From assembly GCA_027293165.1 (NCBI GenBank), contig JAPUGB010000124.1, forward strand, positions 1-43,335: a stretch of 43,335 nucleotides of DNA, in the 5' to 3' direction. The DNA comes from Gammaproteobacteria bacterium. Its GTDB lineage: Bacteria > Pseudomonadota > Gammaproteobacteria > Steroidobacterales > GCA-2729495. Every line of letters starts with the position of its first letter. The first letter of the stretch is position 1. Below, in pieces: positions 1 through 43,335 of this stretch. The position numbers and the translations under genes are program-made. Under the pieces are notes generated by a model that did no database searches, had not been told where the DNA came from, and was given only the letters and a program-made list of their open reading frames with translations.

Positions 1-516
1 TTCAAAAGCGTCACCTTCCAGCCCACCGGCTGCCGAGATAAATACTTGCTCTATATGCGGTGCTGCAGCTTTCGCGGTTGGACCAAGGTCGGCAGCATCC
101 GGGTCGGTAGGCACTTGTCGCCAGCCGACCAGAACCTGTCCCTCGTCTTTGCAGATCGCCTCAACCGCTGTCTTGCACTTTTCGCGCTCCGCTAAGTCGG
201 TCGGGAGAAATACAACCCCGGCTGAAAACTTGCCCGGCGCGGGCAACTCAGCCTGCAATTCGTCCCTGGCTACCCGCGCCAGAAACTCATAGGGAAGTGC
301 GGTAAGAATTCCGGCACCGTCACCGGAATTTTTCTCAGCCCCGCGCGCGCCCCGGTGATCCATGCGGCACAGCAGGTGGTCGGCGTCGCGAATGATCTGG
401 TGACTTCGTTCGCCTTTGACATTGGCAACGAACCCAACGCCGCAGCTGTCCTTTTCGTTGGCCGGATTGTACAGGCCCTGCGCTCTGGGCAGGCCCCGTC
501 TGAGCTTGGCGCTCAT
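1..516 (-). CDS. gltB: Glutamate synthase large subunit, N-terminal part (cut by window edge)
   Basis: The 172 codons from the ATG at 516 down to the left edge stay open and read as the class-II glutamine amidotransferase domain of the GOGAT large chain. After a 24-residue stretch comes the sequence DSCGVGFVAN, whose Cys25 would become the N-terminal nucleophile once the propeptide is removed. The family-typical CRMDHRGARGAEKNSGDGAG stretch follows near residues 52-71. The enzyme transfers the amide nitrogen of glutamine to 2-oxoglutarate in the cytoplasm and is the main ammonium-assimilation route together with glutamine synthetase. Only the glutaminase part is visible; the FMN/Fe-S synthase domain and the small subunit would lie outside the window. 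The identification is firm for the domain, and the full-length state cannot be judged. Confidence 0.9.
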   Translation of the reverse strand, partial: MSAKLRRGLPRAQGLYNPANEKDSCGVGFVANVKGERSHQIIRDADHLLCRMDHRGARGAEKNSGDGAGILTALPYEFLARVARDELQAELPAPGKFSAGVVFLPTDLAEREKCKTAVEAICKDEGQVLVGWRQVPTDPDAADLGPTAKAAAPHIEQVFISAAGGLEGDAFE

Positions 517-892
517 GCTTTGATTCCGGCGAACGCGATGTGATCGCTTACAGCAGACGCAACGCCACGCAGGCGCCGCACAGCGGAATCCGGCAGACTA
601 TGTTTTTTCAGGAATCCTGCGGTCATTGCAGCCCTCAATGGTACCGGCGGCAAGGCTTGCGCCTCATAAGACGTCATCGAATGTCGCCCGGGGGCCGCCC
701 CAACTAAATGTTTTTGCTACTAATCTTTGAGAATTATGTCGCAATCAAGATGGCCGCCCAGAACTGGTCATTGTACCGGAATATGGCCTTTCCTCTCAAT
801 CGCTGCCGCCCGGCTCACCCCTTTGAGCCCTGCCGGAGAGCTGTGACTACGGTCACTGTCAGCCCCGATACCCCGTGCCATCATGGGCGGCC
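517..892. other. Intergenic spacer between divergent gltB and the DUF924 gene
   Basis: This 376-base divergent spacer must hold the gltB promoter on the minus strand and the promoter of the DUF924 gene on the plus strand. I see no convincing -35/-10 pair, no RNA gene and no coding sequence. Short open frames here have no recognisable protein character. The only distinct element is a CRP-like palindrome at 842-857, listed separately. Confidence 0.5.
842..857. promoter_or_regulatory. CRP/Vfr-like palindrome
   Basis: TGTGA, six bases, TCACT: this matches nine of the ten conserved positions of the CRP-type operator TGTGA-N6-TCACA. Its centre is about 43 bases before the DUF924 start codon at 893 and about 330 bases before the gltB start. 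Function is inferred from the match alone, and a chance palindrome is possible. Confidence 0.35.
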
Positions 893-1504
893 ATGAGCAC
901 AGATGACATAAAACAGGTCCTGGATTTCTGGTTTTGCAAGTGTGCACAGGACACGCCGCAGATCGACGGCCGTATGTCTCGTTGGCTCGACCCAGACCCC
1001 GAGATGGATGAGGAAATAAAACAGACGTTTGGCGAGCTGATCAAGCAGGCATCAAAAGACGGGCTCCAGGACTGGGAAGCCTCGGCCGAAGGCCGTCTGG
1101 CTTTGATCCTGTTGCTTGATCAGTTCTCCCGCCGCATCCATCCCGGCAGGACGGTAGTCTATCGCGGCGACCAACGGGCCCTAAAGCTCTGTGCCGACGG
1201 GGTTGAGAGCGGGTTATTCCGGGAGTTATCGCCCGAACAACGTATCTTTTTCTTCATGCCGCTGCAGCATGCGGAATCGCTCAAGATCCAGCAAACCTCT
1301 GTCAGGATATATAACTCATTGGTGGAAAAGGTTTCGGAAACGATGAAGGAAACCTTCCGGACCTTCGCCCAGTTCGCTGAGCTTCACCATGACATTATTG
1401 CCGAATTCGGCCGATTCCCCCATCGGAACAAGTTACTCGGCCGCAAGAATACCGTCGCTGAGAAAACTTACCTGGCGGTGGAAACGGCGCTATCCAGCCA
1501 ATAA
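893..1504 (+). CDS. DUF924 family protein
   Basis: The protein has 203 residues from the ATG at 893. A GTG 18 bases upstream is in frame but adds a short unlike-family extension, so the ATG is preferred, although neither has a good ribosome binding site. Family features are the opening IKQVLDFWF, the central LLLDQFSRRIHPG stretch, the PLQHAES motif and the C-terminal FGRFPHRNKLLGR followed by TYL. The family is all-helical, resembles TPR-like folds and has no established biochemical function. The length is normal. It stands alone between divergent gltB and the thiolase gene, and a CRP-like palindrome lies just upstream. Family membership is confident; no function is proposed. Confidence 0.85.
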   Translation: MSTDDIKQVLDFWFCKCAQDTPQIDGRMSRWLDPDPEMDEEIKQTFGELIKQASKDGLQDWEASAEGRLALILLLDQFSRRIHPGRTVVYRGDQRALKLCADGVESGLFRELSPEQRIFFFMPLQHAESLKIQQTSVRIYNSLVEKVSETMKETFRTFAQFAELHHDIIAEFGRFPHRNKLLGRKNTVAEKTYLAVETALSSQ

Positions 1505-1609
1505 GCAACGCTGGGCATTCAGACAGATACCTGAGTCTGATGCATAATCGGCTCCGGGAAGCGTAAGCTTTCCGACAATTCCTGGATTGCATTCGCTGGA
1601 GTTACAACG

Positions 1610-2890
1610 ATGCTACACCGTGAAATTCGTCGCGCAGCCATCATTGGCGGGGCACGGATCCCGTTTCTCCGAGCGCATACGAATTACACGAAATGCTCGA
1701 ATCAGGACATGATGGAGGCGGCATTGCAGGCGCTGGTCACCAAATATGGGCTGGCTGGATCTCAACTGGGTGATGTGTCGCTCGGTGCGGTGATCAAGCA
1801 CTCACGGGACTGGAACCTGGCCCGCGAAAGTGTGCTCGGAAGCGGGCTGGCTCGTGAAACACCGTCATTCGATATTCAACGCGCCTGCGGCACCGGCCTG
1901 AGTGCGGGAATCCTGATCGCGAACAAAATCGCGCTGGGCCAAATCGATTCCGGTATCGGCGGTGGCACCGACACGACCAGTGATACTCCGATCGTATACC
2001 CGGACAGTTACGTCGAGCTGCTGATGAGCAGTTACCGCGGCAAGACGCTTGTCGACCGGATCAAGCCGTGGTTTGGTCTGCGACCTAAACACTTCAAACC
2101 CGTCGTGCTCGGCGTCGAAGAACCCCGCACCGGCTTGTCCATGGGCCAAAGTACCGAGTTGACCGCCAAGGAATGGCAAATTACGCGCGAGGACCAGGAT
2201 CAACTGGCACTGGAAAGTCACCAGAAAGCGGCGGCGGCCTGGGACAGCGGATTCTATGACGATCTCGTGTTCCCGTTTCAGGGCGCAGAGCGAGACAACA
2301 ACGTCCGCCGCGACTCGTCATTAGAACAGCTCGCCAAGCTTAAGCCCGTTTTCGATCGTGGCCCGGACGGCACCATGACAGCGGGTAACAGCACCCCACT
2401 AACGGACGGTGCAGCCGCGGTGCTGCTGGCGTCCGAGGAATGGGCCGAGCAACGCAGTTTACCGATCCAGGCTTACCTGCGTTACGGGAAAACCGCCGCG
2501 GTCGACTTCATCGACGGTGAAGGCCTGCTGATGGCGCCGGCCTACGCGGTTTCTGAAATGCTCAAAGACACTGACTATAGTCTGCAGGATTTTGACTACT
2601 ACGAAATTCACGAAGCGTTTGCGGCCCAAACGCTGGCAACGCTGAAAGCATGGGAGTCCCCGGCATATAATCGCGACCGGCTGGGACGCGACAAGCCATT
2701 GGGCAGCATCGACCGCACCAAGCTCAACGTCAAAGGCGGCAGCATTGCCATCGGTCACCCCTTTGCCGCCACCGGCGCAAGAATACTGGCTACGATGGCA
2801 AAGCTTCTCGATGAAGCCGGTGGAGGTCGCGGCCTGGTGTCTGTCTGTACCGCCGGCGGCATGGGTGTGACGGCAATTGTCGAAAAGTAG
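1610..2890 (+). CDS. Thiolase family protein (acetyl-CoA C-acetyl/acyltransferase, FadI-like)
   Basis: This 426-residue thiolase has all catalytic elements: the nucleophilic Cys93 in QRACGTGLSAG, the His383 in GHPFAATGAR preceded by NVKGGSIAIG, and the C-terminal base Cys413 in VCTAGGMG. It condenses two acyl-CoA units or cleaves 3-ketoacyl-CoA in the cytoplasm. The longer loop region and the RAAIIGGARIPF start resemble the FadI/mitochondrial trifunctional beta-subunit-like branch more than PhaA. No FadJ or FadB partner lies beside it, so a beta-oxidation role is inference, and a biosynthetic acetoacetyl-CoA role is equally possible. The next gene, an AGCS transporter, begins about 70 bases downstream and could be co-transcribed. 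Confidence 0.88.
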   Translation: MLHREIRRAAIIGGARIPFLRAHTNYTKCSNQDMMEAALQALVTKYGLAGSQLGDVSLGAVIKHSRDWNLARESVLGSGLARETPSFDIQRACGTGLSAGILIANKIALGQIDSGIGGGTDTTSDTPIVYPDSYVELLMSSYRGKTLVDRIKPWFGLRPKHFKPVVLGVEEPRTGLSMGQSTELTAKEWQITREDQDQLALESHQKAAAAWDSGFYDDLVFPFQGAERDNNVRRDSSLEQLAKLKPVFDRGPDGTMTAGNSTPLTDGAAAVLLASEEWAEQRSLPIQAYLRYGKTAAVDFIDGEGLLMAPAYAVSEMLKDTDYSLQDFDYYEIHEAFAAQTLATLKAWESPAYNRDRLGRDKPLGSIDRTKLNVKGGSIAIGHPFAATGARILATMAKLLDEAGGGRGLVSVCTAGGMGVTAIVEK

Positions 2891-2961
2891 ACGACGCTAA
2901 CTCTTGAGAAACTCGCAATGCGCATGAGAATAAGGCGAACTCCGCGGGCGGAAATGCGCTG

Positions 2962-4683
2962 GTGGACGGTCTGAATAGTTTCCTGAGCACAATCAATGCG
3001 ATTATCTGGCACGACTCCGTGCTGTTCGTGCTGCTTGGGACAGGCGTCGTATTCACCGTCTGGAGCGGGTTCTCCCAATACCGCGCACTGACTCATGGAG
3101 TCCACGTCATTCGTGGCCGCTATGACAACCCGGACGACCCGGGCGCGATCAACCACTTTCAGGCTTTGACCGCTGCGCTGTCTGCGACGGTAGGCCTGGG
3201 TAACATCGGCGGCGTTGCTCTCGCGATCGCCCTGGGCGGCCCTGGTGCCGTGTTCTGGATGTGGGTCGTGGGTTTCTTCGGCATGGCAATCAAGCTGACC
3301 GAAGTGACGCTGTCGATGCTCTACCGCAACACGGAGGATCCGGACAATCCGCACGGCGGGCCGATGTGGGTTGTTAGCAAGGGTCTGGCGCACAAAGGAG
3401 CAGGCCTGGGCAGTCTCGGTAAAACCATAGCTGTGGTTTTCTGTATCACGGCACTGATATCAACCGCGACCGGCGGAAACATGTTCCAGGCATGGAACAC
3501 CGGCGAGATCACCGAGCTTTATTTCGGCATCCCGAGCGTGGTGACCGGCATCGTGTTGGCGATCCTTGTCGGCATGGTCATTATCGGCGGCATTAAACGC
3601 ATCGGCGCAGTTACCGGCCGGTTGGTGCCGATCATGCTGGTTCTGTATTTGCTGGCAGGCTTTTATGTCATCGGCGTGAATATCGACCGGGTACCCGAGA
3701 TGTTTCGGTTAATATTCACGGCCGCGTTCTCGCCGATCGAAGCCAGCGGTGCATTCATCGGTGGCACGATGGGCTATGCATTCCTGTTCGGTATGAAGCG
3801 AGCGCTGTTCTCGAATGAAGCCGGTCAGGGAACGTCGCCGATGGCCCACTCGGCAGCGAAAACCAACGAACCAGTACGCGAGGGCATTGTTGCAGGCCTG
3901 GAACCGTTCATCGACACGATCGTCGTTTGTACTCTGACATCGCTGGTCATCCTCAGTACCGGCATCTGGCAACGCGAATCGGTCGCAGATTTGCGGGAAA
4001 CACCCCAATTTCTTGAGGTATCGGAAGGGTGGACAATGGAACGGACGGAGGCCCCACTAGAGCAATCCGCCGATTGGATTCCCGGAGAAAGCGTTTTCAT
4101 CATTCTGAGTGCTCATGAAAATCCAAGCAGCGGCAACCGGCTACATCGGATGTACGGCACCGTCGGGTACGGCAGCGACGAGCGAGCATTTATCGAATGG
4201 GACGTGCTGGCAAGCCCGGAGAAACCGCGGGTAGGTAATCCAGGTATTTACAAGAGCTACGTCGGCGCGACATTGACCGCCAGAGCATTCGATTCCGTCC
4301 TGCCGGGGCTTGGCAAATGGCTGGTGACAATAACCGTATGGATGTTTGCCCTGTCGACGATGATCTCCTGGAGCTATTACGGCGAGCAGGCGACGATATA
4401 TCTTTTCGGGGACCGGGGTGTGCTGGCCTACAAGGCCGCGTTTTGCGCACTGATCATTATTGCAACCTTGGGGTTAATTGAAACCGATGCACAACTGGAC
4501 AACCTGACCGGCTTCGGCACCGGAGTCATGCTGATGGTTAATGTACCGATCATGTGGATCTTCGGCCGTCAGGCCATGCTCGCCTACAAGAATTACATCG
4601 CCCGCCTGAAAACCGGACGGATGGGCCCAGGACATGCACCGCCGTCACTCGAGGATCTGATCAGTGGCCGCGATGTCGAATGA
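2962..4683 (+). CDS. Alanine/glycine:cation symporter (AGCS) family protein
   Basis: A 573-residue inner-membrane protein with about ten hydrophobic segments and the AGCS signatures: ATVGLGNIGGVALAIALGGP near residues 76-95, FGMAIKLTEVTLSMLYR (107-122), and LFSNEAGQGTSPMAHSAA (282-299). It is expected to import alanine or glycine with sodium. The start is a GTG at 2962 with only a weak purine-rich leader. An ATG eight bases upstream is out of frame. A soluble stretch of about 100 residues (336-437, rich in charged residues) sits between membrane segments, where compact relatives have a short loop. The gene converges on the AEC permease gene with 15 bases between the stop codons. Confidence 0.9.
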   Translation: MDGLNSFLSTINAIIWHDSVLFVLLGTGVVFTVWSGFSQYRALTHGVHVIRGRYDNPDDPGAINHFQALTAALSATVGLGNIGGVALAIALGGPGAVFWMWVVGFFGMAIKLTEVTLSMLYRNTEDPDNPHGGPMWVVSKGLAHKGAGLGSLGKTIAVVFCITALISTATGGNMFQAWNTGEITELYFGIPSVVTGIVLAILVGMVIIGGIKRIGAVTGRLVPIMLVLYLLAGFYVIGVNIDRVPEMFRLIFTAAFSPIEASGAFIGGTMGYAFLFGMKRALFSNEAGQGTSPMAHSAAKTNEPVREGIVAGLEPFIDTIVVCTLTSLVILSTGIWQRESVADLRETPQFLEVSEGWTMERTEAPLEQSADWIPGESVFIILSAHENPSSGNRLHRMYGTVGYGSDERAFIEWDVLASPEKPRVGNPGIYKSYVGATLTARAFDSVLPGLGKWLVTITVWMFALSTMISWSYYGEQATIYLFGDRGVLAYKAAFCALIIIATLGLIETDAQLDNLTGFGTGVMLMVNVPIMWIFGRQAMLAYKNYIARLKTGRMGPGHAPPSLEDLISGRDVE

Positions 4684-4698
4684 TTCCCGGTCATTTCG

Positions 4699-5574
4699 TT
4701 ATAACGCGAAATTCAGCAGAAACGGCAACGATACAAACGAGATCAACGTCGAGACGACGATAGCTCCGGCAACTTCATCGGCGTGCCGGTCGTAACGGGC
4801 TGCAAGCAGGTAGTTAAACACGGCCACGGGCATGGCCGCCTGGATAATCATCACCCCACGCATCGTGCCCTCGAAGTTCAGAATCTCAACCAGCACCAGG
4901 CCCGCGGTAAAACCGATGCCCAGGCGCAACACCGACATGCCGAGCGAAATACCGAACCGTCTAACAGTAAAAGTCCCCAGCGCGTGGCCCAACGCGAGAA
5001 TCATCAACGGAATAGCGACCCCCGCAAGTAACTCGACCGTGTTACCCAACCACAGCGGCAGCGTATTGTCGGTTATCAGTAACAGCAGTCCGAATGCAGC
5101 CGCATAGATCGCCGGGGTCGTAATCAGGGTGCGCCATGCCGCCGCACGTCCCTGGAATAAGGGGGCAACAGTGAACTGGCTGACGGAATACACCAGGTAG
5201 AAACTAACGGCCAAACCCAAACCTTCGTTGCCATACGCGAAATAGCACAGAGGCAGGCCCATATTGCCGACGTTACCGAATGCGACCGGAGGCAGGTAAC
5301 TGCGCTGCGGCTGCCGCAAAATGCCGAGGATCGCCGCAGCCACAGCCGTCACAACAACGATCAGCAGGATTGCAGCGCCAGCCATGGCAACGAATGAAAT
5401 CGAATCGACCCCCGTTGAACTGATGCCATTGAGGACGAGGCAGGGCGCACCAATGTTCATGACGATCCGGGTCACGAACTCGCGGTCGAAGGGCAGCCGC
5501 AAGCGGGCCCAGCCATAGCCCAGCGCTACGCAGAGCAAGACCGGTGCGATGATTGGCACAATGAGCTGATACAT
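4699..5574 (-). CDS. AEC-family permease (auxin efflux carrier/malonate permease-like)
   Basis: This is a 291-residue, very hydrophobic protein with two five-helix halves, as in the AEC (Mem_trans) family. Visible marks are MYQLIVPIIAPVLLCVALGYG at the N-terminus, the GNVGNMGLPLCYFAYG stretch, which carries the family's Asn/Gly-rich broken helix, and QAAMPVAVFNYLLAARY near the C-terminus. An in-frame TTG lies 18 bases upstream at 5592; the ATG at 5574 is preferred. Members export organic acids or related compounds from the cytoplasm, but the substrate cannot be read from the sequence. It is divergent from the dienelactone hydrolase gene, with 92 bases between starts. Confidence 0.85.
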   Translation of the reverse strand: MYQLIVPIIAPVLLCVALGYGWARLRLPFDREFVTRIVMNIGAPCLVLNGISSTGVDSISFVAMAGAAILLIVVVTAVAAAILGILRQPQRSYLPPVAFGNVGNMGLPLCYFAYGNEGLGLAVSFYLVYSVSQFTVAPLFQGRAAAWRTLITTPAIYAAAFGLLLLITDNTLPLWLGNTVELLAGVAIPLMILALGHALGTFTVRRFGISLGMSVLRLGIGFTAGLVLVEILNFEGTMRGVMIIQAAMPVAVFNYLLAARYDRHADEVAGAIVVSTLISFVSLPFLLNFAL

Positions 5575-5666
5575 AGTCGTACAGCTTACCAACAGTCGAT
5601 ATGCTTAAAACCCCGCTTTGATATATTGTCGTCCTTGTTCCTTACCCACCGAGGCACAACTAAAAC

Positions 5667-6329
5667 ATGAACAGCGACACCGTGGAGCTCAAGGCCACTG
5701 ATGGGCATGAACTGCGAGGCTATAGAGCCCAGCCGGGCGGCACGCCCAAGGGCGGTGTCGTCGTGCTGCAGGAGATTTTCGGTGTGACTAATCACATTCG
5801 CCGGGTCACGGATCAGTTCGCCGAAGTTGGGTATTTGGCCATTGCACCAGCATTGTTTGACCGGATCGAACCCGGCGTCGAACTCGAATACACGGCTGTG
5901 GCCGAGGGCCGGGAATACCGAGCTGCTGCCAAACCCGATCAAACCGTGCTGGACATTGAAGCCGCGCTCGATGCGCTGCGGCCAGTCGGCAAAATCGGTG
6001 TGGTGGGCTATTGCTGGGGCGGCGGTATGGCCTACCTCGCGGCTTGCCGGTTAACGATCGACGCGGCCATCGCATACTATGGTGGACCGATCAGCGAGTA
6101 CCTGGATCTGAGGCCACGCTGCCCGGTCATGTACCATTTTGGCGCCCAGGATTCTTTGATCCCGATGGAGACCGTCTCGGCGGTTCGCAAAATCGACCCC
6201 GAAGGTATTTTTCACATCTACGAAAATTCAGGCCACGGGTTCAATTGCGATGAGCGCGAAGATTACAACCCACAGGATGCAAAGCTTGCGCTCGAGCGCA
6301 GCCTGGCGTTTCTCGGCCAGCATCTATAA
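5667..6329 (+). CDS. Dienelactone hydrolase family protein
   Basis: A 220-residue alpha/beta hydrolase with a complete Cys-Asp-His triad: Cys116 in GYCWGGGMAYLA, Asp162 in HFGAQDSLIP and His190 in ENSGHGFNCDER. The EIFGVTNHIRRVTDQFA motif near residues 36-52 is diagnostic of the family. It would hydrolyse an ester or enol-lactone in the cytoplasm. The true substrate is unknown, because no chlorocatechol or aromatic pathway genes are nearby. It converges with the FAH-family gene, leaving 21 bases between stops. The family is confident and the substrate is not. Confidence 0.9.
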   Translation: MNSDTVELKATDGHELRGYRAQPGGTPKGGVVVLQEIFGVTNHIRRVTDQFAEVGYLAIAPALFDRIEPGVELEYTAVAEGREYRAAAKPDQTVLDIEAALDALRPVGKIGVVGYCWGGGMAYLAACRLTIDAAIAYYGGPISEYLDLRPRCPVMYHFGAQDSLIPMETVSAVRKIDPEGIFHIYENSGHGFNCDEREDYNPQDAKLALERSLAFLGQHL

Positions 6330-6350
6330 ACGAAGCACTCAGCTTAGCGA

Positions 6351-7199
6351 TCAGACCTCGTCTGCAATGCGGTTACGCAGCACCCCGATCCTGCTGATCT
6401 CGACCTCGATGACATCTCCCGGTTGCATCCAGACCGGGGGTTTGCGCGCGAAACCAACGCCGCCAGTCGTACCCGTACTGATGACATCACCCGGCTGTAA
6501 GCGACTGAACGTCGAGCAGTATTCGATCAATTCACCGACACCGAATTGCAAATCACTGATCCGCGCTGCCTGCATCGCTTGACCATTGAGCCGGGTTTCC
6601 AGCGTCAGCTGCGTTGGGTCGGGGATCTCATCGACCGTGACCAGCCACGGTCCAAAACTCCCACTGTGATGGAAGTTCTTACCCGGTGTGAATTGCGAAC
6701 CGTGCACCTGGAAATCTCTCAGTGTCCCGTCATTGAAACAGGAGTAACCGGCAACGTAGTCAAGTGCATCCTCCTTGGCAATATGCCAGGCCTCCCGGCC
6801 AATAATCACCGCCAGCTCGCCCTCGAAATCATACTTCTGGGATGCCGCCGGTCTTATCATCGTTTGTTCATGGCCGACCTGACTGTCGGCGAATCGCACA
6901 AACAGCCATGGGTACTCGGGGACTACGCGTCCCATTTCTTTCATATGGCTCAAATAATTCGCACCAACGCACAAGATTTTTCCCGGATACGGTATCACCG
7001 GTTCGAATGCGACTGCATCGAAGGAATGGTGAACACCGTTTTGCGCGGCGAGTTTTGCCTCCGCTAACGCATCGGCCTCCAGCACGCTGCGCAGATCGGG
7101 AAATTCGGCGAAGAACTCATCAGGAGGCTCCAGCAACGAGCCCTCATGCACCAAGCCGTATGCCGCCCGCCCTTGAATCCTGTAGCTCGCAAATCGCAT
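6351..7199 (-). CDS. Fumarylacetoacetate hydrolase (FAH) family protein
   Basis: A 282-residue FAH-superfamily enzyme. The divalent-metal ligands are visible as Glu126 and Glu128 in DFEGELAVIIGR and Asp157 in CFNDGTLRDFQ. The C-terminal GDVISTGTTGGVGFARKPP and QPGDVIEVEISRIG stretches are typical. The family includes hydrolases of 2-oxo acids and oxaloacetate/acylpyruvate decarboxylases; which reaction applies cannot be told. The ATG at 7199 is preceded by a strong GGAGGGAG ribosome binding site. It is divergent from the MATE gene. The neighbouring dienelactone hydrolase on the other strand hints at small organic acid catabolism, but they are not one operon. Confidence 0.9.
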   Translation of the reverse strand: MRFASYRIQGRAAYGLVHEGSLLEPPDEFFAEFPDLRSVLEADALAEAKLAAQNGVHHSFDAVAFEPVIPYPGKILCVGANYLSHMKEMGRVVPEYPWLFVRFADSQVGHEQTMIRPAASQKYDFEGELAVIIGREAWHIAKEDALDYVAGYSCFNDGTLRDFQVHGSQFTPGKNFHHSGSFGPWLVTVDEIPDPTQLTLETRLNGQAMQAARISDLQFGVGELIEYCSTFSRLQPGDVISTGTTGGVGFARKPPVWMQPGDVIEVEISRIGVLRNRIADEV

Positions 7200-7476
7200 C
7201 GGCTACTCCCTCCAGATGTGGCTTCCAGCAGTCATGCGTACCTCACTGTTCCAGGCAAAATGGTCATGCTCAACACAAAAAGCGACACTGATACAAGCGC
7301 GGCGATAAAATGCCGCCATCGGATGCGCTGATGCGTAAGCGACACTCTAAGCCAGAAAGCCCGGCTTAAAAACTCTTCGCCGTTAAATCGCCTGAGCTCT
7401 GGGTTCCACGCTGCGACTCAGAGGCGCTTCGGTCACAACAAAAAGGCCGGGAGGCTTGCTCGTACAGACTGCGATA
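7200..7476. other. Divergent spacer between FAH and MATE genes
   Basis: This 277-base region must contain promoters for both flanking genes. I see no clear sigma-70 promoter, RNA gene or coding sequence. It contains only short dyads (for example GCGGC/GCCGC around 7301-7318) of the kind expected by chance. Confidence 0.4.
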
Positions 7477-8850
7477 ATGAAACTAGGCCAGGGAAAATTA
7501 AACCTCACGGAAGACCCGATCGGGCGTTCCATTTTCTCGCTCATGTGGCCGATGATGGCCGGCATGGTCGCGATGATGTCCTACAACATTGCCGATGTTT
7601 ATTTCATCGGCCGACTCGGAACGTTGGAGTTGGCCGCAGTCTCATTTACGTTCCCGGTCAATTTTATCGTTGGCGCGATGGCGCTGGGACTGGGGATCGG
7701 CACATCTTCGGTTGCCTCCCGCCTGTTCGGCGCCGGCGAGCGGGATGAGATTCAACGAATCACGACGCATTCGCTGTTGCTCGCTGTTGCCTCGGGGCTC
7801 GTGATCGTTTTGGTCGGTCTCAGCACGATTGAGCCGGTGTTCAGATTGCTCGGTGCAGACGAGTCGACGCTGCCGATGATCGAGCGTTATATGCGTATCT
7901 ATTATCTGGGCGGCGTGTTTACAGTCATTCCGATGATCGGCAGTTCCGTACTGCGGGCCAGTGGTGATGCCAAAACGCCGATGAAGATCATGGCGATTTC
8001 CGCGATTTTTAACATCGTACTCGATCCGATTCTGATCTTCGGCCTGTTCGGAGCGCCACGACTCGAACTGGAGGGTGCGGCGATAGCCACGGTACTCGCC
8101 AACGTCGGTACAGCAACCGCGGCTTTCAGCTTTATTTACTTCCGGGATCACCTGATTCGCTTCAGGGTTTCCGAGCTGCACCTGATCGCCGACTCCTGGA
8201 AAAGGATTCTGCACGTCGGGATCCCTTCGATGACCAGCAGCATGGTCGTACCACTGACCACAGCGTTCATCACCTGGCAGGTCGCCCAGTTTGGGCAGGA
8301 AGCCGTCGCTGGTTTCGGCGTGGCTTCCCGGCTCGAGGGACTAGCGCTGTTGACCGCGATGGCGCTCGGTGCAGCGGTCACGCCGTTCGTCGGACAGAAT
8401 TTCGGCGCCGGCAATTACGAGCGAGTTCGCGATGGGATGAAATTCGCGTATCGATTCTCGACAATTTACGGCCTATCGGTCGCTGCATTTTTGTTCATCA
8501 CCTCCGGTCTGATTATCGGAATGTTTACCGATGATCCGGGCGCGAATGCAGCGGCGAACATGCACCTTCACCTGGTACCGTGGAGTTACGGGTTTCTCGG
8601 TATTTCCATGACGTCAATTGCCGCATTCAATGCGATCGGCAAGCCGATGCCCGCTATGCTGGTGTCACTGTCACGCACTATTGGCGTTTACGTACCGCTG
8701 GCATTCGTCCTGACCCACCTGCTTGGCCTTTTGGGGGTCTTTCTGGCGGCTTTCAGCGCTAATATTATTGCGGGGCTGTTCGGGTATATCTGGTTCCGTT
8801 CGTGGTTCGGCTCATTCCTCGCCCAGGAACGTGCCCTTCAACAGGCCTGA
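7477..8850 (+). CDS. MATE family efflux transporter
   Basis: A 457-residue polytopic inner-membrane protein with two six-helix halves. It shows the MATE N-terminal pattern DPIGRSIFSLMWPMMAGM, then ADVYFIGRLGTLELAAVSF, and in the second half FGVASRLEGLALLTAMALGAAVTPFVGQNFGA. It is expected to export drugs or metabolites using sodium or protons. The ATG at 7477 is chosen over an in-frame TTG at 7456 because it begins at the family's usual place. The GGGAGG at 7449-7454 is too far from the ATG for an ideal ribosome binding site, so the start is not certain. The PQQ dehydrogenase gene follows on the same strand after 101 bases. Confidence 0.92.
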   Translation: MKLGQGKLNLTEDPIGRSIFSLMWPMMAGMVAMMSYNIADVYFIGRLGTLELAAVSFTFPVNFIVGAMALGLGIGTSSVASRLFGAGERDEIQRITTHSLLLAVASGLVIVLVGLSTIEPVFRLLGADESTLPMIERYMRIYYLGGVFTVIPMIGSSVLRASGDAKTPMKIMAISAIFNIVLDPILIFGLFGAPRLELEGAAIATVLANVGTATAAFSFIYFRDHLIRFRVSELHLIADSWKRILHVGIPSMTSSMVVPLTTAFITWQVAQFGQEAVAGFGVASRLEGLALLTAMALGAAVTPFVGQNFGAGNYERVRDGMKFAYRFSTIYGLSVAAFLFITSGLIIGMFTDDPGANAAANMHLHLVPWSYGFLGISMTSIAAFNAIGKPMPAMLVSLSRTIGVYVPLAFVLTHLLGLLGVFLAAFSANIIAGLFGYIWFRSWFGSFLAQERALQQA

Positions 8851-8951
8851 GTGAAAAGCTTGAGCCGACAGGACAGGAAGATCCGGTGCACGATCGGCGC
8901 GCTACACGATCATGACTCATGGGACCTAAGGCAAGCGGCAATCCACCAGCA

Positions 8952-10892
8952 ATGAAATTCGCAGCTTCGGTTTCGAGTCTATTGGCTATGTTGGTGGCAT
9001 TGATCGCCGGCCCCGCGAATGGCAGCGACTGGTCTCACTACGGTGGAGACCAGGGTGGCACGCGGTTCTCTGAATTGACGCAGGTAAACCGGTCGAATGT
9101 CAGCGAGCTTCGCATCGCGTGGCAGGTGCGGACCGGAGCTGCGGAACGCCGTGGCCCATTGTTGGGCGCAAGCCAGTTCCAGGCAACCCCGATCATCACC
9201 CCCGCCGCTGCCGGTAACAGCGTCGTGATCTGTACACCGTGGAACCGCATTATTGCGCTGGATCCGACAACCGGAGAAACGCGCTGGGAGTTCGACCCCA
9301 AGCTCAGAGCAAGCCCGCTGTATAACTGCCGGGGTGTCAGCTATTGGGAGGATCAACTCACACCGGCGACCGAGCCTTGCAGGCATCGCATCTTCTCCGG
9401 CACGGGTGACCTGCGCCTGCTTGCACTGGACGCGCGGACCGGTCGGCCTTGCGATGGCTTCGGTGTCGGCGGCGAAGTACGGGTCGAACCGCTGATCATA
9501 GAAGAAAGCCCGGAATACAAACGTGGAGAGGTAAAATTCTTCTCGCCACCGGTGATCGTGCGCGGAGTGATCGTACTCGGTTCCGGAACCTTTGCGAAAA
9601 ACAAGCGCGTAAGAAATCCATCAGGCGCGCTGCATGGTTTCGATGCGCGCAGCGGGCAGCTTCGTTGGACTTTCGATCCCATCCCAAGATCCGCCGACGA
9701 TCCGGAGCACGGCAACTGGAGCCCGACGGCTATCGAGGAGGCGGGCGCCGCCAGCGCGTGGGCGCCGCTATCCGGTGATGAAGAACTCGGGTTGGTTTTT
9801 GCCCCGACATCCAGCGCCTCACCCGATTTCTACGGGGGATTTCGCCCCGGTGAAAACCGATACGCGAACTCCACCGTCGCACTCGATGCGCAGACGGGCA
9901 AAGTTGCCTGGCACTTTCAGAACATTCACCACGATGTTTGGGACTGGGATACACCGGCGCAACCAATCGCTGCGGATCTGGAAATCGACGGCGAACGGAA
10001 ACCGATCGTAATCCAATTGACCAAGCAGGGTCTCGTGTTTGTATTTGACCGTCGCACTGGTAAGCCGATCTTCGAAATCGAAGAGCGACCGGTGTCTCAG
10101 GATGGGTTGCCAGGTGATGTGCTCTCGACCACTCAGCCGTTTCCCAAAGCGCCACCGCCGCTAAGCCGTGCCAGCATTTATCCGGAGGACGCCTGGGGTA
10201 TTACTGTCTGGGAACGTGAATTCTGCCGGAGAGCTATCGCGAGTCATGACCACGGCCCAGCGTTCACTCCGGTAAAGGAAAAGGGAACGGTCAGCGTTTC
10301 CAGCATCAACAACTGGGCCGGCGGTGCATTCGATCGCTCCCGCAATCTTCTAATCAGCAACGCATCCAACCTGTTTTGGATCACGCAGGCAATACCGGAG
10401 GCCGAATACGATAAGGATAAATTTCCCTCTACGGGCCAGCCAGCGGAGGTGGTGGAAGGTTTGGGTTACGCCTTCATTCGAAACCCGCTGCTGTCGCCGT
10501 TGGGCATCCCGTGCACGGCTCCGCCATGGGGTAAATTAGTCGCGGTCGACCTTATCGACGGAACGATTCGCTGGTCCGTGCCGCTGGGCAATATCGGCAA
10601 ACTCGCGCCGGTGCCACTGCCACTGCAATGGGGAACCCCCGGCACCGCCGGTGGGCCTATAGTCACGGCTGGCGGGCTCGTATTCATCGGTGCTACCACC
10701 GACGAATTATTTCGCGCGTTTGACGTTGAAACCGGTCAGGAACTCTGGTCTGCAAGCCTGCCAACCGCGGCTCACGCGACCCCAATGACGTATGCGGTTG
10801 ACGGAAAACAATTCATCCTGATTGCTGCCGGCGGTCATGTCTGGCAATACCCGAAGATTTCCGACTACATAGTTGCATTCGCGCTTCCGTAA
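8952..10892 (+). CDS. Periplasmic PQQ-dependent dehydrogenase (glucose/quinate dehydrogenase-like)
   Basis: From the ATG at 8952 the product is 646 residues with a signal peptide (MKFAASVSSLLAMLVALIAG, probable cleavage after PANG). An upstream in-frame ATG at 8919 would put eleven residues before it. The mature part is an eight-bladed propeller with repeated tryptophan-docking motifs such as IIALDPTTGETRWEFDP and TVALDAQTGKVAWHFQ. It also has the QNIHHDVWDWDTPAQP motif near the middle and AGGLVFIGATTDELFRAFD late, as in the membrane glucose/quinate/shikimate branch but without its five N-terminal membrane helices. There is no cytochrome c motif. It would oxidise an alcohol or sugar in the periplasm with PQQ and pass electrons to the respiratory chain. 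The substrate is unknown, and no pqq biosynthesis genes are in the window. Confidence 0.88.
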   Translation: MKFAASVSSLLAMLVALIAGPANGSDWSHYGGDQGGTRFSELTQVNRSNVSELRIAWQVRTGAAERRGPLLGASQFQATPIITPAAAGNSVVICTPWNRIIALDPTTGETRWEFDPKLRASPLYNCRGVSYWEDQLTPATEPCRHRIFSGTGDLRLLALDARTGRPCDGFGVGGEVRVEPLIIEESPEYKRGEVKFFSPPVIVRGVIVLGSGTFAKNKRVRNPSGALHGFDARSGQLRWTFDPIPRSADDPEHGNWSPTAIEEAGAASAWAPLSGDEELGLVFAPTSSASPDFYGGFRPGENRYANSTVALDAQTGKVAWHFQNIHHDVWDWDTPAQPIAADLEIDGERKPIVIQLTKQGLVFVFDRRTGKPIFEIEERPVSQDGLPGDVLSTTQPFPKAPPPLSRASIYPEDAWGITVWEREFCRRAIASHDHGPAFTPVKEKGTVSVSSINNWAGGAFDRSRNLLISNASNLFWITQAIPEAEYDKDKFPSTGQPAEVVEGLGYAFIRNPLLSPLGIPCTAPPWGKLVAVDLIDGTIRWSVPLGNIGKLAPVPLPLQWGTPGTAGGPIVTAGGLVFIGATTDELFRAFDVETGQELWSASLPTAAHATPMTYAVDGKQFILIAAGGHVWQYPKISDYIVAFALP

Positions 10893-10894
10893 CG

Positions 10895-10938
10895 TTGCAG
10901 TCGATGCTGCAAATGCCATAGCCGCGCCGATGTGGCAT
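10895..10938 (+). terminator. Tandem hairpins after the PQQ dehydrogenase gene
   Basis: Two perfect 6-bp inverted repeats lie end to end just after the stop codon: TTGCAG/CTGCAA (10895-10900 with 10907-10912) and ATGCCA/TGGCAT (10913-10918 with 10933-10938). They could slow or end transcription, but there is no T-run, so this is not a standard intrinsic terminator. Confidence 0.25.
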
Positions 10939-10991
10939 TATCACCGGCGGCTTGTTTCAATTTGTCTGATCGGAGTTTGCGGGAACGCGTC

Positions 10992-11690
10992 ATGTCGTCG
11001 CTCGGGCGATTCCTCGAGATCAGCATCCCGACAGAGGATGTAGAGGATTCATTAAGCTTTTACAGGCGACTCGGTTTTTTCGAATTGCCCGTCGGCGAAA
11101 TCCGTGCCTACAACTACGCGGTAGTTAGCGATGGTTCGGTCTGTCTCGGCCTGCATGCCGACGGCGTCGATCAATTGTCACTGAGTTTCGTAAAACCAAA
11201 TATCGCTCGTCACTCGAGAACGTTCCGAGATCTTGGCCTGGAACTGGAATTCGAGCGCCTGGCAGACGACGAATTTAACGAGGCTGCAGTGGCTGACCCC
11301 GATGGTCACCAGGCGTTCTTGCTGGAGGCAAGAACTTTTTCGTCGTCACCGTTGGAAAAGCACCATTTACCGTTGGTTGGTCCCCTATATTGCATCAGCC
11401 TTAGCTGTGCGCACCTGGAATCGTCGCTCGAGTTCTGGGAACTATTGGGTTTTGAACTCGCGGATGCGGGTCCGGGACGCAGGGTTTGTATCGAGGTGTC
11501 CGGACTGCGCATGGAACTGCGGGAAGAAAATCGGCGGCGGCCACCGGTGCTGAATTTCCGGCCCAGTGATCTGCAACAATGCCTGACGGCACTGAAACAA
11601 CAGGACATCGATGCAGAACTCAGTGGGGATCGCTGTGACCTGAAAGCGCCGGAAGGCACGGCGCTGGTTCTGGAGGAGCCAGCGCCCTAG
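10992..11690 (+). CDS. VOC (glyoxalase/bleomycin-resistance) superfamily protein
   Basis: A 232-residue protein with two vicinal-oxygen-chelate modules. The first covers about residues 5-115 (RFLEISIPTEDVEDSLSFYR to DPDGHQAFLLEA) and the second about 125-230 (LYCISLSCAHLESSLEFWEL to PEGTALVLEE). The ATG at 10992 is chosen because the VOC fold starts immediately after it and GGGA precedes it; the frame opens 60 bases earlier. Such proteins include dioxygenases, isomerases and binding proteins. The usual His/Glu metal ligands are not obvious in every position, so an enzymatic role is not claimed. It is convergent with acs. Confidence 0.8.
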   Translation: MSSLGRFLEISIPTEDVEDSLSFYRRLGFFELPVGEIRAYNYAVVSDGSVCLGLHADGVDQLSLSFVKPNIARHSRTFRDLGLELEFERLADDEFNEAAVADPDGHQAFLLEARTFSSSPLEKHHLPLVGPLYCISLSCAHLESSLEFWELLGFELADAGPGRRVCIEVSGLRMELREENRRRPPVLNFRPSDLQQCLTALKQQDIDAELSGDRCDLKAPEGTALVLEEPAP

Positions 11691-11716
11691 CCAACTATCG
11701 GTCGGATCGGCGACCC

Positions 11717-11735
11717 GGCGTTTACCGTTAACGCC
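11717..11735. terminator. Possible bidirectional hairpin between VOC gene and acs
   Basis: GGCGTT and AACGCC form a perfect 6-bp inverted repeat with a 7-base loop midway between two convergent genes, the usual place for a shared terminator. Neither side has a clear T-run, so activity is uncertain. Confidence 0.3.
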
Positions 11736-11750
11736 TGGAACCTCCTGCGC

Positions 11751-13715
11751 TCAGGCATCGCCGCGAAGCTGATCGAGAATCGCTTCATCCTCAAGTGTCG
11801 AGGTGTCCTGAGTGATCTGTTCGCCTCTTGCGATGGTTCTCAGTAAGCGACGCATGATCTTACCGGAGCGAGTTTTGGGTAGGTTATCGGCAAAACGTAT
11901 GTCATCAGGCTTGGCGATTGCTGCGAGTTCCTCTCCCACCCAGTTGCGCAATTCACTGGTCAATGCCTCGGCCTCCGCCCCGGTTGGGCGCTCACCTTTT
12001 AATACGACGTAAGCGCAGATCGCTTCACCCTTGACGTCGTGAGGTCGCCCAACCACGGCCGCCTCGGCCACTCGTTCGTGTGCAACCAGCACCGATTCGA
12101 CTTCCATCGTGCCCAGACGGTGCCCGGCAACATTCAGTACGTCGTCAATTCGGCCCATGATCCAGTAGAAACCGTCCGCGTCACGATGTGCACTGTCCCC
12201 GGCAACATAGAACCTGTTGTTGAACTTTCGCCAATAGGTTTCGATGTAACGCTGATTGTCGCCCCATATGGTGCGCAGCATCGACGGCCAAGGCTTTCTG
12301 ATGACGAGGTATCCACCAGCCTCGGGCGAGTCGATTGAATTACCGTTTTCATCGACGATGTCGGCCTCGATACCCGGCAACGGCCTCGTGCATGAACCCG
12401 GTTTGGTCGCTGTTACGCCGGGAATTGGAGTGATCATGATTGCCCCGGTTTCAGTCTGCCACCAAGTGTCGACAATCGGAATCTTATCCCGGCCAATAAC
12501 CTGGCGATACCACATCCAGGCTTCAGGATTGATGGGCTCACCGACGGTGCCTAGCAGTCGTATTCGCGAAAGATCATAGGACTGCGGAATCTCATCACCC
12601 AGCTTCATCAGCGCGCGGATCGCAGTCGGAGCAGTATAGAAAACCGTGACGCCATGTTTTTCACAAATGCTCCAGAATCGGCCACCATCGGGGTAGGTCG
12701 GTGCGCCCTCGTACATGACAATCGTCGCGCCTACTGCCAGCGGCCCGTAAGCTACGTAGCTGTGCCCGGTGACCCAGCCCACGTCGGCCGTGCACCAAAA
12801 AACGTCATCGTCGTGCAGGTCGAACACCCACTGGTTGGTAATCTTGGCGTTTAACAGGTATCCCGCAGCGGCATGTTGAATGCCCTTGGGCTTGCCGGTT
12901 GAGCCGGAGGTATAGAGCAAAAATAACGGGTGTTCCGAATCGACGAAGGTTGGCTGACACTCGGCCGATTGATCCGCAACCGCGTCGGCCCACCAAAGGT
13001 CGCGGCCTTCCTGCATGTTGATTTCCTGACCGCTACGCTTTAATACGAAAACTTTCTCGATCGTTGCACAGCCACCGGCAAGCGCCTTGTCGGTAGCAGC
13101 CTTGAGCTCGACTACACGGCCACCGCGATGTCCACCGTCGGCGGTAATCACCGCACGTGCGCCGGCATCTTCGATTCGATCCCTCAGGGAACTTGCCGAG
13201 AATCCGCCGAAAACGACCGAATGAATCGCGCCAATTCGCGCGCAAGCCTGCATTGCGATCACGGCTTCCGGAACCATCGGCATGTAAATGACGATTCGGT
13301 CTCCCGCTTCCATGCCACTGGCTTTCAACGCATTCGCAAAGCGGCATACCTCGGCGGTTAGTTCGGCATAGCTCAATGAACGGGTGTCGCCCTCTTCCCC
13401 TTCGAAAATGATTGCTGTTTTGTCCCCTAGCGACTCAAGGTGGATGTCCAGGCAGTTATAGGAAACATTGAGCGTGCCGCCCCGGAACCAGGTGTAGTTT
13501 GGTGCTGACGATTCATCGAGTACCTGGTTGAACGGTTTCTGCCAATGAATTGTCTCGCGGGCCAGATCGCCCCAGTAGCCCTGGTAATCCGCCGCGGCTT
13601 TTGCGTACAAGGCCTCGAGATCAGCCGCTTTGATGGTCGCACTATCGATAAACTCTTGTGGCGGTGGGAAGCTGCGCTGTTCGTTGAGAATTGATTCGAT
13701 TTTGTTATCGCTCAC
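11751..13715 (-). CDS. acs: Acetyl-CoA synthetase (AMP-forming)
   Basis: At 654 residues this is the standard length. The ATP/AMP motif [13 protein letters not shown], the [10 protein letters not shown] motif and the C-terminal [11 protein letters not shown] are all present. Lys619 in that last motif is the residue acetylated in the Acs family to switch the enzyme off. It converts acetate, ATP and CoA to acetyl-CoA in the cytoplasm by way of acetyl-AMP. The start is a GTG at 13715 preceded by AAGGA. It lies 66 bases downstream of the fructosamine kinase stop on the same strand and might be co-transcribed with it, although the products are not functionally related in any obvious way. Identification is secure. 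Confidence 0.97.
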
Positions 13716-13781
13716 GCTTTTGTCCTTAGAGGTTTAGCCTTGGCAGACGACGGATCGTCGCGAGCAGGCTTTCTTCTTATT

Positions 13782-14675
13782 CTAACAATGATCGAGTTCT
13801 GCAAGAAGTTTGTCAGCCATGCGTTCGGCCTGTGCGAGGTAACCCCCACCAAACATATTCAGGTGATTCAGCACATGGTACAGGTTGTATAGATGTTGCC
13901 TTATGTCGAACCCATCGTCGAGCGGCCACGCGGCTTGGTATGCACGATAAAACTCCGGCCCAAACCCGCCAAACAGCCTGGTCATCGCCATATCGGCCTC
14001 TCGGTCGCCAAAGTAAACGGCCGGGTCGAATATTGCCGGTTGGGCATCCACAGTAACGCCCCAGTTTCCGCCCCACAAATCTCCGTGCAACAAAGACGGG
14101 CGTGGACTGTATGCCGCAAACAACTGCGGAAACTCTTCCAGCAGTCTCTCACCTTTCTTTTGTAGCATCCCCCCGTAACCACTCGCGGCGGCACGTTCCA
14201 GTTGATACTTTAGCCTGCGCTCCCGGTAGAAGCGTACCCAGTTGTCGTCGAGGTGATTAATCTGGGGCGTGTCACCAATGGTGTTATCGCGATGCCATCC
14301 GAAACGGTCCTGGGTGACACGGTGCAATTGGGCCAAACCGTGTCCCAACGATTCAAGGGCACCGCGCTCGTGGCCCGACAATTCCAGCCATTCAAGCATC
14401 AGGAAGGCCGCGTCGCCGGCAACTCCACATGCAACCGGTTGCGGGACTTTGAGACAATCCGGGCCGCCCAGCGCCCGCAGTCCTTCCTGTTCGGCTTCGA
14501 ACATTTCCAGAGACGCGGCGGTGTTGAGCTTCAGAAAATATGTAAGCCCTGTTGTATCGCTGATGCGATAACCAGAATTGATGCTACCGCCACCAATACT
14601 GCGGGCTGATTCGACACGCAGTCGAACACCGATTGTATTGGCAACCTGATCTGCCAGCTCATGGGTTATTGCCAT
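13782..14675 (-). CDS. Fructosamine kinase family protein
   Basis: A 297-residue protein of the fructosamine/ketosamine-3-kinase family, which has an aminoglycoside-kinase fold. Features are SIGGGSINSGYRI (nucleotide loop, near 26-38), FLKLN (conserved Lys), LHGDLWGGNWGV (catalytic Asp and Asn) and a late DREADMAMTRLFGGFG. The family phosphorylates sugars attached to amino groups, and so helps remove glycation from proteins or small amines. The start ATG at 14675 lies 8 bases after the stop of the upstream exonuclease gene, so the two are probably one transcript. The length is normal and all motifs are intact. Confidence 0.92.
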   Translation of the reverse strand: MAITHELADQVANTIGVRLRVESARSIGGGSINSGYRISDTTGLTYFLKLNTAASLEMFEAEQEGLRALGGPDCLKVPQPVACGVAGDAAFLMLEWLELSGHERGALESLGHGLAQLHRVTQDRFGWHRDNTIGDTPQINHLDDNWVRFYRERRLKYQLERAAASGYGGMLQKKGERLLEEFPQLFAAYSPRPSLLHGDLWGGNWGVTVDAQPAIFDPAVYFGDREADMAMTRLFGGFGPEFYRAYQAAWPLDDGFDIRQHLYNLYHVLNHLNMFGGGYLAQAERMADKLLAELDHC

Positions 14676-14683
14676 GCGCCCCG

Positions 14684-15571
14684 TCAGAAGCTGTCGACAA
14701 GCCGCTGAGCCTGGCGGCGCAGGGGGGTGCCGAAGCCCGCCTCGTCATACAGGCTGTAAAGCGCGTCCAGGTCAGGCATGCGCCTGGTGATGGTTTTTTT
14801 TGTGGTCGTTACCGGGACGTCGCAATGAATCTTGGTCAGCTTTCGGGAAAGAACCGCGTCGTCATGATGGCGAGCCAATCGCGCGCCCAAGGTTGCAGCG
14901 CCGCGAAGGTTGAGCGAGGCTACCTGGTCCAGGTTCTCGTAAAGCTTGTCGAAGGTTCCGAAATGTGCGAGCAACGCACGCGCAGTTTTGGGCCCTACAC
15001 CTTTAACGCCGGGTATGTTGTCGACACTGTCGCCGGCCAACGCAAGATAGTCGACCATCTGCTCGGGTCTGATGCCGTATGAGTCGGCAACCTCGTGGTA
15101 GCCGGTGTGCGTATCCGACGCGTAATCCCACATTTCATCTCCTTCCTGTAGCAATTGCACCAGATCCTTGTCCCTACTAAGTATCGTTGCAGGCATGCCC
15201 TGCCGGTGCATCCGTGTCGCGATCGTGCCAATCAAATCGTCGGCTTCGTAGGTTTCTTCCGCACATTCCATCAGACCAAGTGCACGGGTCACCGCACGGC
15301 ACCGCGCGAACTGCCGCTTGAGGTCCTCGGGCGCCGGTTCGCGGTTGGCTTTGTATTCCGGGTAGATCTCGTTACGAAAACATGTCTTCAGACTCTGGTC
15401 AAAGGCGACCGCAACGTACTCGGGAGTTTTTTTCTCGAGGAAATCGCCGAGGAATCTCGTAAAGCCATACAGCGCATTCACCGGATTTAGCTGATCGTCA
15501 ATCATCGACTCCGGGTCGATTGAAAACCACGCCCGGAATACGTACATACTGGCATCGATGATGTAGACCAT
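14684..15571 (-). CDS. Stand-alone 5'-3' exonuclease / flap endonuclease domain protein
   Basis: A 295-residue protein matching the 5' nuclease domain of DNA polymerase I without the polymerase part. Acidic metal-binding clusters are visible in IIDASMYVFRAWFS (start), AFDQSLKTCFRNEIYPEYKANR, TYEADDLIGTIA and ILSRDKDLVQLL. The DNA-binding helix-hairpin-helix follows as LAGDSVDNIPGVKGVGPKTA. It would process flaps or RNA primers. It resembles Xni/ExoIX-like and PolA-N-like proteins; the conserved Asp/Glu set looks complete, unlike the reduced set of enterobacterial Xni. The ATG at 15571 is preferred to an in-frame TTG at 15589. It sits between the HNH gene and the fructosamine kinase gene, all on the minus strand. 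Confidence 0.9.
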   Translation of the reverse strand: MVYIIDASMYVFRAWFSIDPESMIDDQLNPVNALYGFTRFLGDFLEKKTPEYVAVAFDQSLKTCFRNEIYPEYKANREPAPEDLKRQFARCRAVTRALGLMECAEETYEADDLIGTIATRMHRQGMPATILSRDKDLVQLLQEGDEMWDYASDTHTGYHEVADSYGIRPEQMVDYLALAGDSVDNIPGVKGVGPKTARALLAHFGTFDKLYENLDQVASLNLRGAATLGARLARHHDDAVLSRKLTKIHCDVPVTTTKKTITRRMPDLDALYSLYDEAGFGTPLRRQAQRLVDSF

Positions 15572-15638
15572 ATCGAATTCCGGCGACAATCAGCTGCCGC
15601 GGCTATTATTCAGCTGGAAACCCGGGAGTGATTTTATA

Positions 15639-16271
15639 TCAGACAACGGCCGTAGCGAGCGTCCCGCTCAAACGCGTGTGCAGTGGGCTGGTTCGCGGAA
15701 AATGGGCAATGAGAAATTCCATCTGGTCAGCCAGCACTCGGCGACCTTTCAGATAAATATACTCTGCGTAGGTCGGCACGAACGGAATCGCTATCAGTTG
15801 CATGCCGGCCTGATCCGGCTTTCGGCCACCCTTGTGATTGTTACAGCGACGACAAGCCGTAACGACATTCGACCAGGTATCGCCGCCACCGGTACTCATT
15901 GGCTGGACATGGTCCCTGGTCAGATCCTTGGACATGAATCGGCCGCCACAATACAGGCACAGGTTGGCATCCCGCCTGAAGAGCGTCTTGTTGTTGAGCG
16001 GGGGAACATAGTTCTCGTGCGATTCGGTCACCCCGGTGTGCCGCCCGATGGTCGCAATGATCGAATTGACGTCGACGGTGCTGCGGAGCCCGGTGAGGGC
16101 GTTTATGCCACCATGGACACGGAAAAGAAACGTGCCGCAGACATAGGCAACCTGCTCAGTATGGTACAAGCGGACCGCGTCCCGATAGTCAATCCACTCC
16201 AGTGGCATTCCGGAAACATCGGTCCGCAACACCTGCTGAGTGAGATCTACCTTGTGTTGGTCTAATTGCAT
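15639..16271 (-). CDS. HNH endonuclease family protein
   Basis: A 210-residue protein. The central zinc-type HNH module reads CLYCGGRF, then LTRDHVQPMSTGGGDTWSNVV, then ACRRCNNHKGGR. It has two CxxC pairs and the catalytic His in DHV. The N-terminal part (MPLEWIDYRDAVRLYHTEQVAY) is shared by a widespread group of chromosomal HNH proteins with no known partner. It is not linked to a restriction methylase, toxin or phage gene here, so a housekeeping DNA-processing role is as likely as defence. It is divergent from the transhydrogenase operon. The ATG at 16271 has no good ribosome binding site. Confidence 0.88.
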   Translation of the reverse strand: MQLDQHKVDLTQQVLRTDVSGMPLEWIDYRDAVRLYHTEQVAYVCGTFLFRVHGGINALTGLRSTVDVNSIIATIGRHTGVTESHENYVPPLNNKTLFRRDANLCLYCGGRFMSKDLTRDHVQPMSTGGGDTWSNVVTACRRCNNHKGGRKPDQAGMQLIAIPFVPTYAEYIYLKGRRVLADQMEFLIAHFPRTSPLHTRLSGTLATAVV

Positions 16272-16430
16272 TAGAACCAGAAACAGCCAATCGTCTGTCT
16301 ACGGCTATGATGCAGGCTCTGCCAGAAAAATCAAATAGTACAGGGCCCAATTTACGGCAATTTTCCAATGTGGCATCATGTGCCGCCTTCTGAGGCCAGT
16401 GGTTCTGACCGGCCCCGGTGGCGATTCCCA

Positions 16431-16444
16431 CTGACCGCTGTCAG
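16431..16444 (+). promoter_or_regulatory. Small hairpin in the pntAA leader
   Basis: CTGAC-CGCT-GTCAG is a perfect 5-bp stem with a 4-base loop, 21 bases before the pntAA start codon. A second, imperfect GGCC-ended dyad lies just upstream (16394-16414). A leader role is speculative. Confidence 0.2.
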
Positions 16445-16465
16445 GCCAATACCATGGAGAATGCC

Positions 16466-17629
16466 ATGCCGCTGACGATTGGCGTGCTGAACGAGTCCAC
16501 GCTAGAGAAGACTCGGGTGGCGCTGGTGCCAGAAGTTGTCAAAAAGTTGCACGCACTCGGAGCGACGGTGCGCATCCAGACTGGCGCTGGCCTGGCCGCG
16601 CGAATAGCGGATACGGCCTACGAAGGCGCCGCAATCCTGAATGACGCGGTATCGATCCTATCTGACGCCGACGTGCTCCTGACAGTCCACCCGCCAGCGC
16701 CTGCTACGGTCGCAGAACTCAAATCCGGAGCGGTCGTGGTGGGGTTCCTGCAGCCGCTGCAGCAAGAGCAAATGATCCAGGCATTTTGCGCCAACCGGAT
16801 CACGAGCTTTGCGATGGAACTGGTGCCGCGAATCTCGCGGGCCCAGTCGATGGACGCACTTTCATCCCAGGCATCTATCGCCGGCTACAAGGCGGTTCTG
16901 ATTGCCGCAAATGAGCTGGATAAGTTTGTGCCGATGCTCACCACGGCCGCCGGTACGATACGGCCCGCGCAGTTTCTGGTCATTGGAGCCGGTGTCGCCG
17001 GCTTGCAGGCCATCGCGACGGCCCATCGACTTGGCGCCGTCGTCGAGGGGTTCGACGTACGCGGCGAGACTCGCGAGCAGATCGAATCGCTCGGTGCGAA
17101 ATTCGTCGATACGGGGATATCGGCCGAAGGTGAAGGCGGCTATGCGCGTGAGTTGACAGACGAGGAACGCCTGCAGGAAAAACAGGTCCTCGATAAACGC
17201 ATCGCCGATGCTGACGTGGTCATCACAACCGCCGCTGTACCGGGGCGCCCTGCACCCAAAATCATCAGCCGGGCCGCGGTGGAAAGGATGAAGCCCGGCG
17301 CAGTGATCCTGGATCTCGCGGCCGAGAGCGGTGGCAATTGCGAGTTGACCGTCGCCGGCGAGACCGTGGTTCATAACGAAGTCTCGATCCTGGGCCCTAC
17401 CAACCTGCCGGCCCAGGTCCCGACTCATGCGAGCGAGATGTACGCGCGTAACCTGTTTAATTTCCTACAACCAGCCATTACCGATGGGGGGCTCGTTATC
17501 GACTGGACGGACGAAGTGTTTGCCGGCGCGGTATTGACCCACGACGGAATTGTCCGGCACGAGGCAACCGGGCAGGCTACCCGGCGCATGCCGGCCGTGA
17601 AACCCGCTCGCCAGGGAGAGGCCCCATGA
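16466..17629 (+). CDS. pntAA: NAD(P) transhydrogenase subunit alpha part 1 (NAD(H)-binding domain I)
   Basis: A 387-residue soluble domain-I protein. The N-terminal half (MPLTIGVLNESTLEKTRVAL) and the Rossmann half with FLVIGAGVAGLQAIATAHRLGA belong to the AlaDH/PNT family. RVALVPEVVKKL, ITTAAVPGRPAPKIISR and the C-terminal NLFNFLQPA are family landmarks. It binds NAD(H) and passes hydride to domain III of PntB. The ATG at 16466 is chosen because GGAGA lies five bases before it; a GTG at 16418 and an ATG at 16454 are in frame. Its stop overlaps the pntAB start by four bases (ATGA), so translation is probably coupled. The split alpha subunit is the form seen in many proteobacteria outside the enterics. 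Confidence 0.95.
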   Translation: MPLTIGVLNESTLEKTRVALVPEVVKKLHALGATVRIQTGAGLAARIADTAYEGAAILNDAVSILSDADVLLTVHPPAPATVAELKSGAVVVGFLQPLQQEQMIQAFCANRITSFAMELVPRISRAQSMDALSSQASIAGYKAVLIAANELDKFVPMLTTAAGTIRPAQFLVIGAGVAGLQAIATAHRLGAVVEGFDVRGETREQIESLGAKFVDTGISAEGEGGYARELTDEERLQEKQVLDKRIADADVVITTAAVPGRPAPKIISRAAVERMKPGAVILDLAAESGGNCELTVAGETVVHNEVSILGPTNLPAQVPTHASEMYARNLFNFLQPAITDGGLVIDWTDEVFAGAVLTHDGIVRHEATGQATRRMPAVKPARQGEAP

Positions 17630-17919
17630 TCGACGGCTTTATTGCTCTTTATATCGTCATGCTGGCCGCATTCACCGGGTACGAGATCATTGCAAGGGTA
17701 CCTTCCATCCTGCACACGCCGCTGATGTCCGGGTCGAATTTTGTCCACGGAATCGTGCTGGTCGGTGCGATGGTCGCGTTGGGGCATGCCAACACTTTGC
17801 TGGAGACAACTATCGGCTTTATCGGTGTGGTGCTCGCAGCCGGGAACGCCGTCGGCGGTTACGTCGTTACCGAACGCATGCTGGAAATGTTCAAGTCGAG
17901 CCGGGACAAGACCGAATGA
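17626..17919 (+). CDS. pntAB: NAD(P) transhydrogenase subunit alpha part 2 (membrane)
   Basis: A 97-residue inner-membrane protein with three or four hydrophobic helices (FIALYIVMLAAFTGYEII, VHGIVLVGAMVALG, TTIGFIGVVLAAGNAVGGYVV). It corresponds to the C-terminal membrane part of PntA in E. coli. With PntB it forms the proton channel of domain II. It is joined by ATGA overlaps to both neighbours (17626-17629 and 17916-17919), so the three genes form one coupled operon. Confidence 0.95.
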   Translation: MIDGFIALYIVMLAAFTGYEIIARVPSILHTPLMSGSNFVHGIVLVGAMVALGHANTLLETTIGFIGVVLAAGNAVGGYVVTERMLEMFKSSRDKTE

Positions 17920-19307
17920 ACGAAATCTTCTCAGTTGGCGCGGCTGAACTGACCATCAAGATCAGCTACTTCGTGGCAGCCGTGCTGTTCATTATCGGGC
18001 TTAAGCGCATGAGTTCACCGGTCACCGCCCGCGGCGGGATCGTCTGGGCTGGCGTCGGCATGGTCGTGGCGACACTGATCACATTCCTGCACCCGGGAAT
18101 GCAGAACTATGGGCTCATGACCACTGCGATTTTCGTCGGCGGGATGATGGCATGGTTCACAGGAAGGCGCCTGGCCATGGCCGACATGCCGCAAATGCTC
18201 GCGTTGTACAACGGCATGGGCGGTGGCGCAGCCGCGGCTATCGCCGCGATCGAGCTACTGAATGACACCGCGCATTCGCCGACATTCATGGTACTCGCCG
18301 TGCTGGGCGGACTGATCGGTTCGATCTCGTTTACGGGAAGCCTGATTGCCTTCGGCAAATTACAGGGACTGATACGCCGATCGGTGCGCTTCCGTGGACA
18401 GAACCTGGTGAATCTGGGCATTCTCGTCCTGGCGGTTTTCCTTGGCGGGATCCTGGCTCTGGGTGCTACTAGCGACCCCTCGACGGTTTTGCAGTTCTTT
18501 CTTGTAGCGTTGATTCTCGGTGTCACGATGACCCTTCCAATCGGCGGGGCCGATATGCCGGTCGTCATATCGCTCTACAACGCACTGACCGGACTCGCCG
18601 TAGCGTTTGAAGGGTTTGTGCTCGGCAACGAAGCGATGATTATTGCCGGCATCGTTGTAGGGGCTGCGGGTACCTTGCTGACTCAGTTAATGGCCAAAGC
18701 GATGAACCGTTCGCTGGTGAACGTGCTGTTCAGCGGCTTTGGCGAAACAGCTGCCGCGGGTTCAGAAACGACCGGCAGCCTGAAGCCGATTGAGGCGACC
18801 GACGCGGGCATCATGATGGCATTTGCAGACAAGGTCCTGATCGTGCCGGGCTACGGCATGGCAGTTGCCCACGCGCAACACAAAGTTTGGGAACTGTGCC
18901 AGTTGTTGCTGGATCGCGGCGTTGCGGTCAAATTCGCGATACACCCGGTTGCGGGAAGAATGCCTGGCCACATGAATGTGCTGCTCGCCGAAGCAGGCGT
19001 TCCCTACGATCTGATTTACGACGAAGACGAGATCAATGCCGAATTTGACAGCGCCGATGTGGCGCTGATCATTGGCGCTAATGATGTTGTCAATCCGGTC
19101 GCGCGCTCTGATCCGTCCAGTCCCATCTACGGCATGCCAATTCTGAATGCCGATAAAGCGCAGAATGCAATTGTGATCAAGCGGGGCCAGGGAGCCGGTT
19201 TCTCAGGCATCGACAACGCCCTGTTTTACCTCGACAACACGCGCATGCTGTACGGGGATGGTCAGGCGATGGCGGCCGCTCTGATTCAGGCAATCAAGGA
19301 GCTATAG
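17916..19307 (+). CDS. pntB: NAD(P)(+) transhydrogenase subunit beta
   Basis: A 463-residue protein. About nine membrane helices fill residues 1-270 (domain II), followed by the soluble NADP(H)-binding domain III with VPGYGMAVAHAQHKVWEL, HPVAGRMPGHMNVLLAEAGVPYD, IIGANDVVNPVAR and IKRGQGAGFSGIDN, all family hallmarks. The complex at the inner membrane uses the proton gradient to make NADPH from NADH. The stop is 29 bases from the convergent DUF3106 gene, with no clear hairpin between. Confidence 0.97.
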   Translation: MNEIFSVGAAELTIKISYFVAAVLFIIGLKRMSSPVTARGGIVWAGVGMVVATLITFLHPGMQNYGLMTTAIFVGGMMAWFTGRRLAMADMPQMLALYNGMGGGAAAAIAAIELLNDTAHSPTFMVLAVLGGLIGSISFTGSLIAFGKLQGLIRRSVRFRGQNLVNLGILVLAVFLGGILALGATSDPSTVLQFFLVALILGVTMTLPIGGADMPVVISLYNALTGLAVAFEGFVLGNEAMIIAGIVVGAAGTLLTQLMAKAMNRSLVNVLFSGFGETAAAGSETTGSLKPIEATDAGIMMAFADKVLIVPGYGMAVAHAQHKVWELCQLLLDRGVAVKFAIHPVAGRMPGHMNVLLAEAGVPYDLIYDEDEINAEFDSADVALIIGANDVVNPVARSDPSSPIYGMPILNADKAQNAIVIKRGQGAGFSGIDNALFYLDNTRMLYGDGQAMAAALIQAIKEL

Positions 19308-19336
19308 CAAGCGTTCAGCGAGGTCGGCGGCCTGGA

Positions 19337-19954
19337 TTAATCGCTGTCGCGCTGAGTACGACCATTACCGTTACCGCTGCGGCCCTGGTTGGCGCCTTCC
19401 CGCAGCCGTCGTTGCATTTGCTGGCGCTGTTGCGGCGTCATTTGTTGCAAAGCGTCCATTCGCTGCCGGCGCTTCTCCGGAGAGAGTTGCCGCCAGGCTT
19501 CCATGCGCCGCTGCAGTTGTTGGCGTTGATTCGGTGACAGATCACCCCAGCCGTCGCGAATTTGCTCCTGGTGCTCTGGCGAAAGCTTACGGAAACGCTG
19601 GAAATTCTCCCGGGCCCGGCGCTGATCCTCCGGCTGCATTTCACGATACACCTGATATTGCTGGCGGACGTGTGCGCGTTGTTCCGGTGAAAACTGCTCC
19701 CAACGTCTAAATCGTGCCTGTGCCTGACCTTTCTGATCAGGCGACATCCGTGACCAGCGCTCTGCTCCTTGCGCCAACCGCTTCTGCCGCTGTGTGTCCA
19801 GCTGACTCCATTCTTCCTCGAATCCCGTCAACACCTGCTGCTGTTCGACGGTCAAATCCCTCCACTTCAGCGCCTCTTGCTGGGCGTGGGCTGCCGAAAC
19901 CGGCAACCAGACGGCCAGTACCACGATGACGCTGTGTGTGCTGAACCTATTCAT
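19337..19954 (-). CDS. DUF3106 family exported repeat protein
   Basis: From the ATG at 19954 the product is 205 residues with a signal peptide (MNRFSTHSVIVVLAVWLPVS, cleavage likely after AHA). The mature protein is almost all charged and Gln-rich helix built of repeats that restart at an SPxQ-type cap: SPDQ, SPEQ, QPED, SPEH, SPNQ, SPEK, TPQQ, at intervals of 18, 18, 18, 15, 18 and 15 residues. A Gly/Asn/Arg-rich tail ends it. It belongs to DUF3106 and recalls the LTxxQ repeats of periplasmic CpxP/Spy proteins. Function is unknown; a periplasmic sensor or chaperone role is inference. Its start overlaps the stop of the small upstream gene by eight bases, so it is part of the ECF sigma operon. 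Confidence 0.85.
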   Translation of the reverse strand: MNRFSTHSVIVVLAVWLPVSAAHAQQEALKWRDLTVEQQQVLTGFEEEWSQLDTQRQKRLAQGAERWSRMSPDQKGQAQARFRRWEQFSPEQRAHVRQQYQVYREMQPEDQRRARENFQRFRKLSPEHQEQIRDGWGDLSPNQRQQLQRRMEAWRQLSPEKRRQRMDALQQMTPQQRQQMQRRLREGANQGRSGNGNGRTQRDSD

Positions 19955-20183
19955 AATCCGATCCCACATCGCGGTTGGCCGACCGCTCAACTTCGAGTTG
20001 GCCATCGGTGTCGCCACCTTCGCTCACAATGTCCACAAACAATTCCCATTGGTCATCGTCTTCCCACGTGCCAAGAAATTCCAGTAAATCCGCGCCCGGT
20101 TGTTCTGGTTCATCAGCAGCGACGGTCGTTGCAAATGCCCCGCACAACAGCGCTCCGAGCAATGTTTCACGCAGAATACCCAT
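19947..20183 (-). CDS. Small acidic exported protein in ECF sigma operon
   Basis: A 78-residue product. A signal peptide (ILRETLLGALLCGAFATTVA, cleavage likely after AA) is followed by a very acidic mature part of about 55 residues with LLEFLGTWEDDDQWELF at its core. Small proteins with a LLEFLGxWE core beside sigma factor genes are familiar in gammaproteobacteria, but I know of no assigned function. It starts 28 bases after the DUF3619-like gene stop and overlaps the DUF3106 start, so it is translated from the same message. Confidence 0.75.
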   Translation of the reverse strand: MGILRETLLGALLCGAFATTVAADEPEQPGADLLEFLGTWEDDDQWELFVDIVSEGGDTDGQLEVERSANRDVGSDYE

Positions 20184-20211
20184 CGTCGTGCGCTATCCGA
20201 CGAGCGGACCG

Positions 20212-20661
20212 TTAACCGGTCGACTCCAACTCGGCTTCCAACTGTTCCGGGGTCAATTCGGCATCCATCCACAAGTAGAACTCCAGCTCCTCAATCATTT
20301 CCAAGCTCTCATCCGCCAGCAACATGTCCAGGTCTAACAGCTCACCAGGATCCGTCGGCGCAACCGTGGTCTGCCGGGAATTCGTTTCCCTTCCGGTCGG
20401 CAAACCGACACCAAACCAAAGCCCTGCGACCAGCAGCGCGACCATTGCGGCGCCAAACGCGGGAACCCACTGATCAGCGATCCAGAGCCGTATCCGGCTG
20501 TGCTCACGTAATTCCAGCAACGCTTTTTGCCGGGTCCTGTTCAGTCGCGACCGCGTGCTGGCATCCAGCGCTTGGGCACCATCGCGCAGCATGCGGCCAG
20601 CCTGCTCGACAAAGGCCTCATCTGCAGCCGACATTGGTTGATCGATTCGTTTCACGGCCAT
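20212..20661 (-). CDS. DUF3619-like single-pass membrane protein, probable anti-sigma partner
   Basis: A 149-residue product with a cytoplasmic N-terminal half of about 65 residues (helical: EAFVEQAGRMLRDGAQALD, then STRSRLNRTRQKALLELRE). One membrane helix follows at about 71-90 (FGAAMVALLVAGLWFGVGLP), then a strongly acidic outer part ending DAELTPEQLEAELESTG. This layout and the overlap of its start with the sigma gene stop (ten bases) fit an anti-sigma factor. It has no zinc-binding HxxxCxxC motif. The family label is from memory; anti-sigma function is inferred from context. Confidence 0.75.
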   Translation of the reverse strand: MAVKRIDQPMSAADEAFVEQAGRMLRDGAQALDASTRSRLNRTRQKALLELREHSRIRLWIADQWVPAFGAAMVALLVAGLWFGVGLPTGRETNSRQTTVAPTDPGELLDLDMLLADESLEMIEELEFYLWMDAELTPEQLEAELESTG

Positions 20662-21176
20662 TGTTCACCCAATACTGACCGCAGCCGATGTACGGCCCGC
20701 GACAAGTGCGTCTTCACGCTACCCTGCGAACAACCCATGATATGTGCGGTGTCAGCAACATCCAGGCCCTCGACAGTGCGCAGCAGAAAAGCCTGTTGCT
20801 GGCGTCCCGGCAACGCCTCGACAGCTGCTTCCAGCGCTGACATAGTCTGTTGGGTTTCGACCCGATGCTCGGGTTCGAATGACTCGTGCGCGGGAGCGGC
20901 AGCAACCGGATCGAAATCGTCTTCGTCGGGCTGGCCCCGCGGCAGCCATGCGATCACGCGGTTTTTTACGGTCTGCCGTCGTTGCTGATCCACAATCCGG
21001 TTGCGGAGGATGCGATAAAACAACGGCCGCCATTCAGCGGGTGGCCGGGTCGCATAGCGCCGCACCAGTTTAATCATTGCATCCTGCACGATGTCCAAAG
21101 CCTCATCCGCATCGCCAATAGCGATCCTGGCAATGTGAAACGCCCGGCGTTCAACCTCGGCGAGAAACGCTTCCAT
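20652..21176 (-). CDS. ECF-type RNA polymerase sigma factor
   Basis: From the ATG at 21176 the product is 174 residues. Region 2 covers about 10-75 (IGDADEALDIVQDAMIKLVRR, LFYRILRNRIVDQQRR), followed by an acidic linker rich in Asp/Glu/Pro. Region 4 covers about 115-170 (LEAAVEALPGRQQQAFLLRT, CSQGSVKTHLSRAVHRLR). It would direct RNA polymerase to a small regulon. The frame is open to 21278. GGGAGGAGG lies about 20 bases before the ATG, leaving the start a little uncertain; a non-ATG start nearer that site is possible. It heads a four-gene overlapping operon. Confidence 0.92.
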   Translation of the reverse strand: MEAFLAEVERRAFHIARIAIGDADEALDIVQDAMIKLVRRYATRPPAEWRPLFYRILRNRIVDQQRRQTVKNRVIAWLPRGQPDEDDFDPVAAAPAHESFEPEHRVETQQTMSALEAAVEALPGRQQQAFLLRTVEGLDVADTAHIMGCSQGSVKTHLSRAVHRLRSVLGEQWP

Positions 21177-21323
21177 AGAATCACTGTCGTGCAGAGCCTC
21201 CTCCCGTTGCCTGGCAGATCCGCCCGACCGCCAATATAGACTTACTGCCGTCAACCTCGCACCTCGAATAGCGTACATCGGACGATTCCAGCAGCAACCG
21301 TCGCTCCGACCTTAGCCGCCCCT

Positions 21324-21358
21324 TTGCCCGTGCACACAAGCAGCTTTTGCACGGGCAA
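21324..21358. repeat. Perfect 11-bp inverted repeat
   Basis: TTGCCCGTGCA at 21324-21334 and its exact reverse complement at 21348-21358 flank a 13-base loop. No T-run follows on either strand, so it is not a standard terminator. A protein-binding dyad or an RNA hairpin in the leader of the ECF operon is possible. Confidence 0.8.
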
Positions 21359-21385
21359 TCAGGCAATATAACGATCCGGCATGCT

Positions 21386-21623
21386 TGTGGTTGACACGGT
21401 CCAAGCCCCTGTCCGGACTTATACACAATGCGTCGGTCCGCTTACTGGGTTACGGGGTACTGCGGCAAGACCGCTTTACAGAGTCACAGCAAGCCATTGA
21501 TTTATATAGATAACCTCGCTCCGATCAATTTTTGCGCAAGTTGAAGGAGTTATTGCAGTCTTGCGGTTCCAGCGTCCTTTGCCCCAAAAAATCCACAGAG
21601 TTATCCACAGTATTTGTGGACAA
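21386..21623. promoter_or_regulatory. Cluster of DnaA-box-like sites (oriC-like or priA control region)
   Basis: Five nonamers related to the DnaA box TTATCCACA are present. They are TGTGGTTGA at 21386-21394 (minus, 7/9), TTATACACA at 21419-21427 (plus, 8/9, identical to E. coli oriC box R2), AAATCCACA at 21589-21597 (plus, 7/9), TTATCCACA at 21601-21609 (plus, perfect) and TGTGGACAA at 21615-21623 (minus, 8/9). An AT-rich stretch (about 21498-21537) lies between them. The sites are seen directly; an origin, a DnaA-titration site or DnaA control of priA are inferences. Neither dnaA, dnaN nor mnmG is nearby, which argues against the main oriC. Confidence 0.5.
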
Positions 21624-21664
21624 CTGCCGGTCCGCGGTGCAGGCGGGTCAGCGATGGCGGCTCG

Positions 21665-23857
21665 GTGAACAGGGATTCCATAATTAAGGTCGCGCTGAGC
21701 ACGCCGGTTTCACACCTTTTCGATTACCTACCCGCCGGTGACATAGTTCCGCGCCCCGGACAGCGCGTGCGCGTCCCGTTCGGCAACTCGCAACGCACCG
21801 GGGTCGTTGCCGCAGTCACGCAATCCACGACACTTCCACGAACCCGGCTGCGTCGGGCGCTTGAGATTCTCGATGACCAGCCGTTACTGGACGCCGAGCT
21901 TATGGGCTTGTTGGAGTGGAGCGCCAACTACTACCTACACCCGCCCGGTGAGGTCATTGCTGCCGCGCTGCCAGCGGTGTTGAGACGTGGTGGGCAAGCC
22001 GTGCTGAAAAAGGACATTCGCTGGCGGGTCACCGCCGGAGGCCGTGATGCAGACCTGGAAAGGCTGGCCTCAAGCGCACCAATCCAAGCGAAAGTTTTGC
22101 GCGCCGTTGCCACAGCTCCGGCGGGATTGACATCGAGCGAAATGCGCCGCCATACAACTGGCTGGCAGCGGATCGCCACGGCACTGGAACGCAAGGGCTG
22201 GTTGATCCAGGAGGAGGGTCTGCCGGAGGAATCCCGCGAGGCGGCGCTCGAGGCGGGGCCGCGATTGAATGCAGCACAGGCCGCGGCCCTGGACGAAGTG
22301 CAGGATCAGGGTTTCCGAGCTTACCTGCTTGAGGGCGTTACTGGCAGTGGCAAAACCGAAGTGTACCTGGGCCTGATTCAGCGACAGATAAGCGCGGGTC
22401 GCCAAGTTCTGGTGCTGGTACCGGAGATCGGGCTTACGCCGCAACTGGTGGACCGCTTCCGTCGCCGGGTTGATGCACCTGTCGTTGTCATGCACTCCGG
22501 ACTCAGTGACGGGCAGCGTCTGAAAGCGTGGCTGGATTCACGCCATGGCCATGCCAAGGTCGTGGTCGGAACCCGTTCCGCAATATTCGCTCCGTTCACC
22601 CAACTCGGGATGATCATCGTCGATGAAGAGCATGATCTCTCTTATAAACAGCAGGAGGGGTTCCGTTACTCGGCCCGTGATCTCGCTGTGGTCCGCGCAC
22701 GGCGCGCGGAAATCCCCGTGGTACTTGGATCGGCGACACCGTCTTTTGAAAGCGTCGCAAACACTCTCGCAAAACGCTACACGCGCCTCGAACTGCCGCG
22801 CCGGGCTGGTATGGCACGCCCACCAACCATCCGGCTAATCGACCTGCGTGTTCAACCGGCGCACGATGGCCTGACCGAGCCGTTGATCACAGCGATGCAA
22901 CATCACCTGGACAGAGACGGCCAGGTGCTTTTGTTTCTCAATCGAAGGGGGTATGCCCCCACAATGATGTGTCCGGGTTGCGGCCGGGTCATCGAGTGTG
23001 ACCGCTGCGACGCCCGCATGGTGCTGCACCGCCGGCCTTCGATTCTCGCCTGCCACCACTGCGGCACCGAACGCGCCGCTCCAGACCTTTGCCCCGACTG
23101 CGACCATCTGCTGCATCCGGTTGGACAGGGAACCGAACGGATAGAAGCCGCAGTGGAGCGACTGTTTCCAGAACAATCGCTGATACGCATCGATCGCGAT
23201 ACGACGCGACGACGGGGAGAAATCGAGCGGCGGCTCCAGAGCATCAGGTCAGGCGAATCGCGCATACTGCTCGGCACACAGATGCTGACCAAAGGTCATG
23301 ACTTTCCCGGCGTCACGCTGGTCGGGATCATCGATGCCGACCACGGATTATTCGGCACCGACTTCAGAAGCAGCGAACGGCTCGCGCAGACGATTATTCA
23401 AGTCGCTGGACGAGCCGGCCGCGGGGAACGGCCCGGCGAAGTGTATTTGCAAACGCTATACCCCGATCATCCGTTGCTCAATACTCTTCTGCGGCACGGC
23501 TACGGCCGGTTCGCGTTAGAAGCGCTCAGGGAACGAGAAACTACTGCTTGGCCACCGTACAGCCATCTCGCATTGCTGCGTGCAGAGTGTGCTCATCGTG
23601 GTCCGCTGTTCGAATTTCTCGCCCAGGCCCGAGGCTGCGCGGAGCGCCACGCAAACAACAGCATTCAAATGCTTGGCCCGGCAAGTTCCCCGATGGAACG
23701 GCGTTCCGGCCGATACCGGGCACAGCTGTTGCTACAGAGTATGCATCGCAGGGAATTGCAGGTTTTTCTGAAGAATTGGCGCGCCGATCTGTCGAACCTG
23801 CCATCCCGCCGCAAGACACGCTGGTCTCTGGATATCGATCCAGTCGAGCTGTTCTGA
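21665..23857 (+). CDS. priA: Primosomal protein N' (replication restart helicase PriA)
   Basis: A 730-residue superfamily-2 helicase from the GTG at 21665; the frame opens with a TTG at 21614, but homology begins at KVALSTPVSHLFDYLP. The N-terminal 3'-DNA-end-binding domain is followed by Walker A GVTGSGKTEVYL (about 224-235) and the DEEH box in IIVDEEHDLSYKQQEG. The zinc-binding cysteine pairs are CPGCGRVIECDRCD and CHHCGTERAAPDLCPDCDH, and the helicase motif V/VI region is GTQMLTKGHDFPGV to QVAGRAGRGERPG. It loads the replicative helicase at stalled forks. It is followed by argS after 51 bases. DnaA-box-like sites lie immediately upstream. Confidence 0.97.
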   Translation: MNRDSIIKVALSTPVSHLFDYLPAGDIVPRPGQRVRVPFGNSQRTGVVAAVTQSTTLPRTRLRRALEILDDQPLLDAELMGLLEWSANYYLHPPGEVIAAALPAVLRRGGQAVLKKDIRWRVTAGGRDADLERLASSAPIQAKVLRAVATAPAGLTSSEMRRHTTGWQRIATALERKGWLIQEEGLPEESREAALEAGPRLNAAQAAALDEVQDQGFRAYLLEGVTGSGKTEVYLGLIQRQISAGRQVLVLVPEIGLTPQLVDRFRRRVDAPVVVMHSGLSDGQRLKAWLDSRHGHAKVVVGTRSAIFAPFTQLGMIIVDEEHDLSYKQQEGFRYSARDLAVVRARRAEIPVVLGSATPSFESVANTLAKRYTRLELPRRAGMARPPTIRLIDLRVQPAHDGLTEPLITAMQHHLDRDGQVLLFLNRRGYAPTMMCPGCGRVIECDRCDARMVLHRRPSILACHHCGTERAAPDLCPDCDHLLHPVGQGTERIEAAVERLFPEQSLIRIDRDTTRRRGEIERRLQSIRSGESRILLGTQMLTKGHDFPGVTLVGIIDADHGLFGTDFRSSERLAQTIIQVAGRAGRGERPGEVYLQTLYPDHPLLNTLLRHGYGRFALEALRERETTAWPPYSHLALLRAECAHRGPLFEFLAQARGCAERHANNSIQMLGPASSPMERRSGRYRAQLLLQSMHRRELQVFLKNWRADLSNLPSRRKTRWSLDIDPVELF

Positions 23858-23908
23858 AGCCATTACTGTAAGTCAGGTTAAACTGCGCCATTTCGCGGAC
23901 ACCCGACA

Positions 23909-25660
23909 TTGAAATATCAGGTTGTGAAGCTGATCGAGCAGGCGCTCGAGATATTTGCCGCCGATAACGCCGGCGCGATCGACGCAAGCACAGAGACGGA
24001 AGTCGAACGGACTCGTGATCCCCGACATGGGCACTACGCCAGCAATATTGCGATGCGCCTCGCAAAGCCCCTGGGGCAGCCGCCGCGGCAGGTGGCGGAG
24101 TCGATCATTGAAAGATTGCCGGAATCAGAACTGGTGGAATCGATCGAGATTGCCGGTCCCGGCTTCATAAATTTTCATCTGAGCAGCCAGGCATTTCATC
24201 GTGAACTCGGGGGTATCATCGACCGAGGCAGCCATTATGGGAGCAGTTCGCATGGAGCTGGCCATAAAGTCCTGCTTGAATACGTATCGGCGAATCCGAC
24301 CGGTCCTCTACACGTCGGCCATGGACGCCACGCCGCCTACGGCGACAGCGTTGCACGAATACTTAAAGCGACCGGCTTTGAGGTCCTGACCGAATATTAC
24401 GTCAACGACGCCGGCCGACAGATGGATATCCTGACTCTCAGTGTATGGCTTCGCATGCTCGAAGGCGCCGGTGCCGACATCCCATTTCCAAGCGGCGCCT
24501 ATCGTGGTCAGTATGTTCGGGAACTTGCATCCGACGCGACGGAATCGTTGGACCCATCCTCCACAGCGATTCCGGATGAACTGTTCCACGATTTGCCCAG
24601 TGACGACACGGACAGTGACGCACACCTGGACCAGCTCATTGAGCGTGCCCGCGCCTGTCTGGGCGAGACAGCGTTTCTGGCGATTCTCGATACAGCATTG
24701 CAATCAATACTTGCAGATATACGAGAGGATCTTGCGGAGTTTGGGGTCTGCCCGGACGAGTGGTTTTCGGAGCGAAGCCTCGATGACCGTCAATCCATTC
24801 ATAAAGCTCTCAAACTGCTCAAGAAAGGCGGCATGACCTACGAGCGCGACGGTGCTGTCTGGTTCCGAGCGACGAATTTCGGTGACGAAAAAGACCGCGT
24901 GGTCGTGCGTGAGAATGGCCGGACAACCTATTTTGCATCGGACATAGCCTATCACCTGCACAAGCGCGAGCGCGGCTTCGAGACATTGATCGACGTGCTC
25001 GGCGCCGATCACCATGGCTATGTAGCCCGAGTCAGGGCCGGCCTCGAGGCGATGGGAGAGCCTCGGGAATCGCTGGAGGTTCAGTTGGTTCAGTTTGTCG
25101 TGCTGTATCGCGGCGGCAGGAAAGTACAGATGTCGACACGATCGGGTGATTTTGTCACGTTGCGCCAGCTTCGTGACGAAGTTGGCAACGATGCCGCGCG
25201 CCTGTTCTTTGTGTTGCGCTCCAATGAACAACATCTCGATTTTGACCTTGACCTGGCCAAAGCCCGGTCGAATGAAAACCCCGTGTATTACATTCAGTAT
25301 GCCCACGCGCGGGTGTGCAGCGTGCTGCGTGAACTCGAGGTCCGTGGTTACACTTGGGATAGCGGCGTCGCACAAGACAGCCTCGACCGACTCACCGAGG
25401 ACCAGGAACGGACGCTGATGCAGCAGCTAACGCGCTTCCCGGAAACTCTTGACGCAGCTTCCCGCCAGAGAGCCCCTCAACACGTTGCACATTATCTTCG
25501 CGAGGTCGCGCAGAACTTTCACATGTACTACAACGCACACCGTTTTATCGTTGAAGACGGTGATCTGCGCAACGCACGCGTGATGCTTGCGCTGGCAACC
25601 CGACAGGTGCTACGGAATGGGTTGAGTTTGCTGGGCGTCGACGCACCCGAGTCGATGTAA
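23909..25660 (+). CDS. argS: Arginyl-tRNA synthetase
   Basis: At 583 residues this is a class-I synthetase of normal length. Visible are the N-terminal ArgRS domain (RHGHYASNIAMRLAKP), the HIGH motif in SANPTGPLHVGHGRHAAYGD, the GRQMDIL motif, the KMSKS-equivalent KVQMSTRSGDF and the DALR anticodon-binding domain at the C-terminus (YYNAHRFI). It charges tRNA-Arg in the cytoplasm. The start codon is TTG at 23909 (MKYQVVKLIEQAL), an unusual start for an essential gene. The SPOR gene follows after two bases. Confidence 0.97.
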   Translation: MKYQVVKLIEQALEIFAADNAGAIDASTETEVERTRDPRHGHYASNIAMRLAKPLGQPPRQVAESIIERLPESELVESIEIAGPGFINFHLSSQAFHRELGGIIDRGSHYGSSSHGAGHKVLLEYVSANPTGPLHVGHGRHAAYGDSVARILKATGFEVLTEYYVNDAGRQMDILTLSVWLRMLEGAGADIPFPSGAYRGQYVRELASDATESLDPSSTAIPDELFHDLPSDDTDSDAHLDQLIERARACLGETAFLAILDTALQSILADIREDLAEFGVCPDEWFSERSLDDRQSIHKALKLLKKGGMTYERDGAVWFRATNFGDEKDRVVVRENGRTTYFASDIAYHLHKRERGFETLIDVLGADHHGYVARVRAGLEAMGEPRESLEVQLVQFVVLYRGGRKVQMSTRSGDFVTLRQLRDEVGNDAARLFFVLRSNEQHLDFDLDLAKARSNENPVYYIQYAHARVCSVLRELEVRGYTWDSGVAQDSLDRLTEDQERTLMQQLTRFPETLDAASRQRAPQHVAHYLREVAQNFHMYYNAHRFIVEDGDLRNARVMLALATRQVLRNGLSLLGVDAPESM

Positions 25661-25662
25661 GC

Positions 25663-26256
25663 ATGACAAAACCCAAGACAAGAAGGATAAAAAAAAGAAC
25701 GAGACAGGCTGGCCGGAAAAAACGGCAACCGATGCCCGGATGGATCTGGCTACTGGTCGGACTCGGCATCGGGCTCGTGGTAGCAGGCGGAATTTATGTC
25801 AGCGATCGGCGGCCGCAGTCTACAGATGTGGATCGACCGGTGCCGGCAGTAGTCGAGTCGCAGGATACAGAGCAAAGCACCGTCAGCATGGAACCGGTTC
25901 CAGCCAGCCGATTCAGCTTCTACGAAATGCTGCCTAAGTTCGAAGTCGTCATACCTGAAGAAGACCTCAACGCAATGCCTGACAACCGCAGTGGAGCGGT
26001 GATAGTGCCAGGGGTATATGTATTACAGGCGGGCTCATTCTCCAGCTTCGCTGACGCCGACCGAATGAAGGCCGAGTTGGCTATGCTCGGGATCGTATCG
26101 CACATTCAGAAAGTTACCGTGGATGACAAGACTTATCATCGGGTTCGGGTCGGGCCCGTTGACCAGCTGGGCCAGTTGAACATGCTGAGAAAACAACTGC
26201 GCGACGCCAGGATCGAGGCTCTGGTCATACAGGTTGGAGAGTCACTGCCTCTGTGA
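25663..26256 (+). CDS. SPOR domain protein (FtsN-like)
   Basis: A 197-residue bitopic protein. The N-terminal 25 residues are extremely basic and cytoplasmic. A membrane helix follows at about 26-46 (GWIWLLVGLGIGLVVAGGIY), then a Pro/Ser-rich linker and a C-terminal SPOR domain at about 115-190 (VYVLQAGSFSSFADADRMKA to VGPVDQLGQLNMLRKQL). SPOR domains bind denuded glycan strands at the division septum. A gene of this type directly after argS is a common gammaproteobacterial arrangement, and the protein is usually annotated as FtsN or SPOR protein. It lacks nothing expected but is shorter than E. coli FtsN. Confidence 0.9.
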   Translation: MTKPKTRRIKKRTRQAGRKKRQPMPGWIWLLVGLGIGLVVAGGIYVSDRRPQSTDVDRPVPAVVESQDTEQSTVSMEPVPASRFSFYEMLPKFEVVIPEEDLNAMPDNRSGAVIVPGVYVLQAGSFSSFADADRMKAELAMLGIVSHIQKVTVDDKTYHRVRVGPVDQLGQLNMLRKQLRDARIEALVIQVGESLPL

Positions 26257-26292
26257 ACTCAGCTTGAGCGGCGTTATGAACGTCACACACTA

Positions 26293-27519
26293 ATGAATCA
26301 GCGAGTTAGCAACGCCGCATTGAACCGATGCCACGCGTTCTCGGCTTGCCCAGCCGTGATACCACTACCAGCGGTCATTGGCACATTGCTGCTGGTGATC
26401 GCCGGCTGTGCTTCACCGCCCGGCCAGTCGGTGCTGACCGGCGAGGAGTCAGTTGCCGTTCCTCCAGATGCGCAGCTGTCCGACGATCCGTTATCCAAGC
26501 ATAACGTGCGCATCACGATCGCGGGCGTCGGCGACATCATGCTGGGCACAGATTTTCCCGAGAACCACCTGCCCGATGACGACGGTGTCAGCTTTCTCAG
26601 TGACGTTACCCCGGTACTCCGTGCCGCAGACATCACGTTTGGCAATCTGGAAGGCGTACTTGCCGATGGTGGCGAACCGGAAAAGGAATGCGAGGACCCA
26701 AGCGCATGTTATCTGTTTCGTTCACCGACTCGATACGCGGTACACCTGGCGCAAGCCGGGTTCGCCGTCGTCAGCCTGGCGAACAATCACGCGATGGATT
26801 TCGGCGAAGCAGGCCGGACATCGACGATGCAGGCATTGGACGCGGTCGGAATCCGACACTCAGGAAGGCAGGGTGACGTCGCAATGTGGCCCGCGCGTGG
26901 CCTGAATTACTGCGTCATTGCATTCTCTCCAACCCGAGGCTCGCATTCACTGTTGGATCTCGAGCCAGCTATTGCCCTGGTAGCTGGCCTTGCCGCGGAC
27001 CATGACATCCTCATCGTGTCGATTCATGGTGGCGCCGAGGGTGTGGATGGGGTTGAGCGCATTCCGTTCGGCATGGAGTTTGCCTACGGCGAGAAGCGTG
27101 GTGATGTTGCCCGGTTTGCCCGAGCGATGGTCGAGGCCGGTGCCGATCTCGTTATCGGCCATGGTCCCCATCTGCCACGCGCAATGGAACTCTATCGCGA
27201 CAGGTTGATTGCTTACAGCTTGGGAAACTTCGCAACGTACTACGGAATTAGTGTCACCGGCTCTAAAGGCTACGCGCCAATTCTGCTCGCCACGTTGGAC
27301 GGCATCGGAAGGTTTCGAAGTGGCAAGATCGTCTCCGCCATACAAGTTCGCCCCGGCGGTCCACTCATCGACCCGGAACAGAAAGCCTACTCGATGATCG
27401 TCCAACTGACCGAACTCGATTTCGACGGTGGCGGTCTGGCGTTCACCAACGATGGACGCTTCTGGCCGGCTGATCCGAGAATGTGGTCGTTGGAGGATGA
27501 GTTGATGGCGAACCCATGA
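26293..27519 (+). CDS. CapA family lipoprotein (PGA_cap metallophosphoesterase-like)
   Basis: A 408-residue product. A hydrophobic segment ending in IAGC (Cys39) is a lipobox, so it is probably an outer-membrane lipoprotein, with Ala-Ser following the Cys. The rest is the PGA_cap domain: GVGDIMLGTDFP, TFGNLEGVLADGG, VVSLANNHAMDFGEAG, ILIVSIHGGAEGV, and VIGHGPHLPRAMELYRDRLI with AYSLGNFATY. Proteins of this family take part in poly-gamma-glutamate capsule formation in Bacillus, but no capB/C genes are here, and many proteobacterial copies have no known substrate. The stop overlaps the next start by four bases (ATGA). Confidence 0.88.
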   Translation: MNQRVSNAALNRCHAFSACPAVIPLPAVIGTLLLVIAGCASPPGQSVLTGEESVAVPPDAQLSDDPLSKHNVRITIAGVGDIMLGTDFPENHLPDDDGVSFLSDVTPVLRAADITFGNLEGVLADGGEPEKECEDPSACYLFRSPTRYAVHLAQAGFAVVSLANNHAMDFGEAGRTSTMQALDAVGIRHSGRQGDVAMWPARGLNYCVIAFSPTRGSHSLLDLEPAIALVAGLAADHDILIVSIHGGAEGVDGVERIPFGMEFAYGEKRGDVARFARAMVEAGADLVIGHGPHLPRAMELYRDRLIAYSLGNFATYYGISVTGSKGYAPILLATLDGIGRFRSGKIVSAIQVRPGGPLIDPEQKAYSMIVQLTELDFDGGGLAFTNDGRFWPADPRMWSLEDELMANP

Positions 27520-28592
27520 ACAGTCGGAATTCGCAGCGCCCACTTTTCGAAAGGTACCCGGGATTGCGGGAAAAATTGCCGCTGATTGAACTGGCGATAT
27601 TGCCGACCCCGATCCAAGCGATGGAGCAACTTGCACGCGAAATCGGTGTCGACAATTTGCTGGTCAAACGAGACGATATCAGTGCGCAACTCTATGGCGG
27701 CAACAAGGTCAGGAAGCTCGAATTCCTACTGGCCGATGCACTGGCGGGCGGCAACGGTGCCGTACTGACCTACGGCGGGGCGGGTTCGAATCATGCGCTG
27801 GCGACAGCATTGTATGCCAAGCAGTCCGGTCTTGACTGCCATGCCATCCTGACCCGCGAACCGGCAACCGAAGCAGTTGCCAAAAAATTGCTCTATCACC
27901 TGGATTTGGGAACTCGGTTAGAGTCCGCTGACACGATGCCGGCGATCCGCGCCGCGACCGAACGCATACTGGCCAGCCACGGTTCGGTCTACGAAATTCC
28001 TTTTGGTGGATCATCCTGGCGGGGCGCGGCCGGATTCGTCAACGCGGGCCTCGAGCTCGCCGAACAAATCGCTTTGGGCAAACTGAGTGCACCTGACTTT
28101 ATCTACCTTGCCGGCGGCACCCTGGGCACCGCCGCCGGCCTTGCGCTCGGTATCAGGCTATGTCACTTGCCGACCTGTGTCGTCGTGGTGCAGGTCACAG
28201 CCGACGCGTTTGGCGGGCCTGATGTGCTGGCTCGCCTGTTCAGCGACACCAACACCGAACTGCACCGCCTGGACTCGCAGGTCCCGATCCTCGATGAACC
28301 ATTGAAACAGGTCGAAATGCGCAAGGAGTTTCTCGGCGAGGGCTATGCGCAGGTGACAAACGAAGGTCGCGCTGCAATCGAATTGCTACAACAGACACAG
28401 GACATAGCGCTGGACACCACTTATACCGCGAAAGCGATGGCGGCACTGATCTCTGATGCCCGCGCCGGTCGGCTGGACTCCAGGCAGGCGCTGTTCTGGA
28501 ACACTTACAATTCTCGGCCATACCCGGAACGCACAGGCAATGGATCCTGGCGCGACCTACCCAAAGCCTTTCACGGGTATTTCAACTCGTAG
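27516..28592 (+). CDS. PLP-dependent enzyme of the D-cysteine desulfhydrase / ACC deaminase family
   Basis: A 358-residue fold-type-II PLP enzyme. Lys64 in YGGNKVRKLEF is the Schiff-base lysine. TYGGAGSNHALATA is the substrate/phosphate loop characteristic of the DcyD/AcdS group, and LAGGTLGTAAGLALG binds the PLP phosphate. It would eliminate or deaminate a small, possibly D-amino acid, releasing ammonia. Which substrate it uses cannot be told. It is translationally coupled to the CapA lipoprotein gene. It ends seven bases from the convergent ntrX stop. Confidence 0.85.
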   Translation: MNSRNSQRPLFERYPGLREKLPLIELAILPTPIQAMEQLAREIGVDNLLVKRDDISAQLYGGNKVRKLEFLLADALAGGNGAVLTYGGAGSNHALATALYAKQSGLDCHAILTREPATEAVAKKLLYHLDLGTRLESADTMPAIRAATERILASHGSVYEIPFGGSSWRGAAGFVNAGLELAEQIALGKLSAPDFIYLAGGTLGTAAGLALGIRLCHLPTCVVVVQVTADAFGGPDVLARLFSDTNTELHRLDSQVPILDEPLKQVEMRKEFLGEGYAQVTNEGRAAIELLQQTQDIALDTTYTAKAMAALISDARAGRLDSRQALFWNTYNSRPYPERTGNGSWRDLPKAFHGYFNS

Positions 28593-28599
28593 CCAGCCG

Positions 28600-29964
28600 T
28601 CAACCCTGGTTAACGGAGCGCCGAGAGTCGATTCCCAGCGAGCGCAGCTTGCGGTACAAATGCGTCCGCTCCATACCGACGCGTTGGGCGAGCTGACCAA
28701 CCTTCCCGCCGCAAAGCTCTAGCTGCTGCTTAAGGTAAGCCCGCTCGAAATGCTCGCGCGCCTCACGCAGCGGCATCGCTAACAGATCCTGTTTTACCAG
28801 CGGTTCATCGCTCAGCGTGGTGGCCGCAAGTTGCGATTCCAACTCTGCAAGTTCTATCTCTTCCGGGCCGCCGGCAACCAGCAGGCGTTGAACCAGGTTT
28901 TTGAGTTCGCGCATATTGCCCTGCCAAGGATAATTACGCAGACGGTTCTGCGCCGCAACGCTGAACTTCCGGTAACTGAGCCCTTGCGTATCAAGCAACG
29001 CTTCCGCGTATTGACGCAGCAGTTGCGGGATGTCCTCCCGGTATTCGCGCAACGCTGGAACCCGCAGCTGCAAGACGCCGAGAACAGCAAGCAGATCCGT
29101 TCTGACGTCTCCGTCGCTGTGCTTTCCGTGCGCACCAGGTTGCAGCGACCCGATAACACGTGCGTCGACGGCAATCGCCTGGTTGCTGCCTGGCCGCGCG
29201 ATCTCACCGCTTTCAATGGCACCGAGCAGCAACTTCTGCGCGATTGGCCCCATGTCTGTCAGTTCGTTGATAAACAGCGTGCTACCCGCAGCCTGCTCCA
29301 GCAGACCGGGCTCAAATCCGTCTGCAGTGTTAACCCCGAGCAGCCGCTCTGCAGCGACCTGGTCCGCCAGCGATCCGCCACCGATCGATACAAAAGACGC
29401 ATCCGCGCGCGAGCTAAGGGCGTGGATATATTGCGCAAATTCCTTACGCCCGGATCCTGATTCACCCACAATAATGACCGGCGCCAATTGTGATGCGATC
29501 TGCCGCGCCTGTTCCCGGGCTTGCTGAATGATCGGACTCTTGCCGATGGGTCCGGAGAAATCGGACAGCAGCGCCCGACCCGCGCGCGGCAGGATTTTCC
29601 GCGCAAGAGCCTTCTCTACCGTTCGGAGCAAATTAGCAAGCGATAAGGGCTTTTCGATGTAATCCACTGCGCCGAGCCGGATCGCCTCGACCGCCGTCTC
29701 CACGGTCCCATGCCCAGACATGATGACGACGGGGCAAGCCAGGTCGCCTTCACGCGACCATTGCTTGAGCAGCGTGATGCCGTCAGTATCCGGCATCCAG
29801 ATGTCCAGCAGTACCAGGTCTGGATTTTCGCTCTTGTATGAGGCGCTCGCTGCCTCGGCATCGGCCGCGGTATGAACCTGGTAACCCTCCTCGGAGAGTA
29901 TCTCCTGAATCAATAAGCGAATATCAGTCTCGTCATCGACGACTAGTATTGATGAATTGTTCAT
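28600..29964 (-). CDS. ntrX: NtrX-like response regulator with degenerate AAA+ domain
   Basis: A 454-residue three-domain protein. The receiver (1-120) has Asp10/Asp11, phospho-acceptor Asp54 in VLLDIWMPDTDG, Ser83 and Lys105. The AAA+ region (about 140-370) is degenerate. Walker A reads GESGSGRKE, so the Lys of GESGTGKE is replaced by Arg. Walker B is STLFINELTDM, with Asn for the usual Asp. The stretch where GAFTGA should lie (about 205-220, ERLLGVNTADGFEPG) has no such loop. The C-terminal Fis-type helix-turn-helix is intact (KVGQLAQRVGMERTHLYRKL). It probably binds DNA and is phosphorylated, but is unlikely to hydrolyse ATP or remodel sigma-54 polymerase. The start overlaps the ntrY stop (ATGA). 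Confidence 0.88.
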   Translation of the reverse strand: MNNSSILVVDDETDIRLLIQEILSEEGYQVHTAADAEAASASYKSENPDLVLLDIWMPDTDGITLLKQWSREGDLACPVVIMSGHGTVETAVEAIRLGAVDYIEKPLSLANLLRTVEKALARKILPRAGRALLSDFSGPIGKSPIIQQAREQARQIASQLAPVIIVGESGSGRKEFAQYIHALSSRADASFVSIGGGSLADQVAAERLLGVNTADGFEPGLLEQAAGSTLFINELTDMGPIAQKLLLGAIESGEIARPGSNQAIAVDARVIGSLQPGAHGKHSDGDVRTDLLAVLGVLQLRVPALREYREDIPQLLRQYAEALLDTQGLSYRKFSVAAQNRLRNYPWQGNMRELKNLVQRLLVAGGPEEIELAELESQLAATTLSDEPLVKQDLLAMPLREAREHFERAYLKQQLELCGGKVGQLAQRVGMERTHLYRKLRSLGIDSRRSVNQG

Positions 29965-32180
29965 CCGTGTTTCCTCTCGGCGCCGGCACTGCTGAGCGAA
30001 GAGATTGCGTCAGCTTCTGTGACGGGTAACTGAAATCGAATACACGCTCCGTCGCCCGGAGCACTTTCGACCCAAATATTCCCGCCATGTTCTTCTACTA
30101 GTTTCTTGACTATAGCAAGCCCAAGCCCAGTGCCTTTTGGTTTAGTTGTAACGTATGGCTCAAAAATCTCGTCGAGGGCCTCGGCCTGAAACCCTGGCCC
30201 CTCATCCCTGACTCGCACCTCGACCATGTCCCCTTTGTCGCTGATGATCAGTTGCGTCGCAACCCGGACCTCCGCGTCAGCTTGACCGTCCATAGCTTCC
30301 ATCGCATTGCGAATAAGATTGTGCATCACCTGCCGTATCCTTACCGCATCAGCATCGATCTCAGGTAGATCGCGGTCCAGTGACAGGGTCAGCTTTAGCT
30401 GACTGCCCTCTCGAGGGTACAGATCGGCAACCTGGATGATCAATTGATTGAGATTGACCCTGTCAAACCTCATCTCTGGAGCGCGTGCATATTCGCTGAA
30501 CGCGTTCACCATATCGCGCATCGCTTCCACCTGCTGCACTATGGTATGGGTTGCCCGGTCCAGTACCTCCGGAGGCATCGGCAGCATTGGTTCCAGATAT
30601 TTCCGCCTGAGTCTTTCGGCAGAAAGCTGAATTGGTGTCAGCGGATTCTTGATCTCGTGCGCTAAGCGCCTCGCCACCTCGCGCCAGGCCGCGTCTTTTT
30701 GCGCACGTAACAGATCGGTAATGTCGTCAAACACAACGACGAGGCCACCACGCTGCCCGAGCTTTCCAGGCAACGCCGAACCGGCGCAGGTGAGTACTCG
30801 TTTTCCCCGGTCGCCTCTCAGGACGATCTGTTCGCGCCACTCGGTTCCTCCCGAATCCAGCTGCTGTCGGCAGGCACTTACAAAATTTACAAACGGCTTG
30901 CTGCCAGCTGCCAGTTCTGAAATCGATTCGCCTGAATGGTTGCTGAGGTCTGCGCTGAGAATCGTAGCCGCCGCTTCGTTGGCAATGCTTATGGTCAGAT
31001 CCGGCTCAAACGCTATGACCCCGGTGGAAAGCCTGGCGAGGATCACTTCAAGGCTGGCGCGCTCATTCTCAACCTGCTGTTCACTGCGACGGGCTTCAGC
31101 CCGGGCCTCGCCAAGCCGCTCGATCATCTCGTTGAACGAGTCGACAAGGATTCCGATCTCGTCTTGTGCGGCCATGGGCAAACGTGTATCGAAATCGCCC
31201 TCCGCCACGGACCGGGTACCTGCCACCAAATGCTGAATTGGCGCGACCAGTCGCCGGGCAAAGAAAAATGCTCCGTAGACTGCGGTCAGCAGCGACAGCA
31301 ATACGACGACACTTAATGTCAGCGTAAAGCTGTCTTTCAGTGGCCCGCGCAAAAACACCAATTCCCCGTAGCGGGTATACGACTGCTGCACCGAATCGGC
31401 CAGTGGCCCGATGCGCTCGCCCACTGAGAACATTGCCTGCAGCACCCGCGTCTCGAGGCCTGCCTGCATCAGTGGTAATGCAACGGCCGCACGAATGAGG
31501 TAGTTACCGTCACGCTGCGGTTCGAGACGGACAAATGTTTTATCCAGGCGAAGCTGCAGCAAGACCTCGTCGTCGAGCATGGTGGGTATCTGCTGCGCAG
31601 GCCCATCCGAGCTGGTTGCGATAATGCGAAAGTTTTCACCGAATACGGTTACTTCAAGCGCTCCGGCATCACGGCGCAAGGCACCTAAAACCGGGTACAG
31701 GGCGATCTCATCACCTCGATCAAGTTCGGCTGCAATGTTCAGCGTACGCTCGAGGTCCTCCCGCATCGTCAATTCCAACGCGGAGCGGCTCAACTGCAGC
31801 GCATCGGAAAGCCCCTGCTCGACCTGTACATCGAACCAGGAATCGATACCGCGATTCAGAAACTGCACAGCGAACAGGTAGACCAGAACTAACGGTGCAA
31901 CGGTGAGACCGATAAACGCCATGACCATGCGTCCTCGTAACCTGGCGCCGGGAACTTTCTGCCGATAATCCCGAACCAGGCGCACCAGGTTGCTGACGAT
32001 AAGGGACAGCAGAAGCACCGCGGTACCGATATCAACGAACAGGATGACCGTCTGTAGCCGACCAAACTCCACCGAGCTCTGGGCGGTCTGGCCAAGCAAG
32101 ACAAGGGAAAAGATGCCCAATGCCAGCGCCGCCAGCACTAGCAGCGTTATGAGGCGCCGTTTCATTCGCTTAGAGACCAT
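29961..32180 (-). CDS. ntrY: NtrY-like membrane sensor histidine kinase
   Basis: A 739-residue protein. It has membrane helices at about 9-29, 43-68, 85-107 and 284-307, with a periplasmic sensing region of about 175 residues between the last two. A HAMP domain (about 308-360) and a PAS domain (about 372-490) follow. The HisKA domain has His508 in RRLAHEIKNPLTPIQLSAE, and the ATPase domain has Asn625 in NLIRNAMEAM, then VRDEGPGF and GTGLGLAIVKKL. It should phosphorylate the adjacent NtrX. A second ATG at 32165 overlaps the DUF4390 stop as ATGA and could be the real start. Confidence 0.92.
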   Translation of the reverse strand: MVSKRMKRRLITLLVLAALALGIFSLVLLGQTAQSSVEFGRLQTVILFVDIGTAVLLLSLIVSNLVRLVRDYRQKVPGARLRGRMVMAFIGLTVAPLVLVYLFAVQFLNRGIDSWFDVQVEQGLSDALQLSRSALELTMREDLERTLNIAAELDRGDEIALYPVLGALRRDAGALEVTVFGENFRIIATSSDGPAQQIPTMLDDEVLLQLRLDKTFVRLEPQRDGNYLIRAAVALPLMQAGLETRVLQAMFSVGERIGPLADSVQQSYTRYGELVFLRGPLKDSFTLTLSVVVLLSLLTAVYGAFFFARRLVAPIQHLVAGTRSVAEGDFDTRLPMAAQDEIGILVDSFNEMIERLGEARAEARRSEQQVENERASLEVILARLSTGVIAFEPDLTISIANEAAATILSADLSNHSGESISELAAGSKPFVNFVSACRQQLDSGGTEWREQIVLRGDRGKRVLTCAGSALPGKLGQRGGLVVVFDDITDLLRAQKDAAWREVARRLAHEIKNPLTPIQLSAERLRRKYLEPMLPMPPEVLDRATHTIVQQVEAMRDMVNAFSEYARAPEMRFDRVNLNQLIIQVADLYPREGSQLKLTLSLDRDLPEIDADAVRIRQVMHNLIRNAMEAMDGQADAEVRVATQLIISDKGDMVEVRVRDEGPGFQAEALDEIFEPYVTTKPKGTGLGLAIVKKLVEEHGGNIWVESAPGDGACIRFQLPVTEADAISSLSSAGAERKHG

Positions 32181-32803
32181 CCGTACCAGTCACTCTCTAA
32201 CTTAAAACCATCCTGCCACAATGCGAACAGCCGCAATGGCCCAGGCAATCGGTCCTGATCGAGCACCGCGCGAATCCGGACATTGTAGGTCGCATCCGGA
32301 TCAAGCAATGCAGCATCGATAATCGGCAGATCCGCTACCCTGCCCATCGTATTCAACGCGGAGAAAAGCGTTGCGAAAGTGTTCTGCCCTCCACTGTTGA
32401 GGTTTTTGACAATGTAGCGGTCACTTAATGCGTGGTATTGCAGTTCGTAGCTTTGCACCAGGTTGGCAATCTCAGGGTCAAACCAGAAGCGGCGTGTTCG
32501 CGTCAGTTCAATATGCAGTTCAAACGTCAATGCAACGCCGCTCTTCAGGGCTTCCAGGGCTTCGTCGCTCAGCTCGTAGTTGAGCCGGGCAGAAACGTAA
32601 TACACCCCGCTCTCAAGGAGCGATTCACCGCTTCGCACTTCGAATTGGCCCTCCTGGGTCTGCGCTGAAATCGGCAACAGCAACAGACAACATGCGAGCA
32701 GCCCGGCACGAGTTACGTTCGGTACTGACCGGTTCAATGGCCGCCCCCGGGAACTGAAATGCTTCCCCCGGCGGCAGGTATTAGCCTGCAAGTCGTGCGC
32801 CAT
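32162..32803 (-). CDS. DUF4390 family protein
   Basis: About 213 residues from the ATG at 32803, with a TTG six codons earlier. A hydrophobic segment preceded by Arg/Asn residues (TRAGLLACCLLLLPISAQTQ) looks like a signal peptide or anchor, with an N-terminal extension of about 30 residues that suggests the true start may be further in. The mature part (SGVYYVSARLNYELSDEALE, TRTRRFWFDPEI, YNVRIRAVLDQDRLPGPLR) is diagnostic of DUF4390. The domain almost always sits between rsmB and ntrY in gammaproteobacteria, which suggests an envelope role linked to NtrY, but its function is unknown. Confidence 0.85.
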   Translation of the reverse strand: MAHDLQANTCRRGKHFSSRGRPLNRSVPNVTRAGLLACCLLLLPISAQTQEGQFEVRSGESLLESGVYYVSARLNYELSDEALEALKSGVALTFELHIELTRTRRFWFDPEIANLVQSYELQYHALSDRYIVKNLNSGGQNTFATLFSALNTMGRVADLPIIDAALLDPDATYNVRIRAVLDQDRLPGPLRLFALWQDGFKLESDWYGWSLSE

Positions 32804-32830
32804 CACGTTTTCAATCGCCAAGGGGATGTG

Positions 32831-34231
32831 CTAGCAGTTTTTCGAGTGCAGCTTGGCTTTTTTGTTCGTTTGCCGACGTTCCATTAAAGCATAATAGAAG
32901 CCGTCGATATTCTCTGAGCCAGGCAGCAACTGCAAGCCATAGCCGACAGCCGGGCCGGCCAGTGCAAAGGCCGGGACGGGTTGTGGGGTATCCTCTCGAA
33001 CTTCCGCAGGCCCGGCCAAAAACCGGGTTATGACCGCCGAGTTCTCTGCCTTCAGCACCGAGCAGGTCGCGTACACCAGGCGGCCGCCGGGAGCCAGCAG
33101 TTCCCACAGCCCGTTTAGCATCTGCAGTTGGCGTTCGGCCATTTCCCCTATGTCGCTACTGCGCCGGAGAAACTTGATGTCCGGGTGGCGCCGCAGCACG
33201 CCGGTGGCAGAGCATGGCGAGTCAAGCAAAATTCGATCAAACGGCAGACCATCCCACCATTCCGATGGGTTCAGCGCATCGCCGACTACGACGGTCGCCT
33301 GCAAACCAAGTCGGTCCAGATTTTCGCCAAGCCGAACCAGGCGCTCGGCTGATCGATCCAGTGCGACCAATTCGCGCAAACCGGATTCACGTTCCAGCAG
33401 ATGCGTGGTTTTACCGCCCGGCGCCGCGCAAGCGTCCAGCACCCGCATGCCCGGTTGCGGATCGACCAATTCCACTGCGAATTGCGATGCCGCATCCTGG
33501 ACGCTGACATCCCCCGCCGCAAAACCGGGAAGCTCTGCCACCGGTACCGGCTTGCTCAGGCAAACGGCATCCGGCACGCCCGCAAGCGTGACCCCGTCCT
33601 CACCGAACTCCGCGCGCAACCGCTCCTGGTACTCGGCCAGCGTGCCGCGGCGTCGGTTCACGCGCAGCCACATCGGCGGCGGCTGGTTGCCGGCATCGAG
33701 CACCGCCTCCCAGTGGTCGGGCCAGTCCTGCCGGATTTGTCGTATCAACCAATCCGGGTGACCGTAGCGACCTTCATCGTCGGCCATCACTTCAGCTAAC
33801 AGCTGTTCACGCTCCCGCAAAAAACGTCTGAGCAGCGCATTAACCAAGCCGCGGTAGCGGATTTTGCCGAGTAGCGCGCTAGCCTCAACGGTCGCAGAAA
33901 CCGCGGCATAATCAGGCTGCCGCGCATCGATCAGCTGATACAGGCCAACGGAAATCAACGCGACAATAACGCTCTCACGCCGGGCTAATGGTCGCTCCAG
34001 CATCCGCTCAATAATGCGGCGATGCCGGTGATGGCCCCGCACGGCGCCATAGGCCAAGGCCTGGATCAGAGCACGATCCCTGCTGGAAAGATGGCCGCTG
34101 TCGGCCATCTCTAGAGCCCGTCCCAGTGTCCTGCCTTCGGTCAGCACGGCGTCAACCACTGTGGCAGCCAGCGCCCGGGCGTCGGCTCCGGTCGAAGTGG
34201 CGTGCTGCGCCTTTCGACTTGCCGCACTCAT
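32831..34231 (-). CDS. rsmB: 16S rRNA m5C967 methyltransferase
   Basis: A 466-residue protein with an N-terminal NusB-like RNA-binding domain (about 15-140) and a C-terminal SAM-dependent Rossmann methyltransferase. The SAM loop is [17 protein letters not shown]. The two catalytic cysteines are in [17 protein letters not shown] and [12 protein letters not shown], the hallmark of RNA m5C methyltransferases. Its start overlaps the fmt stop (ATGA), so the two are coupled. The order fmt-rsmB is conserved in many bacteria. Confidence 0.96.
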
Positions 34232-35187
34232 CGTCCAAGTTCCTTGCCAAGGAGTCCGCGAGACTGGCCGAACGCTGCCGCGGCCGTCGGTCGCCCACCG
34301 GGCAGCTGCACCTCGGTCAGCCGCAGCTGACCCCGACCGGTTTGTACATCCACGCCTTCACGGTGCACGGCGACCACGCGCCCCGGCGAGCGGTCCATCG
34401 CACCATTGGCTGCGTCGTCGCCCGGCGCCACGCGGGCCGACCAACACCGGAGCTGCTTTCCCTGAAACAGGGTATCGGCCACTGGCCACGGGTTATACGC
34501 GCGAATCTCGCGGTCTATCTGGTGCGCATCCCGGCTCCAATCGATGCGGCCATCCGCTTTATCAATGCGGCCAGCATAGGTCGCCTCCGGCTCGGCCTGC
34601 GACAGCGGCACCAGTGACCCCGCCAGCACCGCGTCGAGATGCTGCGCCAGCACCTCGGCGGCCAGCGCGGCAAGTCGCTCTCCCAGCTGTCCAGCGGTTT
34701 CGCGCGCATCGATCGCAAGACTTTCCCGCAGCAGCACCGGACCGGTGTCCAGGCCCCGGTCCATCTGCATCAAGCTGATGCCGGTGGTCTGGTCGCCAAC
34801 CAACAGCGCCGCTTGCACCGGCGAAGCACCGCGCCATCGCGGCAGCAGCGATGCGTGGAGGTTGACACAGCCCAGGCGCGGCGCCGTCAGTACTGCCTCA
34901 GGCAACAATAAACCATACGCGGCGACAACCATCAGATCGGCCGCCAATCCACGGATTTCCGTCTGAACCCCTTTCTGCTTCAGCGTTTCCGGCTGCAGCA
35001 CAGCGACTTGCCGGCTGAGGGCAAATTGCTTCACGGGACTCGCGCTTAGCTGTTTGCCTCGCCCGGCCGGGCGGTCGGGCTGCGTCAGCACGCCCACGAC
35101 TTCGTGGCTGGAGTCCACCAGCCAGCGTAGCGCGGGTACGGCAAAATCCGGGGAGCCCGCGAACAGGATGCGCGCATATGCGTTCAT
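34228..35187 (-). CDS. fmt: Methionyl-tRNA formyltransferase
   Basis: A 319-residue protein with the formyltransferase motif [17 protein letters not shown] (Asn-His active site), the start [14 protein letters not shown]-like [17 protein letters not shown], and the catalytic Asp in [11 protein letters not shown]. The C-terminal tRNA-binding domain follows. It formylates Met-tRNAfMet for initiation. It is preceded by def on the same strand with 66 bases between, and overlaps rsmB. Confidence 0.97.
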
Positions 35188-35253
35188 ATATGGGGTGGCT
35201 CCCGGCGTCTATGGTTCTGGTTTAAACGAGCCGGCTCGATTGACCTCAGGCAA

Positions 35254-35793
35254 CTAGATGACCGTCGGACTGCCTGCGCCGATGCGGCCGGGCTCCTCGT
35301 GTTTCCTCGATTTCGTTGCCTTTTTCTTCAGCCGCTGGCGCTTTAGCTCCGAGAGGTAATCGATAAACAACTTGCCTTCCAGGTGGTCCATTTCGTGCTG
35401 GATGCAAACGGCCAGCAGCCCGTCCACATCAAGCTGGAAAGACGCGCCCTCGCGGTCCAGCGCCTGGACTTTGATCTTTTCGGCCCGCTCAACGTTCGCG
35501 GTAAACTCGGGTACCGACAGGCAGCCCTCCTCACAGATCTCACTGCCCTCCTGCTCAAGGATCACAGGATTGATGAAGCATTGTGGATCGTCCTTGGCCT
35601 CGGACACATCCAGCACCAGCACGCGCTGGTGCACGTCCACCTGGGTGGCCGCCAAACCTATGCCAGGCGCCGCATACATGGTTTCCAGCAAATCGTCCAC
35701 CAAACGTCGGATCTCCTCGTCCACCACCTCAACCGGGGCCGCCCGTCTGCGCAAGCGTGGATCAGGATATTCGAGAATATTCAGCACCGCCAT
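35254..35793 (-). CDS. def: Peptide deformylase
   Basis: A 179-residue metalloenzyme with its three motifs: GIGLAATQ (45-52), EEGCLSVPE (metal ligand Cys91) and [12 protein letters not shown] (His133, Glu134, His137). It removes the formyl group from nascent proteins. AAGGA lies seven bases before the ATG at 35793. A Lys/Arg-rich tail of about 25 residues follows the catalytic core. It is the first gene of the minus-strand run and is divergent from the LysM gene. Confidence 0.97.
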
Positions 35794-36001
35794 GACGATT
35801 CCTTGCCAATATCGTGCACAACCCTATGAAATACTGCTAAATTTATGATATATGGACACATAATCCTGGCGAACGGTTTTTTTACGGGTTTCCGTGCGCT
35901 AGATGGGCATATGTCACAGTATCCTGCTCAACTGTTATGCAAAATTATAGCAGCGCCTGAATTTGCCCTGGCACGCACTTGACCCGATGGATGGAGCGCC
36001 C
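35794..36001. promoter_or_regulatory. Divergent promoter region of def and the LysM gene
   Basis: This AT-rich 208-base spacer (for example 35831-35860 and 35935-35950) divides two oppositely transcribed housekeeping gene sets, so it must hold both promoters. A weak -10-like TATAGC is at 35946-35951 for the plus strand. I cannot place -35 elements with confidence. Confidence 0.4.
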
Positions 36002-37168
36002 ATGAACATCTGCCTGCCCTATGCTGGAACAATCCGATCGCTTCGCGCGATTACCCTGGCCGCCGCCGTATCGCTGGCCACCTTTGCCTCTGCTGACACC
36101 GGCCAGAGGCCCGCAGCCGGTCTTGGAATGGGTGCGGTGCTTGCCACGGCACAGTCGGGAACTGCGGCCGACATACCGGTCAACCCGCAGCACCCGGATC
36201 GCTACGTCGTCGAACGCGGGGACACGCTTTGGGACATTGCGGGCCTGTTTTTACAGGACCCCTGGTACTGGCCGGAGATCTGGCATGTCAATCAGCAAAT
36301 CAACAACCCTCACCTCATATATCCCGGCGACGTGCTGAGCCTGGTCTATGTCGACGGCCAGCCGCAGATTCGCCTCGAGCGCGGCGCGCGCGCTGATCGC
36401 ACAATCCAACGCAGCACTGGTGATGAACGACTCTCGCCACAGATTCGCGTAGAAGAGCTGGATTCGGCGATACAGGCAATTGCGGCGCAGGATATCGCGG
36501 TATTCTTCAACCGAGGCACCCTGCTGGATAAACGCACGGCCAAAAAATTGCCGTATGTCGTTGCTCTGCGCGATCACCTTATTGCCGGTGCCGGACACGA
36601 AGTGTTTATACGGAACATGAGAGGAACGGTCGGTGCACACTATAACGTCGTGCGGCGAGGTGAGAAGCTGATCGACCCGGACGATAGAAACGTTGTTGGA
36701 TATCAAGGGATATTCATCGGCGAGGGGACCCTGACCGCGACCGGTAACCCGGCAACTTTGTTCCTGAACGATACCGCCCGCGAGGCCTACGAGGGCGACC
36801 TGATCATGGAGGTGAATCAGGATATCCCGCTGAACTTTTTCCCGCGCCCACCGGCCCAGTCGGTCAGCGGCCGGATCATCTCGGTCATCGACGGCGTCTC
36901 ACGCATTGGTCAGTTTCAAACCGTCGTGCTGAACCGCGGCACTCGTGATGGGCTGGAAGCCGGCAGCGTGCTGCAGGTTTGGGCTCCCGTCCAGAAGGTT
37001 GGCGGCCGGTACTCTATCTCCCGTAAAAAAGCCAAGAAAGTTAAGTTGCCACGCGAAATGGTGGGTACTCTAATGGTCATCAAACCATATGACCGTGTCA
37101 GCTACGCGCTGATCATGGAGGCCACCAGCGAGATCCGCGTCCTATACGACGTCAAAAACCCCATTTGA
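36002..37168 (+). CDS. LysM domain exported protein
   Basis: From the ATG at 36002 (GGAG five bases before) the product is 388 residues. A signal peptide reaches ASA near residue 31. The LysM domain follows at about 65-120 (YVVERGDTLWDIAGLFLQDP, then WHVNQQINNPHLIYPGDVL), which binds peptidoglycan. The C-terminal 270 residues are a conserved beta-rich region (YVVALRDHLIAGAGHEVFIR, then VVRRGEKLIDPD; late QTVVLNRGTRDGLEAGSVLQ). Proteins of this layout beside dprA are general in gammaproteobacteria and have no firm function beyond cell-wall association. Confidence 0.9.
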   Translation: MNICLPYAGTIRSLRAITLAAAVSLATFASADTGQRPAAGLGMGAVLATAQSGTAADIPVNPQHPDRYVVERGDTLWDIAGLFLQDPWYWPEIWHVNQQINNPHLIYPGDVLSLVYVDGQPQIRLERGARADRTIQRSTGDERLSPQIRVEELDSAIQAIAAQDIAVFFNRGTLLDKRTAKKLPYVVALRDHLIAGAGHEVFIRNMRGTVGAHYNVVRRGEKLIDPDDRNVVGYQGIFIGEGTLTATGNPATLFLNDTAREAYEGDLIMEVNQDIPLNFFPRPPAQSVSGRIISVIDGVSRIGQFQTVVLNRGTRDGLEAGSVLQVWAPVQKVGGRYSISRKKAKKVKLPREMVGTLMVIKPYDRVSYALIMEATSEIRVLYDVKNPI

Positions 37169-37258
37169 CAACACGGACGGCTCACCTGAGCGTCGGGGGA
37201 GCAGCGATCCACCGGTGTCGTAAACTGGGCGGCAAAGACGCCCCGCAGGTTGACACCA

Positions 37259-38368
37259 ATGCCCAGCGTTCCGTGGCTGAATCTGGTTCTTGCTCCCGGA
37301 CTTGGTCCGGCTGGAGCACAACGGCTACTGGAACATTTCGACAGCATTGACGCCATCGTGTCTGCGCGCCGGCAGGACCTGATGGCCGCCGGCATCGACC
37401 GACAAATAGCTACCGCAATTCTCAAGCCCGACCCGCAAAAGCTTGGCCGAGCCGAAGCTTGGTTATCGCGACGCCAACATCACATCATTTCCTGCCGCGA
37501 TGAACGCTATCCGGTTTTTCTTCGCGAAATTCCGCAGCCGCCGCCGGTGTTGTTCGTCAGCGGAGACCCGGACACCCTGTCCCTGCCACAAATCGCTATC
37601 GTCGGCAGTCGCAATCCAACAGCTGGGGGTTGCGACACTGCCCGGCAGTTTGCCGCCCACCTGGCCCGCGCTGGTTTTGCTATCACCAGCGGGTTGGCAG
37701 TCGGCATCGATACGGCCGCGCACTTGGGCGCGCTTGAGGCCGGCGGTCTGACGATCGCCGTCTGCGGAACCGGGCTGGACTACGTCTACCCGCCACAGAA
37801 TGAGGGCCTGGCCGATTCGATCAGCATGCAAGGCGCGCTGGTATCGGAGTTCCCCCCCGGCACGGAATCCCTGCGCTCAAACTTTCCCCGGCGAAACCGG
37901 CTGATCAGCGGGCTGACCGTCGGTACGCTGGTCGTGGAGGCCGGGATACGCAGCGGCGCCCTGATCACAGCACGCTTAGCTGGCGAACAGGGCCGGGAAG
38001 TATTCGCTATACCCGGGTCAATTCACAGTCCATTGAGCAAAGGCTGCCACCAATTGATCCGACAAGGAGCGAAGCTGGTCGAAACCGCGCGAGACATTGT
38101 CGAGGAGCTAGGGGGGCTCATCGATGCTGCCGTCGACGCTTATGCGACGGCAGCAGCCGCGGACACCAAGGATAAATCAGAGGATCCGGAGTATCGACGC
38201 CTATTGACAGCGATGGGCTGGGACCCGGTTTCCGTGGACGTGCTGGTCGAGCGCAGCGGATTGACGGCGGATGAGGTTTCCTCCATGCTCCTGATCCTGG
38301 AATTGGACGGGCGCGCAGAGACGCTGCCTGGCGGACATCACAGGCGAAGGGAAGGACGACCCAAATGA
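37259..38368 (+). CDS. dprA: DNA-processing protein DprA
   Basis: A 369-residue product from the ATG at 37259 (a TTG nine bases earlier is in frame). An N-terminal helix-hairpin-helix region (LNLVLAPGLGPAGAQRLLEH) precedes the Rossmann core: IAIVGSRNPTAGGCDTARQ, SGLAVGIDTAAHLGAL, CGTGLDYVYPPQN, FPRRNRLISGLTVGTLVVEA and SGALITARLAGEQGREVFAIPG. A C-terminal winged-helix region follows (LLTAMGWDPVSVDVLVERSG). It protects incoming single-stranded DNA and loads RecA during natural transformation. It overlaps smg by four bases. Confidence 0.95.
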   Translation: MPSVPWLNLVLAPGLGPAGAQRLLEHFDSIDAIVSARRQDLMAAGIDRQIATAILKPDPQKLGRAEAWLSRRQHHIISCRDERYPVFLREIPQPPPVLFVSGDPDTLSLPQIAIVGSRNPTAGGCDTARQFAAHLARAGFAITSGLAVGIDTAAHLGALEAGGLTIAVCGTGLDYVYPPQNEGLADSISMQGALVSEFPPGTESLRSNFPRRNRLISGLTVGTLVVEAGIRSGALITARLAGEQGREVFAIPGSIHSPLSKGCHQLIRQGAKLVETARDIVEELGGLIDAAVDAYATAAAADTKDKSEDPEYRRLLTAMGWDPVSVDVLVERSGLTADEVSSMLLILELDGRAETLPGGHHRRREGRPK

Positions 38369-38841
38369 GCGAAAGCGTGCTCGATGTGCTCATGTATCTG
38401 TTTGAGAACTTTTCCGAGCAGGAACCGGAAGCCGGGCCTGACCAGGTCATTCTGCGGGAAGAGTTGCTTCAGGCCGGATTTGGTGAGTTCGAGGTCGACC
38501 GGGCGCTCGGTTGGCTCGAGGAACTGACGGCCGGCGGGGAGCACCCGTTCGCCAATCCCCCCGCTGCGCCATCCTTTCGGCTGTTCAATGGCCGGGAACT
38601 GGCTCGTCTGGACGCCGAGTGCAGGGGCTATGTCATGTACCTGGAGCAGATCGGCATTCTGTCGCCGGTCCATCGGGAACTGGTCCTGGACCGGCTCATG
38701 GCGCTTGAAGCCGAAGACATCGGCGTCGAACAGGTTAAATGGGTGGTGCTAATGGTGCTGTTCAGCCAACCGGGGCAAGAGGCTGCTTTTGCCCGTATGG
38801 AAGATCTCGTTTTTGACCAGAATGACGGAGGCGTGCACTGA
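38365..38841 (+). CDS. smg: DUF494 family protein Smg
   Basis: A 158-residue acidic protein that starts MSESVLDVLMYLFENFSEQE and has the ALGWLEEL and EQVKWVVLMVLF family stretches. The gene sits between dprA and topA, as in E. coli relatives, and is translationally coupled to dprA (ATGA at 38365-38368). Function is not established. The length matches the family. Confidence 0.92.
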   Translation: MSESVLDVLMYLFENFSEQEPEAGPDQVILREELLQAGFGEFEVDRALGWLEELTAGGEHPFANPPAAPSFRLFNGRELARLDAECRGYVMYLEQIGILSPVHRELVLDRLMALEAEDIGVEQVKWVVLMVLFSQPGQEAAFARMEDLVFDQNDGGVH

Positions 38842-38848
38842 GCGTACG

Positions 38849-38876
38849 TTGACCAGAAAATGATCGCTGTATTAAG
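38849..38876 (+). promoter_or_regulatory. Possible sigma-70 promoter of topA
   Basis: TTGACC (38849-38854) and ATTAAG (38871-38876) are separated by 16 bases, or TATTAA by 15. The -35 is good and the -10 is moderate. The position, 50 to 70 bases before the topA start, is suitable. Confidence 0.35.
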
Positions 38877-38878
38877 AG

Positions 38879-38895
38879 CCGCGGTCATACCGCGG
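38879..38895 (+). repeat. Perfect palindrome in the topA leader
   Basis: CCGCGGT-CAT-ACCGCGG has 7-bp GC-rich arms and a three-base centre, and lies 26 bases before the topA ATG and immediately after the candidate -10. With no T-run, an operator or a leader hairpin is more likely than a terminator. Confidence 0.6.
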
Positions 38896-38921
38896 TTCGT
38901 CGCATATACGCAGCCGGTTAA

Positions 38922-41423
38922 ATGAGTACAAACGTTGTCGTTGTCGAATCGCCCGCTAAGGCGAGGACGATTGAGAAATACCTCGGTCCGGACTTTATCG
39001 TCCTGGCCTCATACGGCCATGTCAGGGACTTGGTGCCAAAAGAGGGCGCTGTCGACCCAGACAACGGCTTTGCAATGAAATACGAGGTCATTGAGAAAAA
39101 CGAGAAGCACATCCGTGCTATTGCCAAGGCCCTGAAAAAAGCTGATGCGCTGTATCTGGCGACTGACCCGGACCGCGAAGGCGAGGCCATTTCCTGGCAC
39201 CTTTACGAAATTCTGAAGGAGCGGGGCGCGCTCGACAACAAGAAAGTTCACCGCGTTGCTTTTTTCGAGATCACCAAGCGTGCGGTCCAAGAAGCTATAA
39301 AGCAACCGCGGGAATTGTCCAACGCCCTGGTTAGCGCGCAGCAGGCGCGCCGGGCACTAGACTACCTGGTCGGTTTCAACCTCTCGCCGCTGCTGTGGAA
39401 GAAAATCAAGCCCGGCCTTTCAGCCGGCCGGGTGCAAAGCCCCGCGCTGCGGATGATCGTCGAGCGCGAGGAAGAAATCGAAGCTTTTAACCCCCGGGAG
39501 TACTGGTCGCTGGAGGGCGACATCAGCGCCGACGGTGGAAGTTTCGTATCGCGGCTTGCCGAATATCAAGGCGACAAAGTTGAGCAGTTCAGCTTCGTGA
39601 ACGATCAACAAGCTAATTCCGCACGCGACCAACTGCTACTGGCCGCGGATGGGGAGGTTCGTGTACAGAAAATCGAAAAAAAGCAGCGCAAGCGAAACCC
39701 GGCCGCGCCATTTACCACGTCGACACTGCAACAGGAAGCTTCCCGCAAGCTTGGCTTCAACACGCAGCGAACGATGCGCACCGCGCAAGGGCTTTATGAA
39801 GGCATCGATACCGGCGACGGGTCGGTCGGCCTGATCACTTACATGCGAACCGATTCCGTCACATTGTCGGGCGAGGCCCTGGACGATATCCGCAAGTTAA
39901 TTTCCGCGCGTTACGGCCCAAACAACCTGCCGGAGAGCGCGCGAATTTACAAGACCAAGGCCAAGAATGCCCAGGAAGCGCATGAAGGCGTTCGCCCAAC
40001 CAGCGCGTCGCGGACGCCGGAGGACATGAAAAGTCATTTGAGCGATGACGAATTCAAACTTTATTCGCTGATCTGGAAACGCACGATCGCCAGCCAGATG
40101 GTCCCTGCTATCTTCGATACCGTAGCCCTGGACCTGGTGCCCAGTAAACAGCCGGAGGTAGGTCGGCTCCGGGCGAGCGGGCAGACACTGGTCGAACCGG
40201 GTTTTATTGCCGTCTACCAGGAAGGCAGCGATGACGTAAAAGACGACGAAGCCGATCGTGCGCTTCCTGCGGTCGAACAGAACCAGGTACTGAGCTTGGC
40301 CGATATACGCGCCGACCAGCACTTCACGGAACCGCCGCCGCGGTATACGGAAGCGCGCTTGGTCAAGGAGCTGGAGGAATACGGTATTGGCCGACCGTCA
40401 ACCTATGCCAGCATCATCTCCACACTCAAAAATCGCGAGTACGTTGAAATGGACGGCAAGCGATTTTTACCGACCGATATAGGGCGCATCGTGAGTCGCT
40501 TTCTAACCGATCACTTCACCCGCTATGTCGATTACGACTTCACCGCGGGCCTCGAGGACGTCCTGGACGAAGTGTCGCGGGATGAAAAGGACTGGGTGCC
40601 GGTACTCGAAGAGTTTTGGGGGCCGTTTAATGAACTCGTGAAGGAGAAGGAAGTCAGTGTAACGCGCGAACAGGCCGCTCAGGCACGCCAGCTCGGAACC
40701 GATCCAAAATCGGGGCGGCCGGTTAGTGTCCGAATGGGTCGCTTTGGGCCGTTTGTGCAGATTGGTACCCGCGACGACGAGGAGAAGCCGAAGTTCGCCG
40801 GCTTGAAGCCAGGTCAGAAGATTTCGACGATTGAGTTTGCCGAAGCGCTTGAGTTGTTCAAATTGCCGCGCAAGCTCGGTGAAACTCCCGACGGCGAACC
40901 GGTTTCGGCCAGTATTGGACGATTTGGGCCCTATGTCCGGTACGGGGACAAGTTTGTGTCCATTCGGGACGATGACCCCTACACGATTGGCCTGGAAAAA
41001 GCGCTGGAATTCATCGCCGAAAAAAAGGAAGCAGACAAACAGCGAATCATTCAGGACTTCGAGGACGAAGGTATCCAGGTACTTAACGGACGTTACGGTC
41101 CGTACGTGACGGATAAAAGCAAGAACGCGCGCATACCCAAGGATCGGGAACCGGCCAGCCTCACGCTCGAAGAATGCAAAGAGTTGCTCGAGAAAGCCCC
41201 AGCGCGCGGCCGACGCGGCGCGAAGAAAAAAGCGAAAACCAAGGCCAAGGTCGAGTCAAAGACAAAGGCAAAAAAGAAGAAGAAGAAAAAGACAGCTAAA
41301 AAGACGGCGAAGAAGAAGGTCGCCAGGAAAACGGACGATAAAGCTGCGGCCGTGCAATCCGAGAGCGCAGCGGTCCTGTCCGGCGAAGCAACAACCGACA
41401 CTCCGTCAACCGAACCCGGTTAG
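38922..41423 (+). CDS. topA: DNA topoisomerase I (type IA)
   Basis: An 833-residue enzyme. The Toprim domain (1-150) has Glu9 in VVVESPAKA and DPDREGE at 82-88, and the active-site Tyr307 lies in GLITYMRTDSV. After the core it has three Toprim C-repeats (VRMGRFGPFVQIG, ASIGRFGPYVRYG, LNGRYGPYVTD) and no cysteine zinc ribbons, unlike E. coli TopA. It ends in a Lys-rich tail of about 60 residues with a run of seven lysines that probably binds DNA. It relaxes negative supercoils. The coding DNA of the tail is low-complexity (41216-41330). Confidence 0.96.
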   Translation: MSTNVVVVESPAKARTIEKYLGPDFIVLASYGHVRDLVPKEGAVDPDNGFAMKYEVIEKNEKHIRAIAKALKKADALYLATDPDREGEAISWHLYEILKERGALDNKKVHRVAFFEITKRAVQEAIKQPRELSNALVSAQQARRALDYLVGFNLSPLLWKKIKPGLSAGRVQSPALRMIVEREEEIEAFNPREYWSLEGDISADGGSFVSRLAEYQGDKVEQFSFVNDQQANSARDQLLLAADGEVRVQKIEKKQRKRNPAAPFTTSTLQQEASRKLGFNTQRTMRTAQGLYEGIDTGDGSVGLITYMRTDSVTLSGEALDDIRKLISARYGPNNLPESARIYKTKAKNAQEAHEGVRPTSASRTPEDMKSHLSDDEFKLYSLIWKRTIASQMVPAIFDTVALDLVPSKQPEVGRLRASGQTLVEPGFIAVYQEGSDDVKDDEADRALPAVEQNQVLSLADIRADQHFTEPPPRYTEARLVKELEEYGIGRPSTYASIISTLKNREYVEMDGKRFLPTDIGRIVSRFLTDHFTRYVDYDFTAGLEDVLDEVSRDEKDWVPVLEEFWGPFNELVKEKEVSVTREQAAQARQLGTDPKSGRPVSVRMGRFGPFVQIGTRDDEEKPKFAGLKPGQKISTIEFAEALELFKLPRKLGETPDGEPVSASIGRFGPYVRYGDKFVSIRDDDPYTIGLEKALEFIAEKKEADKQRIIQDFEDEGIQVLNGRYGPYVTDKSKNARIPKDREPASLTLEECKELLEKAPARGRRGAKKKAKTKAKVESKTKAKKKKKKKTAKKTAKKKVARKTDDKAAAVQSESAAVLSGEATTDTPSTEPG

Positions 41424-41603
41424 ATCACCCAATTGATTTCCAACCACATCGCGTTTGCGGTTACCGCGGGCGTGTGAATGTCTGGCCGTCGCCCAGATGC
41501 GGGCGCTCGCAGTTAGGCATTCCTGAGGGCTGTTTCGCTTGAAATTGGCTGCTGTCTCGGCCATAGGCAGGTAAACTCAGCGCATACGATCCGGGGGATT
41601 TCT
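41424..41603. other. Spacer after topA
   Basis: A 180-base gap with no recognisable coding sequence or terminator hairpin. GGGGG about nine bases before the ATG at 41604 is a usable ribosome binding site for the remnant gene that follows. Confidence 0.4.
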
Positions 41604-41846
41604 ATGCCATCTTTCTGGGGGGAGCTGAGAAGGCGCAATGTCTTTAAGGTGATGGTGGCGTATGCCATCGTGGGCTGGCTGCTGATCGAGATGTCAGCTA
41701 CGGTCTTTCCTGCGCTGAAACTGCCCGAGTGGACGGTCACCTTCGTGACGGCGCTTGTTCTCATCAGTTTTCCGATTATCCTGATTGGCACATGGGCTTT
41801 ACGGCCAATCCAAAGTACCTCGACGTCGCCGAAGGATCGGGCTTAA
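41604..41846 (+). CDS. Short membrane protein: N-terminal module of a TPR-family protein, probably truncated
   Basis: An 80-residue product: SFWGELRRRNVFKVMVAYAI with VGWLLIEMSATVFPAL, then a second membrane helix to about residue 67. This is the start of a large family of marine gammaproteobacterial proteins that carry two membrane helices and then a long cytoplasmic or periplasmic region with TPR repeats, often with adenylate cyclase or winged-helix domains. Here the frame runs only 14 residues past the family's W-A-F point, where it becomes unlike the family. The rest of a typical gene is missing. It could still be translated, as the ribosome binding site is intact, but is most likely a broken gene. 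See the pseudogene entry. Confidence 0.6.
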   Translation: MPSFWGELRRRNVFKVMVAYAIVGWLLIEMSATVFPALKLPEWTVTFVTALVLISFPIILIGTWALRPIQSTSTSPKDRA

Positions 41847-41917
41847 TGGAGTTGTGGGAGCAGCGCGGCCCGCCGGATTTCTGCGAAAAGGTGGACGACG
41901 AATGGACCTGCGAATAA
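41604..41917 (+). pseudogene. Remnant of a TPR-family gene: both ends kept, middle deleted, frame broken
   Basis: The first 197 bases encode the family N-terminal membrane module in one frame. From about 41801 the +2 frame carries 38 residues ending at a TAA (41915-41917): NPKYLDVAEGSGLMELWEQR then GPPDFCEKVDDEWTCE. To my recollection this matches the C-terminal tail of the same TPR family (xxPxYxxLxxxxGLxxYWxxxGPPDFCxPxxDxxxC). The two ends meet near 41793-41803, where TGGGCTTT encodes the family's W-A-F in the first frame. I infer an internal deletion of more than 1 kb that also shifted the frame. Confidence 0.55.
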
Positions 41918-42287
41918 CAGGCAGAACTATCAGGTTACCCTAGGAAAAAGCCGCCCATAGTTTGCTGTGAATGGGAGCTATTGCTCCAGAAATTGCCGCA
42001 GCAAGAAAACTGCTCGCAATGTTTGCTTTGGGCCGATAGCGGACATTCGGATACCCGCGCGAATTGCGCAGTCCAATTCATATCACGGGATGAACTGTGC
42101 GAGTGCTTGCACAGGTGTCGGGTATATCTAGAGAGCGCGAGCGACAGCGTAGCGCCGGAGCATTTGCGCGGCACCTGCGCCTTAGAACATCCGCACAACC
42201 TGTCTACATTCCGCGCTACCATGAACGGGTCCGCGAAATTCAAGTTACACATCAAATCCAACAACGCTCGCACGATAACAGCGCCGC
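41918..42287. other. Spacer between the gene remnant and tsaC
   Basis: This 370-base region has no convincing gene or RNA. A frame running 41981-42469 is open but shows no protein-family features and overlaps tsaC in another frame. The region may be further decayed DNA next to the remnant. Confidence 0.4.
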
Positions 42288-42851
42288 ATGACCTCGACTG
42301 TGCTAATTCGACAGGCCGCCCGCGCGATATGGGACGGCGGAATCGTCGCCTATCCAACCGAGGGAGTTTACGGGCTTGGTTGCCTGCCCGGCGACGCAGC
42401 GGCAGTCGAGCGGCTGTTGCAGCTCAAGTCTCGCAGCGCCGCCGCCGGACTGATCGTGATTGCAGCTGATCTCGAGCAACTCGAGGAGTGGATCCAACCC
42501 GACCGTAAGGAGGCCCGGCGACTGCGCGGGAAGCCAAAGCAAGCGATTACCTGGATCGTGAGTGCACGGCCGGATACCCCGAACTGGCTCACCGGTGGGC
42601 GGGAAACACTGGCAGTCCGGGTCACGGCGCACCCCGCGGCTGCGGCGCTGTGCCGGGCAGCCGATACGGCGCTGGTCTCAACCAGCGCCAATATCAGCGG
42701 TAGACCACCCGCGTTGACCGCGCTGGGGGTGCGGCGGCGGTTTGGGAAAGCGCTGGACTGTGTCGTCCCGGGCGCTGTCGGCCCCGACCGCGGGTCGGCC
42801 ACGGAGATTCGAAGGGCCAAAAATAATGCCCTGATACGCCCCGGCAGATAG
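42288..42851 (+). CDS. tsaC: Threonylcarbamoyl-AMP synthase (TsaC/YrdC/Sua5 family)
   Basis: A 187-residue protein, the size of TsaC, with the YPTEGVYGLGCLPGD start, the Lys/Arg of the KxR motif in LKSR, and the SxN motif in STSANISGRPP. It makes threonylcarbamoyl-AMP from threonine, bicarbonate and ATP for the t6A37 modification of ANN-reading tRNAs. Two conserved spots differ from E. coli TsaC: the second Lys of the KxRPxxKGLI region is Ala (AAAGLIVIA), and the WPGPVT motif is KPKQAIT. The gene follows the usual topA neighbourhood. The family is clear; the effect of the substitutions is unknown. Confidence 0.9.
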   Translation: MTSTVLIRQAARAIWDGGIVAYPTEGVYGLGCLPGDAAAVERLLQLKSRSAAAGLIVIAADLEQLEEWIQPDRKEARRLRGKPKQAITWIVSARPDTPNWLTGGRETLAVRVTAHPAAAALCRAADTALVSTSANISGRPPALTALGVRRRFGKALDCVVPGAVGPDRGSATEIRRAKNNALIRPGR

Positions 42852-42860
42852 GCCGCGGCT

Positions 42861-42939
42861 GTGGATATTTAGTAAAATATGCTAGTGTCACGTTAAGAAA
42901 AACTCTTAACTCCTTGCAAATTAATAGAAAGATATCCAC
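42861..42939. repeat. Concentric inverted repeats before the subtilase gene
   Basis: GTGGATAT at 42861-42868 has its exact complement ATATCCAC at 42932-42939. Inside it, GTTAAGA at 42892-42898 pairs with TCTTAAC at 42904-42910. The two dyads share nearly the same centre (42900 and 42901). The region is AT-rich and lies about 65 bases upstream of the next start. The outer arms extend to TGTGGATAT, which is also an 8/9 match to a DnaA box. Confidence 0.6.
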
Positions 42940-43004
42940 CTGATTCCCGCGGCCTCGCCGCCGGGACAGGTCGCGGCCGCACCGGCCGCCGGAACAGCTT
43001 GCCG

Positions 43005-43335
43005 ATGAAAAAACTGCGCCAAGTTTTTGCTGTCGCTATCGGGTTGTCGGTCCTGCTGCCGTCGGCGGCGACATGGTCCCAGAACCGGTCCAGGCCGGCG
43101 CCGGGCAGCCCCCATGTCACAACAAGTCCGGGCAGCGTCGCTAACCCTTCCGAGCAGCTCTATATCGTGCAACTGGCCGAGCCGCCCGCAACGGCCCGTC
43201 TGGCCAGCACGCACCGAGGCCGCCATCGCGGTCATCGGCGCTTCAATGCACACGCACCGGAAGTCCGCGCCTATGTCGAGCGGCTGAAAAACTCCCACGA
43301 TCAACTACTCGACAAGATTGGTTCGTATGACCGCA
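43005..43335 (+). CDS. Subtilisin-like (S8) serine peptidase, N-terminal part (cut by window edge)
   Basis: From the ATG at 43005, 110 codons are open to the right edge. A signal peptide (KKLRQVFAVAIGLSVLLPSA, cleavage near residue 25) is followed by a low-complexity linker rich in Pro, Ser and Arg. Then comes a segment like an inhibitor-I9 propeptide: EQLYIVQLAEPPATARL and VRAYVERLKNSHDQLLDKIG. This pattern is typical of secreted S8 peptidases, in which the propeptide helps folding and is cleaved off. The catalytic Asp/His/Ser domain would lie beyond the window, so the call rests on the propeptide only. Confidence 0.6.
   Translation, partial: MKKLRQVFAVAIGLSVLLPSAATWSQNRSRPAPGSPHVTTSPGSVANPSEQLYIVQLAEPPATARLASTHRGRHRGHRRFNAHAPEVRAYVERLKNSHDQLLDKIGSYDR

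Follow-up and report, generated by a model that had tools for sequence, protein, structure and literature searches.

The DnaA-reactivating sequences (DARS) are characterised in E. coli, with descriptions for its near relatives, and the published conservation of DARS2 covers E. coli-proximal species (PMC5742627, PMC8682772). DARS1 and DARS2 have their box spacing in common, with box I opposing boxes II and III (PMC5742627). According to the E. coli model ADP-DnaA sits head-to-head on boxes I and II, DNA bending by IHF together with Fis activates the complex, and ADP leaves (PMC8682772). Fis sites belong to the regulation of DARS2 (PMC4245941), and the position of DARS on the chromosome matters in E. 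coli (PMC5010248). The locus datA promotes ATP hydrolysis and not ADP release (PMC5742627). In the open-licence literature searched we found no prior report of DnaA boxes or a DARS together with priA or rpmE.

Here we describe a cluster of DnaA boxes in the spacer before priA in a gammaproteobacterial genome. The window, meaning the whole stretch of DNA that was analysed, has a length of 43,335 nucleotides. We consider it probable that the cluster is a DARS and that this genome has two of them, the twin being located at rpmE.

The DnaA-box cluster and the E. coli DARS cores

The first-pass annotation had proposed a DnaA-box cluster at this place, and four boxes are indeed present in the spacer before priA, at 21419-21427, 21589-21597, 21601-21609 and 21615-21623. 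The features are as follows, with offsets counted from the core start at 21592.

21419-21427, + strand: distal DnaA box TTATACACA (consensus TTWTNCACA), 173 bp upstream of the core start
21490-21502, + strand: putative IHF site CAAGCCATTGATT, one mismatch to TAANNNNTTGATW, offset -102
21523-21537, unstranded: putative Fis site GATCAATTTTTGCGC, full match to GNNYANNNNNTRNNC, offset -69
21589-21597, + strand: DARS-type box III AAATCCACA, 7/9, oriented like box II, with its start 12 bp upstream of the start of box II (likewise in E. coli DARS1 and DARS2)
21592-21620: core pattern TCCACANNNTTATCCACANNNNNTGTGGA
21601-21609, + strand: DARS-type box II TTATCCACA, 9/9, a perfect DnaA box, central in the conserved core
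21615-21623, - strand: DARS-type box I TGTGGACAA, which is TTGTCCACA on the minus strand, 8/9, head-to-head with box II
21665-23857, + strand: priA, replication-restart helicase PriA (NCBIfam), with a GTG start 42 bp past the core

The distal box is, as we take it, identical to box R2 of E. coli oriC. An A/T-rich stretch, TTATATAGATAA, directly follows the putative IHF site. Two of the three boxes nearest to priA are co-oriented (III and II) and one is opposite (I), and box I starts 14 bp after box II on the opposite strand, again the arrangement of E. coli DARS1 and DARS2. The identity of priA, already given by the first-pass annotation, agrees with the NCBIfam priA models (E down to 5e-282), and the divergent gene on the upstream side of the spacer encodes an ECF sigma factor. 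The 30 bp before the core (21562-21591) are conserved in the priA copies of relatives, with a GCGG and a CCC-type motif, and less so in the rpmE copies; they are possibly the priA promoter. Further downstream in the window, an open reading frame at 26293-27519 matches a lasso-peptide epimerase family weakly and below the cutoff.

In order to compare the core with E. coli, where the comparison covered the known loci, we used one common pattern. The DARS1 core, read on the minus strand as TACACATGGTTATCCACAGGAATAGTGGATAA, fits it without mismatch and the DARS2 core, TTCACAACTCTATCCACAGAAAAGGTGAATAA, with two; in both the order, orientation and spacing of the boxes are those of the window core. 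PMC4585315 quotes primers for the deletion of DARS2, and these enclose the cluster taken here as DARS2 core. Under the common pattern datA shows 5 mismatches, the dnaA region of the own genome 6 and E. coli oriC 9. Thus three boxes with the shared spacing and an opposed box I are present at 21589-21623 and absent from datA and oriC. E. coli has a second cluster with the DARS core geometry next to mutH (L182:1952-1983, three mismatches), at a distance of about 300 bp from that of DARS2. The genes rpmE and priA are neighbours in E. coli, too, and point away from each other. The spacer between them contains no DnaA cluster, and the idea that it shares the element was rejected on this ground.

Conservation of the element and its twin at rpmE

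In the own genome the core pattern occurs exactly twice, once before priA and once before rpmE; the two sites were assigned by comparing coordinates with those of PriA and of ribosomal protein L31 (rpmE). From 60 relatives searched 57 carry the pattern, mostly as a priA/rpmE pair, while a reversed-pattern control gave no match in all 60 and in the own genome. Nearly all relatives keep the identical box spacing at priA and at rpmE, and the nonamers, whose conservation in relatives had been suggested as a check, are indeed conserved. Three genomes have cores that overlap on opposite strands and together make up a palindromic array of four boxes (G141:C16:2907-2947, G008:C59:5443-5483 and G021:C105:11655-11695).

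The flanking sites keep their positions as well. A distal box is located at -169 to -174 in 22 of 28 priA elements and at -179 to -194 (about -182) in most rpmE elements. Using the IHF consensus from PMC8682772 and PMC4245941 (at most one mismatch, -125 to -85) we found a site in 12/28 priA and 18/28 rpmE elements compared to 2-3% in shuffles, nearly always at -101 to -103. The Fis consensus from PMC4245941 is matched near -69 in 26/28 priA and 20/28 rpmE elements (3-5% in shuffles). All three proteins appear to be available: the genome encodes DnaA, a Fis with 54% identity and two Bac_DNA_binding proteins, which by sequence and neighbours we take to be IhfA (encoded after pheT) and IhfB (encoded after rpsA).

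To look across the class, we compiled 124 gammaproteobacterial genomes, one per family, and searched them for the core with at most one mismatch. It was present in 75 and the reversed control in none; the pattern was absent at this threshold from 49 families. Exactly two copies are carried by 39 of the 75 core-bearing genomes and one copy by 30. The core lies upstream of a PriA match in 36 of the 75, always in the orientation of priA and at a distance of 10-192 bp (302-480 bp in three cases), and upstream of rpmE in 12. Exact cores are found, among the matches listed, in Pseudomonas, Legionella, Acinetobacter, Nitrosomonas, Lysobacterales and Woeseiaceae. The composite recurs too: in 27 elements the distal box is present at -160 to -200 in 23 (0.1 in shuffles), and at the offsets of the window family an IHF site in 15 (0.6 in shuffles) and a Fis site in 12 (0.55 in shuffles). 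Spacing inside the element is fixed to about 1 bp and the distance to the gene varies. As read from open frames without a family search, other neighbours of the composite include ttcA in Acinetobacter and, in several Betaproteobacteria, xseA. Since it is found before other genes in other lineages, the composite behaves as an independent unit.

Judged by their open reading frames, several Betaproteobacteria (L185, L191, L205, L210, L224, L229 and L243) have a divergent xseA-like gene next to the core, and in some an ExbB/TolQ-like gene lies on the opposite flank. One genome has six cores on two contigs (G099, C12 and C13), none of them at priA or rpmE, and in another the rpmE and priA cores are merely 6.5 kb apart on one strand (G102:C1:1738937-1747721).

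Location relative to dnaA and oriC

In the complete relative G011 the GC skew turns from negative to positive with increasing coordinate at about 255 kb, where dnaA is located (253 kb), and in G004 and G005 the skew also changes near dnaA, although less cleanly. In none of these three does the sign change fall at priA or rpmE. Because the skew switches there in complete relatives, we place oriC at dnaA, and the doubt expressed by the first-pass annotation that the cluster is the main origin was justified. The spacer between dnaA and dnaN (L001:735-972) is very A/T-rich, contains a perfect DnaA box and is likely part of the true oriC. In a Proteobacteria MAG an exact core is located about 1 kb from a DnaA-like gene (L263), which could be an origin sharing the core geometry.

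Within 400 kb sampled from each of G011, G004 and G005 perfect DnaA boxes occur solely near rpmE, dnaA and priA. For genomes with all three loci on one contig, the distances of the two sites from dnaA are 69 and 69 kb in G011, 82 and 85 kb in G017, 71 and 81 kb in G036, 91 and 102 kb in G004, 65 and 97 kb in G009, and 51 and 58 kb in G041, where the gene position was used for priA. In G005 and G059 the priA and rpmE sites are asymmetric about dnaA. Symmetric flanking of dnaA at about 50-100 kb is common, not a rule, and is meant as a description only.

Competing explanations and relation to known systems

That nonamers were grouped here by chance is an explanation to which we give practically no weight. 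The counts of single boxes in the window would allow it, as they are mildly enriched and non-significant (4 TTWTNCACA matches against 1.8 expected; 9 of 100 shuffles reach 4), but the three-box arrangement is found once in the window and 0.00 times in shuffles, even at three mismatches. In the 1.2 Mb sampled from the three complete relatives 5 of 8 box pairs within 40 bp show the geometry of boxes I and II, and the priA and rpmE sites are the only pattern matches at up to two mismatches. With the geometry kept in the relatives and across the class and zero reversed-pattern matches, the cluster is far beyond chance and this explanation was rejected; the first-pass annotation was probably right to see a functional DnaA-binding cluster here. 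A chromosomal or second origin, as might be suspected where DnaA boxes occur together with an IHF site and A/T-rich DNA, is very improbable too: the skew changes sign at dnaA and not at priA or rpmE (clearly in G011, less so in G004 and G005), an A/T-rich stretch and a perfect box are also present between dnaA and dnaN, and most relatives carry the element in two copies. An origin at priA was rejected from the skew of the three complete relatives, the skew check having located the switch away from the cluster.

The cluster might be only a promoter of priA and, separately, of rpmE, controlled by DnaA, IHF and Fis and without DnaA recharging, which would tie replication-restart and ribosome genes to the replication cycle. 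The short distance to PriA matches in 36 families, always co-oriented, and the conserved 30 bp before the core in priA copies speak for it. We nevertheless regard it as rather unlikely, as the core geometry equals that of E. coli DARS1 and DARS2, which precede other genes, the composite is also found ahead of rpmE and, in other lineages, close to xseA and ahead of ttcA, and the internal spacing is fixed while the gene distance is variable. Less likely still is a datA-like or titration site removing or inactivating DnaA after initiation. Like datA the sites are near oriC in several relatives and have an IHF site between DnaA boxes, but datA lacks the core geometry found in DARS1 and DARS2, Fis sites are part of DARS2 regulation (PMC4245941), and titration by single boxes would not require a fixed spacing. 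Identity with datA was rejected because of the mismatch in core geometry. The DARS reading itself has points against it, namely the order of IHF and Fis sites, swapped relative to DARS2, the location near oriC, which is unlike that of DARS1 and DARS2, the 49 families without the pattern, and the invariant orientation towards priA, which could reflect promoter control. The first-pass annotation had listed control of priA, titration and an unusual origin as options; a DARS, the best fit, was missing from them, while DnaA control of priA is a possible second function alongside DARS, since the core ends only 42 bp before the GTG start. As the adjacent gene, priA is possibly co-regulated.

Modelled on E. 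coli, a DARS at this place would bind ADP-DnaA head-to-head at boxes I and II with box III alongside, IHF would bend the A/T-rich DNA located some 100 bp ahead of the core, and Fis would bind between the IHF site and the core. The strained complex would release ADP, the empty DnaA would take up ATP, and the restored ATP-DnaA would serve initiation at oriC near dnaA. Both the nucleotide exchange and the binding of DnaA, IHF and Fis at the predicted sites are suggested by analogy to the E. coli system.

With a simple sequence rule candidate DARS can be located in 75 or more of the 124 gammaproteobacterial families sampled, suggesting that the architecture is much more widespread than described in the open-licence literature searched. 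In these families priA is a frequent and possibly ancestral site of the candidates and the two-copy state is common. With this knowledge, the evolution and chromosomal placement of DnaA recharging become directly testable in many non-model species. More speculatively, and with clear reservations, the ancestral gammaproteobacterial DARS may have been a rigid composite of DnaA box, IHF site, Fis site and core at priA, with a twin at rpmE able to flank oriC at similar distances, of which E. coli DARS1 and DARS2 would be relocated and rearranged descendants. If this is true, initiation in the twin-flanking lineages would be followed within minutes by duplication of both copies, and the pair would serve as a dose timer close to the origin; in addition, the copy at priA would link expression of the restart helicase to the state of DnaA.

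Compared to the known systems, the element shares with datA the combination of DnaA boxes and an IHF site and differs from it in the core geometry, based on the core pattern alone (five mismatches). The DARS1 core, in the bioD-uvrB spacer, fits the family pattern, but is located at another gene and another chromosome position, and no clear IHF or Fis sites were seen at the family offsets. DARS2, in the rppH-mutH spacer, has a three-box core of identical spacing and orientation (two mismatches), and upstream of its box III it carries IHF and Fis sites and, at -188, a distal DnaA box (PMC4245941, PMC8682772). As far as can be read from the DNA, the window element has IHF and Fis sites beside its core as well, and DnaA, IHF and Fis are encoded. 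In DARS2, however, Fis is located at -128 and IHF at -90/-74, compared to IHF at -102 and Fis at -69 in the window, so that the order is swapped, and its distal box is on the other strand. DARS2 lies beside mutH in the middle of the chromosome arm, whereas sites of the window type adjoin priA and rpmE, near oriC. We therefore filed the element as DARS and not as DARS2, because its core, IHF and Fis sites are not ordered and spaced as in E. coli; by its architecture it would be a DARS with a predicted recharging function, and a variant one in module order and chromosomal place.
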